From: Curvibacter sp.
GTDB lineage: Bacteria; Pseudomonadota; Gammaproteobacteria; Burkholderiales; Burkholderiaceae_C
Direction of reading: 5' to 3'
Assembly (NCBI GenBank): GCA_019233055.1
Contig: JAFAMV010000102.1
Span: 1-36,969, forward strand
Length of the DNA: 36,969 nucleotides
In this document: in pieces, positions 1-36,969 of the stretch
Position numbering within the stretch: position 1 is the first letter of the stretch
How the letters are laid out: every line of letters begins with the position of its first letter
The notes under the pieces: generated by a model
Told to the model about the DNA's origin: nothing
Database searches by the model: none
The model's input: only the letters and a program-made list of their open reading frames with translations
Translations under genes and position numbers: made by a program

Positions 1-717
1 CGGATTGCCGCCGACCGCATAGACCTGGCGGCCATAACGTGTGGAGCGCAGCACGATGTGGGCGAGCACCGCAAAGGCAATGAAGACGATGACCGGCACC
101 GGCACGTCGACGACGATCAGCTGTCCCAGGTTCTCGAGCGGCCAGACTCGCGGCAGGGGCAGCGGCAGCTTGCCCTGGCCCCACCAGACGAAATCCGGAT
201 CAAAGCCGCTGATCGGCCCGCCGCCGGCAAAGAGCAGCGCCGCGCCGCGAAAGACCGACATGCCACCCAAGGTGACGACAAACGGCGGCACCTTGAGGCG
301 GGTGATGGCAAAACCCTGCAGGAAGCCGCCCACGACGCCGACGCCGATGGCGGCAAGCGCCGCCAGTTCCCAGCCGTAGCCGAGCGCCGCTTCGCCCTCG
401 CCGACCGTGAAGCGATTGGCGATGCCGCCCTTGGAGACGGCAGCCGCGACGAGCCCGGCGAAGGCCACGAGCGAGCCGACCGACAGGTCGATGCCGGCGG
501 TCAGGATGACGAACGTCATGCCGATGGCAAGGAGCCCGTAGACCGAGACCTGGCGCATCACATTGAAGAGGTTCAAGGGCGTCAGGAAGTGCGGCTGGGC
601 GATCGAGAAGCCTGCCATCAAGGCCAACAGGAAGATCAGCGGGGCGAACCGCGCCATGAGCCCCACGGCATCGATCCTGGGAGGGGCCGCCGGCTGGGCC
701 CGCGTTGCTTCGGTCAT
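1..717 (-). CDS. Ribose-type ABC transporter permease (partial, probable methylthioribose importer)
   Basis: Inner-membrane permease of a carbohydrate-type (RbsC/BPD_transp_2) ABC importer; 239 codons are visible and the C-terminus is cut by the left window edge. Reading back from the ATG at 717, the protein begins MTEATRAQPAAPPRIDAVG, then a hydrophobic segment (about residues 22-38). It carries family hallmarks: LLAIGMTFVILTAGIDLSVG, a LKVPPFVVTLGGMSVFRGAAL stretch and a terminal RYGRQVYAVGGNP block. An AGAGGAG ribosome binding site lies just upstream of the ATG. It starts 25 bases after the ATPase gene stop, so the two are co-transcribed. Substrate is inferred from the adjacent mtn genes to be 5-methylthioribose; the family itself carries many pentoses and related sugars. 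The substrate-binding protein is not in the window and may lie further left. Confidence 0.9.
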   Translation of the reverse strand, partial: MTEATRAQPAAPPRIDAVGLMARFAPLIFLLALMAGFSIAQPHFLTPLNLFNVMRQVSVYGLLAIGMTFVILTAGIDLSVGSLVAFAGLVAAAVSKGGIANRFTVGEGEAALGYGWELAALAAIGVGVVGGFLQGFAITRLKVPPFVVTLGGMSVFRGAALLFAGGGPISGFDPDFVWWGQGKLPLPLPRVWPLENLGQLIVVDVPVPVIVFIAFAVLAHIVLRSTRYGRQVYAVGGNP

Positions 718-742
718 CGCCGCTCCTCTGAGGCTCCCGAGC

Positions 743-2281
743 TTACGCTGCCTTCGCGCTCAGCGTCATCATGGTCATCAGCGCTTCTTCCGAGGCGGCA
801 TCGCGGTTGATCTCGCCCGTGACGTGGCCCTCGCGCATGGTGACGATACGGTCCGAGATCGCCATCACCTCGGGCAGCTCCGAGGAAATGGCGATCACGG
901 CAATCCCGGCGCGCGCCATCTCGAACAAGAGATTGTGCACTTCCACCTTGGCGCCGACGTCGATGCCACGTGTCGGCTCATCGACGATCAGCACGCGCGG
1001 CCGCAGCGCCAGCCAGCGCGCCAGCACCACCTTCTGCTGGTTGCCGCCGGACAGGGTTTCGATCGGCGCCTGCGGGCCGCTGCAGCGGATGCCCAGACGC
1101 TCCACGGCGTCCCGGGCCACGCGGCGCTCCTGTGCCGGGCGGATCCAGCCCGAGGGAAACCAGCGCCGCAGATGTGGCAGCGACACCGTGCCCGCCACGG
1201 TGGCGCCGGGCCAGCCGGCCGGCAGCAGGGAGCTGCGATGCCGGTCCTCGCCCGCGAGCACGACACCGGTCTCGATCGCCTGCGCCGGCGAGCCGGCCTG
1301 ATAGGGTTTGCCGAGCAGCCGGACCTCGCCGACAGCCAGCGGCTGCAGGCCGAACAGCGCACGCAGCAGCCGGCTCTTGCCCGCCCCGAGCGGGCCGGTG
1401 ATGGCCACCACCTCGCCGCGATGGACCTGCAGGTCGAAGGGGCGGTCCCCGGGGCGCAGGCGCACGCCCTGCAGCGAGAGGACCAGGGGCTGATCGGACA
1501 CCCTGGGCTGCACCCGCGCCTGCGTCAGGGCGCGACCGATCATGGCGCCGATGGCGGCATCGAAATCGACGGGGCGCTGGAACTCACCGGCGACCACGCC
1601 GCCGCGCAACACCAACACGCGGTCGGCCAGCGCGCGCAGATCGGCGATGCGGTGCGAGATGTAGAGAATGGCCAGCCCCCGGGCCCGCAGGGACCTCAGC
1701 ACGGCAAAAAGGCGCTCCGCTTCCGCCTGCGACAGGCTGGCGGTGGGCTCATCGAGGATCAGCACCCGCGCCCGGCTGGCCACCGCGCGTGCGATGGCCA
1801 CCAGTTGGCGGTCTGCGGCGCCGAGGTCGCCGAACAGCGCATCCAGGTTGAAATGGAACCCGGCCTGCGACGCCACGTCGGCGGCCTCGCGCCGCACCGA
1901 CCGACGCGACAGCCACCACGCCGACTGCGCACTGGCATAGCGGTCCAGCAGCAGCACGTCGGCCACGGTCTGCCCGGGCGCCCCCACCCGTTCGGTGGAC
2001 TGGTGCACCGTCACCACGCCCAGGGCGGCCGCGTCTCGCGGCGAGGCCGGACGGTAGGCCTGCCCCGCCAGCTCCAACTGGCCGGCGTCGGGCTGCAAGG
2101 CCCCGGAGACGATGTTCACCAGGGTGGTCTTGCCCGCGCCGTTGGCGCCCATCAAGGCCACGATTTCGCCCTCGGCCAGATCCAGGCTGACCTGGGCCAG
2201 GGCCCGCGTGGCCCCGAACTGTTTTTTCAGCTCGCGCAGGCGCAACAGCGGTTGAACCTGGGAATGGTCAGAACGGGGCAC
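743..2281 (-). CDS. Ribose-type ABC transporter ATPase, two ABC domains (RbsA-like)
   Basis: A 512-residue cytoplasmic ATPase with two fused nucleotide-binding domains, the usual length of RbsA/XylG/MglA proteins. Domain 1 has Walker A GANGAGKT (45-52), Walker B LILDEPT (about 174-180) and a degenerate signature LGAADRQ (153-159). Domain 2 has Walker A GPLGAGKS (296-303), a perfect LSGGNQQK signature (410-417) and LIVDEPT (431-437). One degenerate half is common in this family. The start is GTG at 2281: an in-frame TGA lies six codons upstream and homology begins within ten residues; no good Shine-Dalgarno is seen. It follows mtnA by 91 bases and precedes the permease, so it probably energises uptake of methylthioribose. 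The substrate is inferred from context. Confidence 0.92.
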   Translation of the reverse strand: MPRSDHSQVQPLLRLRELKKQFGATRALAQVSLDLAEGEIVALMGANGAGKTTLVNIVSGALQPDAGQLELAGQAYRPASPRDAAALGVVTVHQSTERVGAPGQTVADVLLLDRYASAQSAWWLSRRSVRREAADVASQAGFHFNLDALFGDLGAADRQLVAIARAVASRARVLILDEPTASLSQAEAERLFAVLRSLRARGLAILYISHRIADLRALADRVLVLRGGVVAGEFQRPVDFDAAIGAMIGRALTQARVQPRVSDQPLVLSLQGVRLRPGDRPFDLQVHRGEVVAITGPLGAGKSRLLRALFGLQPLAVGEVRLLGKPYQAGSPAQAIETGVVLAGEDRHRSSLLPAGWPGATVAGTVSLPHLRRWFPSGWIRPAQERRVARDAVERLGIRCSGPQAPIETLSGGNQQKVVLARWLALRPRVLIVDEPTRGIDVGAKVEVHNLLFEMARAGIAVIAISSELPEVMAISDRIVTMREGHVTGEINRDAASEEALMTMMTLSAKAA

Positions 2282-2372
2282 CGGCGGGTCTCAGAGGGTG
2301 GAGGAAGGCCGAATGCTATCGACGCCGCCGGCCTTGCCCAACGAAACAATCCGAGCTTGGATATGCCTTTTT

Positions 2373-3467
2373 TCAATCGGCCGGGCACGCTGCTTGGAGC
2401 CGGTGCAGATCGGCCGGTGCGAACACCCCATGTTCGGTGATGAAGGCACTGACCAGGCGCGCCGGCGTCACATCGAAGGCCGGATTGGCCGCCGGGCTGC
2501 CGGGGGCGGCCACCCGCACGCTGCGCACGCTGCCATCGCCGTCCAGCCCCTGGACCTGCAGCACCTCGGCGCCGTCCCGCTCTTCGATCGGAAAGGCCTG
2601 CACCCCGTCTTGCAGCTGCCAGTCGATGCTGGGCGTCGGCAGCGCCACCAGGAAATCGACCCCGTTGTCGAAGGCTGCCAGGGCCTTGAGGTAGGTGCCG
2701 ATCTTGTTGGCGGTGTCGCCGCGCGGGCTGACGCGGTCGGCACCGACAAGACACAGGTCCACCTGGGCCCGCTGCATCAGGTGACCGCCGGCGTTGTCGG
2801 CGATCACCGTGTGCGGCACGCCCTGCCAGCCGAGCTCCAGCGCGGTGAGCAGGGCGCCCTGGTTGCGCGGGCGGGTTTCGTCGACCCAGACATGCACGGG
2901 CAGGCCCTGCTCATGCGCGGCATAGATGGGCGCGAGCGCCGTGCCCCAGTCCACGGTGGCCAGCCAGCCCGCGTTGCAATGCGTCAGGACCTGCACCGCC
3001 CCCTGGCGGCCGCGCCGGGCCCAGGCGGCCTCCAGCAGCGGCAGCCCTTGGCGGCCGATGGCCTCGCACAGGGCCGCATCCTCGTCGGCCAATTGGCCGG
3101 CCAGCTCGAGGGCGGCGCGGCCGCGTTGGGCCGGCGCCAGCGCGCGCAGAGGCCCGAGCAGTGCCTCCACCGCATAGCGCAGGTTGACCGCGGTCGGCCG
3201 GGTCGCCAGCAGGTCTTGTGCGGCCCGCGCGAGCGCCGGATCCGAGGCGTCCTCGCGCAGGGCCAGCGCCAGGCCGTAGGCGGCGGTGACGCCGATCAGG
3301 GGCGCCCCCCGGACCAGCATGCTGCGGATCGCCTGACAGGCCTGGGCATGGCTGGCAATCAGCACCGTCTCGAAACGGAATGGCAGGCTCAGCTGATTGA
3401 TCGCCCACAGCCCGCCGGCCTGCGGGTCCCACCAGACCGAGCGGTAGGGCTTGCCGTGGATTTTCAT
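2373..3467 (-). CDS. mtnA: S-methyl-5-thioribose-1-phosphate isomerase MtnA
   Basis: Converts 5-methylthioribose 1-phosphate to 5-methylthioribulose 1-phosphate in the methionine salvage pathway; an eIF2B-alpha-like fold, cytosolic. The product is 364 residues, normal for the family. Diagnostic motifs are visible: the RGAPLIG loop in the N-terminal half, the THCNAG segment with the catalytic cysteine, and the GADRVSPRGDTANKIGT block with the catalytic aspartate. The frame is open 30 codons further upstream, but the ATG at 3467 overlaps the mtnC stop as ATGA and begins MKIHGKPYRSVWWD, the typical MtnA start, so it is chosen. Downstream, 91 bases separate it from the transporter ATPase. Confidence 0.96.
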   Translation of the reverse strand: MKIHGKPYRSVWWDPQAGGLWAINQLSLPFRFETVLIASHAQACQAIRSMLVRGAPLIGVTAAYGLALALREDASDPALARAAQDLLATRPTAVNLRYAVEALLGPLRALAPAQRGRAALELAGQLADEDAALCEAIGRQGLPLLEAAWARRGRQGAVQVLTHCNAGWLATVDWGTALAPIYAAHEQGLPVHVWVDETRPRNQGALLTALELGWQGVPHTVIADNAGGHLMQRAQVDLCLVGADRVSPRGDTANKIGTYLKALAAFDNGVDFLVALPTPSIDWQLQDGVQAFPIEERDGAEVLQVQGLDGDGSVRSVRVAAPGSPAANPAFDVTPARLVSAFITEHGVFAPADLHRLQAACPAD

Positions 3468-4165
3468 GCTTGATGCTCCAGTTCGATGGCCGAGAAATCC
3501 GTGACGGCCGCGAAGCCCGGCGCCACGTCCGTGTCCTCGCGCCGCACATGCAGCCACTGCAGGCCGGCACCCTGCGCCGCCTGCAATTCGGCCGGGTTGT
3601 CGGACAGGAACAGGATCCGCTCCGGGGCCTGGCCCCAGGCCTGCGCAATGCGCAGATACGAATCCACCTCGGTCTTGGCCCCGATCGCGGTGTCGAAATG
3701 ACGGTCGAACCAGGGCAGCAGATTGCCCGCCACGCTGTGTTCGAAATAGAGCCGTTGCGCCCGCACCGAACCGGAGGAGTAGATCGCCAGGGGAATGCCG
3801 CGCTGGTGCCAGCGCTGCAAGGCCGCCAGGGCGTCGGGGTAGAGGTGGCCGGCAAAGGCGCCGCTCTCGTAGCCGTCCTGCCAGATCAGCCCCTGCAGTG
3901 TCTTCAGCGGCGGGGCCTTGCGGTCCTGCGCGATCCAGGCGAGCAGCAGCCCGGCCGGGTCGGCGGCGGGCTGCCCGGCCAGGGCCAGGGTGTCGCGCAG
4001 GGCCTGCTGCACCACCGGCTCCTGCGCATGCCGCGCCAGGTAGGCCCGCAAATGCCGATGTGAGTAGGGGTAGAGCACCTGGCTCACAAAGGCCTTCGAG
4101 CCCAGGGTGCCCTCGATGTCGAGCAGCAGCGCCGCAGCCCGGAACCGCCGCGCCCCCTCAGACAA
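3464..4165 (-). CDS. mtnC: Enolase-phosphatase E1 (acireductone synthase) MtnC
   Basis: HAD-superfamily enzyme that enolises and dephosphorylates 2,3-diketo-5-methylthiopentyl 1-phosphate to acireductone. Motif I is LLLDIEGT near the N-terminus (Asp about 16, Glu 18, as in E1 rather than DxD phosphatases), followed by SSGSVRAQ (motif II), GAKTEVDSY (motif III lysine region) and LFLSDNPAE (motif IV). The frame is open far upstream inside mtnK, but a TTG at 4165 overlaps the mtnK TGA, has GGAG six bases before it and yields 233 residues, matching the family's usual size. Translation is probably coupled to mtnK upstream and to mtnA downstream (ATGA overlap). The TTG start is an inference; the stop and identity are firm. 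Confidence 0.93.
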   Translation of the reverse strand: MSEGARRFRAAALLLDIEGTLGSKAFVSQVLYPYSHRHLRAYLARHAQEPVVQQALRDTLALAGQPAADPAGLLLAWIAQDRKAPPLKTLQGLIWQDGYESGAFAGHLYPDALAALQRWHQRGIPLAIYSSGSVRAQRLYFEHSVAGNLLPWFDRHFDTAIGAKTEVDSYLRIAQAWGQAPERILFLSDNPAELQAAQGAGLQWLHVRREDTDVAPGFAAVTDFSAIELEHQA

Positions 4166-5492
4166 GGGCGGCTCCAGCGCGGTCTGCGGCCGCCGGCGCC
4201 AGGCTCGCCCCGGCCCAGCGGGGCAGGCTCGCCCCGAGCGCCTGGATGTCCGGGTACTGCGCGGGGTGGAGCAGCAGGTCGCGCGCCAGGGCCAGGGCGC
4301 CGGCCTGCGCCCGGCTACACCGAGCGGTGTCGGCAATCAAGCCGAAATCAGCCACCTGCGAGAAGCCGATGATGCGGCGGATCAGCTCGATGGCGACAAA
4401 GCCGCGGGCATCGGCCCAGACCTCGTCGAGATAGGCCTGCTGCACGGCCGCCCAGCCGGCGTCGGTCGAGCCCGCGCCGAAATGCCCCGTCGGGAAGGCA
4501 TCGCCGGCGCCGCGCCAGCCTTGCCAGTGGTGCAGGAACTGCTGCCGGAACCGTTGCCAGAAGAGTTCGGCCTGGGCCTGGATCCAGGCCGGCTGACCGG
4601 CCGGGTCTTCGACCGACTCGCCAAGGCCCACCCGGGCAAACCAGGCCAGCAGCCAGTTGGCCAGGAACATGCCGCAGTCGAAACCGATCGGACCGACCCA
4701 GGCGAACTCGCCATCGATGACGCGGGCATCGTCCTCGCTGACCATCACCGAGCCCGAGTGCAGATCACCGTGCAGCAGGGCCTGCGGCTTGTTCAGATAG
4801 CACTGGCGCCAATGGGCCACCGCCCTCAGGATCCGGCCGTCCTCACGCAGGGCCCGGGCCCAGCCTTCGAGGTCCGGCCGGGCGTAGCGGTTGCGCGGAT
4901 GTTCCTGGAAGGGATCGATGAAGACCAGGTCCACCGTGATGCGCTGCAGATCGTGGTTGGCACTGAAGCGGGCCACATCCTCGAACTTGCGCTCGAAGGG
5001 GTTGCTCAGGTCCGAGGTATGGAACAGGGTGGCGGCGGCGAAGTCGGCCACCGCAGCGGCCGCCCCCTGGGGACGCCGCCCGGCCATCAAGGCCTGGCGC
5101 AGGATGATGTGGGGGTGCAGGGCCTCCATCACGATGACGCGCAGATCGGCGTCGAAGTGCAGGAATTCCGGCACCAGGCCCGGTACGAAGGGCTGGACGC
5201 GGCGCAGGTATTCGCTCTCGAAATAGGCCCGTTCCACCGACAGCGGCCAGTCGTCCTTGGCCACCCGCACATAGGGCAGGGACTGCTTGACGCAGAGGCG
5301 GCCCTGGGGCCCCTGGACGAGAAAGACCGAGTTCAGATTGCCGTCGGCCACATCCCGGACCTGCCAGTCTCCTGGCGCCCCCCCGAGGCGGCGGGCCAGG
5401 GTCGGCCAGGCGGCCAGCAAGGCCGGGATGTCGGCGGCCGCCAGCACCCGGTAGCGCGCCTGCGGGTCCACAGAGAGATCGTCAAGCGGCAT
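4158..5492 (-). CDS. mtnK: S-methyl-5-thioribose kinase MtnK
   Basis: Phosphorylates 5-methylthioribose with ATP at O1, the entry step of salvage when the free sugar is imported. The 444-residue protein has the eukaryotic-protein-kinase-like (APH/choline kinase) fold: an ADGNLNSVFLV nucleotide loop near residue 50, the catalytic loop LLHGDLHSGSVMV, and the metal-binding RVIDGEFAWVGPIGFDCGMF segment. It is somewhat longer than characterised bacterial MtnK proteins (about 400). The start at 5492 (MPLDDLSVDPQARYRVL) overlaps the mtnD stop by 11 bases and matches family N-termini; the open frame extends further upstream inside mtnD, but nothing there resembles the family. Having MtnK rather than only MTA phosphorylase indicates use of free methylthioribose, consistent with the sugar transporter in the same operon. 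Confidence 0.95.
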   Translation of the reverse strand: MPLDDLSVDPQARYRVLAAADIPALLAAWPTLARRLGGAPGDWQVRDVADGNLNSVFLVQGPQGRLCVKQSLPYVRVAKDDWPLSVERAYFESEYLRRVQPFVPGLVPEFLHFDADLRVIVMEALHPHIILRQALMAGRRPQGAAAAVADFAAATLFHTSDLSNPFERKFEDVARFSANHDLQRITVDLVFIDPFQEHPRNRYARPDLEGWARALREDGRILRAVAHWRQCYLNKPQALLHGDLHSGSVMVSEDDARVIDGEFAWVGPIGFDCGMFLANWLLAWFARVGLGESVEDPAGQPAWIQAQAELFWQRFRQQFLHHWQGWRGAGDAFPTGHFGAGSTDAGWAAVQQAYLDEVWADARGFVAIELIRRIIGFSQVADFGLIADTARCSRAQAGALALARDLLLHPAQYPDIQALGASLPRWAGASLAPAAADRAGAALV

Positions 5493-6051
5493 GCGCTGGC
5501 ACCTCCCCGTCGGCCTCGAGCCGTGGCACGGCGGCCGACAGCGGATCGCCGGTGAAATGACCGACCCAGCCATCCGGCGAACGGAACAGGCGGATCGCGG
5601 TGAACCGGGGTGAGGGCCCCATGTCGAACCAGTGCCGGGTGCCGGCCGGCACCGAGATCAGGTCGCCGGCCTCGCAGACCACCTGGTGCACCCGATCCCC
5701 CAGGTGCAGATAGAAGGCTCCCTGGCCCTGCACGAAGAAGCGCACCTCGTCATCCGCATGGGTGTGCTCCTCGATGAACTTCTGGCGCATCGCGGCGCGC
5801 TCCGGGTGGTCCGGGGTGATGCCAGCCACATCCACACTGAGGTAGCCCCGCTCCTGCTGGAGTTGCCGCACCTCGGGGGCATAGGTCGCCAGCACCGTGG
5901 CCGCATCGGCCCCCTCGGGCAGGGGACGGATCGGCCAGCGCTCGAAGCGCACACCGAGCTGGTTCAGATGTTGCGTGATCGCCGCCCCGTCGCGGGTGCG
6001 GAGCAGGGCCTGGCTGGGGGCGGATTCGGCGTAGAGCGTCAGCGTGGTCAT
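5482..6051 (-). CDS. mtnD: Acireductone dioxygenase MtnD
   Basis: Cupin dioxygenase that cleaves acireductone with O2. The Fe2+ form gives 4-methylthio-2-oxobutanoate plus formate; the Ni2+ form gives methylthiopropionate, formate and CO. The protein is 189 residues with the metal-binding EEHTHADDEVRFFVQGQG block (HxHxxxE) and the second cupin motif histidine in VPAGTRHWFDMG; the sequence cannot tell which metal is used. The start at 6051 (MTTLTLYAESAP) matches the family; the frame remains open 21 codons upstream. A weak AAGAGAAAG lies ahead of the ATG. It is 74 bases downstream of mtnB and overlaps mtnK by 11 bases. Confidence 0.95.
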   Translation of the reverse strand: MTTLTLYAESAPSQALLRTRDGAAITQHLNQLGVRFERWPIRPLPEGADAATVLATYAPEVRQLQQERGYLSVDVAGITPDHPERAAMRQKFIEEHTHADDEVRFFVQGQGAFYLHLGDRVHQVVCEAGDLISVPAGTRHWFDMGPSPRFTAIRLFRSPDGWVGHFTGDPLSAAVPRLEADGEVPAHAA

Positions 6052-6125
6052 GGTCGGCTTTCTCTTGAAATGACAGTCAACAGGGCAGGCAGCGGCCGGC
6101 CCGGTGGCCGGCATCCGCGTTTTCC

Positions 6126-6815
6126 CTATCGGAGGGGTGTTGGGCCGGCCAGGGCCAGCTCTTGGTTCAGCAGGTGGTCCAGGGCTTCCAGATGGCGCCA
6201 GGCTTCGGCGCTGTCGCAGCCCCAGGCATACAGACCGTGCCCGGCGATCAGGTAGCCGGGGGCATTCCAGGCCTCGCCCGACGCCGCGCCCAGCCGGGAC
6301 CGGACCTGGCGCACGAGGAAAGGAATGTCCTGGGTGTTGGGAAAGATCGGCAGGCGCACACGCTGCTCATGCGAGTCCACACCGGCCAGGGCCTTTTGCA
6401 ACTCCCAGCCCTGGAACACCAGCTCACCCGCATCGACATGCCGGCGCCCGAGCACCGAGGCGGCCAGGCTGTGGACATGGAACACCGCCGCGATGCCAGG
6501 CCGATCGGCGTACAGCTGCAGGTGCAGGGCGGCTTCGGCCGACGAGCCCGGCAGCAGCGGCGCGTCCAGTGCCTGGGCCAACAGGTCCTGCTCGCTCAGA
6601 GCCCCCTTGTCCACGCCCGAGCGGGTGATGGCCAGCAGGTCGCCGGCACGCACCGAGAGATTGCCCGAGGTGGCCGGCAGCCAGCCCCGCCGGGCAGCGC
6701 GGCGCCCGACCTCGATGACGGCCTCGGCAGCGGCCTGCCAGGACTGGGGATCGAGGGGGCGGGCAGGAAGTGTCGCCACGGCGGCGCGAGAGGATGGGGG
6801 TACGGACGAAGACAT
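6126..6815 (-). CDS. mtnB: Methylthioribulose-1-phosphate dehydratase MtnB
   Basis: Class II aldolase-fold dehydratase that turns 5-methylthioribulose 1-phosphate into 2,3-diketo-5-methylthiopentyl 1-phosphate. The 229-residue protein shows the phosphate-binding SGNLSVR motif, TRSGVDKG, the zinc-ligand HVHS pair and the C-terminal GHGLYAWG with the third zinc histidine. It is the first gene of the minus-strand operon, divergent from the binding-protein gene at 7136. The N-terminal 25 residues are Ser/Ala/Pro-rich and not conserved, so a slightly later start is possible. No S-box or SAM riboswitch was recognised upstream. Confidence 0.95.
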   Translation of the reverse strand: MSSSVPPSSRAAVATLPARPLDPQSWQAAAEAVIEVGRRAARRGWLPATSGNLSVRAGDLLAITRSGVDKGALSEQDLLAQALDAPLLPGSSAEAALHLQLYADRPGIAAVFHVHSLAASVLGRRHVDAGELVFQGWELQKALAGVDSHEQRVRLPIFPNTQDIPFLVRQVRSRLGAASGEAWNAPGYLIAGHGLYAWGCDSAEAWRHLEALDHLLNQELALAGPTPLR

Positions 6816-7135
6816 GGGGGACTGTCGCTGCGGCTTGGCGCCAGATGCTCGATGCTAGGGACCCCAAGACAGCACCCAATGAAGCTTTGCGCATAAGCAA
6901 ATACGCTCAACAGACTTCGACATCCTGTGGCATCAGATTGCGAGCGCAACCGCCATGCATCCACCGCCCCGCAGCCCCAGCCGCAGGCCGGCACAGATGA
7001 ATCCCGCATAAGCATCTGCTTGCCAGGGCGCAGCCCGATGCAGATGATGCGCCACAGCCCTGGCCACTCGCGGCCGGCTGCGGTGGGCGCTGCGCGCCTG
7101 CCGCGTCTCTGACATGACTCTGAAGGAAATTCAAC
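6816..7135. promoter_or_regulatory. Divergent intergenic region, mtn operon / binding-protein gene
   Basis: About 320 bases with no convincing gene. It must hold promoters for mtnB (leftward) and the binding-protein gene (rightward). Two copies of the 9-mer GCATAAGCA occur, at 6891-6899 and 7006-7014, each inside a small palindrome: TTTGC-N6-GCAAA at 6886-6901 and AAGCA-TC-TGCTT at 7010-7021. Paired palindromes with a shared core suggest a common DNA-binding protein. The core also resembles a -10 element, so promoter and operator may overlap. An AAGGAA Shine-Dalgarno precedes the GTG at 7136. No regulator is encoded next to it. Confidence 0.45.
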
Positions 7136-8629
7136 GTGTTGAAACGCCGGACCTTGCTGGCCTCGGGGGCGGCCGCCCTGACGGCCCTGGACCTGCCCAG
7201 CGCCTGGGCGCAAAGAAAGAAGAAAGACAGCCTGGTGATCGGCCTGACGCTGGAGCCCACGAGCCTGGACCCCACCGCCAAGGCCGGTGCCGAGATTGCC
7301 GAGGTGGTTCTCTACAACCTCTTCGAAACCCTGACCAAGATCCAGTCCGACGGCAGCGTGAAGCCGCTGCTGGCGGAGAGCTGGGAGGTCTCGCCCGACC
7401 TGAAAACCTACACCTTCAGACTGCGCCGGGGCGTGCGGTTCCAGAACGGCGAACCCTTCAATGCGCAGGCGGTGAAGTATTCCTTCGACCGCGCGGCCTC
7501 GGACAAAAGCAGCAACAAGGACCGCCGCCTCTTCAGCAACCTGAGCACCCATGTGATTGACGAGCACACCGTGGTGGTGCTGCACCGGGAGATCGATCCG
7601 GACCTGCCCTTCCTGCTGGGCCAGGCGAGCGCCATCATCGTCGAGCCCAGGAGCGCCGAGACCAACGAGAGCCGGCCCGTCGGCACCGGCCCCTATCAGC
7701 TGGGTGCCTGGAGCAAGGGCTCCTCCATCACGCTGACCCGCTGGGCCGACTGGCGTGACGCCGCCTCGGTGCCGATCGCCCGGGCCACCTTCCGCTTCAT
7801 TTCGGACCCGGCGGCGCAGGTGGCCGCCCTGCTGGCCGGCGATGTGGACCTGTTTCCCCATGCCTCGGTGTCGCGCAGCCTGCCGGTGTTCGAGCAGGAC
7901 CGGCGGTTTCAGGTCCTGTTCAATGCCTCGCGCGGCAAAGCCATCCTGGCCATCAACAATGCCAGGAAGCCGCTCGACGATGTGCGCGTGCGACGCGCCA
8001 TCGCGGCGGCCATCGACCGCAAGGCCGTCATCTCGGCGGCCATGGACGGCCACGGCGTGCCGATCGGCAGTCACTACGTGCCGGGCGCACCGGGCTATGT
8101 GGACACGACGGGCATCAACCCCTTCGACCCCGAGAAGGCGAAGCGGCTGCTGAGCGAGGCCGGCATCAAGACCCCGCTCGAACTCAATTTGGTGCTGCCG
8201 CCGCCGGCCTACGCCCGCCAGGGCGGCGAGCTGATCGCCGCAGAACTGGCCAAGGTGGGCCTCATCGCCAGGATCCAGAACGTCGAATGGGCCCAATGGC
8301 TCAGCGGCACCTACAGCCAGAAGAACTACGACCTGACGCTGATCCTGCATGTCGAGCCCTTCGACCTGGTGAACTACACCCACGCCGACTACTACTGGGG
8401 CTATCAGTCGGCCAGCTTCAATGCGATCTTCGAAAAGACCCGCAGCAGCCCGCGCGCAGCCGATCGCCTGCGCGCACTCGGCGAGGCCCAGAAACTGCTG
8501 GCCGAGGACTCGGTGCACGCCTTCCTGTTCCAGCCCCAGTTCATCACCGTGGCGGCGCGCGAGCTGCAGGGCCTTTGGAAGGATGCCCCGGTGTTCGTGA
8601 ACGATCTGGCCGCGCTGTCGTGGGCCTGA
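7136..8629 (+). CDS. ABC transporter substrate-binding protein, family 5 (DppA/OppA/NikA type)
   Basis: A 497-residue periplasmic solute-binding protein of SBP family 5 (SBP_bac_5). The N-terminus MLKRRTLLASGAAALTALDL has a twin-arginine-like RR followed by a hydrophobic stretch and an AWA|Q cleavage site near residue 25, pointing to Tat or Sec export. Body motifs include LTLEPTSLDPTAKAGAEI at the start of the mature protein, LAESWEVSPDLKTYTFRLRRGV and VGTGPYQL, all typical of the family. The start is GTG with AAGGAA seven bases upstream. No permease or ATPase gene of this transporter type is adjacent, so it is an orphan component within this window. Substrate unknown: family members bind peptides, nickel, glutathione or opines. 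Confidence 0.9.
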   Translation: MLKRRTLLASGAAALTALDLPSAWAQRKKKDSLVIGLTLEPTSLDPTAKAGAEIAEVVLYNLFETLTKIQSDGSVKPLLAESWEVSPDLKTYTFRLRRGVRFQNGEPFNAQAVKYSFDRAASDKSSNKDRRLFSNLSTHVIDEHTVVVLHREIDPDLPFLLGQASAIIVEPRSAETNESRPVGTGPYQLGAWSKGSSITLTRWADWRDAASVPIARATFRFISDPAAQVAALLAGDVDLFPHASVSRSLPVFEQDRRFQVLFNASRGKAILAINNARKPLDDVRVRRAIAAAIDRKAVISAAMDGHGVPIGSHYVPGAPGYVDTTGINPFDPEKAKRLLSEAGIKTPLELNLVLPPPAYARQGGELIAAELAKVGLIARIQNVEWAQWLSGTYSQKNYDLTLILHVEPFDLVNYTHADYYWGYQSASFNAIFEKTRSSPRAADRLRALGEAQKLLAEDSVHAFLFQPQFITVAARELQGLWKDAPVFVNDLAALSWA

Positions 8630-8728
8630 GCGCCTGTTCAATGTCTCCCACGGGTCGCGCAGCGGCCTTTTCGGGATGGGTTGCAAGGCGCGATCTGGCC
8701 CCGCCGGCCCGCCAAAAGACCGCCCGCT

Positions 8729-9517
8729 TCAGCCGAAGCGCGGCGCGCGCTTCTCAATGAACGCCGTGACGGCTTCGCGGTGATCGGCCGTCTTGTGGGC
8801 GATGGCCTGGCAGCCGGCGGACAGCTCCAGCAACGACTCCAGCGTGGCCTGCTGGCCTTCGCGCAGCAGCCGCTTGGTCATGCGCATGACGGCGCCGGGG
8901 TTGGCGGCGATCTTCGCGGCCAGCGCCCGGGCCGTGACCAGCAGTTGCCCGGCCGGCACCACGCGGCTCACGAGACCGCAGGCCAGGGCCTCCTGCGCGT
9001 CGATGGCCTCGCCGGTGAAGGCCATCTCGGCCGCCCGGGCCATGCCCACCGCGCGCGGCAGCAGCCAGGCGCCACCGTCGCCGGGCACGATGCCCACGCG
9101 CACGAAGCTCTCGGCAAAGGTCGCGGTGTCGCTGCAGATGCGGATGTCGCACATGCAGGCCAGGTCCAGCCCGGCGCCGATGGCGGGGCCGTTGATGGCG
9201 CAGATGACGGGCACATCGAGCGGGTACAGTGCCAGCGGGATGCGCTGGATGCCCTGGCGGTATTCCTCGCGGATGCGGTCGGGGGTGAGCGCATCGTCGA
9301 AGAAGCGTTGCATGTCCTTGACGTTGCCGCCCGAGCTGAAGATGGGACCGGCCGCAGTGAGGATGAGCACCTTGATGCCGGCATCCCGGCGCACCTCGTC
9401 GCACAGCTGCACGAATTCCGGCACGGCGGTGTTGCCGGTGAGTGCGTTGCGCGTCTCGGGCTGGCTCATGGTGACGGTCAGGATGCCGCCGTCGCGTTCG
9501 ATGCTGAGAAAGGCCAT
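8729..9517 (-). CDS. Enoyl-CoA hydratase/isomerase (crotonase) family protein
   Basis: A 262-residue crotonase-fold enzyme acting on an acyl-CoA. The oxyanion-hole segments are visible: FSSGGNVKDM (about 60-70) and INGPAIGAGLDLACMCDI (about 108-126). Of the two glutamates used by hydratases, the one in the AAEMAFTG segment is present. The other, normally in a PE(I/V)xxG context, falls on a non-acidic residue in the ESFVRVGIVPGDGG segment by eye alignment, so isomerase or another crotonase activity should be considered. Last gene of the operon, 23 bases after the small acyl-CoA dehydrogenase, with CGGAG ahead of the ATG. The family assignment is sure; the precise reaction is not. Confidence 0.9.
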   Translation of the reverse strand: MAFLSIERDGGILTVTMSQPETRNALTGNTAVPEFVQLCDEVRRDAGIKVLILTAAGPIFSSGGNVKDMQRFFDDALTPDRIREEYRQGIQRIPLALYPLDVPVICAINGPAIGAGLDLACMCDIRICSDTATFAESFVRVGIVPGDGGAWLLPRAVGMARAAEMAFTGEAIDAQEALACGLVSRVVPAGQLLVTARALAAKIAANPGAVMRMTKRLLREGQQATLESLLELSAGCQAIAHKTADHREAVTAFIEKRAPRFG

Positions 9518-9540
9518 GTCGTTGTCTCCGGGGTCGAAAA

Positions 9541-10581
9541 TCAGGCGGGAAGAAGGGGGGCGTCGGCCTCGATGTCGGTGATGCGGCGCACGACGTCGAG
9601 CGTGGGGCCCTCATGGGCCAGCAGGGCCGCGCCGGCGACCTCGTGCCAGTAACTTTCGCTGCCCGCCGCCTGCCGCCAGGCGTGCAGGCGGCGGGTGAAC
9701 AGCTGCAGCTCGTATTCCGCAGTGAAGCCGATGGCGCCATGGAGGGCATGCGCGGTCTCCGAGACGGCCAGCGCCGCTTCGCTGCAGCGCGCCTTGGCGG
9801 TGGCGACCCGCAGACGGTCCGGCCAGGGGCCGGGGCCGCCGCAACCGATCTGCGCGGCCATGCGGGCGGCAAACACATGCTCGCTCATCACCGCGAGCTG
9901 GTGCTGGATGGCCTGGAACTTGCCGATGGGCCGCCCGAACTGCTGGCGCTCGTTGGCGTATTGCAGCGTGCGCTCGAACACGACCGTCAGCGCGCCCGCC
10001 ATCTGGGCCGCCACCACGGCTGCCTGCAGGGTGCGCAGCTCGACCCCCTTGGGCGCAGCGACGGGGCTGGCGGTCTGCAAAGACGCGGCGTCCCAGCGCA
10101 GTGCGGCATCCAGCGCCAGCGCCTGGGGTGCCGGCTGCGCCGCATCGACGGGCAACAGGTGCCAGCCGCCATCGGCCTGCGCCAGCACCGAGGTGGCGAC
10201 CCTGCCGCCGCGCACCAGGGCACAGCGCAGGCCGCCATCGGCCAGCCGCTCGCCCTGTGCCAGGGCCACGCTGCCGGTCGGCGCCTCGACACCTGCGGCG
10301 CTCAGCAGCGCACGCGCCAGCAGGGTGTCGGCCAGCGGCAGCGGCAGGGCATGGGCGCCGCATTCGGCCAGCACGCCGAACAGCTGGGCCAGTGCAAGGC
10401 CGGCACCGCCCCGGTCTTCGGGCAGCAGGGCATCGGCCAGACCGGTGGCTTCAAGTTGCGCCCACAACGCTACGGCCTCGGGCGCGGCGGCGCCAGCGGC
10501 TTCGATGGCCCGCACCACGGAAGGCGTGCAGTGGTCGGATAGCACGCGGCGGGCGGCGTCGGCCAAGAGATCGTCGTTCAT
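9541..10581 (-). CDS. Acyl-CoA dehydrogenase family protein, short subunit
   Basis: A 346-residue flavoprotein of the acyl-CoA dehydrogenase superfamily, shorter than the usual 380-400. The C-terminal half has the recognisable YANERQQFGRPIGKFQAIQH block (FAD/dimer contacts) and ALHGAIGFTAEYELQLFTRR. The N-terminal part is alanine-rich and poorly conserved. At the position where medium-chain enzymes carry the catalytic Glu (YEGT motif), the sequence reads AAGS by eye alignment. With the longer paralogue directly upstream (19-base gap), this looks like the beta subunit of a heteromeric (alpha2beta2) dehydrogenase, as described for steroid side-chain FadE pairs. That pairing is inference. A purine-rich AAGGAAGAAAGG precedes the ATG. 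Confidence 0.88.
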   Translation of the reverse strand: MNDDLLADAARRVLSDHCTPSVVRAIEAAGAAAPEAVALWAQLEATGLADALLPEDRGGAGLALAQLFGVLAECGAHALPLPLADTLLARALLSAAGVEAPTGSVALAQGERLADGGLRCALVRGGRVATSVLAQADGGWHLLPVDAAQPAPQALALDAALRWDAASLQTASPVAAPKGVELRTLQAAVVAAQMAGALTVVFERTLQYANERQQFGRPIGKFQAIQHQLAVMSEHVFAARMAAQIGCGGPGPWPDRLRVATAKARCSEAALAVSETAHALHGAIGFTAEYELQLFTRRLHAWRQAAGSESYWHEVAGAALLAHEGPTLDVVRRITDIEADAPLLPA

Positions 10582-10600
10582 GTGCCTTTCTTCCTTTCTT

Positions 10601-11758
10601 TCAGCGCAGACCCAGGCCGCGCGCGATCATGCCGCGCAGGATGTCGCGGGTGCCGCCGCGCAGCGAGAACGAGGGCGAGGCCTCGGTCACGTATTTCAGG
10701 GTCATCAGCAGCTCCACCGGCAGGTCCTCGGCCTCGCGGCCGAACAGGTCGTCGGCGATGGCGGCGGGGATGGACTGCTCCAGCGTGGTGCCCAGTTCCT
10801 TGACCAGCGCGGCCTCGACGATGGGGCTTTCGCCACGCGTGAGCTTCTCCTGCACCGACACCGACATGGCGCGCAGCGGGGCGAGCTGGGTGAGCACCCG
10901 GCCCGCGAGCCGCTGGGCGCAGGGGGTTCGCCCCTGCGGCGTGCGCACGAAATCGAGCCACTGATCGAACAGCACGATGCTGGAGAAGAGCCGCTCGGGC
11001 CCGCTGCGCTCGAAGGCCAGCTCGGCCGTGACCTGCTCCCAGCCCTGGCCCTCGGCGCCGATCAGCGCGTCGGCGCCGAGCTGCACCTCGTCGAAGAACA
11101 CCTCGCAGAAGTGGCGGTCGCCCGACAGGTCTTCGATGGGGCGCACGGTGACCCCGGGCAGCGACAGATCGACGATGAGCTGCGACAGCCCCCGGTGCCG
11201 GTCCTCGGGGCTGCCCGAGGTGCGCACCAGCGCGATCATGTACTGGCAGTGGTGGGCGTTGGTGGTCCAGATCTTCTGGCCGTTGAGCACGAATCCCTGC
11301 GCGTTGGGCCGCGCCCGCGTCCTGACACCGGCCAGATCCGAGCCCGCCTGGGGCTCGCTCATGCCGATGCAGAAGAAGGCTTCACCACGGCAGATGCGCG
11401 GGATGTAGAACTGCTTTTGCGCCTCGGTGCCGTATTTGAGGATCAGCGGGGCGCTCTGACGGTCGGCGATCCAGTGCGAGCCCACCGGGGCGCCGCAGCT
11501 CAGGGCTTCCTCGACCAGCACATAGCGGGTGAAGGCGCTGCGCCCGCCGCCGCCATAGGCCTTGGGCAGCGTGAGGCCGATCCAGCCTCGGGCGCCGAGC
11601 TGGCGGCTCAGCGCGCTGCTGTAGCCGCCCCAGGAGCGGGCGCGCACATGGGCCGGCAGGTCCTGGACGGCCTCGGCGAAGAAGGCGCGCACCTCGGCGC
11701 GCAAGGCCTCGTCCTCGGGGGGGATGCGGGTGAGCGCGAGTGAATCCAGCACGGACAT
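10601..11758 (-). CDS. Acyl-CoA dehydrogenase, full-length subunit
   Basis: A 385-residue acyl-CoA dehydrogenase: oxidises an acyl-CoA to the 2,3-enoyl-CoA with FAD and passes electrons to ETF. Motifs in order: FFCIGMSEPQAGSDLAGVRT (FAD/substrate loop), NGQKIWTTNAHHCQYMI, a possible catalytic-base region AELAFERSGPERLFSS, and the C-terminal SLRGGTRDILRGMIARGLGL. The MCAD-type YEGT glutamate is replaced by glycine (RGGT), so the base probably lies in the FERSGPER region, as in isovaleryl/long-chain types. Its GAGGGG Shine-Dalgarno overlaps the stop codon of the upstream Bug gene, so the two are translationally linked. Probably works with the short paralogue immediately downstream. Confidence 0.92.
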   Translation of the reverse strand: MSVLDSLALTRIPPEDEALRAEVRAFFAEAVQDLPAHVRARSWGGYSSALSRQLGARGWIGLTLPKAYGGGGRSAFTRYVLVEEALSCGAPVGSHWIADRQSAPLILKYGTEAQKQFYIPRICRGEAFFCIGMSEPQAGSDLAGVRTRARPNAQGFVLNGQKIWTTNAHHCQYMIALVRTSGSPEDRHRGLSQLIVDLSLPGVTVRPIEDLSGDRHFCEVFFDEVQLGADALIGAEGQGWEQVTAELAFERSGPERLFSSIVLFDQWLDFVRTPQGRTPCAQRLAGRVLTQLAPLRAMSVSVQEKLTRGESPIVEAALVKELGTTLEQSIPAAIADDLFGREAEDLPVELLMTLKYVTEASPSFSLRGGTRDILRGMIARGLGLR

Positions 11759-11767
11759 GGTCGCCCC

Positions 11768-12742
11768 TCAATCCAGCGACACGCCGGTGCTCTTGACCAC
11801 CGACGCCCAGCGCGCCAGTTCCCTGCCGATGTAGGCGCCGTATTCCGCCGGGGTCGAGCCCAGCGGCTCGGTGCCCTGCAGGCGCAGCCGGTCGAGCACC
11901 GACGGGTCCTTGAGCGCCTGCACAAAGGCCTTGTTGAGCCGGTCGATGACGGGCTGCGGCGTGTGGGTCGGCACCATCACGCCCTGCCAGGCTCCGGCCT
12001 CGAAGCCGCTCATGCCGCTCTCGGCCAGGGTGGGCGCCTGCGGAAAATGGGGCAGGTGGCCTGCGGTGGACACCGCCAGCAGACGCAGCTTGCCGTCCTT
12101 GATGAAGGGGGCCACCGAATTGACGGTGTCGGTCATGAAATCGATCTGCCCGGCGACCAGGTCGACATCGGCCGGCGCGCTGCCCTTGTAGGGCACATGG
12201 CTGGCCTCGATGCCCCAATGCTGCACCACCTGGTAGGCCACCAGGTGGGTGACATTGCCGTTGCCCGCCGAACCGTAGGACAGCCGGCCCGGGTTCTTCT
12301 TCGCATAGTCGGCCAGCTCGGCGACGCTCCTGACCGGCAGGCGGGGGTTGACCACCAGGACCAGCGGCACCACGGCGGTGAGCGCCACCGGGGCCAGGTC
12401 CTTCTGCAGGTCGTAGTTCAGCTTCTTGTACAGCGAGGGGCTCAGCGCCGCAGACGAGGTGTTGTAGAGCACGGTGTAGCCGTCCGGCGCGGCCTTGGCG
12501 ACGAAGGCATTGCCGATGTTGCCGTTGGCGCCGGGCTTGTTGTCGACGATCACCGACTGGCCCAATTGCTCGCCGACGTTCTGCGCCAGCACGCGCGCCA
12601 CCAGGTCGGTGGGGCCACCGGGCGGGAAGGGCACCACCAGGGTGATGGGCCGGTCGGGCCAGGCGGCCTGGGCCAGCGAGCAGGCGGCCAGCAGCGCGGC
12701 GGCGGCAAGCGCGGCCCGGCGCCGGGAGGGATTCGGGTTCAT
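11768..12742 (-). CDS. Bug/TTT-family periplasmic substrate-binding protein (1)
   Basis: A 324-residue tripartite tricarboxylate transporter (TctC/Bug) binding protein that captures an organic acid in the periplasm. A Sec signal peptide is clear (hydrophobic run about residues 10-26, cleavage near AQA|AWPDRP); an LLAAC at 17-21 also fits a lipobox, so a lipoprotein cannot be excluded. Family motifs: PDRPITLVVPFPPGGPTDLVAR, DNKPGANGNIG, APDGYTVLYNTSS, HVPYKGSAPADVDLVAGQ. The leader AAGGAGACAGACCATG is nearly identical to that of the second Bug gene at 16664. No TctA/TctB membrane genes are in the window, as is usual for Bug proteins. It sits inside the acyl-CoA operon, so its ligand is probably the operon's substrate or a related acid. 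Confidence 0.93.
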   Translation of the reverse strand: MNPNPSRRRAALAAAALLAACSLAQAAWPDRPITLVVPFPPGGPTDLVARVLAQNVGEQLGQSVIVDNKPGANGNIGNAFVAKAAPDGYTVLYNTSSAALSPSLYKKLNYDLQKDLAPVALTAVVPLVLVVNPRLPVRSVAELADYAKKNPGRLSYGSAGNGNVTHLVAYQVVQHWGIEASHVPYKGSAPADVDLVAGQIDFMTDTVNSVAPFIKDGKLRLLAVSTAGHLPHFPQAPTLAESGMSGFEAGAWQGVMVPTHTPQPVIDRLNKAFVQALKDPSVLDRLRLQGTEPLGSTPAEYGAYIGRELARWASVVKSTGVSLD

Positions 12743-12784
12743 GGTCTGTCTCCTTGTGGGGGTTCTGGTGGGCGCGGCAGCAGC

Positions 12785-13252
12785 TCAGGATCCGGGGCGA
12801 CCGGCGAGCAGGCGGGTGGCGCTGTACTCCATCACCGGCTCGCCGCGCTGGTTGAAGACTTCGATGCGCGAGCTGACGACCGCGCGGTTGCCCTTCGAAG
12901 TCGGCCGCACGCCAGTGACTTCGACCACCGCATCGATGCTGTCGCCCACCCGCACAGGGGCGAGGATCTTCTGGTGCAGCTCGAGCATGGCCAGGCCGGT
13001 GCCCTGGATCATGCTCTGCAGGATGAAGCCCTCGATGAAGGTGTAGGTGAGCGCGCCGGGCACCGGTCGCCCCTGGATCGCGCCGCCCTCGTAGCCGTCC
13101 TCGATGAAGATGGCTTCGAGCATGCCGGTGGCATTGATGAAGCCGACCAGGTCGGCCTCGGTGATGGTGCGGCGGAAGGTGCGCCAGCGCTGGCCCGGCT
13201 GCAGGTCCTGCCAGTACGCGCCCTGGCCCAGGCGGGGGAGGTTCTTGTTCAT
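12785..13252 (-). CDS. MaoC-like (hot-dog fold) dehydratase/hydratase
   Basis: A 155-residue single hot-dog-domain protein resembling MaoC-type (R)-specific enoyl-CoA hydratases/dehydratases. Visible features are the N-terminal YWQDLQPGQRWRTFRRTITEAD pattern, a substrate-loop region GRPVPGALTYTFIEGF and a KILAPVRVGDSIDAVVEVTGVRPTSKG beta-strand segment. The classical D-x-x-x-x-H active-site pair is not obvious in ITEADLVGFINATGMLEAIF (Asp present, no His at the expected spot), so catalysis may differ. Two ATGs are close together. The one at 13252 has GAAGAGG eight bases upstream and is preferred over 13258, where the same element sits only two bases away. Located 21 bases after the first CoA-transferase and 42 bases before the Bug gene. 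Confidence 0.82.
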   Translation of the reverse strand: MNKNLPRLGQGAYWQDLQPGQRWRTFRRTITEADLVGFINATGMLEAIFIEDGYEGGAIQGRPVPGALTYTFIEGFILQSMIQGTGLAMLELHQKILAPVRVGDSIDAVVEVTGVRPTSKGNRAVVSSRIEVFNQRGEPVMEYSATRLLAGRPGS

Positions 13253-13273
13253 GTGCATCGCCTCTTCGGGGCG

Positions 13274-14455
13274 TCAGGGTTGGAGTTGCGTGATCTCGGC
13301 ATCGCCCAGCCCCGCCTCGCGCAGCAGCTCGCGCGTGTGCTGGCCCAGGCGCGGCGGCATGGCGATGGGGGCCTGCGTGCCGTCGATGCGCACGGAGGGG
13401 CGGGCAAAGCGCAGCTCGCCCATGGCCGGGTCGTGCACGCTGGCAAAAAAGCCCGTCGCCGCGAGCTGCGGGTCCTGCGGCAGCTCATCGAGCCGCGCCA
13501 CCGGGGCGGCGGGGATCTCGAGCCGCTCGCAGGTCCGCAGCCAGTGCTGCGTGTCCCGCCGCTCGACATGGCGGCTCAGGATTTCGAGCAGCTCGGCAAT
13601 GTGGCGGGTGCGGCTGGCCTGGTCGATGAAGCGCGCGTCCCGCGCCAGCCCGGCCTCGCCCACGGCCTCGAAGAAGCGGCGCCAGTGCGCGTCGGTGTAG
13701 GGCATCATGCAGACATGGCCGTCGAGCGTGCGGTAGGGCTTGCGCCAGGGCGCCAGCACGCGCGGGTAGCCGGCGCCGCTCAGGGGCGGCGTGAAGTGCA
13801 TGCCGTAGAAGTGCTCGACCAGGTTGAAGCCGACCATGGTCTCGAACATGGGGATCTCGACGAAACCGCCCTGCCCCGTGCGCTCGCGCCGCAGCAGGGC
13901 CGCGAGGATGGCGTGGGCGGCCACCAGGGCGCAGGTCTTGTCGGCGGCGATCGTGGGCAGGTAGCGCGCCTCGCCGGTCTGGCGCTGCATCAGATCGGCC
14001 AGGCCGCTCATGCCCTGGATCACGTCGTCGTAGGCGGGCAGGCCGGCATAGGGCCCCTGCTCGCCGAAGCCGTGCAGGCCGGCATAGACCAGACGCGGAT
14101 GGCGTTCGCGCAGTTGCGCCGGATCGAGCCCCAGCCCGGCCAGCTTCTGCGGCCGCATGCTGTGCATGAGCACGTCGGCCGTCGCGATCAGGGCCTGCAG
14201 CGCGGCCTGCGCGGCGGCCTGCTTCAGGTCGAGCACCACGCTTTTCTTGTTGCGATTGCAACCCAGGAACATGGCCGACATGCCGGCTTCGGCGGCCGGA
14301 CCGGTGTGGCGCGTGGAGTCGCCGCCTGGCGGCTCGATCTTGATGACCTCGGCGCCATAGTCGCCCAGCACCTGGCTGGCCAGCGGGCCGAACACCACGC
14401 TGGACAGGTCCAGCACGCGGATGCCCGCCAGCGGGCCTGAATCCCATTCCTTCAT
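13274..14455 (-). CDS. Class III (CaiB/BaiF) CoA-transferase, subunit/enzyme A
   Basis: A 393-residue CaiB/BaiF CoA-transferase, which moves CoA between an acyl-CoA and a free acid via an aspartyl-CoA anhydride. Family blocks: LAGIRVLDLSSVVFGPLASQ, LGDYGAEVIKIEPPGGDSTR, NRNKKSVVLDLK, VYAGLHGFGEQGPYAG, DDVIQGMSGL, and IAADKTCALVAAHAI, whose Asp lies where formyl-CoA transferase has its catalytic Asp169. The start overlaps the second CoA-transferase stop as ATGA, indicating tight co-translation and possibly a hetero-oligomer. The acid substrate cannot be read from sequence. Confidence 0.93.
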   Translation of the reverse strand: MKEWDSGPLAGIRVLDLSSVVFGPLASQVLGDYGAEVIKIEPPGGDSTRHTGPAAEAGMSAMFLGCNRNKKSVVLDLKQAAAQAALQALIATADVLMHSMRPQKLAGLGLDPAQLRERHPRLVYAGLHGFGEQGPYAGLPAYDDVIQGMSGLADLMQRQTGEARYLPTIAADKTCALVAAHAILAALLRRERTGQGGFVEIPMFETMVGFNLVEHFYGMHFTPPLSGAGYPRVLAPWRKPYRTLDGHVCMMPYTDAHWRRFFEAVGEAGLARDARFIDQASRTRHIAELLEILSRHVERRDTQHWLRTCERLEIPAAPVARLDELPQDPQLAATGFFASVHDPAMGELRFARPSVRIDGTQAPIAMPPRLGQHTRELLREAGLGDAEITQLQP

Positions 14456-15681
14456 GCCAGGACCCCCTTGCGGTGCAGCGATTCACAGGTCTCTTCCGAC
14501 AGGCCCAACCGCTCCTGCAGCACCTGCCGGGTGTGCTGGCCGAGCTGCGGCGGCGCGCTGCGGTACTGCACCGGCGTGTCCGAGAGGCGGATGGGGCTGG
14601 CGACCAGGGGCACGCTGCCCGCCTGCGGATGCGCCATGGCGATCTGCATGCCGCGCGCGCGCACCTGGGCGTCGTCGAACACATCGGCCACGGTGTTGAT
14701 CGGGCCGCAGGGCACCGCATGCGGCTCGAGCAACGCGATCCACTCGCGCGTGCTGCGCCGGGCGGTGAGCTCGCACAGCAGCGGGATCAGCAGTTCGCGG
14801 TTTTCCAGCCGCGCGGCATTGTGGGCAAAGCGCCCGTCAGCGGCCCATTCGGGGCGGCCCGCCACCTGGCAGAAGCGGGCGAACTGCCCGTCGTTGCCGA
14901 TGGCCAGGATCATGTGCCCGTCGGCGGTGGGGAAGTCCTGGTAGGGCACGGTGTTGGGGTGGGCGTTGCCCATGCGCCGGGGCGCCGGGCCGCCGTAGAG
15001 ATGGTTCATGCCCTGGTTGGCCAGGCAGGCCACCTGCACATCGAGCAGCGCCAGGTCGATGTGCTGGCCCCGGCCGGTGTGCTCGCGCGCCTGCAGCGCC
15101 GCGAGGATGGCGGTGCTGGCGTACAGCCCGGTGAGGATGTCGGTGAGCGCCACGCCGACCTTGATCGGGCCGCCGCCGGGTGTGCCGTCGGGCCGGCCGG
15201 TGATGCTCATGAGCCCGCCCATGCCCTGGATCAGGAAGTCGTAACCCGCGCGCTGCGCGTACGGCCCGGTGTGACCGAAACCGGTGACGGAGCAATAGAC
15301 CAGGCGCGGGTTCAGCGCGCTCAGGCTGGCGTAGTCGAGCCCGTAGGCCTGCAGGCCGCCGGTCTTGAAGTTCTCGATCAGCACGTCGCTCTCGCAGGCC
15401 AGCGCCTGCACCAGCGCCTGGCCCTCGGGCCGGGTGAAGTCGATGGCGACCGAGCGTTTGTTGCGGTTGGTGCACATGTAGTAGGCCGACTCGCCGGTAG
15501 GGCGGCCTTCGCGGTCATGCACAAAGGGCGGGCCCCAGGCGCGCGTGTCGTCGCCGGTGCCGGGGCGCTCGACCTTGACCACCTCGGCGCCCAGATCCCC
15601 CAGCGTCTGCGCGGCCCAGGGGCCCGCGAGCACGCGCGAGAGGTCGAGCACCTTCACCCTGGAGAGTGCGCCCGCCGTCAT
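14452..15681 (-). CDS. Class III (CaiB/BaiF) CoA-transferase, subunit/enzyme B
   Basis: A 409-residue paralogue of the downstream CoA-transferase with the same architecture: VKVLDLSRVLAGPWAAQTLG, LGAEVVKVERPGTGDDTRAW, NRNKRSVAIDFT, VYCSVTGFGHTGPYA, YDFLIQGMGGLMSITG, and VALTDILTGLYAST carrying the putative catalytic Asp. The open frame extends 13 codons upstream, but the ATG at 15681 overlaps the Bug gene stop (ATGA) and gives the standard N-terminus. Two adjacent, overlapping class III transferases recall BbsE/BbsF (succinyl-CoA:benzylsuccinate CoA-transferase subunits). That comparison is by gene order only and does not identify the substrate. Confidence 0.94.
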   Translation of the reverse strand: MTAGALSRVKVLDLSRVLAGPWAAQTLGDLGAEVVKVERPGTGDDTRAWGPPFVHDREGRPTGESAYYMCTNRNKRSVAIDFTRPEGQALVQALACESDVLIENFKTGGLQAYGLDYASLSALNPRLVYCSVTGFGHTGPYAQRAGYDFLIQGMGGLMSITGRPDGTPGGGPIKVGVALTDILTGLYASTAILAALQAREHTGRGQHIDLALLDVQVACLANQGMNHLYGGPAPRRMGNAHPNTVPYQDFPTADGHMILAIGNDGQFARFCQVAGRPEWAADGRFAHNAARLENRELLIPLLCELTARRSTREWIALLEPHAVPCGPINTVADVFDDAQVRARGMQIAMAHPQAGSVPLVASPIRLSDTPVQYRSAPPQLGQHTRQVLQERLGLSEETCESLHRKGVLA

Positions 15682-16664
15682 TGCAGCGGCACCTTGGCCT
15701 GCCGGACGATGCGCTTCCACAGGGCGATCTCCTGCTGCTGGAATTCGCGCATCTGCTGCGGCCCGCCCGTCATGGGGGTGGCGCCCAGGCGCTCATAGAA
15801 GGCCCGGGTCTCGTCCATCTTCGAGATCGTGGTGAACAGCTCGGCCAGCCGGGCCGCCTCGGCGGCGGGCGTCTTGCGGCTGACCATGGCGCCGACCCAG
15901 GTGTAGGCCTCGAAGCCCGGCAGGCCGGCCTCGGCGAAGGTGGGCACCTCGGGCGAGCTGCCCACGCGCCTGTCCGAGGCCACGGCCAGCACCCTGACGC
16001 GGCCGCCCCTGGCCAGCTCCTGCACCGCGGTGACCTCGGCGAACGCGTAGTCGACCGTGCCGCTGGCCAGGGCGGTCATGGTGTCGCCGGCGCCCTTGAA
16101 CGGCACGTACACGGTCTGCATCTGGGCCGCGTCGTTGAGCAGCTCGCCCATGAGCTGGTAGCCCGCCGAACCGGCACCGAAATTCACCTGACCCGGATGG
16201 GCCCGGGCATAGGCCTGCAGGCCCTTGAGGTCCTGGTACGGCGCGCCCGGGGCCACGGCCAGCATGGCGGGCGAGCGCATCATCATGGTCAGCGGCGTGA
16301 AGTCGGCCACCGGGTCATAGGGCAGGGCCTTGAACAGCGCGGCGTTCACCGCCAGGGTGGAGTTGCTGCCGATGAAGACGGTGTAGCCGTCGGCCGGCGC
16401 CTGCAACACCTGGTTGACGGCCAGGAAACCGTTGCCACCGGGCCGGTTCTCGACCACCACGGCCTGGCCCGTGAGCTCCTGCAGCTTTCTGGCGAAATAG
16501 CGTGCCGAGGTGTCGGTGCCGCTGCCGGGCCCGAAGGGCACGATGAAGCGGACCGGTCTGGAAGGGAAATCCTGGGCCTGCGCGCCGCCGGGCGCCAAGC
16601 CGGCGCCCAGGGCGAGCAAGGCGGCGCCCGCCAGGGCGGCCAGCGTGGTTCTGCGCTGTTGCAT
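15678..16664 (-). CDS. Bug/TTT-family periplasmic substrate-binding protein (2)
   Basis: First gene of the minus-strand acyl-CoA operon. The 328-residue protein has a Sec signal peptide (RR at 4-5, hydrophobic 8-24, cleavage near AQA|QDFPSRP at 30/31), then TctC/Bug motifs: RPVRFIVPFGPGSGTDTSAR, ENRPGGNGFLAVNQ, APADGYTVFIGSNSTLAV, VYVPFKGAGDTMTALASG, and AEAGLPGFEAYTWVGAM. The Shine-Dalgarno CAGGAGACAGACCATG is nearly identical to that of Bug 1. It is diverged from Bug 1 at the protein level, so the two probably bind different ligands or forms. The upstream control region is shared with the divergent LysR gene. Confidence 0.94.
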   Translation of the reverse strand: MQQRRTTLAALAGAALLALGAGLAPGGAQAQDFPSRPVRFIVPFGPGSGTDTSARYFARKLQELTGQAVVVENRPGGNGFLAVNQVLQAPADGYTVFIGSNSTLAVNAALFKALPYDPVADFTPLTMMMRSPAMLAVAPGAPYQDLKGLQAYARAHPGQVNFGAGSAGYQLMGELLNDAAQMQTVYVPFKGAGDTMTALASGTVDYAFAEVTAVQELARGGRVRVLAVASDRRVGSSPEVPTFAEAGLPGFEAYTWVGAMVSRKTPAAEAARLAELFTTISKMDETRAFYERLGATPMTGGPQQMREFQQQEIALWKRIVRQAKVPLQ

Positions 16665-16777
16665 GGTCTGTCTCCTGTTGTCTTTGGGGGCTGTGTCCGC
16701 CCTGGAGCCAATGTATTCAGCGCAAAAAATGTCGTCTAATATTAAAAATTCGTGAATCGATACCGATTGAATATCAC
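16665..16777. promoter_or_regulatory. Divergent control region, acyl-CoA operon / lysR
   Basis: The 113 bases between the leftward operon and lysR include an AT-rich centre unlike its surroundings. It contains the perfect palindrome TAATATTA (16737-16744) and the inverted repeat AATCG-ATAC-CGATT (16755-16768), which fits a LysR-type T-N11-A binding site and lies only 10 bases before the lysR ATG. The layout is the usual one in which a LysR protein represses itself and activates the divergent operon with a small-molecule co-inducer. No unambiguous -35/-10 pair was assigned. Confidence 0.55.
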
Positions 16778-17704
16778 ATGAACCTGCGTCAGTTGCGCCA
16801 GTTCATTGCCTTGGCGGAGACCGGCAATTTCCACCGTGCGGCCGAGCGGCTTCACATGGCGCAGCCGCCGCTGTCGGTGTCGATCCGCAAGCTCGAAGAC
16901 GAGCTGGGCAGCGCCCTGTTCGAGCGCAGCCCCGCCGGCGTGGTGCTCACCGGGGCCGGCCAGGCCATGCTGCAGGACGCACGGCGCGCGCTGTTCCACG
17001 CCGACCAATGCCGCCAGGCCGTGCAGGACGCGCGCGAGGGCGAAGGCGGGGTGGTCCGCCTGGGCATCATCGGGTCCTCCACCTACGCCCTGCTGCCCGA
17101 GCTGATCCCCTCGCTGCGCCAGCACCACCCCAAGATCATGATGGAGCTGACCGAGGCCACCACCACCGAGATCCTCGATGGCCTGGTGTCGCGGCGTTTC
17201 GACGCGGGCCTGGTGCGCTACCCCGTGCCGGACCCGGCCGGCTTCGAGCTGCTGCCGCTGGACCGCGACGAGTTCGTGCTCGCGGTGCCCGAGCACAGCC
17301 CGCTGGCCCGGCGCGAGGCGATCGCGCTCAGCGAGGCCGCCGACGAGCCCTTCATCATGTACCCGCAGGCCAAGGTGCCCGGTCTGTCGATGCTGGCCAT
17401 GATGCGCTGCCAGCTCTCGGGCTTCACGCCGCGTGTGGCGCAGGAGGCCATGCAGGTGCAGACCATCCTGAGCCTGGTGGCCACCGGCCTGGGCGTGGGC
17501 CTGGTGGCCGGCGTGGCCCGGCGGGTGATGCCGCTGGGTGTGAAATGCCTGGCGCTGACCGACAACCCCGCCGGCTTTCACGTCGGCATCGCGCTGGTGC
17601 GGCTCCAGGGCCATGCCGACCGCGTGGTGGAGCGCTTCACCCAGCACGCGCTGAAGCTGAGCCGCGAAGCCGCGCCGGCAGATGGGGGCTCGAGGCAGGG
17701 CTGA
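16778..17704 (+). CDS. LysR-family transcriptional regulator (of the acyl-CoA operon)
   Basis: A 308-residue LysR-type regulator. The N-terminal winged helix-turn-helix is MNLRQLRQFIALAETGNFHR through AAERLHMAQPPLSVSIRKLE (residues 1-60), followed by the type 2 periplasmic-binding-like effector domain, starting GVVRLGIIGSSTYALLPELI. Divergently oriented to the eight-gene operon with a 113-base gap, so it most likely senses the acid (or its CoA ester) degraded there. No Shine-Dalgarno is evident before the ATG. A later start would cut into the HTH, so this start stands. Confidence 0.94.
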   Translation: MNLRQLRQFIALAETGNFHRAAERLHMAQPPLSVSIRKLEDELGSALFERSPAGVVLTGAGQAMLQDARRALFHADQCRQAVQDAREGEGGVVRLGIIGSSTYALLPELIPSLRQHHPKIMMELTEATTTEILDGLVSRRFDAGLVRYPVPDPAGFELLPLDRDEFVLAVPEHSPLARREAIALSEAADEPFIMYPQAKVPGLSMLAMMRCQLSGFTPRVAQEAMQVQTILSLVATGLGVGLVAGVARRVMPLGVKCLALTDNPAGFHVGIALVRLQGHADRVVERFTQHALKLSREAAPADGGSRQG

Positions 17705-17809
17705 GATCGGTGCTCAGGGGCAGGACCGCGACGGGCGGCCTCGGCCTTTGCCCGGTCTTCCGGTGCCCCCACGAAGCCAGGGGGCATTGCCAGCCTCCCA
17801 CGCTTCCAA

Positions 17810-17843
17810 AAGATGATGGCCATAATATGACGACCATCATCTT
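17810..17843. promoter_or_regulatory. Operator O1 before tetR
   Basis: A perfect 10-base inverted repeat, AAGATGATGG (17810-17819) and CCATCATCTT (17834-17843), ends 13 bases before the tetR ATG. Its right half, AATATGACGACCATCATCTT (17824-17843), matches operator O2 at 18517-18536 at 18 of 20 positions. Position and sharing with the downstream SDR-MFS genes indicate the binding site of the TetR-family protein encoded next to it, giving autoregulation. Seen directly: the repeats. Inferred: the binding protein. Confidence 0.75.
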
Positions 17844-17856
17844 CTGATCGCAGCAC

Positions 17857-18477
17857 ATGAACCCGCCCAGCAAGACCTCGCGCAAGGAACAGAGCCACGA
17901 GCGCATCCTCGAAGCGGCCAGCCGGGCCCTGCGACGCACAGGCTATGAAGGCGTGGGCGTCGCCGACGTCATGAAAGAGGCGGGCCTGACCCACGGCGGC
18001 TTCTATGCCCATTTCGAGTCGCGCGAGGCCTTGCTGGTCGAGGCACTTGAATTCAGCGGGCGCAGCAGTGCACGCCAACTCGCGGGCAACATCAGCCGGC
18101 GCCGTGGCCGGGGTGCCAGCCCTTTTCGTGCCCTGGTCGAAGCCTATCTGTCGGATGCCCACCTGAACCAATGCGAGCAAGGCTGCGCAGTGGCCGCGCT
18201 GTCCTCCGAGATGCCCCGCCAGGCCGAGTCCTTGCGCGCCGCCTCGGTGCGCCGCATCGAAGGCCTGCTGCAGACCGTGCAGCAGTGCCTGCCCGCCAGC
18301 CCTGCGGCACAGCAGGACGCCCCCAGCATCGTCAGCACCCTGGTCGGGGCCCTGCAGATGGCCCGCACCCTGGGTGCCAATGCCCAGGGCCGGGCCTGGC
18401 TGGCCAGCACCCGCCAGGCCCTGATCGATCGATACGACACCGAGGTCGACGCCAATCCAGGCACGTCGACGCACTGA
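17857..18477 (+). CDS. TetR/AcrR-family transcriptional repressor
   Basis: A 206-residue regulator. The N-terminal HTH is SHERILEAASRALRRTGYEG (about 13-32) plus VADVMKEAGLTHGGFYAHFE (35-54), a textbook TetR recognition helix. The C-terminal ligand domain contains a CEQGC pair (Cys106, Cys110); cysteines in a similar region serve redox/electrophile sensing in NemR, but equivalence here is only suggested. Palindromic operators lie immediately upstream and again before the SDR gene, so it probably represses itself and the SDR-MFS-DUF1330 unit. The inducer is unknown and may be the MFS export substrate. Confidence 0.94.
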   Translation: MNPPSKTSRKEQSHERILEAASRALRRTGYEGVGVADVMKEAGLTHGGFYAHFESREALLVEALEFSGRSSARQLAGNISRRRGRGASPFRALVEAYLSDAHLNQCEQGCAVAALSSEMPRQAESLRAASVRRIEGLLQTVQQCLPASPAAQQDAPSIVSTLVGALQMARTLGANAQGRAWLASTRQALIDRYDTEVDANPGTSTH

Positions 18478-18516
18478 GGGCGGCTCGCCCCTCTCCTTCA
18501 TTTTTCTTCATCAATA

Positions 18517-18536
18517 AATATGACGAACATCATATT
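18517..18536. promoter_or_regulatory. Operator O2 before the SDR-MFS operon
   Basis: The sequence AATATGA-CGAACA-TCATATT is a perfect 7-base-arm palindrome with a 6-base spacer, 31 bases before the SDR ATG. It matches O1 (17824-17843) at 18 of 20 positions, giving the consensus AATATGACGAMCATCATMTT. Two near-identical sites 690 bases apart, each just ahead of a gene in the same cluster, are strong evidence for a shared repressor, presumably the TetR protein between them. Confidence 0.78.
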
Positions 18537-18567
18537 GAATGCCTTCAAACAGCACTGAAAGACCATC

Positions 18568-19263
18568 ATGAAAATAGAAAATGCCAACGTTCTCATCACC
18601 GGGGCCAACCGGGGCATCGGCCTGGCCTTTGCGCGCGAAGCCCTGCGGCGCGGCGCCCGCAAGGTCTATGCGGCGGCCCGCGATCCGGCACAGATCACCC
18701 TGGCCGGCGTGACACCGGTGAAGCTCGACGTCACCCGGGCCGACGAGGTAGCTGCGGCCGCAACCGCTTGCCCGGATGTGTCGGTGCTGATCAACAATGC
18801 CGGCATCGCCCGCCCCGGCGGGCTGCTGGCGCCAGAGGGCCTGGCCTCGCTGCAGGCCCATCTGGACACCAATCTCTTGGGCCCCCTGCGTCTGAGCCAG
18901 GCCTTTGCCCCGGTGCTGGCCGCGCAAGGCGGCGGTGCGGTGCTCAATGTGCTGTCGGTGCTGTCCTGGTTCAACTCTCCGCTGCTGAGCGCCTATGCGG
19001 TGTCCAAGGCGGCGGCCTGGGGGCTGAGCAACGGCCTGCGCAACGAATGGAAGTCCCAGGGCACCCAGGTGCTGAACCTGCACATGGGCTATGTCGACAC
19101 CGACCTGACCCGCGGCTTCGAGGTTGAAAAGACCCCGCCTGAGGAGATCGTCCGGTTGGCCCTGGACGCTTTGGAAGCCGGTGCCAGCGAGGTGCTCGGA
19201 GATGCCCTCACCCAGCAGGTCCGGCAGGGTCTGTCGGCCGAACCCGCGATCTATCTGAGCTAG
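18568..19263 (+). CDS. SDR-family NAD(P)-dependent oxidoreductase
   Basis: A 231-residue classical short-chain dehydrogenase: cofactor motif TGANRGIG (11-18), NNAG (76-79), catalytic YAVSK (Tyr143, Lys147) with Ser in the NVLSVLS strand, and an LHMGYVDTDL segment in place of the usual PGxVxT. It lies 90 bases after tetR, behind operator O2, and its TAG stop overlaps the AGGAGG ribosome binding site of the MFS gene, so the two are translationally coupled. It may reduce a toxic carbonyl compound or the molecule exported by the MFS pump; the substrate is not deducible. Confidence 0.94.
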   Translation: MKIENANVLITGANRGIGLAFAREALRRGARKVYAAARDPAQITLAGVTPVKLDVTRADEVAAAATACPDVSVLINNAGIARPGGLLAPEGLASLQAHLDTNLLGPLRLSQAFAPVLAAQGGGAVLNVLSVLSWFNSPLLSAYAVSKAAAWGLSNGLRNEWKSQGTQVLNLHMGYVDTDLTRGFEVEKTPPEEIVRLALDALEAGASEVLGDALTQQVRQGLSAEPAIYLS

Positions 19264-19271
19264 GAGGCCGC

Positions 19272-20681
19272 ATGTCCCATCCCGCCACCGCCCTGCCGGC
19301 CGCTGCGGCCCGGGCCCCCGCCCACACCTCCGCCTGGACGGTGTTCTGGCTGGTCAGCATCGCCGTGTTCCTGGTGTCGCTGGACAGCACGGTGCTCTAT
19401 GCCGCTTTCGGCACCCTGCGCCAGGCCTTTCCAGAGGCCTCGGCCGCCGACATGTCCTGGGTGCTGAATGCCTATACCGTGGTATATGCCGCCGCGCTGA
19501 TACCGGCAGGCGGGCTGGCCGACGCCCAGGGGCGCAAGCGTGTCTTCCTGATCGGCGTGGCCCTGTTCCTGGCGGCCTCCGCCAGTTGCGGCCTGTCGGG
19601 CTCGGTGGGCGGGCTCATCGCGGCACGGGCCCTGCAGGCCGTGGGCGCGGCCCTGCTCACGCCGGCCTCGCTGTCGCTGGTGCTGGAGGCCTTTCCGAAA
19701 GAGCGGCGGGCGATCGCGGTCAGCCTCTGGGGCGCAGTCGGCGGACTCGCGGCGGCGGTGGGGCCCAGCCTGGGCTCGCTGGTGGTCGATGGCTTCGGCT
19801 GGTCCTGGGCCTTCTACCTGAACCTGCCCCTGGGTCTGATCTCGCTGTGGCGCGGCGTGCGCCTGCTGCCGGTGGTGCCGAAGAAGGGGCACACGCCGCC
19901 GATCGACTGGGTGGGCATGGCGTTGCTGGTGGCGTCGGTGGGGCTGCTGGCCCTGGCCATCACCCAGGCCGATTCACAGGCCTGGAGCCTCTTGCAAAAG
20001 GCCGCGTCGGCCGGCGCCGGGGCGCTGCTGCTGGGGGTCTTCGTGCTCTGGGCCCGTCAGGCCCGGCACCCCCTGGTGGACCTGGGCCTGTTCCGCAACC
20101 CCACCTACAGCAGCGTGAACCTGGCCACGCTCGCCTTCGGCATGGCCTTCGCCATGATGTTCTTTGCCTTCTTCTCGTTCATGACCCAGGTCTGGCACTA
20201 CAGCCTGCCCCAGGCCGGGGTGGCGGTCACGCCGGGGCCGCTGACGGTGGTGCCCACCGCCATCGTGACCGGCCGGCTGGCCGCCCGCTTCGGCCACCGC
20301 CCCTTCCTGGTGGGGGGCGCCTTGATCTATGCATGCAGCAGCCTGTGGCTGCTGCTGGTGCCCGGGCCGGATCCGGCCTACCTCAGCCATTGGCTGCCCG
20401 GTCTGCTGCTCAGCGGCCTGGGCGTCGGCATGGTCCTGCCCTCGTTGACCGGCGCCGCGGTCTCGGGCCTGCCGGCCTCGCACTATGCGGTGGGCAGCGC
20501 GGTGAACCAGGCCACGCGCCAGATCGGTTCGGTGATGGGGGTGGCGCTGACGGTGCTGCTGATCGGCCACAGCGGGCTGGTGCGCGGCGACTTCAGGCCG
20601 GTCTATGCCACCCACATCGCCCTGGCCCTGCTGACGGCCGTGCTCTGCCTGCGCGTGAACACCGGGCCCCGCAGGCACTGA
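19272..20681 (+). CDS. MFS drug exporter, DHA2 (EmrB/QacA-like, 14-TM) family
   Basis: A 469-residue inner-membrane major facilitator, proton antiporter type. TM1 carries the DHA2 hallmark LVSLDSTVLYAAFGTL. The loop after TM2 reads GGLADAQGRKRVFLIG (motif A, GxLaDrxGrkxxl). Motif C-like glycine/proline content appears around GAVGGLAAAVGPSLGSLVVD in TM5, and the many hydrophobic segments fit 12-14 TMs. AGGAGG seven bases before the ATG overlaps the preceding SDR stop. Under probable TetR control through O2. Substrate unknown; relatives export drugs, dyes and aromatic metabolites. Confidence 0.94.
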   Translation: MSHPATALPAAAARAPAHTSAWTVFWLVSIAVFLVSLDSTVLYAAFGTLRQAFPEASAADMSWVLNAYTVVYAAALIPAGGLADAQGRKRVFLIGVALFLAASASCGLSGSVGGLIAARALQAVGAALLTPASLSLVLEAFPKERRAIAVSLWGAVGGLAAAVGPSLGSLVVDGFGWSWAFYLNLPLGLISLWRGVRLLPVVPKKGHTPPIDWVGMALLVASVGLLALAITQADSQAWSLLQKAASAGAGALLLGVFVLWARQARHPLVDLGLFRNPTYSSVNLATLAFGMAFAMMFFAFFSFMTQVWHYSLPQAGVAVTPGPLTVVPTAIVTGRLAARFGHRPFLVGGALIYACSSLWLLLVPGPDPAYLSHWLPGLLLSGLGVGMVLPSLTGAAVSGLPASHYAVGSAVNQATRQIGSVMGVALTVLLIGHSGLVRGDFRPVYATHIALALLTAVLCLRVNTGPRRH

Positions 20682-20728
20682 AAACCATCAACGGCACCGC
20701 TCAACGACACCACTCTCTCAGGAACCCC

Positions 20729-21019
20729 ATGCCCGCCTTTGTCCATATCAACCTTCGTGTCATCGATGCGGCCAGGCAGGCTGCGCTGGCACCTCGTTTC
20801 CGAGCCGCGCTGGAGGAGGCCGGCGGCCGCATCCTCCATTTCGGTCCCGTCGTCGGGGTGCTGGAAGGTGACGACGCGCCCCTGCCTCTGGCCGGCGTTT
20901 TCGAATTTCCGACACTCACGGCGGCTTTGGATTTCTACGCCTCGGAGCGCTACGCCCCGATCAAGGCCGAGCGTCAGGAAGCACAGCAGGCACGGATGTT
21001 TGTCGTCGACGCCGGCTGA
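20729..21019 (+). CDS. DUF1330-like small protein
   Basis: A 96-residue protein, MPAFVHINLRVIDAARQAAL onwards. The C-terminal half, GVFEFPTLTAALDFYASERY followed by APIKAER, matches the pattern of DUF1330 (dimeric ferredoxin-like alpha-beta fold), in which a phenylalanine, an aromatic and a YxxxKxxR motif recur. The biochemical role of DUF1330 is not established. It follows the MFS gene by 47 bases with AGGA before the ATG, so it is probably the last gene of the TetR-controlled unit. This frame stays open far upstream across the MFS gene; that part is a shadow. Confidence 0.8.
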   Translation: MPAFVHINLRVIDAARQAALAPRFRAALEEAGGRILHFGPVVGVLEGDDAPLPLAGVFEFPTLTAALDFYASERYAPIKAERQEAQQARMFVVDAG

Positions 21020-21199
21020 CGCTGACAAGACAGGTGGGTCGGCCTCCGTTCAGGGGTGTCACTGAAGCCCGATCGAGCAGGCCCGGTCGGAGACGGTTTG
21101 ACGACACCGCCTGGTGCCGCGCGTCGGCCCGGCAAGCTCCCTTTCGGCAAGCGTCACTGGGCGCCAATGATGGCCCAGAAGGAACCCGCCAGCCCTTCC

Positions 21200-21220
21200 A
21201 CCTGGTGCGCCCCACCAGGT
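21200..21220. other. Hairpin in the convergent gap between the DUF1330-like gene and the EF-G gene
   Basis: ACCTGGTG and CACCAGGT form an 8-base stem with a 5-base loop in the 240-base convergent gap 21020-21260. Neither strand shows a following T-run, so this is at best a weak or Rho-assisted termination/processing site. Nothing else was recognised in the gap. Confidence 0.3.
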
Positions 21221-21260
21221 CCGGTTCATCAGCCCTGGCCCCGGGGGGCACCGCTTCACT

Positions 21261-23312
21261 TCAGACCAGCAAAGCCACCATCTCGCCCGCCGGCACCACC
21301 CCGTAGTGGTCCAACTGCATCGAGTACTGCGCACGCCCGGAAGACAGTGCGCGCAGGCTGCCGATGTAGCCGAACATCTCCTTCAGCGGCACCTGGGCTT
21401 CTATCGTGGCGGCATTGCCGCGCTGGCCCTGGCCGCGCACCACGCCGCGGCGGCGATGCAGGTCGCCAATGCTGTCGCCCAGGTACTCGGCCGGCGTGAT
21501 GACCTCCACGGCCATCACGGGCTCGAGCACTTGGGGCCCGGCCTTGGCAAAGGCTTCTCGGAAGGCGGCCATGGCCGCCAGTTCGAAGGCCAGCGTCGAG
21601 GAGTCGCGCTCATGGAAACTGCCGTCCACCAGCGTTGCGGCAAAGTCCACGGCGGGGAAGCCCGCCACCCCGCCCATCAAGGCAGCGCGGCGGATGCCGG
21701 CCTCGACGGCGGGAATGAACTCGCGCGGCACCGCACCGCCGACGATGTGGCTTTCAAAGCGGATGCCTTCGCCCCTGGGCAAAGGCGCCAGCTGCAGCTT
21801 CACTTCGGCAAACTGGCCAGGGCCGCCGGATTGCTTCTTGTGCACATGGGTGACCTCGACATGGCGTGAAATGGTTTCGCGGTACGCCACCTGGGGGCGG
21901 CCGACCGACACGTTGACGCCGTGACGTGCGCGCAGCTTCTCGATCGAGACTTCGAGCTGCAGTTCGCCCATGCCGGACAGGATGGTCTGTCCGGATTCAG
22001 CGTCATGCTGCAGCCGCAGGCTCGGGTCTTCGCGCAGCAGAGACTGCAGGGCATTGGACAGGCCTTGCTGGTCCGCGCTCGTCTTGGGCTCGATGGCCAC
22101 GTGGATCACCGGCTCGGGCACGCTGATCTGCTCCAGCACCACGGGATGGGCCGGGTCGCTCAGGGTATGGCCGGTCAGCGTGTCCTTGAGACCCACGACT
22201 GCGGCGATATCGCCCGCCCGCAACTCGTCGTGCTCGATGTGCTTGTCGGCGTGCACCTCGTACAGGCGCGACACACGCTCGGTCTTGCCCGTGCTGGTGT
22301 TGAGTACCACGTCCCCCTTGCCAAGCCGGCCGCTGTAGACGCGCACGAACACCTTGGCGCCATGGTCGTCGGCGACGACCTTGAACGCCAGGGCCGCGAA
22401 CGGATCGCTGGATGATGCGGGCCGGCCTTCACGGCCATGGCGCACGATGTCTTCGGGTGCAGGCAGGTAGTCCACCACAGCATCAAGCAGGGGCTCGACG
22501 CCGCGGTTCTTGAATGCGGAGCCGGCCAATGCGGGCACGAAGGCGCCCGCCAGGACACCCTTGCGGAGGCTTGCACGCAGCATGTCCACGGAGATCTCTT
22601 CGCCATTCACGTAGGCCTGCAGCGCCGTTTCGTCCTGCTCCACGGCCGCTTCCACCAGGCGGGCACGGTGGTGCAGCGCGGGTTCAAGCAGGTCAGCGGG
22701 GACGTCAGCCTCACGGTAGGGGATGCTGGCATCGTCCTTGTCCCAGATGCGGGCCCTCAGGGTGAGCAGATCCACCACGCCGCGGAAGCTGCCCTCCGTG
22801 CCGATCGGGATCTGCAGAGGCACCACGCGCACGCCCAGGCGCTCCTCCATCATGGCCACCACCCGGTGGAAGTCGGCCCCCACGCGATCGAGCTTGTTGA
22901 TGAAGGCGATGCGCGGCACACGGTACTTGTCGGCCAGACGCCAGTTGGTCTCGGTCTGCGGCTCCACGCCAGCGACGCCGTCGAACACGACGACTGCGCC
23001 ATCGAGCACGCGCAGCGAGCGGTTCACCTCGATGTTGAAATCGATGTGGCCGGGCGTGTCGATCAGGTTGAGCTGCGTGCCTTTCCAGTGAACGGTGACC
23101 GCTGCGCTGTTGATGGTGATGCCGCGCTGCTGCTCCTGAGGGTCGAAGTCCATCTGCGCTGTGCCGTCGTGCACTTCGCCGATGCGGTGACTTTCTCCGG
23201 TGTAGAACAGAATGCGTTCGGTGGTCGTGGTCTTGCCCGCGTCGACGTGGGCGATGACACCGATGTTGCGCAGTTGTTCGGTGCTTGTGTGCGGGCGTGA
23301 ATTCTTGGTCAT
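21261..23312 (-). CDS. fusA: Elongation factor G paralogue (stand-alone)
   Basis: A 683-residue translational GTPase that drives tRNA-mRNA translocation and/or ribosome recycling. G1 AHVDAGKT (21-28), switch I RGITI, G3 DTPGH (85-89, catalytic His kept) and G4 NKLD (139-142) are intact. Domain IV keeps [14 protein letters not shown], and domains IV/V keep [20 protein letters not shown] and [20 protein letters not shown]. It is therefore likely active. It is not in a str operon (no rpsL/rpsG/tuf nearby) and differs from canonical EF-G at usually fixed spots, e.g. [15 protein letters not shown] where housekeeping EF-G reads DWMEQEQERGITI. That marks it as a second copy. It lies downstream of an apparent attenuator (23544-23704), which would make it inducible. 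Fusidic-acid or argyrin-type drug tolerance, or recycling specialisation, are possibilities not decided by the sequence. Confidence 0.93.
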
Positions 23313-23543
23313 GGCGAATCGATCTTTCTTGCGGCTGCGCTCGATCCTGCGAGCTGTGGCCGCCTGGTTGGCTGTGTGCCAGCCCAGGCGAGATGGATTC
23401 GCCTTCAGGCTAGCGTTGGATGAGGGTTGTGCTGTCGCCGAAGCCCGGGCGCACGGAACTTAAGCTCCGGCGGTCGCGAATCGTGGCGATCAACTTGTCG
23501 TAGGTACGCATAGAGGTCGATGGAAAACAGGTCTGAAAACAAA

Positions 23544-23573
23544 AAACCCCGGAGGTGCAGCCTGCCGGGGTTT
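23544..23573 (-). terminator. Intrinsic terminator in the EF-G leader
   Basis: On the minus strand AAACCCCGG and CCGGGGTTT form a 9-base perfect stem with a 12-base loop, followed by a run reading TTTTTTGTTTTC. This is a strong Rho-independent terminator for leftward transcription. It lies 50 bases beyond the stop of the 14-codon leader ORF and about 230 bases before the EF-G ATG (23312), with no other gene to terminate. It therefore most likely acts as an attenuator. On the plus strand the stem is followed by TTTGGGGG, so rightward termination is unlikely. Confidence 0.85.
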
Positions 23574-23618
23574 GGGGGACCGGAAGGCGCATGGCCCTCC
23601 GACACGCGATCGAGGGGC
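23561..23618 (-). promoter_or_regulatory. Candidate alternative (antiterminator) RNA stems
   Basis: Between the leader ORF and the terminator three segments can pair in mutually exclusive ways (minus-strand RNA). Segment 1, GCCCCTC (23612-23618), pairs with segment 2, GAGGGC (23594-23599), with one bulge. Segment 2, GGAGGG (23595-23600), also pairs with segment 3, CCTTCC (23582-23587), using one G-U. Segment 3, CCTTCCGG (23580-23587), pairs at 7 of 8 positions with CCGGCAGG (23561-23568), which includes the 5' arm of the terminator. Thus 1:2 would free segment 3 to block the terminator, and 2:3 would allow it. The complementarity is seen; the switching is inferred. Confidence 0.5.
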
Positions 23619-23622
23619 GCAA

Positions 23623-23667
23623 CTAGGTGGCGAACGATGCCTTGATCACGTTGGTGAGAATTTTCAT
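23623..23667 (-). CDS. 14-residue leader peptide (uORF) ahead of the EF-G paralogue
   Basis: ATG at 23667 opens a 14-codon ORF, MKILTNVIKASFAT, ending in TAG just 50 bases before the intrinsic terminator. It shows no run of a single regulatory amino acid (no Trp, His, Leu or Thr repeat), so it does not look like an amino-acid-biosynthesis leader. A consensus-like -10 element ends 8 bases before the ATG, so the transcript would begin at or very near the ATG and the ORF would be leaderless. The best upstream GAGGA is 15 bases away and would not be transcribed. Leader peptides followed by terminators are known ahead of ribosome-protection and ABC-F antibiotic-resistance genes, where ribosome stalling relieves termination. 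The same logic is inferred here. Confidence 0.55.
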   Translation of the reverse strand: MKILTNVIKASFAT

Positions 23668-23675
23668 AAGGCTGA

Positions 23676-23704
23676 ATTATCTTCCTCGCGCAGAAAGCCT
23701 GCAA
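23676..23704 (-). promoter_or_regulatory. Sigma-70-type promoter of the EF-G leader transcript
   Basis: Minus strand: -35 TTGCAG (23699-23704), a 17-base spacer, -10 GATAAT (23676-23681). Both hexamers match the consensus at four or five of six positions with ideal spacing. The predicted start lies at about 23667-23670, at or just before the leader ORF ATG. No other gene on the minus strand lies between this promoter and the EF-G gene. Confidence 0.65.
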
Positions 23705-23871
23705 GCGACGCAGGATTTCTGGCGCCCGCGTACTCGCTCAGGCCCGCGATGGTGGCACTGGACCGCTTGTACTCGCGCAAGCCAGAGGTGGCCTGACACG
23801 ATCCGCCTGCTCGTGGTGTCATCGCTGGGCTGGATCCGGTCTCAGCAGACCGATCGCCGATACTCAGCGGC

Positions 23872-24423
23872 ATGAAGATCCTTGCCCTTTCCGGGAGCCT
23901 GCGTGAAGCCTCCATCAACAGCGCGTTCTGCCGTACCGCGGTTCGGCTCGCGCCGGCCGAGGTGCAGGCTCAGGTCTTTGCAGGCTTGGGGCATCTGTCG
24001 CTTTTCAACCCCGACCTGGAGAACCCTCCGCCACCGGCTGTGCTGACGCTGCGCGAAGCCATCGACGCGGCCGACGCGCTCCTCATCGCAAGCCCCGAGT
24101 ATGCCCATGGCATCAGCGCCGTGATGAAGAATGCCCTCGACTGGCTCGTCAGTTTCGAGGGCACGGTGAACAAGCCGATCGCACTGGTCAACACGTCGCC
24201 TCGAGCCCGCCATGCGTACGATTCGCTGCGCGAGGTGCTGCAGACCATGTCGACGCAGATCGTCGAAGACGCTTCAATCACACTACCGTTGCTCGGTGCC
24301 TGCGTCACCGAAGATGCCATGTTTGCCGCACCGACCGTGCGCCGGGAAATCGCGGCAATCTACGGTGCGTTGGCTGCACATCTGGCCGGGAAAATTGGCG
24401 CTGCGAGCTTCCCGCTCGGTTGA
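23872..24423 (+). CDS. NADPH-dependent FMN reductase-like flavoprotein
   Basis: A 183-residue flavodoxin-like protein of the NADPH-dependent FMN reductase family (SsuE/ChrR/azoreductase-like), cytosolic, reducing flavin, quinones or azo compounds with NAD(P)H. The FMN phosphate loop GSLREASINSAF is at residues 8-19 and the conserved SPEYAHGISAVMKNALDWL follows about residue 76. The start MKILALSGSLR is standard. It is divergent from the EF-G leader promoter, with about 170 bases between. The in vivo substrate is unknown. Confidence 0.9.
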   Translation: MKILALSGSLREASINSAFCRTAVRLAPAEVQAQVFAGLGHLSLFNPDLENPPPPAVLTLREAIDAADALLIASPEYAHGISAVMKNALDWLVSFEGTVNKPIALVNTSPRARHAYDSLREVLQTMSTQIVEDASITLPLLGACVTEDAMFAAPTVRREIAAIYGALAAHLAGKIGAASFPLG

Positions 24424-24533
24424 TGGAACGACTGGCAGCTTTGCGGCGACGAGTTCCTGCCAGCGGACGTCGCAGGTGGGCCCGCCAGGGACAGCTGTCC
24501 GACCCACTGGCCGAGGGGGCTTCCCGATAGACC

Positions 24534-25466
24534 TCACCGATTCGGAATGCCCACCGGTGCGGCCTGTCCGCCGTCAACCAAGGCGGCCACATTCTCGCGA
24601 AGCCACGCGTGCGCCGGGTCGGCATGGCTTCTGGGATGCCAGCCCATTTGCACGGTGAAGCCCGGGATCTCGCATGGCGGCGCCAGGACCTCCAGAGCGC
24701 CGGTCCATTGGCGAGCCTGGCGTGACGGCACGGTGGCGATCAGGTCGCTTTCGGCCACGAGGGGCTGCACCAGCAGGAAGCTGCTCACCGAGACGACCAC
24801 CCGCCGACTGCGCCCCATCCTGGCCAACACGCCATCGACGGTTCCCGAAAGAGGGGTCCCGCCCGGCGAGACGAGCGCGTGTTCGAGTGCGCAGAAGACA
24901 TCCAGGTCGAGAGGGCCCTGAGCTGCGGGGTGGCCCCGCCTCAAGACACAGAGAAAGCGCGATTCGTAGAGTGTGCGCACTTTCACGGCGGCGGGCATTC
25001 GCGAAGAGGCGGCGAGAACCAGGTCGAGCTCACCGGCTGCCAGCTGTTCGGCCAGGCGTGAGAAATCGACCGGCAAGAGCACAAGGCGGGTCTGCGGTGC
25101 CAATTGCCGCAAGCGTGCGGCCAGCGGCACCCCGACCTCAGCGTGGATCGAGTCGGTGGACGCAATCCGGAATGTGTGGGTTGCCCGTGCGGGATCGAAC
25201 GTCTGATGCGCGGCCACCAGGGTCTCGATCTGCGCCAGCAGCCCGCGCAACGACGCCTGGATTTCCGTTGCCCTTTGCGTGGGTGTCATGCCGCGCGCAG
25301 CCGGCAACAGCAGCGGGTCGCCGAACGCCGCGCGCAATTGCTTGAGTTGAGCCGAGAGCGTCGGCTGCGAGAGGCCGAGGCGCTGCGCGGCTCGGGTGAC
25401 ATGGCGCTCCGCCAGCAAGGCATCGAGCGAGACAAGCAAGTTCAGGTCTAGGCGATGGAGGTCCAA
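24534..25466 (-). CDS. LysR-family transcriptional regulator (divergent from SDR)
   Basis: LysR-type regulator with the N-terminal HTH HVTRAAQRLGLSQPTLSAQL and an effector domain that begins THTFRIASTDSIHAEVGVPL. The family N-terminus is usually M-D-L-x-x-L-D-L-N-L-L. Here TTG at 25466 begins exactly LDLHRLDLNLLVSLDALL, giving 310 residues, and is preferred. An ATG 26 codons upstream (25544) would add a tail unlike the family and would almost abut the divergent gene. No clear Shine-Dalgarno for either start. It probably controls the SDR gene at 25568. Confidence 0.9.
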   Translation of the reverse strand: MDLHRLDLNLLVSLDALLAERHVTRAAQRLGLSQPTLSAQLKQLRAAFGDPLLLPAARGMTPTQRATEIQASLRGLLAQIETLVAAHQTFDPARATHTFRIASTDSIHAEVGVPLAARLRQLAPQTRLVLLPVDFSRLAEQLAAGELDLVLAASSRMPAAVKVRTLYESRFLCVLRRGHPAAQGPLDLDVFCALEHALVSPGGTPLSGTVDGVLARMGRSRRVVVSVSSFLLVQPLVAESDLIATVPSRQARQWTGALEVLAPPCEIPGFTVQMGWHPRSHADPAHAWLRENVAALVDGGQAAPVGIPNR

Positions 25467-25482
25467 GGTATTTGCCCAACAA

Positions 25483-25519
25483 ATTCCTGGAATCAGTGTA
25501 ATCGTCTGGCTCGATACAC
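25483..25519. promoter_or_regulatory. Candidate LysR operators in the lysR/SDR divergent region
   Basis: Two inverted repeats lie in the 101-base gap. ATTCC-T-GGAAT (25483-25493) is a perfect palindrome. GTGTAATCG and CGATACAC (25496-25519) form an imperfect one with a single extra A in the left arm. Both lie between the TTG start of lysR and the ATG of the SDR gene, the normal place for LysR recognition and activation sites. Confidence 0.5.
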
Positions 25520-25567
25520 CATGGCTCTCTAGAGTTCGCTCCATTGCAACCCAACCGAGAGTTCGAC

Positions 25568-26281
25568 ATGACTTTACTGAACCAACGCATCCTGATCATC
25601 GGCGGCTCCACCGGCATGGGCCTGGCCGCCGCCCAGACTCTTGCGGCGCGCGGCGCCGAAGTGCTTGTCGCGGGGCGCTCACGCGAGAAACTTGACACCG
25701 CGCTGACCCACATCCGCGGCAAGGCGGCGGGGTACACCGTTGACTTCACCGACGCGGCGTCGCTCGCCGACCTTTTCGGCCAAGTGGGCCAGATCGACCA
25801 TCTGGTGCTCGCCGCGGCGCAAGACCCTGCCTGGGGCCCATTCGCCGAGGTGAAAGTATCGGCCCTTCGCCACGCGATGGACCACAAGCTTCTTGGCTAT
25901 TGGGGAAGCCTGCAGGCCGCCCTGCCCCACCTGCGCCGCGACGGTTCGGTCGTGCTGCTCACCGGAGCGGCCTCCCGCTTCGCCCTGCCAGGCAGCGCCG
26001 GACTGGCGGCGGTCAACGGCGGCATCGTCGCGATGGCCCACACCTTGGCGCGCGAGCTTGCACCGCTGCGCGTGAACGTCGTCTCGCCGGGCCTGATCGA
26101 CACACCCGTCTACGACGCCATGCCTGCCGAGGCCAAGGCCGGCATGTTCGCTGGAACGGCAGAAAAGCTTCTCGTGGGACGCACCGGCGTGGCCGAAGAC
26201 ATCGCGCCGGCGATCGCCTTCCTGATCGAGAACGGGTTCGCCACCGACATGGTGCTGGACCTCGATGGTGGGGCTCGTTGA
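25568..26281 (+). CDS. SDR-fold protein lacking the YxxxK catalytic motif
   Basis: A 237-residue Rossmann-fold SDR protein with a good cofactor motif GGSTGMG (12-18), HLVLAAAQ in place of NNAG (about 78-85), a Ser in the LLTGAASRF strand (about 136), and RVNVVSPGLIDTPVYDAMP near the C-terminus. The active-site region reads GSAGLAAVNGGIVAMAHTL: the Tyr and Lys positions carry Leu146 and Asn150, so normal SDR proton relay is impossible. This AxxVNG pattern is shared by a recognisable subgroup of SDR-like proteins, so it is probably not a recent mutation. Start is ATG at 25568. The function may be a non-redox or regulatory NAD(P)-binding role. Confidence 0.88.
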   Translation: MTLLNQRILIIGGSTGMGLAAAQTLAARGAEVLVAGRSREKLDTALTHIRGKAAGYTVDFTDAASLADLFGQVGQIDHLVLAAAQDPAWGPFAEVKVSALRHAMDHKLLGYWGSLQAALPHLRRDGSVVLLTGAASRFALPGSAGLAAVNGGIVAMAHTLARELAPLRVNVVSPGLIDTPVYDAMPAEAKAGMFAGTAEKLLVGRTGVAEDIAPAIAFLIENGFATDMVLDLDGGAR

Positions 26282-26356
26282 ACGGACGAGGACTCTGCGA
26301 GCCTGGGAGGCTTGACACAATCGAGCTCTGGCGAGGGTCGCTGGGCGCTCTCGCGG

Positions 26357-26372
26357 TCCGCCTGCAGGCGGA
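26357..26372 (+). terminator. Possible terminator after the SDR gene
   Basis: TCCGCCTGCAGGCGGA is a perfect 16-base palindrome (6-base stem, TGCA loop) 76 bases after the SDR stop, followed by GTATTTC. The T-run is short, so termination strength is uncertain. Confidence 0.4.
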
Positions 26373-26394
26373 GTATTTCAAGAAAGAATTGTGA

Positions 26395-26421
26395 TCGCCG
26401 CCCTTTGTCGAGTCGCGGCGA
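26395..26421 (-). terminator. Possible terminator after the IPTL-like protein gene
   Basis: On the minus strand TCGCCGC and GCGGCGA form a 7-base stem with a 13-base loop, 16 bases beyond the stop of the leftward gene. It is followed by the pyrimidine-rich TCACAATTCTTTCTT. Together with the stem at 26357 it would separate the two convergent units. Confidence 0.4.
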
Positions 26422-26436
26422 CCTCAAGGTTCTGCA

Positions 26437-26967
26437 TCAGCATCCATTCACGTACGCGACGTGGCAGGTTGCCCCACTGGCATAGGTGCTATTCACAGCA
26501 CATGTCGCATTTGTCGGATCCAACGAGGTGAAGCAGGTGCCAGAGCCCGTGATGCTCGTGATCTTCTGCGTCACGCCAGATGTGTTCGGGATCTCTGCAG
26601 AGGAAAAGGATTCGCCAGTCAACGGAATGGCGCCATTGTCCGTCGGGAACACCGTCACGACGGTATTGCCACCTGCAGGATTTGTGAATGCATTGACCAA
26701 TGCATAAGCGAATTGAATCATGACATTCTGATTGGGAAAAATGCTGGCGAGCAATGCAGAGGCGAACAAGATGGACGCAGCCCAATTGTCTCGGCCTGTG
26801 GCCCGAAGATGGCGATAGGCAACCAAAGCAACGACCGACAAGAGCAACGCGACACCCCACTCCTTGAAGGGAGGAATTGAGGCAACTGCGGCTATTGCAG
26901 GCAGCGTCGATTCTGCTTGTACACGACTGGGGCCATGCTCAGCAAAATACCAATAGAACGACTCCAA
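26437..26967 (-). CDS. Small envelope protein with internal IPTL-like (exosortase H) sorting segment; 5' end probably frameshifted
   Basis: The open frame encodes 176 residues from a TTG at 26967. Residues 31-38 read IPPFKEWG, followed by a membrane segment (about 38-51) and a basic YRHLR cluster. That is the architecture of the IPTL-CTERM signal (IP-x-x-x-EWG, TM, Arg), but located near the N-terminus rather than at the end, as in proteins named midcut-by-XrtH. A second hydrophobic stretch (62-77) and a Cys-rich, Ser/Thr-rich C-terminal domain (Cys 145, 156, 168, 176) follow. No signal peptide exists in this frame. The adjacent frame, from GTG at 26993 (GGGGGA before it), reads MKKHIPSDSWSRSIGILLSM, a plausible signal peptide. 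One extra C in the C-run at 26929-26932 would join the two frames and give a VQA|ES cleavage site. Either a pseudogene, a sequencing error or a shifted start. Confidence 0.6.
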   Translation of the reverse strand: MESFYWYFAEHGPSRVQAESTLPAIAAVASIPPFKEWGVALLLSVVALVAYRHLRATGRDNWAASILFASALLASIFPNQNVMIQFAYALVNAFTNPAGGNTVVTVFPTDNGAIPLTGESFSSAEIPNTSGVTQKITSITGSGTCFTSLDPTNATCAVNSTYASGATCHVAYVNGC

Positions 26968-27304
26968 GAGTCCGACGGGATGTGTTTTTTCACATTTCCC
27001 CCCATGAATTTGGAAAATTTATAGAATTGCACCTGTCCCGCAGCACGAGCCACTGAGGATTGGCTCACTTTTACAATGCCATGATTTTTTGAAAATCCAG
27101 ATATCACGTAATTGAACCCGAGCAAGTGCAACGCGCCCCCAATCGCAGAAATATAATTTCACAGAGCGATCTGTATCGCGGGCAACCATATATATATTTT
27201 CCTCACCAGAAAACTGCGTATTTATAAAGCGAGAACGACGGGAGCCTGAGTTCCCCAAGAAGCTGGAGAGGCGCTCTGGCTTTGGTGGATTACACCTTGC
27301 CCCA

Positions 27305-27333
27305 TTCACAACGATATCGGACCTGCATACATA
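27305..27333 (+). promoter_or_regulatory. Possible promoter of the two-component operon
   Basis: TTCACA (27305-27310), a 17-base spacer and TACATA (27328-27333) form a modest sigma-70-like pair about 100 bases before the response regulator ATG. Only moderate agreement with consensus, supported by position and by the AT-rich context. Confidence 0.3.
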
Positions 27334-27392
27334 CAATAACTGAGGCATCAGCAAAATATGGCGATCTGATGATAGTGGATCCAATAAAATGC

Positions 27393-27424
27393 CCATCATC
27401 AACTGCATGAGATGCTGATGATGG
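27393..27424 (+). promoter_or_regulatory. Inverted repeat overlapping the response-regulator ribosome binding site
   Basis: CCATCATCA (27393-27401) and TGATGATGG (27416-27424) are perfect 9-base arms; the spacer holds a further GCAT/ATGC pairing, so the RNA can fold into one long hairpin. The right arm ends on the GG of the GGAAAG Shine-Dalgarno, 10 bases before the ATG at 27435. It could be an operator for the response regulator (autoregulation) or an RNA structure limiting its translation. Confidence 0.5.
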
Positions 27425-27434
27425 AAAGTCGAGC

Positions 27435-28109
27435 ATGAGAATTCTGGTAGTCGAGGACGAACCGAAGACAGCGTCATTTGTCAGACAAGGATTTGCCGAG
27501 GAAGGGTTCGTGGTTGATGTCGCCCGGGACGGCATGGATGGCCTGCATCTGGCCACCACAGGCGACTACGATGCGATAGTGCTCGATGTCATGCTCCCCC
27601 AGCGTGACGGCTGGTGGGTGCTACAGGAAATCCGCAAAGTGCGTCCGGACCTGCCGGTAATCCTGCTCACTGCGCTCGACGCTGTTTCACACCGGGTGAA
27701 GGGGCTGACGTCCGGTGCCGATGACTACCTAGTCAAGCCCTTTGCCTTTTCGGAGCTCAATGCCCGGATGCGCAACCTGTTGCGACGCGCTCCGGTTCGG
27801 CACACCGAGGTGCTGAACTATTGCGACCTTGACATGGACTTGGTGCGGCATCGGGCGGCGCGGTCCGGCAAGTTGCTCGACCTTGCACCCCAGGAATATC
27901 GGCTACTGGAGTACCTCCTGCGTCACCCCGGCCAGGTGCTGACTCGCACCCGGCTTGCCGAACAAGTCTGGGATATGAACTTCGACGGCGACAGCAATGT
28001 CGTCGACGTGGCGGTCCGCCGTTTGCGGCGCAAGGTGGACGATCCCTTCGGCGAAAAACTGATCCACACCCTCCGGGGAGTCGGCTATGTCCTCGAGACC
28101 CGGAACTGA
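27435..28109 (+). CDS. OmpR/PhoB-family response regulator, heavy-metal (CzcR/CusR/CopR) type
   Basis: A 224-residue DNA-binding response regulator. The receiver domain has the acidic pair ED at 7-8, phospho-acceptor Asp51 (IVLDVMLP), Thr79 (ILLTAL) and Lys101 (LVKPF). The C-terminal winged helix has LLEYLLRHPGQVLTRTRLAE and DSNVVDVAVRRLRRKVDDPF. The NVVDVAVRRLRRKVD wording is typical of CzcR/CusR/CopR regulators next to RND efflux genes. Its 3' end overlaps the histidine kinase start by 23 bases. It probably activates the efflux operon that begins at 29667 on sensing a metal or other envelope signal. Confidence 0.94.
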   Translation: MRILVVEDEPKTASFVRQGFAEEGFVVDVARDGMDGLHLATTGDYDAIVLDVMLPQRDGWWVLQEIRKVRPDLPVILLTALDAVSHRVKGLTSGADDYLVKPFAFSELNARMRNLLRRAPVRHTEVLNYCDLDMDLVRHRAARSGKLLDLAPQEYRLLEYLLRHPGQVLTRTRLAEQVWDMNFDGDSNVVDVAVRRLRRKVDDPFGEKLIHTLRGVGYVLETRN

Positions 28110-29523
28110 TGCCGTGGCGGCCTCCCTGGACCGAACTGGAGAGGTATCCCGTTCCATCGCCACACGCCTTACTCTGTGGTATGCGCTCCTGAGCATTGCT
28201 CTGATCGCGACGGCTGGCAGCGTCATGTATTGGGTTCTGACGGAGCGTCTGCGGCAAGAGGACGACCAACTTCTAGCGGGACGCATCGCCGAATTGCGAG
28301 CAATCCTGCAACTCCATCCTCCAGGCTCCCCCCTTTTTCAGGAAGAGACACAACGCGAAGCGGCCATGCTGCCCGGCGTCGAAGTCCGGATGCGGGATGC
28401 CCGTGGCGAAAAGATTTTCGAAACAATAGGCGCTCGGCCTGCCGTGTTCGATCGCCTTCCCCAGCCGTCGGATACGGAAGATAGTATGGATTGGCATGCC
28501 CCCGATGGTGGCGCCTATCGCATCAGAGCGGCCAGGGTGGCTGTTGGGTCGGGCTATACCGTCCAGGCGGCAATGAGCCGATCAACAGAAGAGGACCTGT
28601 TGGCCGCCTATCGGCGGATGTTGTGGCTGGCCATTTCCGCAGCTCTGGTGATCGCAGTCGCGGCCGGCCATCTTATCGCCCGCCGCGAGATGCGACCGGT
28701 TGCGAAGCTGGCGATGTTGGTGGCCGAATTGGGGGCAGCCGACCTCCACTGCCGAATCGGCAATGGAAGTTGGCCGAAAGAGTTGCTGCCGCTCGCCGCC
28801 AACTTCGACCAACTGTTGGCCCGCCTGGAAGACGCCTTCGCCCGCATGTCCCAGTTTTCCGCCGACATCGCCCACGAACTGCGTACCCCGCTGCATATCC
28901 TGCAAGGTGAAGCCGAACTGGCTCTTACCCGTGCTGGGTCGGCGGATATATACCGAGGTTGTATCGAATCGGCAGCCGAGGAATACCAGCGCTTGGCCTC
29001 CATGGTCGATGCGCTGCTCTTCCTTGCCCGGGCAGAACAGCCCGACGCCCTATTGGAGCGCCAGCCGCTCCACATCGATCAGGAACTGGCCACGGTCTGC
29101 AACTTCTATCAGGCATTGGCAGACGAACAATCCGTGGCGCTGGTCGCCCAGGGGGCTGGGCTGGTCACGGCAGACGTCAACCTGCTGCGCCGAGCGCTAG
29201 GCAACCTCGTGGCAAACGCCCTGCGCCACACCCCCCCTGGTGGACGCATCGTGGTCGAAGCCCGGAAACGGGCGGATGATGCTGTCGAGGTCAGCGTCAG
29301 CGATACGGGTGAAGGGATCGCACCCAAGGACCTGCCCCGCGTCTTCGACCGCTTCTATCGGGCCGACAGCGCCCGTGGACGAGCGAAAGTGGGCACGGGA
29401 CTGGGTCTAGCGATCGTCCAGTTCATCATGCAGTTGCACAGCGGCACGGTGTCGATTCGGAGCAAACCTCATCAGGGCACAACGGTGACGCTGATTTTTC
29501 CGGCCGGAACGCTTAACCCATGA
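28087..29523 (+). CDS. Sensor histidine kinase, heavy-metal (CusS/CzcS/CopS) type
   Basis: A 478-residue membrane kinase. TM1 is at about 28-51 (LTLWYALLSIALIATAGSVM), a periplasmic sensor loop spans about 52-177, and TM2 lies at about 179-198. A HAMP-like linker follows, with the H-box FSADIAHELRTPLH (His263), N-box LGNLVANALRHTPPGG, G1 DTGEGI and G2 GTGLGLAIV. The size and the ADIAHELRTPL context are as in the heavy-metal sensor kinase family. The periplasmic loop has few His/Cys/Met residues, so metal identity cannot be judged. The ATG start lies inside the response regulator gene (23-base overlap); a GTG at 28114 is an alternative. Confidence 0.93.
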   Translation: MSSRPGTDAVAASLDRTGEVSRSIATRLTLWYALLSIALIATAGSVMYWVLTERLRQEDDQLLAGRIAELRAILQLHPPGSPLFQEETQREAAMLPGVEVRMRDARGEKIFETIGARPAVFDRLPQPSDTEDSMDWHAPDGGAYRIRAARVAVGSGYTVQAAMSRSTEEDLLAAYRRMLWLAISAALVIAVAAGHLIARREMRPVAKLAMLVAELGAADLHCRIGNGSWPKELLPLAANFDQLLARLEDAFARMSQFSADIAHELRTPLHILQGEAELALTRAGSADIYRGCIESAAEEYQRLASMVDALLFLARAEQPDALLERQPLHIDQELATVCNFYQALADEQSVALVAQGAGLVTADVNLLRRALGNLVANALRHTPPGGRIVVEARKRADDAVEVSVSDTGEGIAPKDLPRVFDRFYRADSARGRAKVGTGLGLAIVQFIMQLHSGTVSIRSKPHQGTTVTLIFPAGTLNP

Positions 29524-29539
29524 TCTGAGTCAGCCGAAC

Positions 29540-29566
29540 ATGACCGAACCGTCAGGTTTCGGTCAT
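29540..29566. promoter_or_regulatory. Inverted repeat between the kinase and the efflux operon
   Basis: ATGACCGAA (29540-29548) and TTCGGTCAT (29558-29566) form a perfect 9-base inverted repeat, 17 bases after the kinase stop and 100 bases before the outer-membrane-factor ATG. It is followed by TTCCCGGTTT, a poor T-run. The outer ATGAC...GTCAT half-sites recall metal-responsive OmpR-type boxes such as the CusR box, but spacing differs. Operator for the efflux operon or terminator of the two-component operon. Confidence 0.45.
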
Positions 29567-29666
29567 TTCCCGGTTTCTCCGCGCTACGTATCCTTCTTCT
29601 TGCTTGGCACCGTCGCTCCTACGACCGTAGGCAATCCGAGGGGCAATTCACGGAGATTGGAGAAAG

Positions 29667-31079
29667 ATGAAGCGTTTGTTCCCGATGATGGAAATGCTGC
29701 TGATCGCCGGCTGTACGAGCTATACGCCGCGACCGCTCGACGCCAGCCAACAGCAGAGCGCCCTCGAAGCCAGGCGACTCGATGCGCCGGCAGTGCGGCT
29801 GTTCGCTGAGCGCAGCCTTGGGCATGATCTCACCCTGTGGCCGCCTCATTCGTGGGATTTCGATGCGCTCACATTGGCGGCCTTCACCTTCCATCCCGAT
29901 CTCGACCGCGACCAAGCACAACGGCTGGTCGCCGAAACTGCTGTCGTCACCGCTGGCGCCCGTCCGAATCCGAGCTTGGGAACATCGTTCCAGCGCAGCC
30001 AAAATCCACCGACAGGCACATCGCCCTGGACCAATGGGATCAATCTCGATATCCCGCTTGAAACGGCGGGCAAACGTGACTACCGGATCGCTCAGTCCTT
30101 GCACCTCGCCGACGCAGCCAGGTTGCGGTCTGCCGAAGCTGTGTGGCAGGTGCGCAGCCGGGTGCGGGTGAGCCTCCTGGCCTCCTACCCGACCGAATCC
30201 CGAGTGCAACGACAACACGACTTGCAAGCTGAAATCGCCACCATCCTGGAGCGCCGCTTCGCCCTGGGATCTGCGTCCCAGCCCGAGGTGACGCAAGCGC
30301 ACCTCTTCCTCAATCAGGCCACCCTGGCGCTACGCGACAACCAAAAGCAGCAGGCAGAGAATCTCGCCCGCTTGGCGGCCGCCGTCGGAATCCCCGCCAG
30401 CGCCCTTGATGGGGCAGAAATTGCCTACGCTTCGTTCGAGTCGCTGCTGCCGCTCTCCGCGCTGCCGGCGGCTGACACACGGCGCCAAGCACTCTTGGCC
30501 CGACCTGATGTGCTAGCCGCTCTAGCTGACTACGAGGCAGCACAGTCAGCGCTGCAGTTGGAAATCGCCCGGCAGTACCCGGATGTTTCCCTCGGCCCCG
30601 GCTACACCTATGACCAGGGTCTCCGGAGATGGTCACTGGGTCTTTCCCTGGCACTGCCGATCATGAACCGCAATGAAGGGCCCATCGCCGAAGCCAGGGC
30701 TCGCCGTGAAGTGGCTGCTGCGGCCTTCCTCACTGTTCAGGCCAAGGCCATCGCCGAGGTTGACGAGGCGCTGACGAGTTATGCCCACGCCCTGCAGTCG
30801 TTCGAGTCGGCTGACTTGCTGCTGCAGAACCAAAGAAGGAAGGAGCGCAGCGCCGAATCCGCCTTGCGGGTGGGTGAAGCTGACCGATTAGGCTGGTTGT
30901 CCGCCCAATACGAAACTGTTGCGGCCGATCTGGCGCGCATCACCACCTTGACCCAGGCCCAGTTGAGCCTCGGCCGCCTAGAGGATGCCCTGCGCCGGCC
31001 GCTCGGCGCCCAAGCGCTTGCCTTGACTGCAGAGCAGGTCATTTCGGCAAAACACCAACGAAACGGAAGTCAACCATGA
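29667..31079 (+). CDS. TolC-like outer membrane factor (CzcC-type lipoprotein)
   Basis: A 470-residue outer membrane efflux protein forming the exit duct of a tripartite pump. It has a lipoprotein signal peptide (MKRLFPMMEMLLIAGC, lipobox LIAGC with Cys16), as in CzcC/CusC-type proteins. The OEP repeat structure shows as two halves: ARPNPSLGTSFQRS, NGINLDIPLETAGKRDYRIA, then RQYPDVSLGPGYTYDQG, WSLGLSLALPIMNRNEGPIA. The latter is a strong CzcC-like wording, and long coiled-coil-prone helices lie between. GGAGAAAG precedes the ATG. The stop overlaps the adaptor start (ATGA). Confidence 0.93.
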   Translation: MKRLFPMMEMLLIAGCTSYTPRPLDASQQQSALEARRLDAPAVRLFAERSLGHDLTLWPPHSWDFDALTLAAFTFHPDLDRDQAQRLVAETAVVTAGARPNPSLGTSFQRSQNPPTGTSPWTNGINLDIPLETAGKRDYRIAQSLHLADAARLRSAEAVWQVRSRVRVSLLASYPTESRVQRQHDLQAEIATILERRFALGSASQPEVTQAHLFLNQATLALRDNQKQQAENLARLAAAVGIPASALDGAEIAYASFESLLPLSALPAADTRRQALLARPDVLAALADYEAAQSALQLEIARQYPDVSLGPGYTYDQGLRRWSLGLSLALPIMNRNEGPIAEARARREVAAAAFLTVQAKAIAEVDEALTSYAHALQSFESADLLLQNQRRKERSAESALRVGEADRLGWLSAQYETVAADLARITTLTQAQLSLGRLEDALRRPLGAQALALTAEQVISAKHQRNGSQP

Positions 31080-32113
31080 AAAAGAAATTGGTCCTAGCCA
31101 CCGTCGGCGTGGCCATGGTCGGCTTTGTCACTTGGGGATTCATTGCCGGGCGCCAGGAACGCTCCGAGGAGCAGGACCGGGCAAGGCCCGTCGAGGTGCC
31201 CTCGCGGGTGGTCGCCCTGCCAGAAGGCATGGCGGTAATCTTCGATGCAGAGACCCAAGAAAGGGCAGACATCGCCATCTCCTCGGTACAAATGGCGACC
31301 AGACGCGGGGAAGTCGAAGCACTGGCCGCGGTCCTGTCCGCGCAGGACCTGATCGACCTGCGTAGCGCCTACGTTGCGGCCAGCACCCAGGTCGACCGAG
31401 CCCAGGCGGCGGCTCATACATCCCGACGGGAGTTTGAGAGGATCAGAACACTACATGGCGACGAGTTCAACGTCTCGACCAAGACCCTGGAAGCAGCGCA
31501 AGCCCAGTGGCAGGCCGACGAGGCCGCTGCCCGCGGAGCGTTGGAAGCCTTGGCGGCACAGGAACAAAGCGCGAGCCAGAGATGGGGCGGTGTGCTGGCC
31601 GCAGCCGTTGCAGGCAATACTCCTGGCTTTCGGCGATTGGTCGAGGGACAAGATGTTCTGCTGCGCGTTGCCGCGCCCAGTGGTTCAGCCCTCGCCAGGG
31701 CACCTTCCAACATCCGAGTGGCGGCGAATGACGTGAGCTTCCGGCTGGCGACCCTGGTGTCCCCTTCGCCGGTGGCCGATCCCCGCATCCAAGGGCCGAC
31801 TTTCTTCTATATCGCCCCGGTCGCCGGGTTCCTGCCCGGTACCACACTTACCGCTTACCTACCGACAGGGCAGGCGCGTGGCGGCGGCGTCATTCCCGCC
31901 GATGCGGTTGTTTGGTGGCAGGGGAAGGCATGGTATTACATGCAGAGTGCCCCAGATCGCTTCCTGCGGCGTGAGCTGGAGGATGCCCAGCAGGTGGACG
32001 AAGGCTGGTTCGTGGTGGGACTATCAGCCCAAAAGATCGTGGTTCGCGGCGCTCAGACGCTCCTCTCTGAAGAGCTGCGCAGCCAGATCCAGGTTGGTGA
32101 GGAGAACAAATGA
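31076..32113 (+). CDS. Periplasmic adaptor (membrane fusion protein) of the RND pump
   Basis: A 345-residue membrane fusion protein linking the RND pump to the outer membrane factor. It has an N-terminal anchor or signal (about 5-24) and a central alpha-hairpin predicted at about 95-160 (SAYVAASTQVDRAQAAAHTS and neighbours). Then come beta-barrel segments such as GTTLTAYLPTGQARGGGVIP and VVWWQGKAWYYMQ, the usual CzcB-type AVVWxxGKxWVY element. The family is often 380-500 residues, so this one is short: a lipoyl half-motif is not obvious. ATGA overlaps at both ends show strict co-translation with its neighbours. Confidence 0.9.
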   Translation: MKKKLVLATVGVAMVGFVTWGFIAGRQERSEEQDRARPVEVPSRVVALPEGMAVIFDAETQERADIAISSVQMATRRGEVEALAAVLSAQDLIDLRSAYVAASTQVDRAQAAAHTSRREFERIRTLHGDEFNVSTKTLEAAQAQWQADEAAARGALEALAAQEQSASQRWGGVLAAAVAGNTPGFRRLVEGQDVLLRVAAPSGSALARAPSNIRVAANDVSFRLATLVSPSPVADPRIQGPTFFYIAPVAGFLPGTTLTAYLPTGQARGGGVIPADAVVWWQGKAWYYMQSAPDRFLRRELEDAQQVDEGWFVVGLSAQKIVVRGAQTLLSEELRSQIQVGEENK

Positions 32114-35100
32114 AGGACCACCTTCATGCCGGCTGGCTCGCCGCCATCGTTGGCTTCTCCTTGCGCTATCGGGGCGTGGTGATCGCGCTCGCCGCGCTTT
32201 TGGCAGGCTATGGCTTCTATGCCTTCAGCGGCGCCAAGTACGACGTCTTTCCCGAATTCGCGCCGCCCCAAGTGACCATCCAGACCGAGGCCCCAGGCCT
32301 TGCATCAGAGCAGGTCGAAGTGCTCGTCACCCAGCCCATCGAGAATGCCGTGAACGGCGTCCCCGGTATCGAAGCGTTGCGCTCCCAGTCCATCCAGGGG
32401 CTGTCGGTCATTGTCGTCACCTTCGATCCCAAGAGCGACATCTACCGGGACCGCCAGAACTTGAACGAACGCCTGGCGGCGCTCGTCACCCAGCTGCCTC
32501 GAGGGGCTCAAGCGCCTTCCATGTCGCCACTGACATCTTCCACCAGCGTCGTCATGGCGGTTGGCATTACTTCGGACAAGCGCTCCCTCATGGAACTGCG
32601 CACCTTGGCCGACTGGACCCTGAAACCACGGTTGCTCGCTGTGCCAGGCGTCGCCAAGGTGGCGGTCTTCGGTGGCGACAGCAAAGAATTCCAAGTTCAG
32701 ATCAAGCCGGATCGGCTCGCCCGGTACGATCTCGCCCTGTCTGAAGTCCTGGATGTGGCCCGGCGAGCCACCGGCGTACGCGGTGCGGGCTTCCTGGACA
32801 ACACCAACCAACGCATCGTCATACATACGCAGGCACAGTCGCTGAGCGCAGAACAACTTGCCCGTACTGTCATCCGCCAGCAGGCCGGCGCCAACCTGAT
32901 CCTGTCCGATGTCGCCGAGGTGCGCGAAGCCCCCGAATCGCCCATCGGCGCCGCCCTGGTGGCCGGCACGCCAGGTGTGCAGTTGGTGATTTCCGAGCAA
33001 TATGGCGCCAACAGTATGGCGGTCACCGAGGCGGTGGAACGTGCTCTCGACGAACTGCGTCCAGGACTTCAAAGCCAAAGCATCGGGCTGCACGGCGACG
33101 TATTCAGGCCCGCCAATTTCATTGTCATTGCCACCCAGAATGTTCAGCGTTCGCTGTTATTCGGGGCGATCCTGGTGGTAATCGTAGTCGCGCTATTTCT
33201 CTCCAACTGGCGCACTTCGGCCATCGCGCTCACTGCCATCCCGCTCTCGCTGCTCGCGGCCGTGACCGTGCTGGAAAACCAGGGAATCAGCCTCAACACC
33301 ATGACTCTGGGTGGACTAGCCATTGCCATTGGCCTCCTAGTGGACGACGCCATCATCGTGGTAGAAAACGTCTATCGTCGCTTGCGCGAGAATCGCCGCC
33401 AGCCCGATCCAGTGCCCGGACTCAATGTGGTGCTTGATGCCGTACTGGAGGTACGGAGCGCCGTGGTTTACGCCACTTTCGCCATCGCTTTGGTCTTTCT
33501 TCCGGTACTCACCCTGCCGGGGATCGCAGGTCGGCTATTCTCACCCCTAGCGATTGCCTATCTGCTGGCGACGCTCGCCTCCCTCCTGGTCGCCATTACC
33601 GTCACCCCGGCTCTGTGTCTGACGTTGTTGCCACAGAGCGCCTTGCCAGCACACGACCCCGCAGTCGCCGCCTGGCTGAAGAAAAGATACCGCATTCTGC
33701 TTGGTGCCGTGGAGCGATGCTACCGCTGGGTGGTGGGCATCGCGGCCGTTGTCACCCTGGCCGGTTTGGTGGCCTTGCCCTTTTTCGGCGGCACCTTCTT
33801 GCCGGATTTGAAGGAAGGCCACTACATCCTGCACATGTCGGCCGTGCCCGGCACCTCGCTGGCCGAGTCATTGCGCATCGGTCGGCAGGTCACCGCAGAA
33901 CTACTCAAACTTCCCTCCGTGCGGGCAGTCAGCCTGCGGGCTGGGCGGGCCGAGAAGGCTGACGACACCTGGGGCACCCACTACAGCGAACTCAACGTGG
34001 ACCTGAAACCCCTGTCCGGAGGGGAGGCTGAATTCGTCCAAGCCAGCATCCGGAATGCGCTCGCGCGCATTCCCGGCGTCGGTTTCGCGGTCAAGACCTT
34101 CCTCACCGAGCGGGTCGAGGAAACCTTGTCCGGCTACACAGCGGCCGTGGTGGTCAACATCTACGGCAGCGACCTGGACATCCTGGACACTGAGGCGCAG
34201 CGCGTCGCACAAGCGTTAGGACAGATCGAGGGGGCGACAGAGGTCCAGGTTCAGTCGCCCCCAGGCTCGCCAGAGATTGGTGTCCGCGTCCGACCTGAGG
34301 CGCTTGCGCGCTGGGGGGTTGACGCATTGGACGTTCTCGATGCCGTGGAAACCGCCTTCCAGGGGGCGACGGTCGGACAAGTTTATGACGGCAACCGGGT
34401 TTTCAACGTCAGCGTCATTCTGCCTCCGCAAGCCCGGCGCTCCATCGCCGATGTGAGGGCCCTACCTCTTCGCAATGCCGCAGGCACCTTTGTGCGTCTG
34501 GATCAACTTGCCGACGTATACGCGACATCCGGTCGCTACGTGGTGCTGCACAACGGCGCCCGGCGGGTGCAGACCGTCACCTGCAACGTCTCAGGCAGGG
34601 ACGTGGCTTCTTTCGTCGCGGATGCAAAGCGGGGCTTGACAAGCGTAAGCCTCAGCCCCGGCAACTATGTTGAGTTCGGCGGCGCGGCGGCGGCCCAGGC
34701 CGCTTCGTTGCGTGACCTGCTAGTCCATTCGGGAATCGCGGCGGTCGCCATCGTGCTCCTTCTCTGGATGGCCCTGGGACGCTGGCGTAACCTCGGCTTG
34801 GTACTCCTCAATCTCCCTTTTGCCCTCGTAGGCGGGGTATTGGCCGTCTACGTCACTGGTGGCGGTATCTCGCTCGGTTCGCTGGTCGGATTCGTGACGC
34901 TCTTCGGCATCACCCTGCGCAATTCAGTGATGCTCTTGTCGCACTACGACCACCTAGTGAGCTCGGAAGGCTTGGCATGGGGACAGGAAACTGCCATTCG
35001 CGGTGCAGTCGAGCGCCTGACACCGATCCTGATGACCGCGCTCGCCACCGCGCTGGGACTCCTGCCGCTTGCTATCGGCAGCGGCGATCCTGGGCGGGAG

Positions 35101-35223
35101 ATTGAAGGCCCCATGGCTCTGGTCATTCTGGGCGGGCTTTTCACTTCCACTGCACTCAACTTGCTGGTCTTGCCCAGCCTAGCGCTACGCTATGGTCGCT
35201 TCGGAGGTACTGCTGGCACCTAA
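32110..35223 (+). CDS. RND efflux pump, HME (heavy-metal)-like inner-membrane transporter
   Basis: A 1037-residue RND transporter with a TM1 at the N-terminus (GVVIALAALLAGYGFYAFSG), YDVFPEFAPPQVTIQTEAPG right after it, and two large periplasmic loops. TM4 has GGLAIAIGLLVDDAIIVVEN (Asp412 and Asp413 by position) and FLPDLKEGHYILHMSAVPGT follows TM7. TM10-12 include GSLVGFVTLFGITLRNSVML and LTPILMTALATALGLLPLAI. Overall likeness and PFEFAPPQ-type wording are HME (CzcA/CusA), while the TM4 signature VDDAIIVVEN is closer to the HME5/HAE form than to CzcA (VDGxVV) or CusA (VDAAIVMIE). Proton-driven export of a metal cation from periplasm or cytoplasm is therefore likely, but the substrate is open. 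Confidence 0.93.
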   Translation: MKDHLHAGWLAAIVGFSLRYRGVVIALAALLAGYGFYAFSGAKYDVFPEFAPPQVTIQTEAPGLASEQVEVLVTQPIENAVNGVPGIEALRSQSIQGLSVIVVTFDPKSDIYRDRQNLNERLAALVTQLPRGAQAPSMSPLTSSTSVVMAVGITSDKRSLMELRTLADWTLKPRLLAVPGVAKVAVFGGDSKEFQVQIKPDRLARYDLALSEVLDVARRATGVRGAGFLDNTNQRIVIHTQAQSLSAEQLARTVIRQQAGANLILSDVAEVREAPESPIGAALVAGTPGVQLVISEQYGANSMAVTEAVERALDELRPGLQSQSIGLHGDVFRPANFIVIATQNVQRSLLFGAILVVIVVALFLSNWRTSAIALTAIPLSLLAAVTVLENQGISLNTMTLGGLAIAIGLLVDDAIIVVENVYRRLRENRRQPDPVPGLNVVLDAVLEVRSAVVYATFAIALVFLPVLTLPGIAGRLFSPLAIAYLLATLASLLVAITVTPALCLTLLPQSALPAHDPAVAAWLKKRYRILLGAVERCYRWVVGIAAVVTLAGLVALPFFGGTFLPDLKEGHYILHMSAVPGTSLAESLRIGRQVTAELLKLPSVRAVSLRAGRAEKADDTWGTHYSELNVDLKPLSGGEAEFVQASIRNALARIPGVGFAVKTFLTERVEETLSGYTAAVVVNIYGSDLDILDTEAQRVAQALGQIEGATEVQVQSPPGSPEIGVRVRPEALARWGVDALDVLDAVETAFQGATVGQVYDGNRVFNVSVILPPQARRSIADVRALPLRNAAGTFVRLDQLADVYATSGRYVVLHNGARRVQTVTCNVSGRDVASFVADAKRGLTSVSLSPGNYVEFGGAAAAQAASLRDLLVHSGIAAVAIVLLLWMALGRWRNLGLVLLNLPFALVGGVLAVYVTGGGISLGSLVGFVTLFGITLRNSVMLLSHYDHLVSSEGLAWGQETAIRGAVERLTPILMTALATALGLLPLAIGSGDPGREIEGPMALVILGGLFTSTALNLLVLPSLALRYGRFGGTAGT

Positions 35224-35712
35224 GTGTCTGGGTGGTGGAGGTTTTGCAAGGCTCTGATGGTTTTCGCTGACGAGGTTCCCTGATCGCCAGAATCGAGGGC
35301 CCAAGTAACCACATTTGCTGCCAGGCCAGGCGGTTGCTCAGGCGTCCGTCGTGGCTTTGAAACAGCTCGCAGCAGGCTGCCCAACTCATGGAATCCCAGC
35401 GACATGTCGTGTCATCGACGTCTACGCCTTTATTGGCGAGAAAAAAAGTTATTTCGGCAAATTAAAGTCGTAAACAGCAACCTAGCATCCATGCGGGCCT
35501 CCGAAGGCGTACAGCAAGGCCACTCCAAAGTTAAAGTCGTCAACAGTTTTTCAGCGGCTGATGATGTCTGCGCTGAGGATCGTTCTCGGGACGAGAGACA
35601 AAGCCAGGTATGCAAGCTAAGGTGGCAACGACTGAATCGCCCCAAGGCGATTCAACATGTGGCCGTTCACATCGCCAGGCGGTGGAATGGGCGAGGCTTA
35701 TTGACCACTTGC
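35224..35712. other. Gene-poor stretch downstream of the RND operon
   Basis: About 490 bases with no recognised gene on either strand. It holds the direct repeat at 35462-35477/35531-35546 and several A/T runs (e.g. AAAAAAAG near 35440). Short open frames here (e.g. 35404-35760 plus, 35430-35645 minus) match no family I know. It may be the scarred right boundary of the efflux module. No terminator with a convincing stem and T-run was found after the RND gene. Confidence 0.5.
35462..35546 (+). repeat. Short direct repeat (16-mer, 69 bases apart)
   Basis: TTAAAGTCGTAAACAG (35462-35477) and TTAAAGTCGTCAACAG (35531-35546) match at 15 of 16 positions, in the same orientation, start to start 69 bases. 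Such iterons can be recombinase or regulator sites or a remnant of a mobile element; no recombinase gene is present in the window. Confidence 0.6.
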
Positions 35713-36033
35713 TCATGGTGCATTGGGCGACGCGATGCAGCAATGAACGATCTGCAGTAGCGCGGCGCTGGGCACGTCTGCAAGATAGGGCGTCAAGGCC
35801 TGGCCTTGCGCGGCACGCACTGGGCTCGTGAGCCACTGTTGGTACGCGGATTCGCTCGCCCACAGCGCTGTGACATACATCAGATCGGGGTCCTCATGCG
35901 AAAGCATCATCTCGCCATCCAGGAACCCCTCGACGGCCTGTGCGCAATCCTCCAGCACCCTCAGTTGGATGAAGGCATGCGCCGCCTCGTCGCGCATCCC
36001 GGGGTGCACCCGGAAAGTGACAGCTACCTGCAC
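35713..36033 (-). CDS. ABM-fold (antibiotic biosynthesis monooxygenase-like) small protein
   Basis: A 106-residue protein with the dimeric ferredoxin-like ABM pattern: an N-terminal strand VAVTFRVHPGMRDEAAHAFI, the central GFLDGEMMLSHEDPDLMYVT and ALWASESAYQQWLTSPV, the usual W-x-S-x-x-x-Y-x-x-W element. Family members are heme-degrading or quinol monooxygenases or have unknown roles; no catalytic set can be assigned here. The start is GTG at 36033, one base after the stop of the upstream M24-like gene; the AGGTGG within that gene's end could serve as Shine-Dalgarno. The two are thus co-transcribed and probably functionally linked. Confidence 0.75.
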   Translation of the reverse strand: MQVAVTFRVHPGMRDEAAHAFIQLRVLEDCAQAVEGFLDGEMMLSHEDPDLMYVTALWASESAYQQWLTSPVRAAQGQALTPYLADVPSAALLQIVHCCIASPNAP

Positions 36034-36034
36034 T

Positions 36035-36969
36035 TCATGAGCCCACCTGAAGCGTCAGGTCTTCCAATGTCTCGGGTGCATGCGTGAGCTTCTGGTTACC
36101 GGTCCTGGTGACGAGCACCGTGTCGGAGAAACGGAAGCCACCAACTCCCGGCAGGTAAATGCCGGGCTCGATGCTGAACAGCATTCCAGGCTTGATTTCA
36201 CGCGAATAACCTTCGGCCAGGAAGGGCGCCTCGTGTCGCGTCACGCCGAAGCTGTGACCGGTCCGGTGCAGCAGGTAGTCACCGTAACCGCGCGCCTTCA
36301 ACAGATCGTTGACGCGGCGGTCCACCTCGGCCATGTCGGCGCCGGGTATCGCCAATTCGTAGCCCAGAGCGCGCGCTTCCAGCATCGCGTGGAATGGCCG
36401 CACCGCCGCTTCGGGTACATGGCCGATGAAGAAAGTCCGCTCGACTTCAGCTCCATACCCGTTGGCCGTGCCGCATACCAGCGTGACGTGCGGGCCGCCT
36501 TCGGTCAGCTTGCAGGACAGGTCCGGCACCAGGTGCGGGTCGTGGGAGAACGCAGGCGGCGTGGCGATCGCGATCGCCTCGCAGGCCAGCACGTTGGCAC
36601 GCGGATTGGTGATGAGTACCTCCCCGACCAGCGCTCCCGCGATCTGCGAGTTCAGCGCCATTGTCGCGACGCCGGGCTTGGCGGCGGCCAGCAGCCGGGC
36701 ATGGCCCCTGCTGAGCCACTGGCTCGTGTAATCGAGGCGGCCAATCTCGTATGTCGACTTGATCTCCCGCACTTGGTCGACGATGTCGGTTGTCACTGCG
36801 GTGCCCGGAACTGCGCGGAATACCTCCAGTGGACACAGCGATTCGATGCCAACCCGATGGGACGGCTTCAACACCTCGTGCAGGCGATCGAACCACATCT
36901 GCCCTTTCGGCGCAGGGAATTCGAAGTAGTCCAGCAGCTGCAGTTCGCCAACGGCACGCGAGCGCACAT
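36035..36969 (-). CDS. M24-fold (Xaa-Pro peptidase / creatinase-like) protein, 3' part
   Basis: C-terminal 311 codons of a pita-bread-fold protein; the N-terminus is beyond the right edge (about 90 residues missing relative to a 400-residue family). The C-terminal domain starts about TYEIGRLDYTSQWLSRGHAR and includes HRTGHSFGVTRHEAPF and FSIEPGIYLPGVGGFRFSDT. In metallopeptidases of this clan five residues bind metal: Asp, Asp, His, Glu, Glu. Here the first-Asp region reads TLVCGTANGY, the second reads AEVERTF (Glu for Asp), His and the IEPG Glu remain, and the last Glu is Ser (RFSD instead of REDT-like). This fits creatinase-type, metal-free hydrolases better than Xaa-Pro dipeptidases. The substrate is unknown. 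Confidence 0.85.
   Translation of the reverse strand, partial: VRSRAVGELQLLDYFEFPAPKGQMWFDRLHEVLKPSHRVGIESLCPLEVFRAVPGTAVTTDIVDQVREIKSTYEIGRLDYTSQWLSRGHARLLAAAKPGVATMALNSQIAGALVGEVLITNPRANVLACEAIAIATPPAFSHDPHLVPDLSCKLTEGGPHVTLVCGTANGYGAEVERTFFIGHVPEAAVRPFHAMLEARALGYELAIPGADMAEVDRRVNDLLKARGYGDYLLHRTGHSFGVTRHEAPFLAEGYSREIKPGMLFSIEPGIYLPGVGGFRFSDTVLVTRTGNQKLTHAPETLEDLTLQVGS

Follow-up and report, generated by a model that had tools for sequence, protein, structure and literature searches.

The window, by which is meant the whole 36,969-nucleotide stretch of Curvibacter sp. DNA that was analysed, carries on its reverse strand an open reading frame of 176 amino acids (26437–26967) that opens with a TTG at 26967, closes with a TGA ending at 26437 and encodes a homologue of the midcut-by-XrtH proteins with no in-frame signal peptide (ORF list; NCBIfam NF033207.2). 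The first-pass annotation had described an internal IPTL-type motif near the N-terminus followed by a transmembrane segment, a basic cluster and a cysteine-rich domain, and all of these were found in the ORF, in the order motif, hydrophobic helix, basic loop, second hydrophobic helix and Cys domain. The XrtH-type motif IPPFKEWG occupies residues 31–38 (26854–26877) and is only weakly recognised by PF18203. A helix-pair search placed the first hydrophobic helix at 26806–26856 (mean hydropathy 1.82; helix 34–57 in the structural model) and the second at 26734–26784 (mean hydropathy 1.77; helix 60–75 in the model), with the basic cluster RHLRATGR (R52–R59, 26791–26814; loop net charge +1) between the two. 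The stretch after the second helix holds the tripeptide AYA (26701–26709), a candidate second signal-peptidase site. The C-terminal beta domain (26440–26685), recognised from the alignment and from strands in the model, bears four cysteines, two of which, C156 and C168, are invariant in the family alignment.

The midcut-by-XrtH layout that had been proposed from the sequence was borne out by NF033207.2, which the ORF matches at 85.7 bits (3.8e-24; cut-off 45). The match spans profile positions 31–174 of 175 and leaves the first 30 unmatched; in other members this part is taken up by the signal peptide, so the missing part is mainly the signal peptide. The window gene is thereby confirmed as a homologue of the family with a broken start, and it is filed as such and not as an intact midcut-by-XrtH member, an in-frame signal peptide being a feature of intact members that forms no part of the NF033207 cut-off. 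With the family it shares the sequence of elements that follow the signal peptide and a genome that encodes XrtH; it differs in having the signal peptide out of frame, in a motif with PPF in place of PTL, and in a mature peptide without the strand-like pattern discussed below. In IPTL-CTERM proteins (TIGR04174, PF18203), which from their name we take to be exosortase H substrates, the motif, helix and basic residues come in the same order, but there the signal ends the protein, whereas 145 residues lie between the motif proline and the C-terminus of the window protein. This distance was 27–40 residues in 31 of 32 IPTL-CTERM controls and 99 in the other one (33 were given and one was skipped by the search pattern). 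On the window ORF PF18203 scored 11.9 bits, under its cut-off of 20.8, and TIGR04174 gave no match at E up to 10. The choice-of-anchor D domain NF012200 found no match in the C-terminal domain at E up to 1, and scored 15.4 bits on the C87 paralogue from the same genome, where the cut-off is 45. Exosortase and archaeosortase sorting signals (PEP-CTERM, PGF-CTERM) are described, in passages of PMC11980579, as a C-terminal motif, helix and basic cluster read by a membrane endopeptidase. The window protein has a short motif, helix and basic cluster as well, but its signal is internal and is followed by a second helix that itself resembles an export signal.

A signal-peptide-like segment, VKKHIPSDSWSRSIGILLSMAP, is encoded at 26928–26993 of the same strand in another frame. 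Its start is taken to be the GTG at 26993–26991, which stands behind GGGGGGAAAT and is preceded at a distance of four bases by a run of six G residues (26998–27003) that resembles a ribosome-binding site. The frame of this segment is one base off that of the body, and its stop ends at 26892. The expected signal peptide had been claimed to be present one base out of frame, and VKKHIPSDSWSRSIGILLSMAP, of a kind rare by chance (about 0.2–0.5%), bears the claim out. The end coordinate of 27005 given earlier corresponds to an ATG four codons upstream in the same frame, and we place the start at the GTG instead. Likewise, the break had been assigned to a run of C: a C4 run does lie at 26932–26929, but a break anywhere within about 26940–26920, the stretch in which the two frames would meet, would fit the sequence. 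A candidate first signal-peptidase site, VQA|E, is supplied by the body frame (VQA, 26922–26914).

The chance estimate comes from a search for a start codon, a ribosome-like site, a positive n-region and a hydrophobic core in the wrong frame before an arbitrary anchor; with thresholds that were set after the case had been seen, an equally good out-of-frame signal peptide occurred at 42 of 21,714 anchors placed across 406 kb of the same genome, at 16 of 3,052 GC-matched anchors and in 8 of 5,000 shuffles. The NF033207 score did not gain from joining the signal peptide to the body (84.9 bits when joined with X, 84.8 without), and four shuffled signal peptides joined to the body gave 85.0–85.6 bits.

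Exosortase H, the absence of which would have counted against the first-pass reading, is present in the source genome, a draft of 4.97 Mb in 264 contigs. A single match to TIGR04177 (G000:C10:27604-28071) scores 183.6 bits with a cut-off of 86; its frame is open and contains the C, R and H, within GCNG, NLLRI and FAHLYLW respectively, that we take to be the catalytic residues. Five IPTL-CTERM ORFs and two further midcut ORFs (on contigs C123 and C87) exceed their cut-offs in this genome, and both of the latter start in frame and match NF033207 from profile position 6 or 7. A weak fourth midcut-like ORF (G000:C10:11955-12434; 15.8 bits on NF033207, 19.7 bits with a typed start) lies about 15 kb from the XrtH gene. 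In a sample of 399 genomes from the taxonomic family, XrtH exceeded its cut-off in 52 and midcut in 22, one of them (G295) only by including its frame neighbours, and all 22 midcut genomes were also XrtH-positive (hypergeometric 3e-22, a value that ignores kinship).

The closest relative of the window protein (G006:C50) shares 39% identity with it and has an in-frame signal-peptide-like start. No relative above 39% identity was found in 9 genus genomes, 399 family genomes and 399 order genomes, and neither a single-protein query of the named genome collection nor a search among plasmids found a closer orthologue. Named relatives came from Acidovorax, Xylophilus, Paenacidovorax and Paracidovorax (16 loci, seven of them full midcut and the rest IPTL-type). 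The possibility that orthologues start at the TTG with no signal peptide had also been raised; read by eye, the members show an in-frame signal-peptide-like start, the broken ones excepted.

Sixty midcut members above the cut-off were read by eye, after matches under the cut-off and three matches above it that cover the IPTL part only (G427, G426:C2 and G501) had been dropped; a member whose start runs into a contig end, which falls inside its signal peptide (G379_c), was kept. In four of the 60 the reading frame is probably broken ahead of the second helix. Besides the window copy, these were G011, with the break between signal peptide and motif, G379_a, with the break within the signal peptide (less sure, since an in-frame TTG lies further up), and G480_C538, with the break between the two helices. 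All four share the direction of the offset, a coincidence expected once in eight by chance. Two degraded copies were met in addition, one with its pieces in different frames (L100, in G295) and one with a C-terminal fragment adjoining an open gene (L101, G312_half). Homopolymers in 61 loci (from -40 to +120 bases of the profile-match start) did not exceed seven bases, and the longest in this part of the window gene was four. Taken together, the breaks, the degraded copies and the short homopolymers indicate that broken midcut copies are not rare and that no phase-variable tract marks them. The source genome holds a naturally broken copy next to two with an in-frame start, which makes for a useful comparison.

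On balance we lean towards the reading that the window gene is a midcut homologue whose first export signal was put out of frame by a real and fairly recent mutation, and that intact members follow a two-cut hairpin scheme, set out below. As the first export signal is out of frame, the window copy probably makes no correctly exported product. Decay would have to be recent, since the body is stop-free and scores best of the three frames; its codon score is nevertheless low (-20, against -106 and -96 for the other two). The atypical motif, with PPF for PTL, and the atypical mature peptide were counted in favour of decay. Of the three origins of the break considered in the first-pass annotation, decay is the one that fits best, a sequencing error is possible and a switch found no support.

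That the break is a sequencing or assembly error in an ordinary intact midcut-by-XrtH gene is the less likely explanation, if one to be taken seriously: the assembly is a draft in 264 contigs, the rest of the gene body is open and the closest relative starts in frame with a signal-peptide-like stretch. On the other side stands a codon-based frame-break scan that covered 406,611 bases of this genome, 86% of them coding, in 358 coding segments. It gave four candidate frame changes; one is undecided, and the other three, each ending no more than 3 bases from its own stop, resemble normal ends of genes. The scan sees only breaks between two strongly coding pieces and consequently misses the short break of the window gene itself. 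The assembly is not obviously rich in frame errors, and so few candidate breaks in 406,611 bases favour a real mutation. A C4 run, moreover, seems a poor site for sequencing errors, which was counted against an error here. The scan was run with cleaned training; an earlier scan trained on all long ORFs had returned 179 pairs and then 26 candidates and was swamped by antisense ORFs.

A phase-variable switch, in which slippage during replication or translation joins the two frames in a fraction of the cells or ribosomes, is improbable. The four probable breaks that point in the same direction might be quoted in its favour, but a shared direction in four cases arises by chance as often as noted above, the four lie at different places, and homopolymers are short: near the window break the runs reach C4 at most, the gene as a whole has none longer than an A6 beside the GTG, and none exceeds seven bases in the 61 loci. 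It is very improbable that the TTG start is real and that the window protein functions with no signal peptide: an open frame does begin at the TTG, but no clear ribosome site precedes it by eye, MESFYWYFAEHG is unlike a signal peptide, the relatives do have one, and the motif of a protein without it would be expected to face the cytoplasm.

Comparison of the sequences across the family suggests a two-cut layout for intact members. Their N-terminus would most likely be exported by Sec, and signal peptidase I would then release a short mature peptide. The first helix, bearing the IPTL-like signal, would run from outside to inside, placing the basic loop inside; since this loop is net positive, the positive-inside rule predicts that the second helix returns to the outside and ends at the signal-peptidase-like site, acting as a second, internal signal peptide. 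A cut by XrtH before the first helix and one by signal peptidase after the second would together remove the helix hairpin and leave an XrtH-processed short peptide and a separate exported beta domain. The comparison thus yields a concrete and testable scheme, with two cuts around a membrane hairpin and a short peptide left over.

Several counts bear on this layout. Two hydrophobic helices with a net-positive loop were found in all 59 members considered (G480_C538, included in the 60 above, was left out, as were G312_half, G295_half and the sub-cut-off G000_C10), a result that is partly built in, because the helix-pair search rewards basic residues in the loop; a cruder first pass with no such reward found the helix pair and positive loop in 55 of 57. 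The pattern [AV]xA (not before K, R or P) followed the second helix in 56 of 59 members, against 12 of 59 for a stretch of the same length farther along the protein; for strict AxA the counts were 39 and 11 of 59. These replace the values of the first pass, which set the motif proline at a wrong position in some members and located no such proline in two (strict AxA 33/57 versus 11/57). The short peptide, counted between the nearest AxA and the motif proline, has a rough median length of 16 residues, taken from the cruder pass with some anchors misplaced. In the open-licence PubMed Central literature we found no report of XrtH cleavage and no work on exosortase H acting on substrates with internal signals. 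Related systems are touched upon in passages of three sources: enzymes of the exosortase type may add a new group where they cut (PMC11980579), lipid anchoring in haloarchaea depends on ArtA (PMC7157517), and an S-layer protein carries an ordinary C-terminal IPTL-CTERM signal (PMC8671808).

AlphaFold2 models were made from eight sequences. The model of an Acidovorax member (L121; pLDDT 70) has a strand at residues 37–43, within the short peptide, and further strands between residues 110 and 189, while that of the window protein (pLDDT 63) has no strand within residues 1–31. For the C-terminal domain, considered as a possible MSP/Ig-like or cupredoxin-like fold, neither Foldseek nor a second structural comparison gave a confident match. 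The weak Foldseek matches included multicopper oxidases for the Acidovorax protein, whose best match overall had E 0.28, and MSP domains for the window protein, whose best match had E 1.1. In the second comparison, the three best rows for the Acidovorax protein (Z 5.1–5.2) start only at residue 108, beyond the peptide. Some twelve further rows (Z 2.8–3.4), for the most part CueO-type oxidases, begin at 24–36 and end at 190–192 with only 59–83 residues aligned, ranges that give the ends of the alignments only.

Because the CueO-type rows begin and end there, a further idea may be entertained, to which we give rather little credence: that a midcut protein amounts to a single small beta domain interrupted by a membrane hairpin that can be removed. 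The short peptide before the IPTL motif would be the domain's own first strand; XrtH, cutting before the first helix, and signal peptidase, cutting after the second, would excise the hairpin, and the XrtH-processed strand peptide, staying docked, would tether the domain non-covalently. A strand-like pattern before the first helix occurs in 52 of 59 members (either of two patterns; 41 and 23 singly), the window protein not among them, and in 9 of 32 IPTL-CTERM controls (8 and 1 singly) with the same patterns and stretch length; the choice of patterns followed inspection of the sequences, and residues of the signal peptide can fall within the stretch. A first count with the motif proline misplaced (27 and 22 of 58 midcut members, 7 and 1 of 32 controls) was replaced by this one.

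The GC content around the window gene (0.587 and 0.537 in two 1-kb stretches) is lower than in the genome sample (0.667), which together with the low codon score suggests a foreign origin or weak selection for this region. Divergent from the midcut gene, the forward strand between 27435 and 35223 carries a heavy-metal response regulator (TIGR01387) and sensor kinase (TIGR01386), both over their cut-offs, then two ORFs unmatched at E 1e-10 and, at 678.3 bits and so just below the cut-off of 701.45, a CusA/CzcA-like RND pump. This metal-response region is likewise of lower GC and codon score. No general neighbour gene was conserved beside midcut among 35 loci compared. In G011, G312, G243 and G179 (L059, L101, L102 and L105) the midcut gene has an IPTL-CTERM-like ORF on its own strand, no more than about 2.1 kb away; a nearby one is on the opposite strand in G379_b and G178, and there is a doubtful one in G414. 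The motif itself varies, PVDHP replacing PTLSQW in some midcut members. Some midcut proteins have extended C-terminal parts and are long (about 470–950 residues in all; L060, L112, L113 and L115–L119), and in these the motif is mostly PVDHP-like. In two others, L114 (G388_a) and L140 (G445), a domain of at least 150 residues lies between signal peptide and motif and replaces the short peptide.
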